Below are positions 1 to 38,419 of a DNA stretch of 38,419 nt, piece by piece. The number at the start of each line of letters is the position of its first letter. Within the stretch, counting starts at the first letter, position 1. A program made the translations under genes and the position numbers. This DNA is from Bacteroidota bacterium. GTDB taxonomy: Bacteria; Bacteroidota; Rhodothermia; Rhodothermales; Bin80. The DNA lies in NCBI GenBank assembly GCA_028873925.1, contig JAPPNA010000092.1:1-38419 (forward strand), in the 5' to 3' direction. A model generated the notes under the pieces. It was not told the DNA's origin and made no database searches. It saw only the letters and a program-made list of their open reading frames with translations.

Positions 1-53
1 TCAATCCTTGGCGCAGATTCCGGGAGATTCCGAATCGTCATGAATAATCCGGG
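1..53. repeat. Left copy of 53-bp terminal inverted repeat (probable mobile-element end)
   Basis: These bases match the reverse complement of the last 53 bases of the window with a single mismatch at position 26. Similarity stops abruptly after CCGGG, where unique sequence begins. The likely reading is the inner edge of a multicopy insertion sequence or similar repeat at which the contig was broken. No transposase reading frame is visible inside the window, so the family cannot be named. Confidence 0.8.
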
Positions 54-362
54 ATTACTTGTTCTCAACTCTTGCGAATGTGCTCCCGCGTACATGGGTG
101 TCGCTGAGGCCTTGATCCCAAATTCTTCTCACGCAGTTAGCGAGCATATCCGAGTTGAGCGCTACTCCGCCGGGAGATGAGGACCGGATGCGCTTAGAGA
201 CGCTGCCTCAGCACGGGTACGACTATTGCGGCAGACCGGGCGGCTCAAATTCGTGCGCCCTCTCTACGGCACATTCCAAGTATGTACCGCGACCAACTTC
301 AGGGTGCCGCGTCACACAGGAATAAGCACAACGATGTGGAATACGTAGACACCAGACCGAGT
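54..362. other. Non-coding stretch between terminal repeat and first gene
   Basis: About 300 bases with no convincing gene. A short minus-strand frame (223-429) has no recognisable domain, no signal peptide and runs across the terminator hairpin, so it is taken as chance. I see no tRNA, promoter motif or further repeat here. Confidence 0.5.
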
Positions 363-398
363 GGACCGGGGCTGTGCTCACATAGCACAGCCCGGTCC
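363..398 (-). terminator. Strong hairpin after the T9SS-cargo gene, probable operon terminator
   Basis: GGACCGGGGCTGTGCT pairs with AGCACAGCCCGGTCC around the loop CACAT, giving a stem of about 15 pairs with one bulged G. It lies 40 bases past the stop codon of the last gene of the minus-strand operon. There is no clear U-tract on the minus strand, so it may instead act as an mRNA 3' stabilising hairpin. Confidence 0.6.
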
Positions 399-438
399 AG
401 TCATTGGCACACGCACTCTGTTCACGCAATCTCCAGCG

Positions 439-2505
439 CTACTTGATGAGAATCATGCGGTTCTGCACAATCTGCTGTCCGGCTGTCAGCCGGTAGAAAT
501 AGACTCCGCTGGCCAGCTGCGAACCGTCAAAGCGGATCCGGTAGGTGGCCGGTTGCTGCACCGCATCGACCAGCATGCTGACCCGGCGCCCCGTCACATC
601 ATACACCTCAAGTCGTACCGCCAAGGTCTGGTCAATGCCGTACTCAATGGTCGTAGTCGGATTGAACGGATTAGGATAATTGCCTTCAATCCAGATCTTC
701 TCCGGTACCTGATCGGTCTGCTCCACCGCCGTTCGCATGATGTACGGGTTGCGCTCAAAGGGTAGCGGCCCCGGACTCACCTTAAAAGTGGCGGCCGGCA
801 GATCATAGGAACTTGGCCAACTGCCATCCGCATTGCGCGTAATGAAATGCGTCCGATTACGTCCGGGAACCTGCGTATCAGAGCCGGACTCGTCCGTGTA
901 AGTCCCGCTCCGCCCGTAGAGATACTTGAAGGTGAGAATGTTGTACGACGGACCTGCGACCAGCCACGATCCCGTATAAATGCCGTCGAAATTATCATCG
1001 GTCAGTACCACACGGTCCAGCAGCGGAATGTCGTGGTCGGTTCCGTCAATGTGCTGCGTATGCGCCCAAATCGGATCCCCTAAACGAACGCTCACCGTGT
1101 CGCCGCCTATCGGATCAAAAGGCTGGGCGAGATTGATCAGCGCACTGTCCATATTGACGCTGAAATTGACGGTAACCGCTACCCCGGGTTGCAGCAGGTT
1201 CTGGGGCGTTACGTCATTGAAATAGGCCAGGTCCAGCAGCTGCTGCGCATCACCAGCAAACTGGAACCGCCGATTGATGCCGGTCAAGTGGCCCTCTTCC
1301 CACCCGCTGGGCGGCGGCACATTAAACTGATCCTGAAACCGCTCGTCGTTGAAATCCAGGAAATACTTGTAACCCAATTCCACGCCGGGAGGCCGGGTTA
1401 TCGGAACGGCCGCGGCGAAATTCGTGCCGCCCGGCTCTTTCGCCATGTAGCACAAGTCCGGCGTATTCTCCCGGCAGTTCTGCCAGTTGTTGAAATCGCC
1501 GAACACCCACAAGGTATCCTGGCGCGCAGGGTCAAACAACCCCATGGTTTCAAAGGCCTCCAAGTTAACCCCAAACACGAGGTTGGACTCAACGGGTACC
1601 GTTGGATTGGGCTTCGTATCCCCGTAATAGACCCAGTGCAGGGTGGTATCCTGCATCGGTACGGTGAACATTCTGTTGCCATCCAGGCTACCCTCTTCCC
1701 ACGCGGTAGCCGGATCACCGCCGGAAACCGTCTCCAAGACAAACTTGTATTGCTGGTCCATTCCCGCCAGCTCGGCCGGGTAATAGCCTACCCCCGAGTA
1801 CACGCGCCAGCCCGGAGCCGAATCACTGGTGGACTCACGCTCAAGTACGACATCCGAAGTTCCCCAGTCAATGGGCCCCGTCATGCTGGAATCAGCGCTG
1901 ATTAGCCGCGCGCCACGGACTCCCATAAACTGATTGGGCATGTCCATCATCGGGTCGTATCCGTCGTCCACGGACTCCTGACCGTACATGGCTACGCGGA
2001 ACCAGACACCGATGGAGTCCTCTTTGGACTCAAACGGGCGCCAATCATAACCACGCGGACCGGTCGTGCCACGCCACTCGCTTTGCCCATCAAAATAGTG
2101 TATCGCGAGCGTCGTATCCCCCGTTCCCGGCGAAATGACCGGATTGGGGTCGGATTCCCATCCGTTGAGGCCCGAATCCTGCGTCTGCTGTGAATAGAAT
2201 TTGAACGTCAGCTCCGTGGTGTCCGCAATCTGGAACTGGACCTGCCAGTAATCACCGCCCACATTGGTCGGCTCCAGCGTACTGGCCTCACTCCAGTCAA
2301 TGACATTGCCGTCAGCCAAGGTGACCGGGGCCATGCCCTTGACAGCCCCCCGCACCTCAATCATATCCATCGTGCTGGTCGTGTCCGCCACGGTGGCCAT
2401 GTTCAAATTAAGCGTAACTGTACGCGCCATCTGAGCCTGCGCCGTTGACGCACACAGCCACACCCCTGCAAAGAGCGGCAGGAATCTGGTAAAAAGTGTT
2501 CTCAT
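439..2505 (-). CDS. Secreted multi-domain protein with T9SS type A sorting domain
   Basis: A 688-aa exported protein. Residues 1-24 form a signal peptide ending in AQA. Four similar segments follow (about 28-140, 165-295, 308-430 and 442-560). They share a V-x-F/N-x-V-N-M type opening strand, and the first three also share a closing aromatic stretch (IHYFDGQ, WVYYGDT, LAYFNDV). Segment three contains VFGDFNNWQ, which recalls starch-binding or AMPK-type sandwich domains, so carbohydrate binding is possible but unproven. Residues 603-688 are a classic T9SS C-terminal domain with NYPNPFNPTTTIEY and the ending SGVYFYRL. The protein should therefore cross the outer membrane by T9SS and stay on the surface or be released. 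It is the last gene of the minus-strand operon, 65 bases after the PorV-family gene. The ATG start gives a well-formed signal peptide. No catalytic motif was seen. Confidence 0.88.
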   Translation of the reverse strand: MRTLFTRFLPLFAGVWLCASTAQAQMARTVTLNLNMATVADTTSTMDMIEVRGAVKGMAPVTLADGNVIDWSEASTLEPTNVGGDYWQVQFQIADTTELTFKFYSQQTQDSGLNGWESDPNPVISPGTGDTTLAIHYFDGQSEWRGTTGPRGYDWRPFESKEDSIGVWFRVAMYGQESVDDGYDPMMDMPNQFMGVRGARLISADSSMTGPIDWGTSDVVLERESTSDSAPGWRVYSGVGYYPAELAGMDQQYKFVLETVSGGDPATAWEEGSLDGNRMFTVPMQDTTLHWVYYGDTKPNPTVPVESNLVFGVNLEAFETMGLFDPARQDTLWVFGDFNNWQNCRENTPDLCYMAKEPGGTNFAAAVPITRPPGVELGYKYFLDFNDERFQDQFNVPPPSGWEEGHLTGINRRFQFAGDAQQLLDLAYFNDVTPQNLLQPGVAVTVNFSVNMDSALINLAQPFDPIGGDTVSVRLGDPIWAHTQHIDGTDHDIPLLDRVVLTDDNFDGIYTGSWLVAGPSYNILTFKYLYGRSGTYTDESGSDTQVPGRNRTHFITRNADGSWPSSYDLPAATFKVSPGPLPFERNPYIMRTAVEQTDQVPEKIWIEGNYPNPFNPTTTIEYGIDQTLAVRLEVYDVTGRRVSMLVDAVQQPATYRIRFDGSQLASGVYFYRLTAGQQIVQNRMILIK

Positions 2506-2570
2506 TAAAATTCGTCTCGGTTAAACCAAACAAACCGCTAATGATAGCGAAATTTTCTTGAATGTGCAAA

Positions 2571-3605
2571 TCAAAAATGCACCGCCATGGCGACACGGCT
2601 GACACCGCCAAAGTACTCCTGATTCTCAAACGCATAGTCAATAGTCAGGCCGACCGCGGTAAAGTCATACCGCAAACCCGCACCCACGGTGAAAGATCGG
2701 ATGCTGTCCCGCAGAAACAGTTCGCTGTAGCCCGCTCGTACCTGTAACAGATCCCCCAGCAGCCCCATCTCAATCCCCGTGTTGACGAATTGCCGACTGT
2801 TGTTGGGGCTCAGCACATCCGCCGCTACCGTCAGGCGCATCGACTCAGTGCTGATCACCTCGGTGGCCAGCCCGATACGCATCATCAACGGCAGGCCGAA
2901 TCGCTCTGTTTTGAGATGCGCCCGGTTGCTCTCGTTATTGCCCCGATTGACGGGATCAATGTCGCTGACCACCAGCAGGTCATCCCCGGTCATCTGCATC
3001 TTAGTGCCGAAATTGGCTATGGATGCCCCCAATCGGATGCCGCGGAACGGTGTCACAAAGACAGTACCCACATCCAGGGCCAAACCCGTTGCAGAAGAGT
3101 GCCAGATCCGTTCGTTGAGCAGTTTGACTGTCGCGCCAAAGGCAAATCGGTCAGTCATCGCACGTCCCCAGGAAAGGCCCGCAGCATAGCTGGCCGCCCG
3201 GAAGGTTTCCCCGGTACCTTCCTGGTCCTCCACGGTCGTCACCAGCATGGACGGAGTCTGAAGGGCGGTCACCGACAGGCCGAATGTTCCGAGCCGGGTG
3301 GGTATGGCGGCCCCGGCAAAATTGAAGTTTATGCCTGCCAGCCAGGAAGCATGCTCCGCCATGAAGGAGGCCTGCTCCATCCTGCCCAGACCGGACGGAT
3401 TCCAGTACATCGAAGTTGCATCCGCCGTACTGGCTGCCACCGCCCCGCCCATGCCCGTGGCCCGCGCACCCACGGGAATGCTCAGAAACTCAGCCGCGGT
3501 CGTGCCCCTGCGTGTCACATCACGTGTCTCGCTGGCGAACTGCGCCGCCGCCCCGTGCGCCAGGCTCAGTGCCATTACCCCCAGCACCGCCGCTCTCTTT
3601 GTCAT
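2571..3605 (-). CDS. PorV/PorQ family outer-membrane barrel (UPF0164-like)
   Basis: A 344-aa protein with a signal peptide ending AHGAAAQ. The family signature region GARATGMGGAVAA is followed by MYWNPSGLGRM. The rest alternates beta strands and ends in an aromatic residue (MAVHF), as expected for an outer-membrane barrel of FadL type. PorV of the type IX system shuttles cargo carrying C-terminal domains, and PorQ relatives act in the attachment complex. This family also has many uncharacterised members, so the exact role is open. The stop of the upstream 1276-aa gene, an in-frame GTG (3608) and this ATG (3605) are packed as TAGTGATG, which indicates translational coupling. ATG is preferred, although the GTG would add one residue. 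Its position between two exported proteins with T9SS-like ends suggests it serves them. Confidence 0.85.
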   Translation of the reverse strand: MTKRAAVLGVMALSLAHGAAAQFASETRDVTRRGTTAAEFLSIPVGARATGMGGAVAASTADATSMYWNPSGLGRMEQASFMAEHASWLAGINFNFAGAAIPTRLGTFGLSVTALQTPSMLVTTVEDQEGTGETFRAASYAAGLSWGRAMTDRFAFGATVKLLNERIWHSSATGLALDVGTVFVTPFRGIRLGASIANFGTKMQMTGDDLLVVSDIDPVNRGNNESNRAHLKTERFGLPLMMRIGLATEVISTESMRLTVAADVLSPNNSRQFVNTGIEMGLLGDLLQVRAGYSELFLRDSIRSFTVGAGLRYDFTAVGLTIDYAFENQEYFGGVSRVAMAVHF

Positions 3606-3607
3606 CA

Positions 3608-6600
3608 CTATTTGATTATGGCGAAGGTGCCGGTAGTTTCGCCGAGTTCGGGAGCCTCAACATGATACAGGTAGATCCCGTACGACACCGTGAGCGCGTC
3701 GTCACTCTGCAGGTCCCAGTTCAGCGTGCCGTTCATCAGGTCCACGGCGGCAGAATTGCTGCCCTCATTGAGCTCCAAGCGCCGGATCAGCCGCCCGTTC
3801 ACGCTGAAAATCCGCACCGTGCACTGCGGAGGCAGATTGATAAACTTGATGACCCGCTCACCGCGACCGGTGGAAAAAGCATTCTGCGCCTCAAAACGAT
3901 TGGTGGCCACATATGGGTTCGGCACGACCCGGATGCGGGCCAGGAGCGAATCCGGATTGGATGTGTCAACGCTCGGCGCGACCGTGGTGAATTCAAATAC
4001 GTCCGTTGATAGGAACGGCTTGCGCGTGGTAATGACAGCGACATCGCCTTCCTTAGGATTGGATCGTCCCTCAATGGCGAAGTTCAGCCCAATACGCCAG
4101 GTGAACACGCTCTTGCCGGTGGGATCACCGGACTTGGGTTCCCGGATGACGATCAGGTCGGATTCACGTTTTTCCGGATCCGTACTGAAAGTGGCCGGCG
4201 TGGTGGCCCGATCCCCCACAAAATCCTCTCCGGTCAGGTCCCAGAAGGCATACTCCACTTCTACATCGCGCGTGCCGCCGGATCCATCCGGCTCCACCCG
4301 GAACACCCGCACATTCGTCGGCCGCGCTGGCAGAGACTTAAAGAATGTCACCTGCATCGCAGTGGACATACCCTGACCGCTCCCGACCACCTCCACGCGA
4401 TAATCGGCCGGGTTGCGCAGACCGCGGACAAAACCCGGTGAGTTGTACGGATCCAGGGCAATCGGGTACACCGATTCGTTGTTCCAGCCGCTGGCCGCCG
4501 TGTTCAACCGCACAAAATCCTCTGGAAAGAACATCAGCCTGAACCCGAGCGCATGGCCATCGTCGTCCAGCGGAGGAAACTCGCGCCCGATTCGAAAAGC
4601 ATCCGAACGGTCAATCAGCAGTCGGTCGGCATCCAGATCGATGAGCGAAAAGGTCCGGGTGGTCAGCGTGTCGGGCGCTACACGCGAGCCCGCAATCAAG
4701 GTGTCCTCAAAGGTGACCCGGAACCGGTTTCCATCCCGTATGGCGCGGGGGTCAACGATCTCGTAGGCGATGCGGCTGGAGGTAGACCCATGGACGCGCG
4801 GGAGGAATCCGTTAACGGTTTCCACATACGCATTCCGAAAACCGGACACCGGCGCGGTAGGGGTCACCACCACAACGTTCTGGCCGGTTTCAATGAAGCC
4901 ATCCGCACGCCTGCGAATGCGGATCGGTGTTTCCGTCGGCGAAATATTGGCCGTCGGGGCCCCGAAATCATACGCTGTTACCGCATAGAAGTAGGTGATT
5001 CCGTTGGTAACGGTCGAATCAACAAACACATGCGCCAGGCCATCGGTGCCTTCCCCTGCACTGCGGCGATCATCCCCCATATAAAAGCTGACCCCGTTAA
5101 CGGCGACCGGATGGAATCCTCCGATGCCGTCTATCAGGTCGAATTGCGCGATCGGCTTGCGGAAGGTGAGATTGCCGCGTCCGTCCGTAATGGATAACGC
5201 ATCCAGAAACGCCGGATCGGTCGCGCGATACACACGGTACCCCTCAAAATCGCGCGAGGGCAGCCCAATGGAGCGCAGGAATTCATCGTCGGACTCCTCA
5301 GACTTAGCATCCCAGTACAACGTCACACGCCCGTCACCCGGCACCGCGGTGACTTCCGGCGTGATGGGAGCCTGCGCAAACTGATAGTCCTCCTGGTAGG
5401 CATCCAGCGCGTTGTCCCGGCCGGAGAGCACTTCCTCCTGCCCGATCCCGAGAATCACCGCCAGCGAGATCCGCTCGGTTTGACCCGGCTGCAGCGGGAA
5501 CACGCCCGCGGAAACCGTCAGATCATTGTCGCCCGGATCCGGCTGCTCAGTATCAAAATCCCCCGGCAGCATGAAGTTGTAGAACAGGTATCGGTCGCTC
5601 ACACTGCCGATCGAGAGCGACTGCGCAGGGAACAGCCGCACATTCGTTATGCCAATCTGGTCGCCTTCGGATACGTCGGTAACGTCAATATTCTTTTCCC
5701 CGGGAAACGAGGTGCCGGTGCCGCTGGTAGGCACACCATCGCTGTCACCCGGATCTCCGCTGAAGGCTATGCCATCGAGTCCTGTATCATTCTGGAGTAC
5801 GTTCCAGTCGTTATCATTGTCAATGCCATCGGCCCGGCTTTCGTCAATCATTTCGTCGGTGCCCTCATCGATCCCCTCATCGATGGCCCCGTCCATATCG
5901 TTGTCCAGGCCATCCGCGTAGGCCTTGCCCAGATCTTCCGGCCCGACATCATAGAGAATTACAGGCGAATCCGGCACCCGGTAACGCCGAAAACGATCGG
6001 TTGCGGCTTCGTCCACCATAGCCTGCGTGACCGTGGGAGATCCAGGCTCGGACAGATAGGGATAGGCCGCAGTCGGCTCCACCGCGGAGTCATCATTATC
6101 AATGCCATCCTTGAAGGGCAGCCCCAAGGTTTCCCGGGTAACGTTGACCAGATGGACGAAGACCCGTCCATCCACCTGCTGCATCGGATCGGACTCCGGG
6201 AAGGGCGGCCACCTGAGCCACACATCGCCACTGGCTGCGCTGACCATGTCGGCGGTGACGACCGGTGCATTCTGCTCGCCGTCTTCGTCATTGTCAATGT
6301 AATCGGCGAATCCCACGCCGGTCTGGGTACCGAAAGGAATATGAACGGCCGTCTCATCAATCAGACCGTTGAGATTGTCGTCAATATTGTTCACCGGCAG
6401 CTCACCCGCCAGAAAGGACTCCTGCACAATGGGGCTGTTACACTCGCCGTTATTCAGCGGGCATTCGTCCGACACCGAGCCATCGCCATCGTTATCAATC
6501 CGGTCGGTGGCGTTGCCCGGGGTTTCCAGGTAGGCAATGCCCACCGTTCCGGCAGGATCGGAGCCGAAATTCTGATCCCCAATGCCATCCTCATCCGTCA

Positions 6601-7438
6601 TAAAGGCGATATCCTCGAGCAAATCGAAGAATATCACGTCATCGTTGCAGTCACCGGCCACGCAGTCAGCCAGCCACACGGCCATGCCGACCTTCTCCAG
6701 GTTCTCGGTGCCGTCATTTTTGACCCCGTAAATCAAGAACACCACATCATCAACCAGTATCTGCGTCCATGCCATAACGCGGGTTTCGATGACCAGTCCC
6801 AGCCCGTGCCGGGACGGGTCGGTTCCATCCGGCTGATAGCTGCCCCTGAACCGGTCATACTGGTCGTCCCCGGCTTTGAAGAAGAACTCCTGATCCGCGT
6901 TATAGATGTTCTTGCCAAAGAACCCGTTCCAGGAGCCTGACCAGCCGGGATCCACCGCATCCCCTGTCTTATCGGGCCAGAATGGAGGCCAGCTGTCCGG
7001 TTCATCGCTCTGAGCGATCCCAAAATCACTCCCGGCCGGATTGACGTAGCCGCCAATCGGCTCAAAGGTCCAGGACGTGTTGCCGCCGATCGTGTTGTTC
7101 CTGAAGTCGGCTACATTCATCAGCCACAGCGGTTCGCCGGCATCCGGCCCGGCATTGGCCTGGGTCTCCGCACCGACCCATAGCTGGGTCAGAGCCACAT
7201 ACCGCCGATTCGTGTTCTTGGGCCATTCATACCAGAAATCCGCCGGAGAGCCTGACTGTGCGGTCTGCGCCCAGTTGGTAATGGTTGCCCGGATGTTGTT
7301 GCCATCAATATCATCGCGCCGGCGTTCCAGTGGATCGACGCGCTCCTGACTGGGCACATGGTTGCGGTCAATCACGCCCTGGGCCCACACAGGGCCGCAG
7401 TACAGCCCGAGAACCGCCATAATCCACCAACTGCGCAT
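3608..7438 (-). CDS. Large exported protein with Asp/Asn repeats, FN3-like domain and T9SS-like C-terminus
   Basis: A 1276-aa protein with signal peptide residues 1-20 (ending VWAQ). Residues about 60-300 are rich in Trp, Tyr and Asp and match no domain I can name. Between about 312 and 546 there are six copies of an acidic motif such as RIDNDGDG, NIDDNLNG, YIDNDEDG and GLDNDMDGAIDE, resembling calcium-binding thrombospondin-3 or dockerin loops. A fibronectin type III-like segment (about 692-845) contains VTLYWDA and EGYRVYRA. The C-terminal 110 residues start with VVPNPYVATNRFEAQ and end GIYLYHVEAPELGETTG, a type A-like T9SS sorting domain. It starts one base after the receptor gene stop and ends overlapping the PorV-family start, so the three are co-translated. 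It may be a surface partner of the receptor; no enzyme motif was seen. Confidence 0.85.
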   Translation of the reverse strand: MRSWWIMAVLGLYCGPVWAQGVIDRNHVPSQERVDPLERRRDDIDGNNIRATITNWAQTAQSGSPADFWYEWPKNTNRRYVALTQLWVGAETQANAGPDAGEPLWLMNVADFRNNTIGGNTSWTFEPIGGYVNPAGSDFGIAQSDEPDSWPPFWPDKTGDAVDPGWSGSWNGFFGKNIYNADQEFFFKAGDDQYDRFRGSYQPDGTDPSRHGLGLVIETRVMAWTQILVDDVVFLIYGVKNDGTENLEKVGMAVWLADCVAGDCNDDVIFFDLLEDIAFMTDEDGIGDQNFGSDPAGTVGIAYLETPGNATDRIDNDGDGSVSDECPLNNGECNSPIVQESFLAGELPVNNIDDNLNGLIDETAVHIPFGTQTGVGFADYIDNDEDGEQNAPVVTADMVSAASGDVWLRWPPFPESDPMQQVDGRVFVHLVNVTRETLGLPFKDGIDNDDSAVEPTAAYPYLSEPGSPTVTQAMVDEAATDRFRRYRVPDSPVILYDVGPEDLGKAYADGLDNDMDGAIDEGIDEGTDEMIDESRADGIDNDNDWNVLQNDTGLDGIAFSGDPGDSDGVPTSGTGTSFPGEKNIDVTDVSEGDQIGITNVRLFPAQSLSIGSVSDRYLFYNFMLPGDFDTEQPDPGDNDLTVSAGVFPLQPGQTERISLAVILGIGQEEVLSGRDNALDAYQEDYQFAQAPITPEVTAVPGDGRVTLYWDAKSEESDDEFLRSIGLPSRDFEGYRVYRATDPAFLDALSITDGRGNLTFRKPIAQFDLIDGIGGFHPVAVNGVSFYMGDDRRSAGEGTDGLAHVFVDSTVTNGITYFYAVTAYDFGAPTANISPTETPIRIRRRADGFIETGQNVVVVTPTAPVSGFRNAYVETVNGFLPRVHGSTSSRIAYEIVDPRAIRDGNRFRVTFEDTLIAGSRVAPDTLTTRTFSLIDLDADRLLIDRSDAFRIGREFPPLDDDGHALGFRLMFFPEDFVRLNTAASGWNNESVYPIALDPYNSPGFVRGLRNPADYRVEVVGSGQGMSTAMQVTFFKSLPARPTNVRVFRVEPDGSGGTRDVEVEYAFWDLTGEDFVGDRATTPATFSTDPEKRESDLIVIREPKSGDPTGKSVFTWRIGLNFAIEGRSNPKEGDVAVITTRKPFLSTDVFEFTTVAPSVDTSNPDSLLARIRVVPNPYVATNRFEAQNAFSTGRGERVIKFINLPPQCTVRIFSVNGRLIRRLELNEGSNSAAVDLMNGTLNWDLQSDDALTVSYGIYLYHVEAPELGETTGTFAIIK

Positions 7439-7439
7439 G

Positions 7440-10292
7440 TCAGAACTGCAATCTTACGCCTACATGAACCCGCCGGGGCTCCGAATAGAAGTCGGGCCGC
7501 GTAAAGTAGCCCGCGTCCGCCGAATAAATGGGAGCCGAAAATGTAACGCCGGGCGAGCCGGTGTCTCCGTACACGGCAAGCGCATTGCGGCGGTCCAGCA
7601 CATTGTAAACATGCACAAATACCCGCGGCCGCAATCGCCCCACCTCGAACTCCCTGAAGGCATCCAGATCCACCTGAAACGTGGCTGGCTGCCGGCGCGC
7701 ATTGGTGGGAAACTCAGGCTCCACATCAGGACCGTACAGTGCCGCCTCCTCAAAGCTGGGGGTATACGGAAATCCGGAAGCCCATACCGCCAGGGCCGAA
7801 GCTCCCCATAGGTGTCCGCCCACAAACAGCGATCCCGCCACCTTGTGGCGCTGATCCCATGCCAGCGGCAACAGAGCAAGCCGCGGCTCCTCCTGATTGC
7901 CGGCGGCAAAAAATTCCTCGTCGGGATCCGAATTTGACCCGTCCACCACCTGATAGGTATAGTTAACCTCAAAGCCGTACCCTTGTGCGTACGGGCGCGA
8001 GAGTGAAAGCGTAACACCTCGCGTATTGGCATAGTCGCGATTTGCGTACACCACATAGGTCACACCCGGCAACTCGGTTTCGATCAGTCGGGAGGTGGAG
8101 ACCCAGCTGCGTACATCCCGGTTATAGGCGGTCACATCCACCACGACGGAATTAACGGCCTGTTTGAATCCGATCTCATACATCACGGTGCGCTGGGCAT
8201 CCAGATCAGGATTCCCGAACGGACCGTATCGGCCGGACTGGCGCGGAATCTTGTATCCGAAATTATTGAACAGCCTATTCAGCGTGGGAATCTGCAGAAA
8301 ATGCCCCCACGAAAAATGAATTACGCCTTCTTCGGTTACCGGGTAGGCCACCCCGAGGCGCGGTGAGAACTGGAGCTTACCGCTGGTATCGGTCCACCAG
8401 TAGGCTTCGCGATCCTGCTGAGTCAGTTGATTGTCGCTGCGCTCTTCGTCATCGGTGATGATGCCGTCGCCGTTGGTATCCCTGAACAGGTTGATCTTCT
8501 TGAACGGATTGTAAATATTCGGATCGTCGGGGTCAGCCGGCACCCGGGCGCGGCTGTCAAAGTAGTCCATACGCAGGCCGGCATTGACGATAAAGCTCTC
8601 GTACTCAATCTTATCCTGCAGATACGCGCTGAAGGTGATCGGCTCCACATCGTCAAACCGCCGGTAACTGAAGGACTGTTCTGCGGGAGCTGCCGGCACA
8701 AAGGGTTCAATGACCTGGCCATTGTCCGCAATCGCCGGCACGATACTGTAGTCTTCAAATGACAGCCGGTCCAACCGCCCTTCAAAGCCAGCCTTCATAA
8801 GGTGGTGTCGGGTGACCTGACTGGTAAAGTCGCCCTTTACAAACCAGCTGCGGGTGTTGCGATTGAATCGGCCCAGATCCATGCCTCCGCGCGCAAAGTG
8901 ATTCCCGCCTGACTCCACATCCTCCCAGTTGCCGGGGGCAACCTCCACAGAATCCGGCGGACTGATGGTGAAGTCGTTATAGGCGGGATCATGCAGACTT
9001 GCAAACCGGTGGCGCTCCACAAACTTGTTGAACGTAGCCACATTGAGCGTATAGAAGGTGCGAGAACTGACCAGATGGGTGAACTTGACCTTCAGGTCCA
9101 GTCCGTTGTCAAACACTTTGGGCACACCCCCCGGATTCCAGCGATAATGCAGGTAGCGCCCCCCAAGATCGTTGGCTTCGCTGGATGAGCCGAGGCCGAT
9201 CAGATTGACGAATATATGGTCGGTCAGCTGGACGCGCAGGTTCCCCTGCCAGCTCAGCTTCTGCCATGTGTTCATGGGCACCAGCGTGGAATCGCCTCCG
9301 GTACCATCCACATGATACAGGTTAGCACCGTACAGCCAGCCATCATTTGTGAAGTACCGTGCATTCGCAAAGAAGGTGGCCCGGTTGCGTATGACCGGCC
9401 CCTCAATTGAGGCATTGAGATTGCGGTAATGTGATCCGTTTATCGGCAGATATGAATATACATTCGCCTGATCATACGGGAATCCCTGCGTGAATTCCTC
9501 CTGCCTCGTCCCGCGCAGCAGCTCTGTGCCCCCTTCACCCGGCACAACATAGGACCCCGTATACACCTCGGCAGAGCCGCCCATGCGGTCATTGCGTCCC
9601 TCCTTGGTGACCACATTGATCACGCCGCTCATCGCGTTGCCATATTCCGCATTGAAAGTGCCGCTGATGACCTGCAGCTCTTCAATCCCTTCGTTTTCCA
9701 GTTGAAGTGCCACCGACCCATCGTAGGAATCCGTCACCGGAACGCCATCCACCATGAATACCACCTCGGAACTTCGCCCGCCGCGGATGTGGTAGCCACC
9801 CCGCTCGGTGACTCCGGCCTGAATACCCAGAATCTGACCCAGCTCCTGAACCGGGAGACGTTCAATGGTCTCTGCGGTCACGCGTGCTTCGCTGCTGGTA
9901 AGGTCCTTGCGCACGCGTACGGCTTCCGCCACTACCACGACTTCCTCTCCTTCAATCACTTCCTCCCGCAACTCAAAGTTCACCTCCGTGGTAAGGTCCA
10001 CATTAACACGGACTCCTTCCACCCGCTGGGTAGTGAATCCCACAAATGAGGCCACCAGCGTATAGGTGCCCGGCCGGACTCCGATTACGACATACCGGCC
10101 ATCCACATCGGTGGTGGCTCCCTGTGTGGTACCATCAATGACGACATTCACACCGGGCATAGATTCTCCGGTAGCGGCATCCGTTACCAGACCCGCCAGT
10201 TTACCGGTGGTCTGCGCCTGTGCGGGCGGCACGAGCAGCAAAATCATTAGACCCCTACAAATCCAGGTCCAGTTGCGTGACAGGGTCTTCAT
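7440..10292 (-). CDS. TonB-dependent outer-membrane receptor with carboxypeptidase-like N-terminal domain
   Basis: A 950-aa protein. Residues 1-27 are a signal peptide with a basic start (KTLSRNWTW). Residues 30-108 form a carboxypeptidase-regulatory-like domain (GLVTDAATGESMPGVNV). Residues about 125-235 form the plug, with HIRGGRSSEVVFMVDGVPV and EYGNAMSGVINVVTKEG. The rest is a 22-strand-type barrel ending in RLQF, with the terminal Phe needed for BAM insertion. The receptor would use TonB energy to import a ligand, but neither the substrate nor an adjacent SusD-like partner can be identified. The gene overlaps the upstream parvulin gene by 38 bases. An internal ATG (about 10247) has AGGGG upstream but would remove the basic part of the signal peptide, so the longer start is kept. 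Confidence 0.93.
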   Translation of the reverse strand: MKTLSRNWTWICRGLMILLLVPPAQAQTTGKLAGLVTDAATGESMPGVNVVIDGTTQGATTDVDGRYVVIGVRPGTYTLVASFVGFTTQRVEGVRVNVDLTTEVNFELREEVIEGEEVVVVAEAVRVRKDLTSSEARVTAETIERLPVQELGQILGIQAGVTERGGYHIRGGRSSEVVFMVDGVPVTDSYDGSVALQLENEGIEELQVISGTFNAEYGNAMSGVINVVTKEGRNDRMGGSAEVYTGSYVVPGEGGTELLRGTRQEEFTQGFPYDQANVYSYLPINGSHYRNLNASIEGPVIRNRATFFANARYFTNDGWLYGANLYHVDGTGGDSTLVPMNTWQKLSWQGNLRVQLTDHIFVNLIGLGSSSEANDLGGRYLHYRWNPGGVPKVFDNGLDLKVKFTHLVSSRTFYTLNVATFNKFVERHRFASLHDPAYNDFTISPPDSVEVAPGNWEDVESGGNHFARGGMDLGRFNRNTRSWFVKGDFTSQVTRHHLMKAGFEGRLDRLSFEDYSIVPAIADNGQVIEPFVPAAPAEQSFSYRRFDDVEPITFSAYLQDKIEYESFIVNAGLRMDYFDSRARVPADPDDPNIYNPFKKINLFRDTNGDGIITDDEERSDNQLTQQDREAYWWTDTSGKLQFSPRLGVAYPVTEEGVIHFSWGHFLQIPTLNRLFNNFGYKIPRQSGRYGPFGNPDLDAQRTVMYEIGFKQAVNSVVVDVTAYNRDVRSWVSTSRLIETELPGVTYVVYANRDYANTRGVTLSLSRPYAQGYGFEVNYTYQVVDGSNSDPDEEFFAAGNQEEPRLALLPLAWDQRHKVAGSLFVGGHLWGASALAVWASGFPYTPSFEEAALYGPDVEPEFPTNARRQPATFQVDLDAFREFEVGRLRPRVFVHVYNVLDRRNALAVYGDTGSPGVTFSAPIYSADAGYFTRPDFYSEPRRVHVGVRLQF

Positions 10293-11817
10293 AAATGATC
10301 AGGTGATGGCGTGCAGCCAGACTGTCGTACAGCGCGATCCGCTCTTTGCGCACCCGCTGGTGTCGCAGCATGGTCTCAATCGCGGCGTGCGCCTCTTCCA
10401 GCGTCTGCCGCCGCTCAGGCCGCCTGGGGCCGACCCGCACCGATACGGGACCGCGGGGTGTTTCAATGGGGCGCAAGAGCATACCCTCGGCAGCTTCAAA
10501 TGCCTCATCGGCCCAAGCGCCCAGTTGCGCCCGGTCAAACCAGGCTGCCCGGTGGGCGGATTCGTCGGATGCCGGGACCTGCCAATGCAGCTGCACCTGG
10601 GCAGGCCACATGAATTCTGATGCGGGCGCGTCCCTGTAGTATTCCTTGATGTCGTGCTCTGCAATGTCTACGTCCAGCATCCGGCGCTTGTGGTCCACAA
10701 TATAGGCATCCAGCGCTTCGCGCAGTCGGTCCTGGTACTCCGGCTCATGCTTTAGACTCCGGGCAGCCTCCAGTATAATGGCACCCGCCACGAGCCCGCA
10801 CACAAACTCTTTCAGATCCTCAGCCGTACGTACCTGCCCCCGCTGCCGGTCACTGGTAAACCGTGCCTGTTCTCTGAAGTCACCAACTGTCCAGGCCATT
10901 GGCGGATGGGCTGCCTCCAAAAGCACAGCCTCCCACAACTGGTCAGATTCCGAAGCGGCACCGTGAAGGATACGATCAAGCAGGTTGTGCACGGTAATTT
11001 CATGGAACACGATCCCGGCATCATCCACCAGATCCAACAAATAGTCCCGGCGCGCCGCCTTGCGCTTGCGGTCCTTAACGTAGGCCTCATACAGCGGCCG
11101 TTTGGCCGCATAGTCTGATTCGATAAGCAGCGGGTGGGAAAACCGGTCATCCACGCGGATGATCGAATAGCCTTGGGCGGTCCGGACCGGATGCGAGTAC
11201 GTCCCGACCGGCAGTGTGAAGGCCGTCTCTTCAAAGCCGGGGTCTGTTTCGTCAAACGAAAACGGCGGCAACTGTCCGCCGGACTGCTGCAGCTTGGGAT
11301 CCCTGAATACCTGGCGGGCCAGGCTGTCCCAATCCGCCCCGGAGGTGAGCTCGGCATAGAGCTTCTCTGCCTCCGACTTCGTGCGCGCGTAGAGGTGACT
11401 GGCGGTTACCTGTGTTTGGGCGCGCATGAAGGCCTGCCGTGCCTCGGCATCTGACACGCTGATCGTATCGAGCACATTGCGCTCCGCATAGAACTCAATA
11501 AGCAGTTTGCGGCTCAGGCGTTCCCTGCGGTCCTGATAATGCGGCTCATCTTCTATGCCACCACTGCGTGCCTCCTGGATCAGCAGCCGGGTAGCCGCCA
11601 GATCCTTGATAAAGGCGACGCGCCGCTGCGATGCATCCGGTACACCGGCAGTCAGCAGCCACTGGGTATACGCCTGGCGGAAGTCAGCTTCGGTGATGCG
11701 CAGCTGATCCGCCGAGGCCAGCACCGGATCTTTGGGCCACTTAGCAATGACCAACAGCCCCAGCAGCACAACCGGCAGGCTGATGGCGATCAGATGATGT
11801 CTTGAAGGGCTTTGCAC
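10255..11817 (-). CDS. SurA/PpiD-like periplasmic peptidyl-prolyl isomerase (parvulin)
   Basis: A 520-aa protein anchored by one N-terminal membrane segment (about 8-25, LIAISLPVVLLGLLVIA). Residues 35-120 resemble a SurA N-terminal chaperone region. Residues about 134-225 are a rotamase (PpiC) domain with ASHLYARTKSEAEKLYAEL, GGQLPPFS and a closing AQGYSIIRVDDR. The remaining 290 residues are helical and charged, without a clear second rotamase domain. Such proteins help fold outer-membrane proteins as they cross the periplasm. As first gene of the operon it precedes a receptor, a barrel and two exported proteins, which suggests a dedicated folding helper. The start codon is GTG; no in-frame ATG lies nearby. 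Confidence 0.85.
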   Translation of the reverse strand: MQSPSRHHLIAISLPVVLLGLLVIAKWPKDPVLASADQLRITEADFRQAYTQWLLTAGVPDASQRRVAFIKDLAATRLLIQEARSGGIEDEPHYQDRRERLSRKLLIEFYAERNVLDTISVSDAEARQAFMRAQTQVTASHLYARTKSEAEKLYAELTSGADWDSLARQVFRDPKLQQSGGQLPPFSFDETDPGFEETAFTLPVGTYSHPVRTAQGYSIIRVDDRFSHPLLIESDYAAKRPLYEAYVKDRKRKAARRDYLLDLVDDAGIVFHEITVHNLLDRILHGAASESDQLWEAVLLEAAHPPMAWTVGDFREQARFTSDRQRGQVRTAEDLKEFVCGLVAGAIILEAARSLKHEPEYQDRLREALDAYIVDHKRRMLDVDIAEHDIKEYYRDAPASEFMWPAQVQLHWQVPASDESAHRAAWFDRAQLGAWADEAFEAAEGMLLRPIETPRGPVSVRVGPRRPERRQTLEEAHAAIETMLRHQRVRKERIALYDSLAARHHLIIYEDPVTQLDLDL

Positions 11818-11944
11818 GGCTCCGGCTGACTTGCTGCGCGAAAATACGACGTTGGCGGGACTTTTTGGCGGTCCGGTTCACCTGAATTGAATACATATCT
11901 GCTCTTACCCGTACAACTATGCTGAGAAACACATACTGATTCAG
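11818..11944. promoter_or_regulatory. Divergent promoter region between the envelope operon and ispG
   Basis: These 127 bases separate the GTG start of the minus-strand operon from the ATG of ispG, so promoters for both must lie here or inside the genes. The stretch around 11888-11905 is the most AT-rich part (TTGAATACATAT). No confident -35/-10 pair or Bacteroidota-type TAnnTTTG box can be named. Confidence 0.4.
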
Positions 11945-13036
11945 ATGCAGCGACCCCGAAGATTGTCCAGGACCGTGCAGGTCGGACCGATACAGATCGG
12001 CGGAGGTGCCCCCATCTCCGTACAGTCCATGACGGTCAACAAGACCTGGAAGGTTGACACCACCCTGGCGGAGATCCGTCAACTGGCTGAGGCGGGTGCC
12101 GACATAGTGCGGGTGGCGGTGCCGCGCCCGGAGGATGCGGCTGCCCTCCGCGATATCGTTCAGGGTGCCGCCCCTACCCCGATTGTGGCCGATATTCACT
12201 TCAATCACACCTATGCGTTGAAGGCGATTGAGGCTGGGGTGGCGAAGGTTCGGATTAATCCCGGCAATATCGGTAAAGAGGAATGGGAGCGTGAGGTGCT
12301 CCTGGCGGCGAAAGAGGCTGGCACTCCCATCCGGATCGGCGTAAATGCCGGCTCCCTGGAGCGTGATCTGTTGGACAAGTATGGCTATCCCCAGCCCGAA
12401 GCTCTGTTGGAGAGTGCGCTGCGGCATGTGGACATCTGCGCCAAACACGGTTTTGAGGACCTGGTGATTTCGGTCAAGCATTCGGATGTCTTCTTTATGA
12501 TCCAGTCCTACCGGCTGGTGGCTGAGCGTACGGAGTTTCCGCTGCATCTCGGTGTAACTGAGTCCGGCTCCCTGCATTCAGGTACGATAAAGAGCGCTAT
12601 TGGTATCGGATCTTTACTGGCAGACGGGATTGGCGACACGATCCGCGTATCGTTGGCTACCGACAGTGTCAGGGAGGTGGAGGCCGGTCACAGGATCCTT
12701 AAATCATTGCGCCTGGGCCGACCGGGGGTCAATGTGATTGCCTGTCCGACCTGCGGCCGGCTGAACGGGGATCTGTTTGCCATTGTCAATGATGTGGAGG
12801 AGGCGGTCAGTGCCCGCAAGTTTGACAAGGATCTTACGGTTGCGCTGATGGGTTGTGCGGTGAACGGTCCGGGGGAGGCGCAGGGGGCGGACCTGGGTAT
12901 TTCGCTGGGGCGCGGGCGTGCGCATTTGTTCAAACGCGGCAAAGTTGTCGGCACCGTACCTGAATCGGACATTGTCCAGACCGTCCTGGACGCGATTGAA
13001 TCCTGGGACGCAAGCGCTGTCGACCACCCAGCATGA
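11945..13036 (+). CDS. ispG: 4-hydroxy-3-methylbut-2-enyl diphosphate synthase IspG (compact form)
   Basis: A 363-aa enzyme of the MEP pathway. It converts 2-C-methylerythritol 2,4-cyclodiphosphate to HMBPP using a [4Fe-4S] cluster and a flavodoxin or ferredoxin donor in the cytoplasm. Visible landmarks are the barrel start VQSMT, PIVADIHFN, RINPGNIG, RIGVNAGSL, the cluster ligands Cys267 and Cys270 (CPTCGR), Cys303 (MGCAVNGPGEA) and Glu311. The length fits the compact bacterial form. Many Bacteroidota carry a longer IspG with an extra central domain, which is absent here. The gene stands alone, divergent from the envelope operon and convergent with the toxin-antitoxin-like pair. ispE of the same pathway lies about 10 kb away on the other strand. 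Confidence 0.97.
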   Translation: MQRPRRLSRTVQVGPIQIGGGAPISVQSMTVNKTWKVDTTLAEIRQLAEAGADIVRVAVPRPEDAAALRDIVQGAAPTPIVADIHFNHTYALKAIEAGVAKVRINPGNIGKEEWEREVLLAAKEAGTPIRIGVNAGSLERDLLDKYGYPQPEALLESALRHVDICAKHGFEDLVISVKHSDVFFMIQSYRLVAERTEFPLHLGVTESGSLHSGTIKSAIGIGSLLADGIGDTIRVSLATDSVREVEAGHRILKSLRLGRPGVNVIACPTCGRLNGDLFAIVNDVEEAVSARKFDKDLTVALMGCAVNGPGEAQGADLGISLGRGRAHLFKRGKVVGTVPESDIVQTVLDAIESWDASAVDHPA

Positions 13037-13087
13037 TGCGGAAAATTGGCCAGCGCAATGTTAAGTGTGCTGTGAACTGCTATAGGG

Positions 13088-13618
13088 TTAGTCCGTGGAG
13101 CTTGGAAACAACCCAGACTCGGGGGCATCCTTCTCCCAATCTGTGGTAAATTCAAGTTTTCTGACGAATTCATTGGTCGTCATGCAGGATACCCCCAATT
13201 CCCTGCAAACATCAGGTATTTTGCGATTCGCTCGAGTAGCCGATGGCCGCGAATTCTCCTCAGTTACCACGCAACGGTTCCGTCTACCCTCACAAGCAGC
13301 GGCGATCAAGAGCGCGTCGCCACCGATTTTTGCCAGTTCGACTTCTGACAGGTTAGCTCCATATCCGTTCTCCATCACATGTCGAACGGATTCAGTCCGA
13401 ACTTCGGATGCCAACTGAAGAGCATTTCGGTTGGTACTGAGCCATTCCTTGAACTGCGAATCAATTGGCGCGATCTCCTTAATGATTTCTTTAGGAATCT
13501 TGCATATACCACTCGATGCCTGAAACTGCAACCACGACCAATACTCTGGCACAATACTGATGCCGTATAGCCCGTCCTGAGCGGTGATTATAGAGCTAGC
13601 GTCAAGCAAATAGAGCAC
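13088..13618 (-). CDS. DUF4411 PIN-like protein, probable toxin of a toxin-antitoxin pair
   Basis: A 176-aa cytoplasmic protein. It opens with MLYLLDASSIITA, the first PIN-type acidic residue being Asp6. A central acidic residue sits in GGDALLIAAA (Asp101), and VVTEEN (Glu120/Glu121) follows, then PDVCRELGVSCMTTNEF near the end, the layout of DUF4411 proteins. PIN-fold proteins are usually Mg-dependent ribonucleases, so a translation-inhibiting RNase is likely; activity is inferred. The GTG start lies 6 bases after the stop of the XRE/ImmA gene, with AAGG about 8 bases upstream, so the two are co-transcribed. The gene looks poorer in G+C than the neighbouring housekeeping genes, compatible with horizontal gain. 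Confidence 0.85.
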   Translation of the reverse strand: MLYLLDASSIITAQDGLYGISIVPEYWSWLQFQASSGICKIPKEIIKEIAPIDSQFKEWLSTNRNALQLASEVRTESVRHVMENGYGANLSEVELAKIGGDALLIAAACEGRRNRCVVTEENSRPSATRANRKIPDVCRELGVSCMTTNEFVRKLEFTTDWEKDAPESGLFPSSTD

Positions 13619-13624
13619 GAGGGG

Positions 13625-14875
13625 CTACCTTACTGTGTCGGATCGCTTCAATAACTCTGCCACCTGCCCAGGTTTGACGGATAGAATCACGGCGGCCTTG
13701 GTCACGGCTAGATGATGAGACTGCATCATACGCCGCGCGAACTGCAGCGTACCTTCGCCCAAATGGCTGCGCCTAACCTGGTAAAATGAAGGGCCTCCTT
13801 TCCGGGCCCTACGTTGATCGCGCTCCCGCTGTCTGGATTCTTCCCACATCCGCCGAAAATGGGCCATTAACTGCGCATGAACTCCCTCCTCAATCAGTCC
13901 CTCCTGATGGAGTCGGACCGCAACCATAGCGTGACTTAAGTTGCGTCGGCGAGCTATGCTGGATACGAATTCCTGCAGCTCAGCCATACTTCGGTCAGGG
14001 GAATTCCACAATTCCCTGAGCGAGTCGGATGGGAGCAGCCACTCCCCGGCAACCCTGTTGCAGAAGCTCTCAACAGGGCTTGAAGGCTCAGAATCACTCA
14101 CCCCGGACTGATCCAGGTGTAGGTGGACGACTTCATGCAGAATTGAAAAAGACCGCGCAGGAGCGCTGTCATGGCTGTTTATGACCATGTAGGGGGCGAT
14201 GGTATCCGCGATGACAAACGCGCGAAAAAGGTCTGTAGAAAGCGCGCTGTGATGGCTCCCAAGATCGCCCTTCAAGGTTACAAATACCCCGGCCCGTTCA
14301 CAGGCGGAGCGAAGCAGCTTGAATGCAGATTTGGGGCCGGGCTGCTCCCGGAATTGCTCGCGCGTACACCCAGCACCCAAGACACTGTCAAGACCCATGA
14401 GCGCGTCACGCAGCAGTCGATGGCGCTCTTGCGAAGACAGAGTCTTGATCGCTCGGCCCATCCGGCCGGATTCATTCGGCAGATCCCAGGAACGCCGGAG
14501 AGAACCCACAAACTCAATTGGGTTGTACTCCTCTTCAAGCTCCATTGTTGCCCTTATGAGTTCCTGGCTGGCCTTAGCATTGCGGAGCAGCGCCTCAAGC
14601 AGGACGCGTTGCTCAGGATCAAATTCGGTAGTCCTGCCGCGGAAATCCGCCCCATAATCTGACTTCCGAGGAATATCGGCCAGATAAAACGTTAGCACCG
14701 GGCGCCGATAGGCCTTAGCAAAGTTATGCAAGTCCGAATGGCTTGGATGCGCATTACCACGCTCCATCTGCGCGAGGCGGTCCTGATCGATCCTGATCTT
14801 AGCCGCCGCTTCGTGCAGCTCCAAGCCAGCCTCCCGGCGCGCCCAGACCAGAATTTCGGGGTTAATGCCTGTCAT
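13625..14875 (-). CDS. XRE-family regulator fused to ImmA/IrrE-type zinc metallopeptidase domain
   Basis: A 416-aa protein. Residues about 7-62 are a Cro/C1-type helix-turn-helix (WARREAGLELHEAAAKI, LAQMERG). Residues about 190-290 are an ImmA/IrrE (DUF955) metallopeptidase domain with HEVVH (about 247-251) and a downstream helix ESFCNRVAGEWLLP that should supply further zinc contacts. The last 120 residues are basic and resemble the tail found in phage-type XRE-COG2856 proteins. The pair with the downstream DUF4411 gene matches predicted toxin-antitoxin loci in which this protein is the antitoxin and autorepressor. It may instead be cleaved or cleave a partner on stress, as ImmA does. An in-frame TTG at 14878 precedes the ATG used here. 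Confidence 0.87.
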   Translation of the reverse strand: MTGINPEILVWARREAGLELHEAAAKIRIDQDRLAQMERGNAHPSHSDLHNFAKAYRRPVLTFYLADIPRKSDYGADFRGRTTEFDPEQRVLLEALLRNAKASQELIRATMELEEEYNPIEFVGSLRRSWDLPNESGRMGRAIKTLSSQERHRLLRDALMGLDSVLGAGCTREQFREQPGPKSAFKLLRSACERAGVFVTLKGDLGSHHSALSTDLFRAFVIADTIAPYMVINSHDSAPARSFSILHEVVHLHLDQSGVSDSEPSSPVESFCNRVAGEWLLPSDSLRELWNSPDRSMAELQEFVSSIARRRNLSHAMVAVRLHQEGLIEEGVHAQLMAHFRRMWEESRQRERDQRRARKGGPSFYQVRRSHLGEGTLQFARRMMQSHHLAVTKAAVILSVKPGQVAELLKRSDTVR

Positions 14876-15176
14876 CAACCCAGCATCTTCCGGCCACGGC
14901 CATCCACAGGCCCAAGGAAATCGGATGGCGGCTCAGCGTTACAGAAGACTTCCCGCATCCACAACCTGATGCCGCTAATCCGGTGCTGCATCACACAGCG
15001 GAGAGCGCCCGTAGAGACTCCTGCAAATTTCATTATCTGACCCTCACAGGTGGATTCGTCATGATGTGGATACCTCCTGAGTCAATTCGGTCGGTCGGGT
15101 CCATCAATCTATCTCATTCGGATCATTGGAGCCCGGAATCCGCCTGGCCCTGTGCCCACTACCGCGGCAGGCACCG
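14876..15176. other. Intergenic region upstream of the XRE/ImmA gene
   Basis: About 300 bases between the start of the XRE/ImmA gene and the stop of the pseudo-rhomboid gene, both on the minus strand. It should hold the promoter and probable autoregulatory operator of the toxin-antitoxin-like pair, but I could not identify a clear palindrome. Plus-strand frames crossing it have no recognisable domain. Confidence 0.4.
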
Positions 15177-15983
15177 CTACTGGCGGCTGGCATCTTCCAA
15201 TACTTTGCGCTCAGCACCGGTCAGTGCATCCATGCCCTCCGCATTGATCTTGTCCAGGATCCGGTCCACCTCGTCCAGATGGGTGTCGGGCGCGGCTGTG
15301 GGCCTGCGCTCTTCAGCATGGCGCAAGGCGCGCGGCCGCCCGGATGAACCCAGCAGCCGGTCTGCCCAGGTATGCAGATCCGCACCCCGCTGGTCAAGCC
15401 ATACAAACAGCCAGGCACCCGCCGCACCGCCGACACTGACCAGACCGGATGCCGGACGCAACAGCTCCAACACCACCAGCGCCGCGACCACATACCACAG
15501 TCGGACCGAGCCGACCAGAAAAAGCCGGATTCGCCGATCCGGGAACCACAGACACACCGCAACCATCACCCCGATGACACCGGCCCATATGCCCGTAAAG
15601 ACAAACATCTCCAGACCCAGCACCGGAGCAGCCAGTGCAGCCAGCAGACCGCCGACAACCACCACAAAGCCCCAGAGAGACAGCATCAGTCCCGGCCCGC
15701 GCAAGTCCTCCAGATCTCTCCCAATCCAATACAACCAGAACAAACCGAACGCCAGATGAATCAGCCCGCCGAACGACGCGGGATGGATCAGACTGTAGGT
15801 GGCCAGCTGCCAGGGCTTCTGCCACCACAGCATGCTGAGCACAAATTGGGAATCAAGCAGCTCCGCGGTCAACGGAATCCGCCACAAAACCGCGAATCCG
15901 GCCAGAAACGCGGCACCGTAGACAACCAGCAACCCCCGTGTAACCCGGGACAGGGACAAATACCAGACCTGGAACTCACTCAC
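15177..15983 (-). CDS. Catalytically dead rhomboid-family membrane protein with DUF6576-like tail
   Basis: A 268-aa protein with about six membrane helices in residues 15-195 and a soluble tail. The fold follows rhomboid proteases (WQLATYSLIHP in the first part). The catalytic Ser motif GxSG is replaced by TGIWAG (about 130-135), and the His of the HLGG motif is replaced (VSVGGAAGAWL, about 182-192). It therefore should not cleave substrates. The tail (about 232-268) has VDRILDKINAEGMDALTGAERKV broken into two helices, as in DUF6576 domains of Bacteroidota rhomboids. It starts with GTG 33 bases after the active rhomboid gene, so the two are one transcript. A role in substrate binding or regulation of its partner is an inference. 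Confidence 0.85.
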   Translation of the reverse strand: MSEFQVWYLSLSRVTRGLLVVYGAAFLAGFAVLWRIPLTAELLDSQFVLSMLWWQKPWQLATYSLIHPASFGGLIHLAFGLFWLYWIGRDLEDLRGPGLMLSLWGFVVVVGGLLAALAAPVLGLEMFVFTGIWAGVIGVMVAVCLWFPDRRIRLFLVGSVRLWYVVAALVVLELLRPASGLVSVGGAAGAWLFVWLDQRGADLHTWADRLLGSSGRPRALRHAEERRPTAAPDTHLDEVDRILDKINAEGMDALTGAERKVLEDASRQ

Positions 15984-16016
15984 CAGCCCAAAACAGCTTC
16001 CTGTATTGCCGAATCG

Positions 16017-16634
16017 CTACCACCGGTCAGACCACAACCGAAAACGGCCGCGCCAGTACTGAATCAGAACGTACCCGAAGGCCATGCCGCCCAAATGTGC
16101 CCAATTGGCTATCCCGGGCTGCGACCCCGAAAATGCGGATACCAGCTCCAACACCCCAAACAGAATCACAAAGTACTTGGCCTTCATGGGAATCGGCGGA
16201 AACAGCAGCACGATCATGCGATTCGGAAATAACATCCCGAACGCCAGCAGCAGCCCGAACACGCCGCCGGAGGCCCCCACAGTCGGATACACGCCGCCCT
16301 CAATCAGGCTGACCAGCAGCTGCACCGCGCCCGCGCCTGCCACACAAACGAAGTAGAATATCGCAAATCGCCTTGACCCCCATGTGTTTTCAATCTGGGT
16401 TCCGAACATCCACAGGGCAAACATATTCATGCCAATGTGCCAGAATCCTCCATGCAGGAAGCCGTAGGTCACCAGCTGCCACGCCTCAAACTGGCCGCTT
16501 GCGACCGACCACAGTGCCAGCCTGTTCAGGACAAAGCCCATTGACCCGATCATCTTCGCCAGGAAGAACAGCCCGTTAATGATCATCAGATTCTTGACCA
16601 CCGGCGGGAATTGCGAATAAGTATACCCGTACAT
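16017..16634 (-). CDS. Rhomboid intramembrane serine protease (active-site residues intact)
   Basis: A 205-aa membrane protein with six predicted helices. The catalytic dyad is present: Ser122 in TVGASGGVFG and His180 in AHLGGMAFG. HGGFWHIGMNMFAL (about 61-74) supplies the conserved His and Asn that form the oxyanion site, and the WR-like L1 loop region is represented by IENTWGSRRF. Rhomboids cleave transmembrane segments of other membrane proteins; no substrate can be named here. It is the first gene of a two-gene operon with the inactive rhomboid and is divergent from the lpxH-like gene, with only 63 bases between them. The ATG start agrees with the family's usual short N-terminus. Confidence 0.93.
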   Translation of the reverse strand: MYGYTYSQFPPVVKNLMIINGLFFLAKMIGSMGFVLNRLALWSVASGQFEAWQLVTYGFLHGGFWHIGMNMFALWMFGTQIENTWGSRRFAIFYFVCVAGAGAVQLLVSLIEGGVYPTVGASGGVFGLLLAFGMLFPNRMIVLLFPPIPMKAKYFVILFGVLELVSAFSGSQPGIANWAHLGGMAFGYVLIQYWRGRFRLWSDRW

Positions 16635-16697
16635 GCACCAAACGCTGACTATGCTCAGTTATAGCACGAATTCCGCCATAATGTTGCAGCCGATCTG

Positions 16698-17468
16698 ATG
16701 GTTCTGTTCGTTTCGGATATGCATTTCCAGGCAGAGGGCAGCCGCGCGGCAGAGATGGCCCTGGTTGCCTGCCTCCGCGCGAATCAGGCCAGCCTGAGTC
16801 ACCTGATTCTGGGCGGTGATGTGTTCGATGCGTACATCGAATACCGCAGCCTGATCCCCAAAGGCTGTGTGCGCCTGATGGGCTGCCTGGCTGAACTGGC
16901 AGACGCAGGTATACAGATCAGCTACATTCTGGGCAATCATGACTGCTGGCATAAGGACTACTTTGCCGCTGAGCTGGGGATTCTGCTTTGCCCGGACGCG
17001 TTGCAGATGGACTGGAACGGCGGGCAGGTGTACGCGGAGCACGGCGATGCGGTTAGGGGAACCTCTACGCTCCGGCGCTTCGCCAAGGCAGTCCTGCGCC
17101 ATCCGGTGCCGGGCGCATTGTACCGGACACTGATTCCCGGGGACTGGGGTATGCGCCTGGCACAGCAGGTCAAGCGTGGCCTGGATGCACGCAGCGAATC
17201 GCCCCAAACCACCGCTATTCTCCGTAACTATGCCCGAAACCTCCTGGAAAGTGGGCCGGTGGACCTGGTGCTGCTCGGCCACTCGCATAAGCCCGAATTC
17301 CATCTATGGCCCCAGGGAGCCTATATCAATGCGGGCAGCTGGCGGGATGGCTGCCACTACGTTGTGCTCACCGACAAGCGGATGCAGCTGATGCAGTGGG
17401 AGGGCACACAGGGGCAGGTGCTGAAGTCAGCGCCCTGGCCGCCACCGGAGCAGGGCCCGTCAGTGTAG
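16698..17468 (+). CDS. lpxH: UDP-2,3-diacylglucosamine diphosphatase-like metallophosphoesterase (LpxH type)
   Basis: A 256-aa calcineurin-like phosphoesterase. All metal-binding blocks are visible: SDMHF (Asp7, His9), GGDVFD (Asp41), GNHD (Asn80, His81), EHGD (His115) and GHSHKP (His195, His197). The LpxH/LpxH2-type arrangement and length fit the enzyme that hydrolyses UDP-2,3-diacylglucosamine to lipid X at the inner membrane in lipid A synthesis. Related phosphoesterases of unknown substrate share these motifs, so the substrate is probable rather than certain. It is followed by penicillin-binding protein 1A on the same strand after 91 bases, keeping envelope synthesis genes together. Confidence 0.85.
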   Translation: MVLFVSDMHFQAEGSRAAEMALVACLRANQASLSHLILGGDVFDAYIEYRSLIPKGCVRLMGCLAELADAGIQISYILGNHDCWHKDYFAAELGILLCPDALQMDWNGGQVYAEHGDAVRGTSTLRRFAKAVLRHPVPGALYRTLIPGDWGMRLAQQVKRGLDARSESPQTTAILRNYARNLLESGPVDLVLLGHSHKPEFHLWPQGAYINAGSWRDGCHYVVLTDKRMQLMQWEGTQGQVLKSAPWPPPEQGPSV

Positions 17469-17559
17469 CTGCCAGGCTGCAACGAATTTCCGTCGTAGCA
17501 GTAAACGGTCACTGCGGAGCTGATTGGGTCCGCTGAAGTCATGGGTTTCTCCACTGTCC

Positions 17560-19842
17560 ATGCCCCCCAAGAAGAAAGTGAAGGGCTACCGCGGCTTCCT
17601 CGCCAGGGTGTTTCGCAACCCTCAGGCGGCGAAAGCGGCATTCCTGCTTACGTTCCCCACCGCTATCGTACTGGCCGGCTGCCTGGGCATTCTCGGCTAT
17701 ATGGTCATTCTGGCACGCGATCTGCCCTCGCTGGATCAGATCGAAAACCCGAAGTTTGACCTCGCCACGGTAGCCTATACGGCCGACGGGGTGGAACTTG
17801 CCCGCTACGGCCTCCAGAACCGGTCCTGGGTCTACTATGATCAAATCTCAGAACACGTCATCAACGCGCTGGTGGCGGTGGAAGACCACCGGTTTGCCGC
17901 ACACTGGGGGATGGACCTGTTTCGCACCTTCTCCGCCGCCACGCAGTCGCTGCTGAACAAATTCGGGCTTCCCTTCCAGCGGCAGGGCGGCTCCACCATA
18001 ACCCAGCAGCTGGCGCGCAACCTGTTCAATGATCAGATCGGCTTTGAGGTGAGCGTGACGCGCAAGCTTAAGGAAATGGTCACCGCCATCCGGCTGGAAT
18101 ACAAGTACGCTAAGCCGGAGATCATCGAAATGTACCTCAATACCGTGCCCTTTCTGCACAATGCGTACGGTATTGAAGCCGCCTCCAGAACCTACTTCAA
18201 CAAGTCCTCCCGAGAGCTCAATGAGCTGGAGAGTGCCGCCCTGATAGGGATGCTCAAAGGTACCGCCCGCTATAATCCGCACCACAATCCGGAAAACTCC
18301 CGCGTGCGTCGTAATATCGTGCTGCGAAGGATGGTGGCCCTCAATAAACTCGATCGGGAATTCTATGAGGCTCATCGGGATTCTCTGACGGCAACTTCAT
18401 TCCGGGATGCCGATGTGACCCGCAGCCTGGCCCCCTACTATGCCGAACAAGTCCGGCAGTGGCTCACCCGGTGGGGACACGATAACGACATCGATGTCTA
18501 TTCCACCGGTCTCACCGTACTTACCACCCTGGATTCACGGCTCCAGTCCAAAGCGCAACTGGCCGTCAGCCATACCCTCGATGGCCTGCAGGCCGTAGTG
18601 GACTGCGAATGGAGCGCGGCCAGCAGTCCCAGGCTCCGATTCGGAGAGGATATTCCGCGCTATCTGGAAGATGACTGCCACCTTGATCCCAAAAACCGCT
18701 TTGCGTGGTTCTGGGAGCGCAATCCAGACCTGCTTGATCAGCTGGTCCGGGAGTCCCGCCGATTCAGAACCCTCGTTGAAGACGGGGTCAGCCGTGAGGA
18801 GGCGCTGCAGCAGCTGACGGGAGACCCGGCCTTTATGGATTCCCTCAAGACATCCAAGTCCCGCCTGGAAACCGGATTCGTCGCCATCGATCCCGCAAGC
18901 CGCCATGTAAAGGCCTGGGTCGGAGGCCGGGACCTGGCCCTAGACTGGTATGACCATGTTTCCGTGGCGCGCCGCCAACCAGGTTCAACCTTCAAGCCGT
19001 TTGTCTACGCCGTCGCCATCAAGGGGGGCTACTCGCCCAATGACGAGATTTACACGGATGCCCTCTTCCGGTATGTGGATCCGTTCACCGGAGATGTCTG
19101 GAGCCCGAAGAATTCCGGCGGTGCCGTGACGGGCGAACTGATGCCGCTGCGTGAAGGGCTGTCACGCTCACTCAATACGGTCACCGGACAGCTCATCATT
19201 GATGTTAAACCGGAGAATGTGGTTGATCTAGCCACAGATATGGGGATCAACAGCCCGCTCGAAGCCGTCCCCTCCCTGGCCTTGGGTACCAGTGATGTGT
19301 CACTCCTGGAAATGACCAATGCCTATACCACCCTCGCCACACTGGGCCAGCAGGCGAAACATGTAATGGTCACCCGAATCGAGGATCGCTACGGGAATGT
19401 GCTCTATGCGCCAGAAGGCAACGTTCCAAAGGACGTTTTGAATGAGGCCGATGCGGCGACCGTAATTGACATGATGCGGGATGTGGTCAATCAGCCCTAC
19501 GGCACCGGCGGGCGGATCCGCTGGCAGTATAATCAGCACGGATATGACTTTGCAGGCAAGACAGGGACCACCCAACAAGGGGCGGACGGATGGTTTATCC
19601 TGCTGCACAAGGAGCTCGTCATCGGAGCCTGGGTCGGGTTTAACGACCGGCGGATAACCTTCCGGTCATCGTTCTGGGGGCAGGGTGGCCACAATGCGCT
19701 CTTTGTAGTCGGTGACTTCCTGACCCGGATCAACGAGGAACCGGCCACCGGACTCTCCGCCGGTGAGCGCTTCCCCGACCCCCCGCCCAAGGAGTCCACC
19801 CGCTCCAGGGGACAGGACTCAGATCAGCGCAGAGTCTGGTAA
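17560..19842 (+). CDS. mrcA: Penicillin-binding protein 1A, bifunctional glycosyltransferase/transpeptidase
   Basis: A 760-aa class A PBP. A basic cytoplasmic start (MPPKKKVKGYRG) is followed by one membrane segment (about 29-53). The GT51 domain has the catalytic Glu108 in VAVEDHRF and GGSTITQQLARNLF. The transpeptidase domain has the active Ser476 and Lys479 in QPGSTFKPF, SLN (Ser537-Asn539) and KTGT (Lys667). The enzyme polymerises lipid II and cross-links peptides in the periplasm. A region of about 100 residues between the domains (about 340-440) is typical of Bacteroidota PBP1A. A TTG 36 bases upstream is in frame, but the ATG yields the normal basic start. The SbcD-like gene begins 4 bases after its stop. 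Confidence 0.95.
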   Translation: MPPKKKVKGYRGFLARVFRNPQAAKAAFLLTFPTAIVLAGCLGILGYMVILARDLPSLDQIENPKFDLATVAYTADGVELARYGLQNRSWVYYDQISEHVINALVAVEDHRFAAHWGMDLFRTFSAATQSLLNKFGLPFQRQGGSTITQQLARNLFNDQIGFEVSVTRKLKEMVTAIRLEYKYAKPEIIEMYLNTVPFLHNAYGIEAASRTYFNKSSRELNELESAALIGMLKGTARYNPHHNPENSRVRRNIVLRRMVALNKLDREFYEAHRDSLTATSFRDADVTRSLAPYYAEQVRQWLTRWGHDNDIDVYSTGLTVLTTLDSRLQSKAQLAVSHTLDGLQAVVDCEWSAASSPRLRFGEDIPRYLEDDCHLDPKNRFAWFWERNPDLLDQLVRESRRFRTLVEDGVSREEALQQLTGDPAFMDSLKTSKSRLETGFVAIDPASRHVKAWVGGRDLALDWYDHVSVARRQPGSTFKPFVYAVAIKGGYSPNDEIYTDALFRYVDPFTGDVWSPKNSGGAVTGELMPLREGLSRSLNTVTGQLIIDVKPENVVDLATDMGINSPLEAVPSLALGTSDVSLLEMTNAYTTLATLGQQAKHVMVTRIEDRYGNVLYAPEGNVPKDVLNEADAATVIDMMRDVVNQPYGTGGRIRWQYNQHGYDFAGKTGTTQQGADGWFILLHKELVIGAWVGFNDRRITFRSSFWGQGGHNALFVVGDFLTRINEEPATGLSAGERFPDPPPKESTRSRGQDSDQRRVW

Positions 19843-19846
19843 GGGC

Positions 19847-21085
19847 ATGAAGATTCTGCATTGCGCTGATATTCATTTCGGGGTAGGTACCTACGGACGT
19901 ATTGACCCCAAGACGGGCCTCAACACCCGGCTGCTTGACTTCAAGCGCAGCTTCCAATTCCTGGTATCAGAGGGGATACGCGAAAACATCGATGCCTTTC
20001 TCTTCTGCGGAGATGCCTTCCATACGTCGAACCCAACCCCGACACAGCAGCGCGAATTTACCGAGTGCCTGCTGCCGCTGGCTGACCATGGCATACCCAT
20101 CATCATGATCACCGGCAATCACGACCACCCGGTGGCACACGGCAAGGCTTCCTCAATTGACATTTTTCGGCACCTCAAGGGTGTAACCCATGTGTTCCGT
20201 CGTGCGGACCGTGCCGTAATTGAGACTAAGTCGGGCCCGCTGCAGCTGATCGCCATGCCCTGGCCCGTTCGCAGCCTGCTGCTTTACGGCAGACAGTGGC
20301 AGGAAAAATCCGCCGCCGACCTGCCCGCGTACATAGAACAGCTGTACACTTCCCGGATTGCCAGCTATGCGAAGGAGCTGGATCCGTCGCTTCCCACCGT
20401 ACTGGCGGGCCACTTTACGGTCCAGGGCGCGGTCCTAGGGCAGTCCGAAAGCACTCGGATGATCCAGCATGAACCCAAGTTTACGACCTCAGCACTGACG
20501 GTGGAACCTATAGACTATGTCGCGCTGGGCCATATTCACCACCACCAGAATCTCGCCCCCACGACCGACTCCGTGCCGGTCGTCTACAGCAGCAGCATTG
20601 AACGCGTGTCGTTTAAGGAGCAGGGCAACCCCAAAGGGTTTGTGCTGGTTACCATTACGGGCGCTCCCAAGCGGACATCGTACCGATTTGTGGAGACCCC
20701 GGCGCGCCGCTTTATAAGTGTTAAGGTGGACCTCTCCCGATCCCAGCACCCCACCCGAACGCTGCTGCGGCGTATATCCACGGCTAACATCAAAGATGCC
20801 ATCGTGCGGGTCCGATACAGAATCACCGAAGCACAGCGGTCCGAGCTCGATACCGGGCAGATCCGCGCCGCACTCCAGTCCGCGCATGCGATCGCGGCCA
20901 TTGAGCGCACCACCAATCCCATTGAGCGCGAACAACGCTCCGATGTTACCGGGGAATCCACGCTGGAAGAAGCCTTGGATGGCTATGTCCAGCAACATGA
21001 GCACCTTGTGCCGCTTCGAAAAAAGCTGCAGGCCGCCGCGCGTGGAATTGAGCGGGAGGTCTTCAATCCAGTCTCCGCAGCGTAA
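19847..21085 (+). CDS. sbcD: SbcD/Mre11-like DNA nuclease subunit
   Basis: A 412-aa metallophosphoesterase with SbcD order of motifs: CADIHFG (Asp8, His10), FCGDAFH (Asp56), GNHDHP (about 101-106), LAGHFTV and ALGHIHHHQ. The remainder carries an Mre11/SbcD capping-type region and a charged helical tail. With SbcC the family makes a nuclease that opens hairpins and protein-blocked DNA ends. No sbcC gene follows; the next gene is on the other strand, so the partner must be elsewhere or the protein works alone. ATG 19847 is preceded by AAGGG right after the PBP1A stop; the open frame extends further upstream inside PBP1A but that part is not family-like. Its last 23 bases overlap the 3' end of the sulfatase gene. 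Confidence 0.87.
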   Translation: MKILHCADIHFGVGTYGRIDPKTGLNTRLLDFKRSFQFLVSEGIRENIDAFLFCGDAFHTSNPTPTQQREFTECLLPLADHGIPIIMITGNHDHPVAHGKASSIDIFRHLKGVTHVFRRADRAVIETKSGPLQLIAMPWPVRSLLLYGRQWQEKSAADLPAYIEQLYTSRIASYAKELDPSLPTVLAGHFTVQGAVLGQSESTRMIQHEPKFTTSALTVEPIDYVALGHIHHHQNLAPTTDSVPVVYSSSIERVSFKEQGNPKGFVLVTITGAPKRTSYRFVETPARRFISVKVDLSRSQHPTRTLLRRISTANIKDAIVRVRYRITEAQRSELDTGQIRAALQSAHAIAAIERTTNPIEREQRSDVTGESTLEEALDGYVQQHEHLVPLRKKLQAAARGIEREVFNPVSAA

Positions 21086-22778
21086 GCAGCCGGAAGTCCA
21101 GTGGCCCGGCCATTTCCGCCGCCCGCAAAGTCAGCTGTCCCTCGCCCGCCTCCAGGGTAATGGGAGCCAGTTCCAGCGGTTTGAACGGCTTTACGTACGA
21201 CTCAATGCGGGGCACCCGATCGTCCCGCATCCCCATAAGCGGTGGGTCATGTGCCCTCCCGATACGGCCGGTGGTCCCAGCTTCTCCCAGCCGCAGTTCC
21301 ATGATAGTCCCCACATGCGGACTGGTGTAGTAAATGACGGGCTGGTACGCTGCGGCAGACAGCACAGATACCTCCCATGCAATGTGGCCGGTGGTGTCTG
21401 ACCCGCTGGTGAAGTGGCTGTCATTGGGATAACGGTTGGAGCGCACCCATCCTCCGGCAGTCGTGGCATCCCGCGCCGGCAGATGGGTCACCGCCAAATC
21501 CGGATGGCCGACCGTAAAGGGCCATATCTCAAACGAATCTGGAAGCACGGCGGACTCCCACTGCTGCCGTGCGGCCTCCATCCTGCGGGTGATTTGCACC
21601 TGCTCCGCTGCAATGTCCAGGGTCTGACCCGGATCCCGCACCATATCAAACAGCCCGCCTTCATGACCGAGCCGATGCGTCTGGCTCCGAACACTGGTGC
21701 GTCCGCGCCAATGACTGAAAATGAAGCGTTCGGGCAGTACGGCACTGCTGCCTGTCAGATAGGGAGCCAGGCTGATGCCGTCCAGTAAAGCGGGCGGAGA
21801 TACCGATGCCAGCGCGGCCAGTGTGGGCAGCAGATCTATCGCGCCCGCAATCGGCACCACCCGGATGCCCGGCGGGATCACACCCGGCCATTGTATTACC
21901 AGCGGAGAGCGGACACCCCCTTCGTCAGTGGAGCCTTTGCGCCCCTTCATGCCGCCGTTCCACCGCGCGCCGTTCGGCCCGTTGTCCGAGAAATAAAGCA
22001 CGATGGTCTGCCCGGTCAGGTTCAGCGACTCAATATGATCCAGGATACGCCCCACATTCCAGTCAATATTGAGCGTCATGGCAAGGGCCGCGCGCGTATG
22101 GACGGTGTCTTCCAATTCGGGTCGGGTCGGCTGCTGCAGAACCGCGGGAACCTGGTCCCACCATAGGTCCGGCACCTGCATCGGACTGTGTGGCGTGTTA
22201 AAGGGGATATACGCCAGAAAAGGCCGGTCCCGGTGACGCGTCATGAAGTCCAACGTATGATCGGTCACATCATCCGGCAGATAGCCCTCCCCCTGCACGA
22301 TCGCATTGTTGTGCTCCAGCGGAGCGTCAAAGTAATGCCCCCAATGCCCGGAAGGGAACCCGTAGAATTCGTCAAATCCCCGACTGTTGGGATGGAAGGG
22401 TGCCTGCTGCCCGTTGTGCCACTTGCCAAATACGCCCGTAGCATACCCGGCTTCGCCGAAGATGTCGGCCAGTGTGGCCGCCTCAGGATCGATCCTTTCC
22501 GTGCCCGCGCTGGTGCCGAAAACATTGGATCGTGTATGGTACCGGCCGGTCAGGAGCTCTGCCCGCGTTGGAGAGCACACCGGACTGACATAGAAGCGGT
22601 CAAAATAAGCGCCGCGCTGCGCCATCCGATCAATGTTGGCGGTGCTGACCGACCGGTTCCCGTTCATACTCAGATCACCCCAGCCCTGATCGTCCGCCAG
22701 AATGATCACAATGTTGGGGGAACGCTCACATGCTCCCAGCACCATGGCCAGAATCAAGATTGCGCAATACCTGGTCAT
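21063..22778 (-). CDS. Lipoprotein sulfatase (type I, formylglycine-dependent)
   Basis: A 571-aa protein. MTRYCAILILAMVLGAC is a lipoprotein signal with Cys17 as the lipid site. The alkaline-phosphatase-like fold begins NIVIILADDQGWGDL (metal ligands Asp29, Asp30). The core motif C68-S-P-T-R72 followed by AELLTGRY is the formylglycine site of type I sulfatases. FSDNGPNG holds later metal ligands, and TPHSPM and GKWHNG match the active-site pocket. About 130 C-terminal residues form an additional segment without a name I can give. The likely job is removing sulfate from a sulfated glycan or other ester at the cell surface; no maturase or other glycan enzyme is adjacent. The longer TTG-type start was rejected because it places charged residues before the signal. 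It lies 74 bases downstream of ispE. Confidence 0.9.
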   Translation of the reverse strand: MTRYCAILILAMVLGACERSPNIVIILADDQGWGDLSMNGNRSVSTANIDRMAQRGAYFDRFYVSPVCSPTRAELLTGRYHTRSNVFGTSAGTERIDPEAATLADIFGEAGYATGVFGKWHNGQQAPFHPNSRGFDEFYGFPSGHWGHYFDAPLEHNNAIVQGEGYLPDDVTDHTLDFMTRHRDRPFLAYIPFNTPHSPMQVPDLWWDQVPAVLQQPTRPELEDTVHTRAALAMTLNIDWNVGRILDHIESLNLTGQTIVLYFSDNGPNGARWNGGMKGRKGSTDEGGVRSPLVIQWPGVIPPGIRVVPIAGAIDLLPTLAALASVSPPALLDGISLAPYLTGSSAVLPERFIFSHWRGRTSVRSQTHRLGHEGGLFDMVRDPGQTLDIAAEQVQITRRMEAARQQWESAVLPDSFEIWPFTVGHPDLAVTHLPARDATTAGGWVRSNRYPNDSHFTSGSDTTGHIAWEVSVLSAAAYQPVIYYTSPHVGTIMELRLGEAGTTGRIGRAHDPPLMGMRDDRVPRIESYVKPFKPLELAPITLEAGEGQLTLRAAEMAGPLDFRLLTLRRLD

Positions 22779-22852
22779 GATCTGACAGCGTTGCTGATGC
22801 CGAATTATACGACAATTGCCTGCGCCTTCGTCCAAGCCTGCGCGCCCGAACT

Positions 22853-23701
22853 TCACCCGCCGCCGGGTCGCTCAATCCAGGTGCGGCAGCCGGCCTGACG
22901 CGCCGCATCACAGGCTGCGATGGCATCGCACTCAGATTCAAAAACACCGTACAAGGCCGACCCGGAACCGGTCATCGAGGCGAACCCCGCACCGGTGTCG
23001 ATGAGCAACCTCTTGATGGCTTTCAGCAACGGCCGGACCGACATAACGGGCCTCTCAAAATCATTCGTAAGCTCACGATGCCAGCGGTCCAGATCATTGG
23101 AGCGGACTACCTCCTCCAGATCCGGGCGTTCATGTGCGGTCGGCCTGATCTGACCAAACGCCCACGCGGTGGAAACATGCACCGGCGGGGCCGCAACCAC
23201 CAGCGTAAAGGGCATCGCATAGTCCGCCATGGGATGGAGCTCTTCGCCACGCCCGGAGGCGAGTGCCGCACGGCCGTACAGGAAGAACGGCACATCGGAT
23301 CCCAGCTCCAGCGCAATCCTGCGGAGCCGGCGGCGGCTGCAGCGGAGTGCCCATAATCTGCACAACACTCTGAGCGTAGCAGCAGCATCGCTGGATCCAC
23401 CCCCGAGGCCAGCCCCCATGGGCAACACCTTCTCCAAGTGAACCAAGGCTCCGGTTCGCACGCCGAATGTCTGCGCCAGATGGCGGGCTGCCTGCATAAC
23501 CAGATTTGATTCATCCGCCGGAAGACTGTCCTCGGTGCAGGTCATCTGCAAATGCTCCGCCGGTTGGGCCTCCAGAACATCGGCCCACCCGATGGGATAG
23601 AATATTGTGGACAGATCGTGAAACCCGTCGGGCCTGCGCCGCAGGATGTGCAGACCCAGATTCAACTTGGCCATCGCCAGGTCAGTAGGCATAGCAGGCA
23701 T
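22853..23701 (-). CDS. ispE: 4-diphosphocytidyl-2-C-methyl-D-erythritol kinase IspE
   Basis: A 282-aa GHMP kinase of the MEP pathway. It phosphorylates the 2-hydroxyl of CDP-methylerythritol with ATP in the cytoplasm. The N-terminal substrate motif KLNLGLHILRRRPDGFHDL is clear, the ATP loop is PMGAGLGGGSSDAAA, and the third GHMP motif is ASMTGSGSALYGVF. GSDVPFFL supplies the catalytic Asp. Of several in-frame starts, ATG 23701 (or 23692) gives the normal distance to the first motif; the TTG at 23761 adds 20 unlike residues. The gene is divergent from the polysaccharide export operon and upstream of the sulfatase. Confidence 0.95.
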   Translation of the reverse strand: MPAMPTDLAMAKLNLGLHILRRRPDGFHDLSTIFYPIGWADVLEAQPAEHLQMTCTEDSLPADESNLVMQAARHLAQTFGVRTGALVHLEKVLPMGAGLGGGSSDAAATLRVLCRLWALRCSRRRLRRIALELGSDVPFFLYGRAALASGRGEELHPMADYAMPFTLVVAAPPVHVSTAWAFGQIRPTAHERPDLEEVVRSNDLDRWHRELTNDFERPVMSVRPLLKAIKRLLIDTGAGFASMTGSGSALYGVFESECDAIAACDAARQAGCRTWIERPGGG

Positions 23702-23817
23702 TGGGAGGGTAAAGAACCTGGAAACCTCTATGGAGCCGCATCGTTCTATTTGATTGTGCAAATTCGATTCCGCCTGTGACGCGACCGCTACTGCGCTTTT
23801 CCTGATCCCAAGCCCGA

Positions 23818-25614
23818 ATGCATCCGATTAGACAGGCCCTGCCATGGAGCCTTCCGCTTGCCCTGTTTGCCACTCTAGCGGCAGCGGGGCAAAGCCTTGA
23901 AGCCCAGAATTCCCAGTCCCGCTTTCTGCGATTGCCGCCAACACCGGATCTGGGGGCCCAGGACAGCCGCCTTGCGGAAATCCAATCCCTGGCCGGATAT
24001 ATAGCACTTGAGGGAGCGCTCGATCCGAACGAATATAAACTGGGCCCCGGCGATTTGTTTGCGATTTCGGTGGGCGGCATCGTTCAGGCTAATGTCGCTA
24101 TACCGGTCTCCTCATCCGGCGTTCTGCCCTTGCCCGAGGCACCTGAGGTTTACGCCGCCGGCCGGACGCTCGCAGCGGTTAAGCAAGAGGCGGTCAAAGC
24201 CCTGAAGGAACGCTATGTCAATGTGCCGGTCAGCGTGATACTGGTTCAACCCCGCATGTTTTACGTCCATGTCACCGGAGCGGTAACGCAGCCGGGACGG
24301 TTCATGATGCTTCCGGTGTCCCGCGTCAGTGATGCAGTGACCCAGGCTCACAAAGACTATGTAACTGTGCGGGTGGAGGGAGCGGAGGACCCCGCAATTG
24401 TGGCAATGCCAGCCCAGTACAGACCTCCGCTCAGCGAATACCATCGGGCTTCACTGAGAAACGTTCGCATTGTTCACCTGGATGGCTCGGAGACCCTTGC
24501 GGATCTGATCCGGTACCAGATCACCGGTGAAATGACTTTCAATCCGTATCTGCGGGACGGAGACCGAATCATCGTACCGACTTACAATGTCGAACGCGAT
24601 GGCATACGAGTGTCCGGTGATATCGCCTGGCCTGGCGCGTACGATTTGCGGCCTGACGATTCGGTTGAATCATTATTGCATATGGCTTCCGCTGGTGCAC
24701 CGCTGTCTTCGTTTACAGGAGTACGCCTGGTCCGCAGGCAGCCTGATGGCTCTTCAACCGTGATTGATGTCGACCTCCCCGGCGTGCTCAGCGGCAGTGT
24801 CGCCACGCCGACCCTGCAGCCCGGAGATCATTTGTCGGCGTTCAATCCAGACCGGGGCACGGCCATTGTGGACGGACGCGTACGCTATCCGGGGGCCTAC
24901 CGTATTGAAAGCGGCGTTACGACCCTGCGTGAGCTGATTGCCATGGCGGGCGGGCTGCGCGACGATGCCAGCGTCGTCGGTGCAGTCCTGGAACGATCCG
25001 CGGATTTGGAAATGAGCACCATCGGGTCCCTGAGCGATGGCCCAAACAACAGGGCTTTCGGGCTCGGAGATACTGATGCCGGATTCAGGCAATACCAGCA
25101 ATTTGATTTCTTTGCTCAAGGATTTGCCCAGCCCTGGGCGGCCCGGCGGCGCAGCCGCGTCTCCGCCGACATAGCTGGCGCACTGACGGGCACCGCAGAC
25201 GATGTTGTGATCTACGATGGAGACCGACTGACCTTTCCGCGCAATCACGGGGCCATTTTCGTCACCGGCCATGTGCCCCAGAGAAGTTATGTAGCATTCG
25301 TTGAGGGACAGACAGCAGAGCACTATGTCCGGCAGGCCGGAGGGCTTGGACCCGGGGCCGGCGACGTATTTGTGTTTACCGGAAGCTCAGACCAGGTTCG
25401 GCGGGGTTTCGATCAGGCGGTGCATCCGGGTGATGCCATCTTTGTGGACCGCGTGGAGCAGCTGACCTTGGAAACTGAGCAGCTGGCCTTGCAAACTGAA
25501 CAGGTAGCCCTGCTCAAAGAGCAGAGCAATACTGAACGAAGGAGCCTGATTCTAAGCGCAATAGCTACCACAACGAGCATAGTGATTACATATATAGCCC
25601 TGTTCGGTCAATAG
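23818..25614 (+). CDS. Polysaccharide export outer-membrane protein (Wza-like) with SLBB domains
   Basis: A 598-aa exported protein with a signal peptide ending LEAQ. A polysaccharide export domain (about 68-165) begins EYKLGPGDLFAISVGG. At least four SLBB-like blocks follow: TGAVTQPGRFM, SGDIAWPGAYDL, DGRVRYPGAYRI and TGHVPQRSYVAF, each followed by a helix and an AGG/ASAG-type turn. Close to the C-terminus a short coiled coil with repeated LETEQLALQTEQVALLKEQ is followed by one hydrophobic helix (about 575-596). Wza-type proteins form the outer-membrane channel for capsule or exopolysaccharide. Here the terminal helix might be the outer-membrane anchor or an inner-membrane link. It is the first gene of the five-gene plus-strand operon, one base before the chain-length protein. 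Confidence 0.92.
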   Translation: MHPIRQALPWSLPLALFATLAAAGQSLEAQNSQSRFLRLPPTPDLGAQDSRLAEIQSLAGYIALEGALDPNEYKLGPGDLFAISVGGIVQANVAIPVSSSGVLPLPEAPEVYAAGRTLAAVKQEAVKALKERYVNVPVSVILVQPRMFYVHVTGAVTQPGRFMMLPVSRVSDAVTQAHKDYVTVRVEGAEDPAIVAMPAQYRPPLSEYHRASLRNVRIVHLDGSETLADLIRYQITGEMTFNPYLRDGDRIIVPTYNVERDGIRVSGDIAWPGAYDLRPDDSVESLLHMASAGAPLSSFTGVRLVRRQPDGSSTVIDVDLPGVLSGSVATPTLQPGDHLSAFNPDRGTAIVDGRVRYPGAYRIESGVTTLRELIAMAGGLRDDASVVGAVLERSADLEMSTIGSLSDGPNNRAFGLGDTDAGFRQYQQFDFFAQGFAQPWAARRRSRVSADIAGALTGTADDVVIYDGDRLTFPRNHGAIFVTGHVPQRSYVAFVEGQTAEHYVRQAGGLGPGAGDVFVFTGSSDQVRRGFDQAVHPGDAIFVDRVEQLTLETEQLALQTEQVALLKEQSNTERRSLILSAIATTTSIVITYIALFGQ

Positions 25615-25615
25615 C

Positions 25616-26779
25616 ATGGGCGAATCCCACAGTTTTGCCGGAGATAAGTTCTGGCAGGCCGTGCGTCACCTTCTAAGGGCCCGCTGGCTGATCGTCGGTG
25701 TCACGGGCTTTGTTGCCATCGCATCCGTGATCATCAGCCTGCTGCTTACAAACTGGTATCGGGCCGAAGTCCGACTGCTGCTGGCCGGACGCTCATCGGG
25801 CGGGCTGATCTCGTCACTGGTCGGAGGCCAGCTCAACCCGGCCGCCACCTCCCTCCTGGGGGGACTGGTCAGCGATTACCAGCGGCAACTGGCTATTCTG
25901 GAAAGCCGGTCTGTGATGGACTCGGTCATCATCTCGTTCGATCTGCTTGAAGTGTATGACCTGACCGACTCAAAATTCCCCATGCTGGATGCGCGCAAAA
26001 TGTTGCGGGAAAATGTGAATTTTGTCGTCGATGACGAATTCAATTATCTGGCCTTGCGCGTATTTGACACCGACCCGCAGCGGGCCGCCAACATGGCCAA
26101 CTACTTCGCCGCGGAGCTGAATCAGGTCACCACAGATCTGGCCGCAGAGACCGCAGGTACCTATCGGCGTGTCGTGGAAGATCTGTACACTTCCATAGAA
26201 GCGGGCCTGGATTCCGTGCTGACCGCCCAGCGGAATTATAGGCAGCGTACCGGCGTATTGGATCTGCCTACCCAGGGAGCCGCCTTCACGGAAGGGCTGA
26301 TCCGGCTACGCTCAGAAATCCAAATGGCCGAAATCTCCTACAACAGCCTGTTGTTCTCATTCGGCGAAAGCAATTCGCAGGTACAGGCAGCCCGGGAGGC
26401 GCTTAACAAAGCTAATCGGACCTATGAGGACGCGCTGGCGGGACAGGAGCGTCTGATGCCTGTGGCCCAGGACAGCCTGCCGGATGTCGCCCTGAAATTC
26501 CAGGAGCTGGAAAAAGAACGCCTGATCCTGACCACCCTCATTGAATTTGCCCGACCGATCCTGGAGGAGGCGCGCCTGGAAGAGCAGCTCCAGGCGGATG
26601 CGGTCCAAGTGATGGACCCCGCCCAGCCGCCGGACAAGAAGGCGCGCCCGTGGCGGGCCGCCATCGTAGTCGTCTCTACCATGTCTGCATTTGTGATGGT
26701 GTGCCTGTTTGTACTGGCCCGGGTATGGTGGCACCGGAATTACCACAAAATTGCGGCGCGGCTGTCCTCTGTAAGCTAA
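25616..26779 (+). CDS. Wzz/Wzc-type chain-length determinant protein without kinase domain
   Basis: A 387-aa inner-membrane protein. It has two membrane segments, about 23-45 and 345-368, flanking a long periplasmic helical part (about 160-310), the arrangement of polysaccharide co-polymerases. The second membrane segment is preceded by the proline-rich motif DPAQPPDKKARPWRA. No Walker-type tyrosine kinase domain follows, so this is the kinase-free type that sets chain length and links polymerase to the outer-membrane exporter. An unusual Gly/Leu-rich segment (about 60-85, SSGGLISSLVGG) lies soon after the first membrane segment. It starts one base after the exporter gene stop and precedes the polymerase/ligase gene. 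Confidence 0.9.
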   Translation: MGESHSFAGDKFWQAVRHLLRARWLIVGVTGFVAIASVIISLLLTNWYRAEVRLLLAGRSSGGLISSLVGGQLNPAATSLLGGLVSDYQRQLAILESRSVMDSVIISFDLLEVYDLTDSKFPMLDARKMLRENVNFVVDDEFNYLALRVFDTDPQRAANMANYFAAELNQVTTDLAAETAGTYRRVVEDLYTSIEAGLDSVLTAQRNYRQRTGVLDLPTQGAAFTEGLIRLRSEIQMAEISYNSLLFSFGESNSQVQAAREALNKANRTYEDALAGQERLMPVAQDSLPDVALKFQELEKERLILTTLIEFARPILEEARLEEQLQADAVQVMDPAQPPDKKARPWRAAIVVVSTMSAFVMVCLFVLARVWWHRNYHKIAARLSSVS

Positions 26780-26792
26780 GCCGTACACCCCT

Positions 26793-28217
26793 GTGTCCAT
26801 AACCGTCCCGGCTGCCCTTAACCCAATCCGGCTGCAGCGCTGGGGGATGATCCTGCTGATGGCTGGCCTGGGGCTGGGGCTTGCCATCACGCTGGCGTTG
26901 GCCAACACCGGCTCGCTTATCTATGTCACCGCGCTGCCCGCGCTCATACTGGGCAGTCTGCTGATTGGGGTGCTCTTCTGGAATTCCACCCTCAACCTGG
27001 TTGTCGCCATCGCAGGCTTTGTGGTGATGGCCAATAATGTGGAAGGATTCCAACTGGTGGAAATCCTCTATGCTGCCTATCTCTATGCCCTGCTGGGGTT
27101 ATGGTTTGTCCGTTACCGTCTGTTGGATAAGCAGCCCATCGTCACGAGCCGGGCGGATGGCGCGCTGACCGTGTTTCTGGCGCTGCTGCCGGTCACACTC
27201 GTGTTGACCTTTACCTTTAACGGGGATTTCAGGGTGGCCGCCAGCGAACTGATTTCCCTATCCATGCTGCTGATCTATTATCCGGTCCGACACACGGTTG
27301 CCACCCACAGGACCGGGCCGAGGATCATCCTGCTGACCGTGGTTACGCTGGGAGCGCTGGTGGCAATGGTCAATCTGATCGAATATGCCGGAGATCTGTC
27401 CAATGCGTGGGCCGCCGTACAGATTGCCGGATCCCGTGTAGTGGTAAATGACTGCCTGCTGCTGACCGGGGCACTGGCCAGCCTCACTCTGCTGGTGTAC
27501 GCCCGTAAGGTGTGGGTCGCCGGCTTGTATCTCGGTGCATTTGCCCTGACCTTTGCCGGACTCATCGTCACCCAGACCCGCGGCTACTGGCTGGCCTTCA
27601 TTCTGGGATTCGCCGCGCTGCTCTATCTGATGAACGCCCGGCAGCGCGCCCGCACGCTGATCGGCTGCGCCGTGGCCGGCGGCATCATCTTCGGCATAGC
27701 CTATGTGATGATCGGCCCGTTTCTGTTTGTCGTAGCGGGCGGCATCATTGAGCGGTTCGGCAGTCTCGGTACGGCGCTTACCCAGGATCTTTCCCTGATC
27801 AACCGCTTCCGCGAATCCTGGGCAGTACTGCGCCATATCGCCTGGAATCCGCTGATCGGCTATGGGCCCGGCGTTCCGTACGAGTTCTGGGACATTGTGC
27901 ATCAGACCACCCATATAGACACGTATGTGCACAACGGCTATATAGGACTTTGGTATAAGTACGGACTCTGGGGGCTGATTGCCGTGATGTATTTCTGGCT
28001 GTCCACCGCCCGCCGCGGCATCGGCGCATTCCGCACCCAGAGCGCTGACCTGTGGACCCGGCTCGCCGGTATTTCCGGCGCGCTTCCGATGATCGCGGTG
28101 CTGGTGGCGACCCTGACCGCCAACCCCTTCTATCTGAAGAATTACCTGTTCATTATCGGCGTTTCTGCGGGAATGGCGGCGGGGGCGGCAGCGCGGGTTG
28201 ATTCCGCACGAAAATAA
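26793..28217 (+). CDS. O-antigen ligase/polymerase family membrane protein
   Basis: A 474-aa protein with about twelve hydrophobic helices. The Wzy_C/WaaL region has QTRGYWLAFILG, a large periplasmic loop and NPLIGYGPG, then HNGYIGLWYKYGLWGL, all typical of this family. Such proteins either polymerise undecaprenyl-linked repeat units or ligate polymer to a lipid. The operon context with an exporter and chain-length protein favours polymerisation, but the family does not separate the two by sequence alone. The start is a GTG 13 bases after the upstream stop; a later ATG would remove a charged start. The next gene begins 19 bases after its stop. Confidence 0.88.
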   Translation: MSITVPAALNPIRLQRWGMILLMAGLGLGLAITLALANTGSLIYVTALPALILGSLLIGVLFWNSTLNLVVAIAGFVVMANNVEGFQLVEILYAAYLYALLGLWFVRYRLLDKQPIVTSRADGALTVFLALLPVTLVLTFTFNGDFRVAASELISLSMLLIYYPVRHTVATHRTGPRIILLTVVTLGALVAMVNLIEYAGDLSNAWAAVQIAGSRVVVNDCLLLTGALASLTLLVYARKVWVAGLYLGAFALTFAGLIVTQTRGYWLAFILGFAALLYLMNARQRARTLIGCAVAGGIIFGIAYVMIGPFLFVVAGGIIERFGSLGTALTQDLSLINRFRESWAVLRHIAWNPLIGYGPGVPYEFWDIVHQTTHIDTYVHNGYIGLWYKYGLWGLIAVMYFWLSTARRGIGAFRTQSADLWTRLAGISGALPMIAVLVATLTANPFYLKNYLFIIGVSAGMAAGAAARVDSARK

Positions 28218-28236
28218 TTACCCGGCCAGCCTCCCG

Positions 28237-29412
28237 ATGCGGATACTGATTCATGATTTTGGGGGGTACGCCTTTCCGCTTCAGCTCAGCCGACAACTGG
28301 CCCGCCGGGGACATGACGTAGCCCATGCATATTGTGCCACACTGGTAACCACCCCGCCGGGAGTCGCGCATGACCCCGGGTCCGTGGCGCTGAAGCCGCT
28401 GCACACGAAACGGCCGTTTGACAAGTACAACCTGATCAGGCGCTGGCAGCAGGAACACGAGTACGGGCACCTGATTCGGGAGACCTGCAGAACCTTCGCA
28501 CCGGAGGTCGTGCTGTCGGGCAATGCGCCGCTGCCCGCCCAGAATCGACTGCTGAAGTACTGCCGACAACAGAATATCCGCTTTATTTTCTGGCTCCAGG
28601 ACTTATTGGGCGTGGCGGCTGCGGGTATCCTCAAGTCCAGGCATTGGGTCCTGGGTACCACGGTCGGACGATACATGGAGGCACTGGAGCGGAAGATGCT
28701 GCGCAGCAGCGCCGCAGTGGTGAGCATCTGCGGTGATTTTGTACCGCTGCTGGCTGCGATGGGCATCAAAAAGGGGCGGATCCATGTTGTTGAGAACTGG
28801 GGTCTGCTGCCGAACATCACCGGGCATGATGATGGCTGGGCCATCGCTCACGGCCTGGAGGGCCGGTTTGTATTTCTCTATACCGGAACGCTGAGCCTTA
28901 AGCACAATCCCGACCTGCTTCTGCAGCTGGCCTGCGCCACCCGCAGCGCGGCCCAGGTGGTGGTGATTTCGCAGGGCATGGGCGCGGATTGGCTTACCGC
29001 GAAAAAGGCCGAACTGGGGCTGGCGAACCTCACCATTCTGCCCTATCAGGACTCCGACGACCTACCGTTTGTATATGCCTCTGCCGATGTACTTACGGCG
29101 CTGTTGACGCGGGATGCCGGGGTGTTTTCGGTACCCTCAAAAATACTCACCTATCTGTGCGCCGCCCGTCCTGTGCTGGCCGCGATGCCCTCAGACAACC
29201 TGGCCGCACGCATCCTGCTTCGCAGTGGAGCCGGACGGGTAACGCCCGCGGGCGATGTTGAAGCCTTTGTGGACCAGGCGCTCCAGCTCATGCAGGACGC
29301 GGCTGTGCGCGCGTCCATGGGGGCCGCCGGGCGGATATATGCTGAAGAGCATTTTGATATTGAGCAGATAACCGACCGGTTTGAAGAGGTCTTCGCGGAG
29401 GTGGTCCGATGA
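28237..29412 (+). CDS. GT4-family glycosyltransferase (WbuB-like)
   Basis: A 391-aa cytoplasmic GT-B enzyme. MRILIHDFGGYAFPLQLSR opens the N-terminal half, with FIFWLQDLLG and the phosphate-binding turn YTGTLSLKHNPDLLL at the domain junction. VPSKILTYLCAARPVLA takes the place of the usual E-x7-E region and, as in WbuB-type enzymes, begins with P-S-K. The sugar donor and acceptor cannot be told from sequence. The start was moved from an upstream TTG to the ATG that gives the expected first strand. The gene lies 19 bases after the polymerase/ligase gene, and its stop overlaps the start of the next glycosyltransferase (ATGA). Confidence 0.9.
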   Translation: MRILIHDFGGYAFPLQLSRQLARRGHDVAHAYCATLVTTPPGVAHDPGSVALKPLHTKRPFDKYNLIRRWQQEHEYGHLIRETCRTFAPEVVLSGNAPLPAQNRLLKYCRQQNIRFIFWLQDLLGVAAAGILKSRHWVLGTTVGRYMEALERKMLRSSAAVVSICGDFVPLLAAMGIKKGRIHVVENWGLLPNITGHDDGWAIAHGLEGRFVFLYTGTLSLKHNPDLLLQLACATRSAAQVVVISQGMGADWLTAKKAELGLANLTILPYQDSDDLPFVYASADVLTALLTRDAGVFSVPSKILTYLCAARPVLAAMPSDNLAARILLRSGAGRVTPAGDVEAFVDQALQLMQDAAVRASMGAAGRIYAEEHFDIEQITDRFEEVFAEVVR

Positions 29413-30551
29413 TGCGCCCGGTAGTGTACGTCAGCCGATTTGTACCCGGGTACCGCCGCCCGGTACTGGAGGCCCTCAACACGGCCTTGGGCGGATGCCT
29501 GGTGGTCTGCGCCGGGCAGCCTCCCAGCGCATCCTTTGCGTCGCTGTCTACCGACGCGCCCGCAGGCTACCGCCAGGTCCGCCTCCGCAATTATTGGATC
29601 GCCCGTGACAGGATGCACGCCCAGGGTATCGGCCGTATCCTGCGCCTTGAGCCGGGGGTAGTTCTGGCTGAGGAATCTCCGCGCACGCTGACACTGCCGC
29701 TACTGCTGAGCAGGGCCCGTCGCCGTAACAGCCGCACCTTGCTGTGGGGACATTTTTCGTCCAATAACCGGCCCTTCGGAAGCGCACACCCTATGGACCG
29801 CTATCGCATAGCTCTGGCGCGACGCGCGGATGGATGCGTTTGTTACACCGAGTCGATTGCCGCGTCGCTGGCACAATTCGTGCCTTCCGAGCGTCTGTTT
29901 GCCGCGCGCAATACGCTGGACATCCGACCGCTGCTTGAGCTGCACCGGCGGTTAACGGCCGAGGGAAGGCCGGCCATCCGAAAGCGGCTGGGCCTGAAGG
30001 CGGAGGGGCCGGTTCTGGCCTATCTCGGACGCCTCATCCCGGAGAAGAAGCTGGACACGCTGCTTGACATCTATGGGGAATTGCGGCGGCACCAGCCGGC
30101 CAGTCTGGTCATCATCGGTGATGGTCCGGAACGGGCCGCCATTGAGGCGCACATCTCCGGGCGGCGGGGGTCCGATGTCATCCTCACCGGATCCCTTACG
30201 AATCCCCGGGACTCGGCCCCTTGGCTGATGGCCGCGGATGTTTTGGTGTGCCCCGGCTATCTGGGGCTCGCCATTAATCATGCCTTTGCCCTCGGGCTGC
30301 CGGTGGTTACACAGTCCTCGCCGAATCCCGACATCCGCTACCACAGCCCCGAAATCGCCTATCTCAAGCCGGGAGAAAACGGCATGACCGCACCCTTTGG
30401 AGACGTGCCCGCCCTCGCGCGCGCTGTGCAAACCGTACTGGCCGATCAACCGCGATTTGCTGCGAACGCGCTGGCCTATGCCCGCGAAAACCTTCAGTTG
30501 GAAACTATGCTGGAAGGCCTCCTGAATGCCATTGCGTTTGCGGAGTCTTAG
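29409..30551 (+). CDS. GT4-family glycosyltransferase, variant without E-x7-E motif
   Basis: A 380-aa GT-B enzyme. The donor half shows LAYLGRLIPEKKLDTLL (nucleotide-sugar loop), VIIGDGPERAAIEAH and VLVCPGYLGLAINHAFALG. In ordinary GT4 enzymes the last motif has Glu at both ends; here the positions are Gly and His, a pattern shared by a subfamily with G-L-x-x-x-H. Sugar specificity is unknown. It overlaps the preceding glycosyltransferase by four bases and is the last gene of the polysaccharide operon. Its stop overlaps the 3' end of the opposing peptide transporter by four bases. Confidence 0.88.
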   Translation: MMRPVVYVSRFVPGYRRPVLEALNTALGGCLVVCAGQPPSASFASLSTDAPAGYRQVRLRNYWIARDRMHAQGIGRILRLEPGVVLAEESPRTLTLPLLLSRARRRNSRTLLWGHFSSNNRPFGSAHPMDRYRIALARRADGCVCYTESIAASLAQFVPSERLFAARNTLDIRPLLELHRRLTAEGRPAIRKRLGLKAEGPVLAYLGRLIPEKKLDTLLDIYGELRRHQPASLVIIGDGPERAAIEAHISGRRGSDVILTGSLTNPRDSAPWLMAADVLVCPGYLGLAINHAFALGLPVVTQSSPNPDIRYHSPEIAYLKPGENGMTAPFGDVPALARAVQTVLADQPRFAANALAYARENLQLETMLEGLLNAIAFAES

Positions 30552-32041
30552 TCCACATTCCCCATCAGCCGCTTGATCGGAATAAACAGCACCAGCGCAA
30601 TAACGCCGGCTATTCCGATCGTAAAGGCCACATTAATAAAGAGGTCCACCGGAGCCAGTGTCTCCAGCCGCCCGGCCACTAATCCGGCAAACAGATTCCC
30701 GAGCGCTGTACCGATAAACCATACGCCCATCATCTGGCCTACGCGGCCTTTCGGGGCCAGCTTTGTAATGGAGGACAACCCCACCGGACTCAGGCTGAGT
30801 TCTCCCACCGTGTGGAAGAAGTAGGTTACCACCAGCCAGGAGGGAGACACGAGGCTGCCATCTACGGCATTGGCGGCCCCCCAGGTGATGACAAAAAAGC
30901 CCGTGGCCAACCCCAGCAGCCCCATCGCAAACTTGAGCGGAATGGACGGATTGCGTTTCAGGCGAGCCAGTGTGATCCACATTGACCCGAATATCGGAGC
31001 CAGAATAATGATAAAGAGCGCATTGACCGACTGCAGCCAGGTGGCGGGAAGCTCCCATCCGCCCAACATGCGATCCGTACTGTCCCGCCCGAACAGATTC
31101 AGCGAGGATCCTGCCTGCTCAAAGCCGGACCAGAAGATAGCAGACAGGACAAAGAGCCAGAAAATCACCCCCAGCCGGCGTTTTTCCATCCGCGTATGCC
31201 GGGTGAAAATTAGCAGGTACGCAAAGTACAGGATGGCAATCGCGATTACCGCATACCCGAGCCATTCAGCCAGCACCTCCAGAGCCACGCGCTGCACCAG
31301 GACCCAGCCGAGCAGTGCGAGAACGGCCGCAGCCGCCCCGATGATCAGATAGGTCATTCGGGTCTTCTTCAGCAGTGCCTCAGGGGTTTGGGAGGTCTTC
31401 AGCAGTCCCGCTTCCCCTAGGTGCTTCCCGCCGAGACGGTACTGGATCAGACCGATTACCATGCCGAACCCGGCAAGTCCGAATCCCCAATGCCAATTGT
31501 AATTCTCGCCCAGAAAACCGGCCAGAATCGGCCCGAGGAAGGCACCCAGGTTTATTCCCGTATAGAAGATGGAAAAGCCCGCATCCCGTCGGGCTCCGCC
31601 TTCGGGGTACAGATCCCCCACCATCGTGCTGACATTGGGCTTGAGCAGGCCGGTTCCAATCACGATCAACACCAGCCCCAGGAAGAAACTCCCATCGTCC
31701 GGCAGGCCGACCATAGGGCCGGCCATCGTGAAATGTCCCAGGGCGATAATGCAGCCACCGACAAATACCGCCTTGCGCTGACCCCAGATATTATCTGCAA
31801 TCCACCCGCCCGGCAGCGCCAGTACATAGACAAAAAACGTGTACAGCCCGTAGACCGCACCTGCTGTCCCTTCGCCAAAATCCAGCCCGGGATTGCCGAT
31901 GGTCGCCGAAGTGGTCATAAAGAGTACCAGCATGGCACGCATGCCGTAATAGCTGAAGCGCTCCCATAGCTCGGTAAAGAACAGGGTGGACAGCCCGCGC
32001 GGGTGTCCGAACCACTGGCGGGAGAGGGCAGAATTTTCCAT
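30548..32041 (-). CDS. POT/PTR-family proton-coupled peptide transporter
   Basis: A 497-aa major facilitator protein with about 12-14 membrane helices. The family start motif FFTELWERFSYYGMRAML carries Glu24, Glu27 and Arg28 (ExxERFxYYG) for proton coupling. The PTR2 signatures GTGLLKPNVSTMVGDLYP and FSIFYTGINLGAFLGP are present. It should import di- and tripeptides with protons across the inner membrane. It is transcribed alone, divergent from aspS and convergent with the polysaccharide operon, overlapping its last gene by four bases. Confidence 0.95.
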   Translation of the reverse strand: MENSALSRQWFGHPRGLSTLFFTELWERFSYYGMRAMLVLFMTTSATIGNPGLDFGEGTAGAVYGLYTFFVYVLALPGGWIADNIWGQRKAVFVGGCIIALGHFTMAGPMVGLPDDGSFFLGLVLIVIGTGLLKPNVSTMVGDLYPEGGARRDAGFSIFYTGINLGAFLGPILAGFLGENYNWHWGFGLAGFGMVIGLIQYRLGGKHLGEAGLLKTSQTPEALLKKTRMTYLIIGAAAAVLALLGWVLVQRVALEVLAEWLGYAVIAIAILYFAYLLIFTRHTRMEKRRLGVIFWLFVLSAIFWSGFEQAGSSLNLFGRDSTDRMLGGWELPATWLQSVNALFIIILAPIFGSMWITLARLKRNPSIPLKFAMGLLGLATGFFVITWGAANAVDGSLVSPSWLVVTYFFHTVGELSLSPVGLSSITKLAPKGRVGQMMGVWFIGTALGNLFAGLVAGRLETLAPVDLFINVAFTIGIAGVIALVLFIPIKRLMGNVD

Positions 32042-32196
32042 GGGCTAAGCAAAGTGGCGTACCGGCGCAATATACCAGAATCGCCGATCATCCTCCGGTC
32101 CGTGTTGAATTTTCCCGAAACTGCACAAAAGTCCTGTGACCTGGAAGAGTATATTGGCGCGTTTACGCAAATTGGGATTTTGACCTCCTCTGCCTG
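32042..32196. promoter_or_regulatory. Divergent promoter region between peptide transporter and aspS
   Basis: These 155 bases must hold promoters for both genes. The AT-rich part before aspS includes TATATTGG near 32149, which resembles but does not fit the Bacteroidota -7 box TAnnTTTG. CCTCC before the ATG is not a usual ribosome site. No T-box or riboswitch fold was recognised. Confidence 0.35.
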
Positions 32197-34011
32197 ATGA
32201 CTGGCTCAAATCTGGACACTCACCCGCCGCGCACCCACACCTGCGGTGCCCTCACCGAAGCGGATATCGGCAGGCAGGTCATACTCAAGGGCTGGTCTGA
32301 CACCCGGCGCGACCTTGGTGGTGTCATATTTGTGGATCTTCGGGACCGCTACGGACTCACGCAGGTGGTTTTTTCGCCCCAGGACGATGTGCAGGCGCAC
32401 ACGTCAGCCGAAGAGCTGCGCAATGAATTTGTGATCTCGGTATGTGGAACGGTCCACGCACGTTCAGCGGAAACGATCAATCCCAAACTGGCCACGGGAC
32501 GCATTGAGGTTCGTGTCACAGAGCTGCTGATTCTGAGCAGATCTGCGCCCATGCCGTTCCAGGTGTCGGTGCACACGCAGGAAAGCCAGTTGGCCGGCGA
32601 AGATCTGCGACTGAAGTACCGATATCTGGATTTGCGGCGCCCCGCCATGCAGCAGCGTCTGATTACACGCCACCGCGCCTACCAGGTAATCCACCGCTAC
32701 TTTGATGCCCGTAACTTTGTGGAAGTGGAAACACCCACGCTGATGAAGTCCACGCCCGAAGGAGCGCGGGACTACCTGGTCCCCAGCCGGGTGCACCCCC
32801 ATGCCTTTTACGCCCTGCCCCAAAGCCCCCAGACCTACAAGCAGCTGCTTATGGTATCCGGGCTTGACCGATATGTGCAGATTGTCAAGTGCTTTCGTGA
32901 CGAAGACCTTCGGGCTGACCGGCAACCGGAGTTCACCCAGATAGATGTGGAAATGGCCTTTGCTACCGAAGATCTCGTATTCGGGCTGACGGAAGGGCTG
33001 ATGCAGAGGATGTGGCAGGAGATTCTGGGGGTGGAGGTGGCGATACCGTTTCCGCGGTTGCCGTATCGGGAGGCAATGCGGACTTACGGGTCTGATAAGC
33101 CGGATCTGCGGTTTAACCTCACGATTCAAGAGCTGACGGACAGTTTCCGAGGCTCCGGCTTTCGCGTGTTTGACCACACCGTGGACCAGGGCGGCCATAT
33201 TGTCGGGCTGGTCGTGCCCGGCATGGGTGATCGCGGACGCGGCTATATGGACCGGTTGGACAAACAGGTGGTCCGGCGCAGGATTGGGGCGGGCGGCCTG
33301 ATTTACATGCGCGCCCCCTCCAGCGGTGCACCGCCGACTTGTTCGGTCAAGTCGCATGTACTGCCGGAAGACTATGTGCGGGCGGCGCTCAGCACGTCGG
33401 GTGTACGGGCCGGTGACCTGCTGCTGGTGCTGTGCGGCCAATGGCCGTTGGTGCAGCAGCAGATGGGGGCGCTTCGGCTGCACATGGCCCGTGAACTTGG
33501 CTGCATCGACCGCCATCAATGGAAGTTTGCCTGGGTGACTGACTTTCCGCTGGTGGAATGGGATGCGCGCGAACAGCGGTATACAGCTATGCACCACCCG
33601 TTCACATCGCCGAAGGCGGATGATTTGGAACTGCTGGCATCGGATCCCGGTCATGTTCGGGCCCGTGCCTATGACATTGTGCTCAACGGCCATGAAATCG
33701 GCGGCGGTTCCATCCGCATTCATGATTCGGCCCTTCAGCAGCGGATGTTCGATCTGCTCGGCATCAGCCGGCGGGAATGCGAGGAACGGTTCGGCTTTCT
33801 TCTGGAGGCCCTACGGTACGGGGCACCGCCGCACGGTGGCATAGCGATGGGACTGGACCGTATCGTCATGCTGCTTACCGGCACCGAATCGCTTCGGGAC
33901 GTGATTGCGTTTCCCAAGACGCAAAGCGCGCAGGAGCCGATGTCAGGCACCCCGGCGAGTGTGGAGCCTCAAAAACTCAAAGAGCTCCATATCCGGTCTG
34001 CCGACCTATGA
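32197..34011 (+). CDS. aspS: Aspartyl-tRNA synthetase
   Basis: A 604-aa class II synthetase that charges tRNA-Asp in the cytoplasm. An N-terminal OB fold (about 1-115) includes HTCGALTEADIGRQV and GVIFVDLRDRYGLTQVVF. Catalytic motifs include KYRYLDLRRP, STPEGARDYLVPSR, ALPQSPQTYKQLLM, FRDEDLRADRQPEFTQ, the bacterial GAD insertion (about 290-420), ALPL-like HHPFTSPKADD, LNGHEIGGGSIRIHD and GIAMGLDRIVMLLTG. The length and the insertion identify the bacterial type. Its stop codon overlaps the ATG of the pyrophosphatase-like gene (ATGA), so the two are translationally coupled. Confidence 0.97.
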   Translation: MTGSNLDTHPPRTHTCGALTEADIGRQVILKGWSDTRRDLGGVIFVDLRDRYGLTQVVFSPQDDVQAHTSAEELRNEFVISVCGTVHARSAETINPKLATGRIEVRVTELLILSRSAPMPFQVSVHTQESQLAGEDLRLKYRYLDLRRPAMQQRLITRHRAYQVIHRYFDARNFVEVETPTLMKSTPEGARDYLVPSRVHPHAFYALPQSPQTYKQLLMVSGLDRYVQIVKCFRDEDLRADRQPEFTQIDVEMAFATEDLVFGLTEGLMQRMWQEILGVEVAIPFPRLPYREAMRTYGSDKPDLRFNLTIQELTDSFRGSGFRVFDHTVDQGGHIVGLVVPGMGDRGRGYMDRLDKQVVRRRIGAGGLIYMRAPSSGAPPTCSVKSHVLPEDYVRAALSTSGVRAGDLLLVLCGQWPLVQQQMGALRLHMARELGCIDRHQWKFAWVTDFPLVEWDAREQRYTAMHHPFTSPKADDLELLASDPGHVRARAYDIVLNGHEIGGGSIRIHDSALQQRMFDLLGISRRECEERFGFLLEALRYGAPPHGGIAMGLDRIVMLLTGTESLRDVIAFPKTQSAQEPMSGTPASVEPQKLKELHIRSADL

Positions 34012-34397
34012 CAGCCGCCTATGCATTACTGCTCCAGCAGTCCTTCCGGTGGCACCAATGGGAGGTCCTGATTGCGTCGCACGGCATTGAGTTGGACCGC
34101 CCCGCCCAATCGGCCCATCCGCAGTATCCGGAAATCATTTATCCGCTCAACTACGGCTTTGTGCGCAATACGATCAGCTCTGACCATCAGGAAGTGGATG
34201 TATTCGCGGGCAGTTCCGATCGGGGTCTGGTGGGACTGATTGCCACCTGCGACTACCGGAAGGGTGATCGGGAACTGAAACTGCTCTGGCAGTGCACGCC
34301 GCGGGAGATTTATCTCGCCAACGGGTTTATCAACTTTGACCGGCATAAGCTCGAAGGTACGCTCGTGATGCGGTATCCGATGGGCAGTCTGTGGTAG
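34008..34397 (+). CDS. Small inorganic-pyrophosphatase-like protein
   Basis: A 129-aa protein with the family I pyrophosphatase core: HPQYPEIIYPLNYGFV, then SDHQEVDVFAG and RKGDRELKLLW. In active enzymes the central motif has three Asp residues (D-x-D-x-x-D); here it reads D-H-Q-E-V-D, with Gln in the middle. At 129 residues it is also shorter than the usual 170-180. It may have weak, changed or no pyrophosphatase activity. Its coupling to aspS is suggestive because aminoacylation releases pyrophosphate, but this is an inference. The frame is open further upstream inside aspS; the overlapping ATG is chosen because it starts the family-like part. Confidence 0.8.
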   Translation: MTAAYALLLQQSFRWHQWEVLIASHGIELDRPAQSAHPQYPEIIYPLNYGFVRNTISSDHQEVDVFAGSSDRGLVGLIATCDYRKGDRELKLLWQCTPREIYLANGFINFDRHKLEGTLVMRYPMGSLW

Positions 34398-34437
34398 GCT
34401 GGATCCGAACGGGTCCGGTTGCGTACAATCGACCTGC

Positions 34438-34456
34438 CGCGGCATTTGGGGCCGCG
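34438..34456 (+). terminator. GC-rich hairpin with T-rich tail after the aspS operon
   Basis: CGCGGC pairs with GCCGCG across a loop of seven bases, followed by TCGTTCTTT. It lies about 40 bases after the pyrophosphatase-like stop and just before the tRNA genes, fitting a rho-independent terminator for the aspS operon. Confidence 0.5.
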
Positions 34457-34472
34457 TCGTTCTTTGCCTATT

Positions 34473-34885
34473 GATCCCGTAGCTCAGTTGGAAGAGCATC
34501 TGACTTTGAATTGGAGCCTTGTGCGGGAAACCGCACAAGTGGAGGCTGCTGTATGCTGGGACACCCTAAAGCCTGCACTACGCCGTCACGCGTGAAAATG
34601 TGCCGGATACATGGGTAATCAGCAGGCAACCTTGAATGAGTCAGGGATATGCCGAGAGCCGCAGCCTATGGTGACGCAGTTCTGCGACCCTATCGGAGGC
34701 CATGTTCCGCTCCTTTGCCGCACCAAGCGGATTCAGGAGAGCCCTCAGAGGCCATACGCAGCCCACCCGCCGCCGCCTCGTGCGGCAGGGTGAAGAGATG
34801 GTCCAGACCACAACAGTATATGGCCGGTGAAAGCCGGTGTGGCAGGTTAATCAGAGGGTCCCAGGTTCGAGCCCTGGCGGGATCA
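34473..34885 (+). tRNA. tRNA-Lys(UUU) interrupted by a group I intron in the anticodon loop
   Basis: Exon 1 is 34473-34506 and exon 2 is 34847-34885. Joined, they give a 73-nt cloverleaf: acceptor stem GATCCCG/CGGGATC (all 7 pairs), D arm GCTC/GAGC, anticodon stem TCTGA/TCAGA, loop CTTTTAA, T stem CCAGG/CCTGG with TTCGAGC, and discriminator A. The anticodon TTT reads lysine codons, and the anticodon arm matches ordinary bacterial tRNA-Lys(UUU). The 340-nt intron splits the anticodon between positions 34 and 35. CCA is not encoded (CA follows), so it must be added after transcription. Without splicing the tRNA could not function, and it is the only tRNA-Lys gene visible here. tRNA-Leu(GAG) follows 9 bases later, so one transcript is likely. 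Confidence 0.93.
34507..34846 (+). ncRNA. Group I intron (IC3-like, related to cyanobacterial tRNA-Leu introns)
   Basis: A 340-nt intron without a reading frame. It follows group I rules: U before the 5' splice site (exon end CTT), a guide GAG at 34514-34516 that pairs with the exon end through a G-U pair, and a final G at 34846. The 5' part reads TGAATTGGAGCCTT, then a 9-bp P2 stem with GAAA loop (34518-34539), then AAGTGGAGGCT, closely like the cyanobacterial tRNA-Leu(UAA) intron. The core element TAATCAGCAGGCAACC lies at 34617-34632. P7 is GACC at 34686-34689 paired with GGTC at 34800-34803, inside GAAGAGATGGTCCAGACC. A short P9 hairpin with GAAA loop is at 34824-34837. The self-splicing class and site are inferred from these landmarks; the full fold was not computed. 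Confidence 0.9.
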
Positions 34886-34894
34886 CACTTATTG

Positions 34895-34978
34895 GCCCGG
34901 GTGGCGGAACAGGTAGACGCGCTGTCTTGAGGGGGCAGTGCCCTTATGGGCGTGCTGGTTCGATTCCAGTCCCGGGCA
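34895..34978 (+). tRNA. tRNA-Leu(GAG)
   Basis: An 84-nt class II tRNA. The acceptor stem is GCCCGGG/CCCGGGC with discriminator A. The anticodon stem CTGTC/GGCAG encloses the loop TTGAGGG, anticodon GAG at 34929-34931. A long variable arm GCCC-TTAT-GGGC and the T loop TTCGATT complete a leucine tRNA. It is uninterrupted, and the CCA end is incomplete in the DNA (ACCT). It lies 9 bases downstream of the split tRNA-Lys. Confidence 0.95.
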
Positions 34979-35042
34979 CCTCTCGCACGGAATGCCGGGA
35001 TGTCCGTTCTGACACCCGGCAGTCGGCCCAAACAGAACTGCT

Positions 35043-36230
35043 ATGCGCCGTTTCCGGTTCGTCTTTGTGCTGGCCTTCGCCCTGGCACCGGTACAGGCTC
35101 AATCGCTCCAGGTATGGCCGGGGGAGCGCTGGGCTACTGCGGCCCCCGAGGATCAGGGCCTGAATCCGGCCTCGCTGGACAGCCTCCACGATCGGATTGA
35201 AGCGGGGGTGTACGGCAATATTGATCGGATGGTGGTGGTAAAGGGTGGATTTCTGGTCCTGGATCATGCTTATGATCGGGATTACCTTGAGATCAGCCGT
35301 GGAAAGCGGACCGCCATCGGTTGCGGCCACGACGCGTGCCCGGATGAAACCGCTGAGAGCGATCCGTTCAATTACCTCCATCCCGGCACCCATCCGTTCT
35401 ATGATTTTCGTGCGGTACACACGCTGCAGTCGGTCACCAAGTCCGTTGCTGCGACCCTTATAGGCATTGCGCTAACGCAGGGGATCATTGACAGCCTGGG
35501 CATCGGTCTGCTAACCTTCTTTGACGACTATGACCTGAGCCGCACCGATGCCAGGCTGCGAGAGGCTACGCTGGAGGATCTGCTGACTATGCGCACGGGC
35601 ATTGAGTGGCATGAGCAGGATCGCCCCCTGGACGAGACCAATACCACCATTCAACTGGAGCGCAGTGCCGACTGGGTACAGTTCACGCTGGATCAGCCCA
35701 TGGATGCTGCGCCTGGAGAAAAATGGGGCTACAACAGCGGGGGCAGTCATCTGATGTCTCAGGTCATCCGCGACGCATCGGGACAGCACATGCACACATT
35801 TGCGGAGCAGCACCTGTTTGCACCGCTACGAATTCCGGATTACCACTGGAAGAAAACGCCCAAAGGCCTGGCTGACACGGAAGGCGGGCTGTATCTGGAG
35901 GCTGATCAACTGGCCAAAATCGGATACCTGTACCTTCGGCGCGGTCTGTGGGAGGATCGGCGTTTGTTGTCGGAGGAGTTTGTGGATGCTGCCATTGCCC
36001 GCCAGGTGGAATCGGTAAATCATGCGGGCTGGGGATACGGTTACCAGTGGTGGCGGCTGGACCGCGATGGCATTGAGGTGTGGGCGGGCCTTGGATTTGG
36101 GGGGCAGTATCTGTTTGTGCTCCCGGCCCACGATCTGATTGGCGTAATCAACAGCTGGAACGTATTTGGTGAGCAGGTCGCGCCGATCAGTCAGGCATTC
36201 CTGCAGGCACTGATTCAGGCTGCGGAGTAG
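35043..36230 (+). CDS. Exported serine hydrolase of the beta-lactamase (class C-like) family
   Basis: A 395-aa protein with signal peptide MRRFRFVFVLAFALAPVQAQ. The beta-lactamase-fold motifs are SVTK (Ser130-Lys133), YNS (Tyr230) and, in the place of K-T-G, GLGFGGQYLF. Relatives include penicillin-binding protein 4-type esterases, 6-aminohexanoate oligomer hydrolases and peptidases, so the substrate is open and antibiotic hydrolysis is not implied. Two Cys residues (about 94 and 99, GCGHDAC) may form a disulfide in the periplasm. It begins 65 bases after tRNA-Leu and ends before a probable terminator hairpin, so it appears single. Confidence 0.9.
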   Translation: MRRFRFVFVLAFALAPVQAQSLQVWPGERWATAAPEDQGLNPASLDSLHDRIEAGVYGNIDRMVVVKGGFLVLDHAYDRDYLEISRGKRTAIGCGHDACPDETAESDPFNYLHPGTHPFYDFRAVHTLQSVTKSVAATLIGIALTQGIIDSLGIGLLTFFDDYDLSRTDARLREATLEDLLTMRTGIEWHEQDRPLDETNTTIQLERSADWVQFTLDQPMDAAPGEKWGYNSGGSHLMSQVIRDASGQHMHTFAEQHLFAPLRIPDYHWKKTPKGLADTEGGLYLEADQLAKIGYLYLRRGLWEDRRLLSEEFVDAAIARQVESVNHAGWGYGYQWWRLDRDGIEVWAGLGFGGQYLFVLPAHDLIGVINSWNVFGEQVAPISQAFLQALIQAAE

Positions 36231-36248
36231 TTGGAGGGCCGCTCAAGG

Positions 36249-36283
36249 GCCACGGCAGACGCGCGTATAGGCGCGCTTGTGGC
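36249..36283 (+). terminator. Two-step hairpin after the serine hydrolase gene
   Basis: GCCAC pairs with GTGGC on the outside and CGCGC with GCGCG inside. A T-run (CTTTTCCC) follows about ten bases later. It sits 18 bases after the stop, fitting a terminator; the gap before the T-run lowers certainty. Confidence 0.5.
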
Positions 36284-36450
36284 ATAGAGGGGCTTTTCCC
36301 GATGCGATGTTGATCCTGCGGGCAGACTCCAGCCCTACATCGCTACATTGATATCCTCCTGACCCGCATTGATCGTTCAGGTAATCGTGCGTATTGTGTG
36401 CGCGTCGGCCGGTAGGTCGGCTCCCGGTCACATAAATCTTGGCTAAACAC

Positions 36451-36840
36451 ATGATGGACAGATTCAATTCACTGCTGTGCGCTGTGCGATCCATGCGAAC
36501 ACAGATTCTGCTTGGCTTTGCGGGTATTGCTTGCGGAATTCTGGTGTCGGCGGCCATCGCACCATCCCCTATTCCCACAGTGATGTCCGAAATACTGGGT
36601 ACAAAGGGCGGCGGATCGGAGTCGGGCAATGAGGTGTACCGGCGCAAATTCCACATGGATCCCCACCTCGGATGCAAGAGCTGCGGCTATATGGTCTCAT
36701 GTAGCGGGGTTTGCTGGGAGCACTACTATTTGCTCTGGCACCCCCTCGGCGGAGGTATGCGCCATATTGGGGTTCCCTCCAGCTGCTGCGAGCCACACAT
36801 CAATAATGACACCGGGTCATGCTTGTACTGCCCCAATTAG
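36451..36840 (+). CDS. Small Cys-rich exported protein of unknown function
   Basis: A 129-aa protein I do not recognise. One hydrophobic segment near the start (MRTQILLGFAGIACGILVSA) may be a signal peptide or anchor. The rest is small and rich in Cys: CKSC, SCSGVC, SSCCEP and CLYC, spaced as if for disulfides or metal binding, ending CPN. The ATG pair at 36451/36454 gives a normal exported start; a TTG at 36439 is less likely. It lies 43 bases upstream of a propeller lipoprotein. In Bacteroides small Cys-bearing NVEALA proteins are often next to 6-bladed propeller lipoproteins, so a functional analogue is possible, though sequence similarity was not tested. A bigger open frame overlapping the end belongs to the next gene. 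Confidence 0.65.
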   Translation: MMDRFNSLLCAVRSMRTQILLGFAGIACGILVSAAIAPSPIPTVMSEILGTKGGGSESGNEVYRRKFHMDPHLGCKSCGYMVSCSGVCWEHYYLLWHPLGGGMRHIGVPSSCCEPHINNDTGSCLYCPN

Positions 36841-36883
36841 TCGGATTCATGCCGCCTACCACCAGCCGGCGAGATGCCCGCAA

Positions 36884-37972
36884 ATGGAGCAGGACCGACT
36901 TCGCCATCTGATTGTCGGATGGGCAGGACTGGTGCTGATCATGTCCGGCTGCACTTCCAGTCCGACACCGAACAGACAGGTCGTTGAGGCCCCTTTAGTT
37001 CCGTTTGGAGACCTGTTTGTGCTTCAGGATACGATTCGCTTGGACCCTGCGGTTGTGGTTGGGTCTGTAGATTTTCTGGACATCAATCAGGAAGGGCAAT
37101 TGTTGGTGACGGATCGAATATCCGGCGGGACCTACCTGTTTGATGCTCTGGGAAAAAAGGCGCGCATGTTCTCGGCGGACACATGCCTTCCCGAGACGGA
37201 AGACTCTCCGTACAGCGGAAGGTTTGTGGGTGGAGAACGCTTCCTCTTGGTGGGGGGCGGCGGATCAGTGGTTTTGTTTGACGCATCGGGCCGGTGCATC
37301 GCCTCCCAATCGATGACGGACCGCCCGATGGAATGGGCCACGGCTGCATGTTCGGTGAATGACACCTTATTTGTGCTGCCTGATTTTATTCCGGTCAGCC
37401 CTCCTGTAGTCGTTGCCTACTCACTGGACTATGAGAGGCTGGGAACCACGGGAATCGATGGTCCCGCATTCCCTGTACTAAACACAACGTCTCGCGGATT
37501 TTGGGGCCGAGCTATGGAGTGCTTTGATGACGGACCTTACTACAAATATCTGGAGTGGGAAGATGCCCGACCCGTCCGCCCTTACGATTCGCTTGCACAA
37601 GTACACCCGACATTCTTCGCCAGACGGACGGAAGACCTGCCCGGTGATGTCGGTGCGCTGGACAGAGTGGATGCCCTCAGGGCGTTCCCGATAAATGCAG
37701 GCCTCTACGGGATTGATGGTCAGACACGCATGGTTGTGTACTGGGACCTGCACGAAAAATGGCACATTGAATCACAGCAGTACATAGGGATCGGCGTGGT
37801 CAGCAACGCCGGACGCTTCCCGGCCCGCAGCACACTGTCATCGGTTGTCCCGATAGGGGCAGCAAACGGGTACATCTACAGTGTCGGTGCCAACGAGTTG
37901 ATGTCCGATGGTGATGTCGGCAATCCTGTCCTCATCCGCTACAAATTCATTCCACCTTCAGTAAGTCCATAA
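36884..37972 (+). CDS. 6-bladed beta-propeller-type lipoprotein
   Basis: A 362-aa protein with a lipoprotein signal (LVLIMSGC, then TSSPTP). After a short linker, PFGDLFVLQDTIRLDP starts a chain of about six repeated sheets with motifs such as VDFLDINQEGQLLVTDRI, GGTYLFDALGKKARMF and VVLFDASGRC, typical of NHL-like/6-bladed propellers in Bacteroidota. Their role is largely unknown; ligand or peptide binding at the membrane is a guess. The start was taken at the ATG before the lipoprotein signal, not the upstream open frame that overlaps the Cys-rich gene. It may share a transcript with that gene. Confidence 0.82.
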   Translation: MEQDRLRHLIVGWAGLVLIMSGCTSSPTPNRQVVEAPLVPFGDLFVLQDTIRLDPAVVVGSVDFLDINQEGQLLVTDRISGGTYLFDALGKKARMFSADTCLPETEDSPYSGRFVGGERFLLVGGGGSVVLFDASGRCIASQSMTDRPMEWATAACSVNDTLFVLPDFIPVSPPVVVAYSLDYERLGTTGIDGPAFPVLNTTSRGFWGRAMECFDDGPYYKYLEWEDARPVRPYDSLAQVHPTFFARRTEDLPGDVGALDRVDALRAFPINAGLYGIDGQTRMVVYWDLHEKWHIESQQYIGIGVVSNAGRFPARSTLSSVVPIGAANGYIYSVGANELMSDGDVGNPVLIRYKFIPPSVSP

Positions 37973-38366
37973 ATGCCTCCGCACGCTGGCGCAGGTTGTT
38001 ATCCCTTGGGCGCTGACCCTGGGGATGAGTAAGGGTGCCTGTTCGTGCTGCCCCATATGGACTCCCCACCCCTTTAGCCGATGAATGCGGAACCCCGCCC
38101 AGGCGGCTGCGACATCTCTGATTGACGCAATTGCCCATTCGGGGGCGGACCACTGCCCCGTATGAGCTTGTCGTGACACCTTTCCCGGACTAGATAATTG
38201 CCTAGGACCCATTCGATCGCCCTGGCACCTGCTGTGCTATTCGTTTTACAGGCCGAAGCCTCTTCCGGGAGAGACCGGCCTCCTTTTGTCAATCATCAGG
38301 GACAGTTATCGGAATTCGGCATGCCCTAAATCCCGGCCGCCCGATTCCTCATTTCCCACAGCTTAA
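37973..38366. other. Non-coding stretch before the right terminal repeat
   Basis: About 390 bases with only short frames on the minus strand and no recognisable domain. A hairpin with a T-run lies at 38250-38281. A degraded mobile-element remnant cannot be excluded, but I found no transposase motif. Confidence 0.45.
38250..38281 (+). terminator. Terminator-like hairpin with TTTT tail
   Basis: AGGCCG pairs with CGGCCT, with an inner CTCT/AGAG stem, followed by CCTTTTG. It is about 280 bases after the propeller lipoprotein stop, so it may end that transcript or belong to the flanking element. Confidence 0.4.
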
Positions 38367-38419
38367 CCCGGATTATTCATGACGATTCGGAATTTCCCGG
38401 AATCTGCGCCAAGGATTGA
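38367..38419. repeat. Right copy of 53-bp terminal inverted repeat
   Basis: Reverse complement of bases 1-53 with one mismatch. Similarity starts exactly at CCCGG after GCTTAA. This is the second junction with the presumed multicopy element. Because both copies face outward in the same way, either two opposite copies of one element end or the two ends of an element with long inverted repeats flank the region. Confidence 0.8.

Follow-up and report, generated by a model that had tools for sequence, protein, structure and literature searches.

A group I intron splits the anticodon of tRNA-Lys(UUU)

The tRNA-Lys(UUU) gene in a 38,419 nt contig of the order Rhodothermales (the window, i.e. the whole stretch of DNA analyzed here) consists of two exons on the plus strand, at 34473-34506 and 34847-34885, which are separated by a 340 nt group I intron. 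Group I introns have long been known in the anticodon loops of tRNA-Leu, tRNA-fMet, tRNA-Arg and tRNA-Ile. We put a probability of about 90% on the reading that the tRNA-Lys insert is a self-splicing ribozyme which does not belong to subgroup IC3 and shares its origin with introns of tRNA-Arg(UCU); its splicing would be a property of the intron family to which it belongs. The gene and the elements of the intron are arranged as follows.

34473-34506, plus strand: 5′ exon of tRNA-Lys(UUU), ending ...CTGACTT at tRNA position 34 (ARAGORN, joined exons)
34507-34846, plus strand: 340 nt group I intron that starts with U and ends with G (RF00028, E = 1.1e-6)
34514-34516, plus strand: internal guide GAG, forming P1 with exon CUU at 34504-34506, with U·G at the 5′ splice site
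34518-34539, plus strand: P2 hairpin with a GAAA loop at 34527-34530; 6/9 pairs changed on both sides
34544-34553, plus strand: P3 5′ strand GGCUGC-U-GUA, partner 34755-34763; 99% paired, one pair changed on both sides
34554-34558, plus strand: P4 5′ strand UGCUG, partner 34620-34624; invariant
34564-34615, plus strand: P5 and its extension, CUACG...GCGUGAAAAUG, with outer CCC/GGG pairs
34625-34743, plus strand: P6 (GG/CC) and the long variable P6a extension, from the alignment; P6a covaries
34748-34754, plus strand: P7 5′ strand GAGGCCA with a bulged A, guanosine-site helix; pairs with 34799-34804 in 11/11 homologues
34764-34792, plus strand: P8, CACCC/GGGUG; invariant
34799-34804, plus strand: P7 3′ strand UGGUCC; invariant
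34808-34842, plus strand: P9 helices, the inner one a CCGG/CCGG hairpin whose loop contains GAAA; both helices covary
34847-34885, plus strand: 3′ exon of tRNA-Lys(UUU), starting TTAATCAG, with discriminator A at 34885
34895-34980, plus strand: tRNA-Leu(GAG), the downstream neighbor, conserved with or without the intron

When the exons were joined, ARAGORN recognized tRNA-Lys(ttt) with the acceptor, D, anticodon and T stems all formed and UUU as the anticodon, which bears out the perfect cloverleaf that the first-pass annotation had described after removal of 340 nt. CCA is not encoded in the 3′ exon. The unspliced gene was missed by ARAGORN on the window and scored only 19 bits with the Rfam tRNA model. 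The borders CTT|...G|TTAA are found in all 18 homologues, in which the anticodon stem regains 5/5 pairs upon joining, and the intron spans 315-394 nt in the family Bin80 and 252-253 nt in Chloroflexota. Uninterrupted alleles in Chloroflexota sister genomes fix the borders exactly: the joined exons and downstream flank of the intron carrier G417 match the uninterrupted gene of G820 at 98 of the first 100 bases, and the G820 allele is a clean empty site for the intron. The insertion point is 34|35, which is also that of the tRNA-Leu(UAA) intron, as had been noted earlier. A shift of the borders by one base is ruled out by introns starting with C (L095, L098, L403).

Upstream of the split gene lies an ordinary aspS gene for aspartate--tRNA ligase (32197-34011); it was considered as a possible lysS and rejected. 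ARAGORN also reported a tRNA-Asn of 97 bases at 20872-20968 on the minus strand, which overlaps long ORFs and has no Rfam support. This is probably a false positive because the proper tRNA-Asn sits at another locus (L016).

The intron has the fold of a group I ribozyme

The window copy aligned to positions 1-253 of the Rfam group I model RF00028 with 33.1 bits (E = 1.1e-6 for 601 bases searched; 1.7e-6 in the genome-wide search), below the gathering score of 50 bits. The ~100 nt P6 extension probably accounts for the low score. L439, a 253 nt homologue that lacks this extension and comes from a genome related to the Chloroflexota carrier, reached 54.2 bits, above the gathering score. Together with the fold of 11 homologues, these scores support the original proposal, and the insert at 34507-34846 is a group I intron.

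The landmarks listed by the first-pass annotation were also recovered. The 5′ exon closes with a U, which is paired with a G of the guide in P1 as read from the sequence, the intron ends with G in 18/18 homologues, and the guide GGAGCC is invariant in 11/11. For the remaining helices, we tested a structure comprising P2, P3, P4, P5, P6, P6a, P7, P8 and two P9 helices on an alignment of the 11 homologues, from which the variable loops of P5, P6a, P8 and P9 were trimmed. Helices P2-P9 including P7 were paired in 99.1% of cells, and 13 pairs were changed on both sides, against a mean of 5.7 in shuffled alignments and with 0/500 shuffles as high. Helix partners that were slid out of register were paired in 30-43%, i.e. 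without support. The pairs of P4, P5, P6, P7 and P8 are formed in 11/11 homologues and those of P3 in 99%, which gives the P3-P8 core with the P7 pseudoknot. As the pairs of P3-P8 are mostly invariant, covariation backs P2, P6a and P9 and not the catalytic core; the near-invariance of the catalytic pairs is consistent with purifying selection but, taken alone, is no proof that they form. The length of the Lys introns ranges from 252 to 394 nt, mainly due to the P6a extension. The longest ORF starting with ATG, GTG or TTG wholly within the intron is 60 aa long, so the intron encodes no homing endonuclease.

With this fold, the pre-tRNA would hold the CUU at the exon end against the guide GAG in P1, with U·G at the 5′ splice site. 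This site would be attacked by an exogenous guanosine docked in P7, and the freed U34 would then attack after the terminal G to join the exons as CUUUUAA.

The family appears to rely on splicing for lysine decoding

We searched other genomes for the same insertion, as the first-pass annotation had suggested. The intron was present in 16/16 genomes of the family Bin80 and, outside it, in two close Chloroflexota genomes (G417 and G822); the Chloroflexota sisters G820, G821 and G823 have an uninterrupted tRNA-Lys(UUU). No intact tRNA-Lys was found in the 16 family genomes using a degenerate pattern of the anticodon arm, and two near matches (L386, L390) were rejected as they had no tRNA context. 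Likewise, neither RF00005 nor ARAGORN revealed another tRNA-Lys in the genome of the window, which is 98.6% complete in 185 contigs; weak tRNA matches on C78 and C120 proved not to be tRNA-Lys. The second intact tRNA-Lys which the earlier reading had named as evidence against itself is therefore not seen in this genome.

These observations bear on two alternatives. Since splicing is known here by inference from the intron family, the gene might be a decayed pseudogene that is left unspliced around a dead intron. We regard this as highly improbable, because it is the sole detectable tRNA-Lys of its genome, the 16 family genomes show no intact copy, and conservation of the exons, splice borders and core extends across genera and into a second phylum. 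Even less credible is an artefact of assembly or binning. The window is one contig of a 185-contig assembly, but the same gene, site and intron recur in 16 separate genomes of the family, among them assemblies of one and of four contigs (G002, G004), and the two Chloroflexota genomes carry the intron between different exons.

Two more tRNAs are split in the genome of the window: tRNA-Arg(UCU) at 36|37 (L001 on contig C88; 65.8 bits to RF00028) and the initiator tRNA-fMet (L002 on contig C113; 56.4 bits). Each is the sole copy seen, and similar introns recur across the family. As the split genes for tRNA-Lys, tRNA-Arg(UCU) and tRNA-fMet are single-copy, loss of splicing should be lethal, and lysine decoding would depend on splicing. 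All lysine codons, AGA and translation start in this family appear to need three different self-splicing introns.

In other genomes of Rhodothermales, tRNA-Lys is intact; orthologues of the 5′ exon, CTGACTTTTAATCAG, are part of uninterrupted genes, and tRNA-Leu(GAG) follows in L050, L052, L053, L060 and L061. The intact tRNA-Lys beside the same tRNA-Leu(GAG) indicates that the genes are orthologous and that the family ancestor probably acquired the intron. A single gain is the probable course, with loss elsewhere as the alternative. The intron is now vertically inherited within the family, and it was probably exchanged between the family and one Chloroflexota lineage, in which the intron-plus and intron-minus alleles of one tRNA make gain or loss testable.

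The Lys intron groups outside the IC3 introns of tRNA-Leu

To place the intron, we derived a model, R1, from the Lys introns and used it to search 394 genomes of the phylum as well as 400 of Chloroflexota and 398 of Pseudomonadota. Within this set, scores above 140 bits were confined to the family and G417; G822 lies outside the sample and was found by its exons. The best among all other introns were those of tRNA-Arg(UCU) at 34|35 (L357, 83 bits; L210, 72; L358, 68; L359, 66), followed by further Arg 34|35, Leu and 23S rRNA introns at 50-61 bits, and then by Arg 36|37, fMet and other introns. A maximum-likelihood tree of 46 introns and 196 columns, which has several long branches, separated the Lys, Chloroflexota Lys, 23S and Arg 34|35 introns from the Leu, fMet, Arg 36|37 and Sphingomonas Lys introns. 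Support for this split was 100/100 for the full core and 99/95 for P3-P7 alone.

The first-pass annotation had regarded the intron as IC3 and akin to that of cyanobacterial tRNA-Leu(UAA), which would have moved to tRNA-Lys through the common CUU exon end. In keeping with this idea, both introns are inserted at 34|35 after CUU, pair CUU with GAG in P1 and have a similar GAAA-looped P2; the cyanobacterial and plastid introns are likewise not known to contain an ORF and persist vertically, and introns of tRNA-Leu(UAA) do exist in the same order (L077-L079). The host tRNA differs, however, and the Lys core falls in a different clade from the Leu introns tested, outside the Leu/fMet/Arg 36|37 group to which IC3 introns of the tRNA-Leu type belong. 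In addition, no Leu intron exceeds 60 bits with the Lys model, against 83 for the top-scoring intron of Arg 34|35. An origin from tRNA-Leu is therefore very unlikely, and the kinship with IC3 has to be given up. The comparisons instead suggest that the Lys intron represents a non-IC3 lineage shared with the tRNA-Arg(UCU) 34|35 and 23S rRNA introns. Its core motifs AUGCUGGGA, AAUCAGCAGG and CUCAGAGNCYAUACGC cluster with those of 23S introns and might point to subgroup IB.

Relatives of the Lys intron were not found by nucleotide search in phage, plasmid and E. coli collections. The core motif CTCAGAGRCYATACGCAGC had two matches in viral contigs, both of which are coding DNA and not introns. A broad degenerate pattern of the CUU exon and guide returned mostly chance matches before filtering for tRNA context; the filtered set yielded the Chloroflexota Lys, Sphingomonas Lys, Desulfobacterales Arg and phage Lys introns. 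The bacterial group I subgroups given in a review are IA1, IA2, IA3, IB4, IC1, IC3 and ID (PMC3984707).

Introns of tRNA-Arg(UCU) are the likelier relatives among tRNA introns

The target sites in tRNA-Arg(UCU), CUU|CUAA, and tRNA-Lys, CUU|UUAA, are one base apart. In the guide, the base that might pair with exon +1 is G in the Lys and Arg introns alike (U·G and C-G, respectively) and U in most Leu introns (A-U). With this small difference in the site and the same guide G, an Arg intron would require hardly any change to move to Lys. Judged from these sequences, Arg(UCU) 34|35 introns are likelier relatives of the Lys intron than Leu(UAA) introns are. The earlier idea of movement between tRNAs with a shared CUU end thus holds in that CUU matters, the Arg(UCU) site being one base off, but not in its IC3 source in tRNA-Leu. 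An intron of the Arg(UCU) type probably reached tRNA-Lys once, in the family ancestor, at a target that differed only at exon +1, and this difference makes site-hopping testable.

Introns at Arg(UCU) 34|35 (CTT|CTAA) are found in several phyla (L357, L358, L359, L360, L362, L365, L210, L446). Like the Lys intron, they follow an exon ending with CUU, start with GGAGCC-P2-GTGGA and end with GATGGTCCAGACCACAA...GTGGTA; unlike it, they have a smaller P5 and GUAG in place of CUCA at J6/7, and reside in another tRNA. We know of no description of group I introns at this position of tRNA-Arg(UCU), and they are possibly undescribed.

A simple origin from Arg introns may be incomplete, because in the P3-J6/7 segment the mean identity of the Lys introns is 0.65 to 23S rRNA introns but 0.49 to those of Arg 34|35. 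The nearest relative switches outside this segment: in P2-J2/3 the identity is 0.57 to Arg 34|35 versus 0.29 to 23S introns, and in P8-P9 it is 0.69 versus 0.49, the latter being unreliable as the model aligned into an ORF. The 23S introns in question, inserted at the GGTCCTAAGGTAGC site (L363, L364, L366), have the closest P3-P6 core and share CUCA at J6/7, and their P5 extensions are similar in shape to that of the Lys intron, a likeness that is weak when flanks are left out. They differ in their rRNA host, in an ORF located in P8, and in unrelated P1-P2 and P9.

The Lys intron might accordingly be a mosaic of a 23S intron core (P3-P6) and an Arg(UCU)-type periphery (P1-P2 and P8-P9), an account that concerns the origin only and is compatible with self-splicing. 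The switch in segment identities fits this picture, as does the whole P4-P6 strip, which scores z 4.8 to 9.5 against shuffles in comparison with the 23S introns; 23S introns with LAGLIDADG genes are moreover found in the same order. However, P3-P7 is subject to a structural constraint common to these introns, the P5 extension without its flanks reaches only z 3.7, 1.7 and 0.6, and the P8-P9 value of the 23S introns is unreliable. We treat the mosaic as a lead, not a result, and on balance rather doubt it. Neither the direction of the move (Arg to Lys) nor the sequence of transfers between phyla is firmly given by one tree of 196 columns.

At a little short of even odds, we would go further and suggest a second, unrecognized lineage of bacterial tRNA introns in tRNA-Lys(UUU) and tRNA-Arg(UCU) 34|35, which would combine a 23S core with a tRNA-intron periphery, hop between sites differing by one base, and have made lysine decoding in this family ribozyme-dependent.

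The LAGLIDADG-encoding 23S introns at the GGTCCTAAGGT(AGC) site (L083, L085, L086, L100, L363, L364, L366, L370) come from other genera of the order, and the cores at GGTAGC sites are near that of the Lys intron.

Other split tRNAs and earlier reports

The introns of fMet, Arg 36|37 and Ile2 resemble the Lys intron in being group I introns of the anticodon loop that can hide essential tRNAs from tRNA finders. They differ in host tRNA and position, and those of fMet and Arg 36|37, which were included in the tree, belong to the other clade. Owing to such introns, 36 genomes are reported to have no detectable fMet or Ile2 gene (PMC8450103). tRNA finders and surveys of gene content will similarly score the genomes described here as devoid of a lysine tRNA.

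A group I intron has been claimed in cyanobacterial tRNA-Lys(CTT) (PMC5733544). We do not accept these inserts of 22-49 nt as group I introns, because they are too short for the core: RF00028 has 253 positions and the smallest Lys intron here is 252 nt. In open PMC papers, we found no bacterial tRNA-Lys described as carrying a genuine group I intron. Within that literature, the present case may be the first report; it would add tRNA-Lys to the hosts of genuine group I introns, with a lineage of tRNA introns distinct from IC3, the usual group.

Two further introns split tRNA-Lys(UUU) at 35|36 and are independent of the 34|35 Lys introns. In Sphingomonas solaris (L171, NZ_VNIM01000024.1), the intron is IC3-like, and the genome also has a separate intact tRNA-Lys(CUU) (L397). 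The other is located on a viral contig, IMGVR_UViG_3300032038_000037 (L297:950-1600, minus strand), and encodes a PD-(D/E)XK endonuclease (Pfam PF11645, E = 3e-30). This contig is that of a tailed phage, with tail fibre, gyrase, RecJ and DnaB genes and at least 12 tRNAs in an array. The phage introns known by 2014 were all in protein-coding genes according to a review (PMC3984707). In the same order as the window, one genome (G023) carries another group I intron (L063, 89 bits) in a tRNA with the anticodon CAT, either elongator Met or Ile2.
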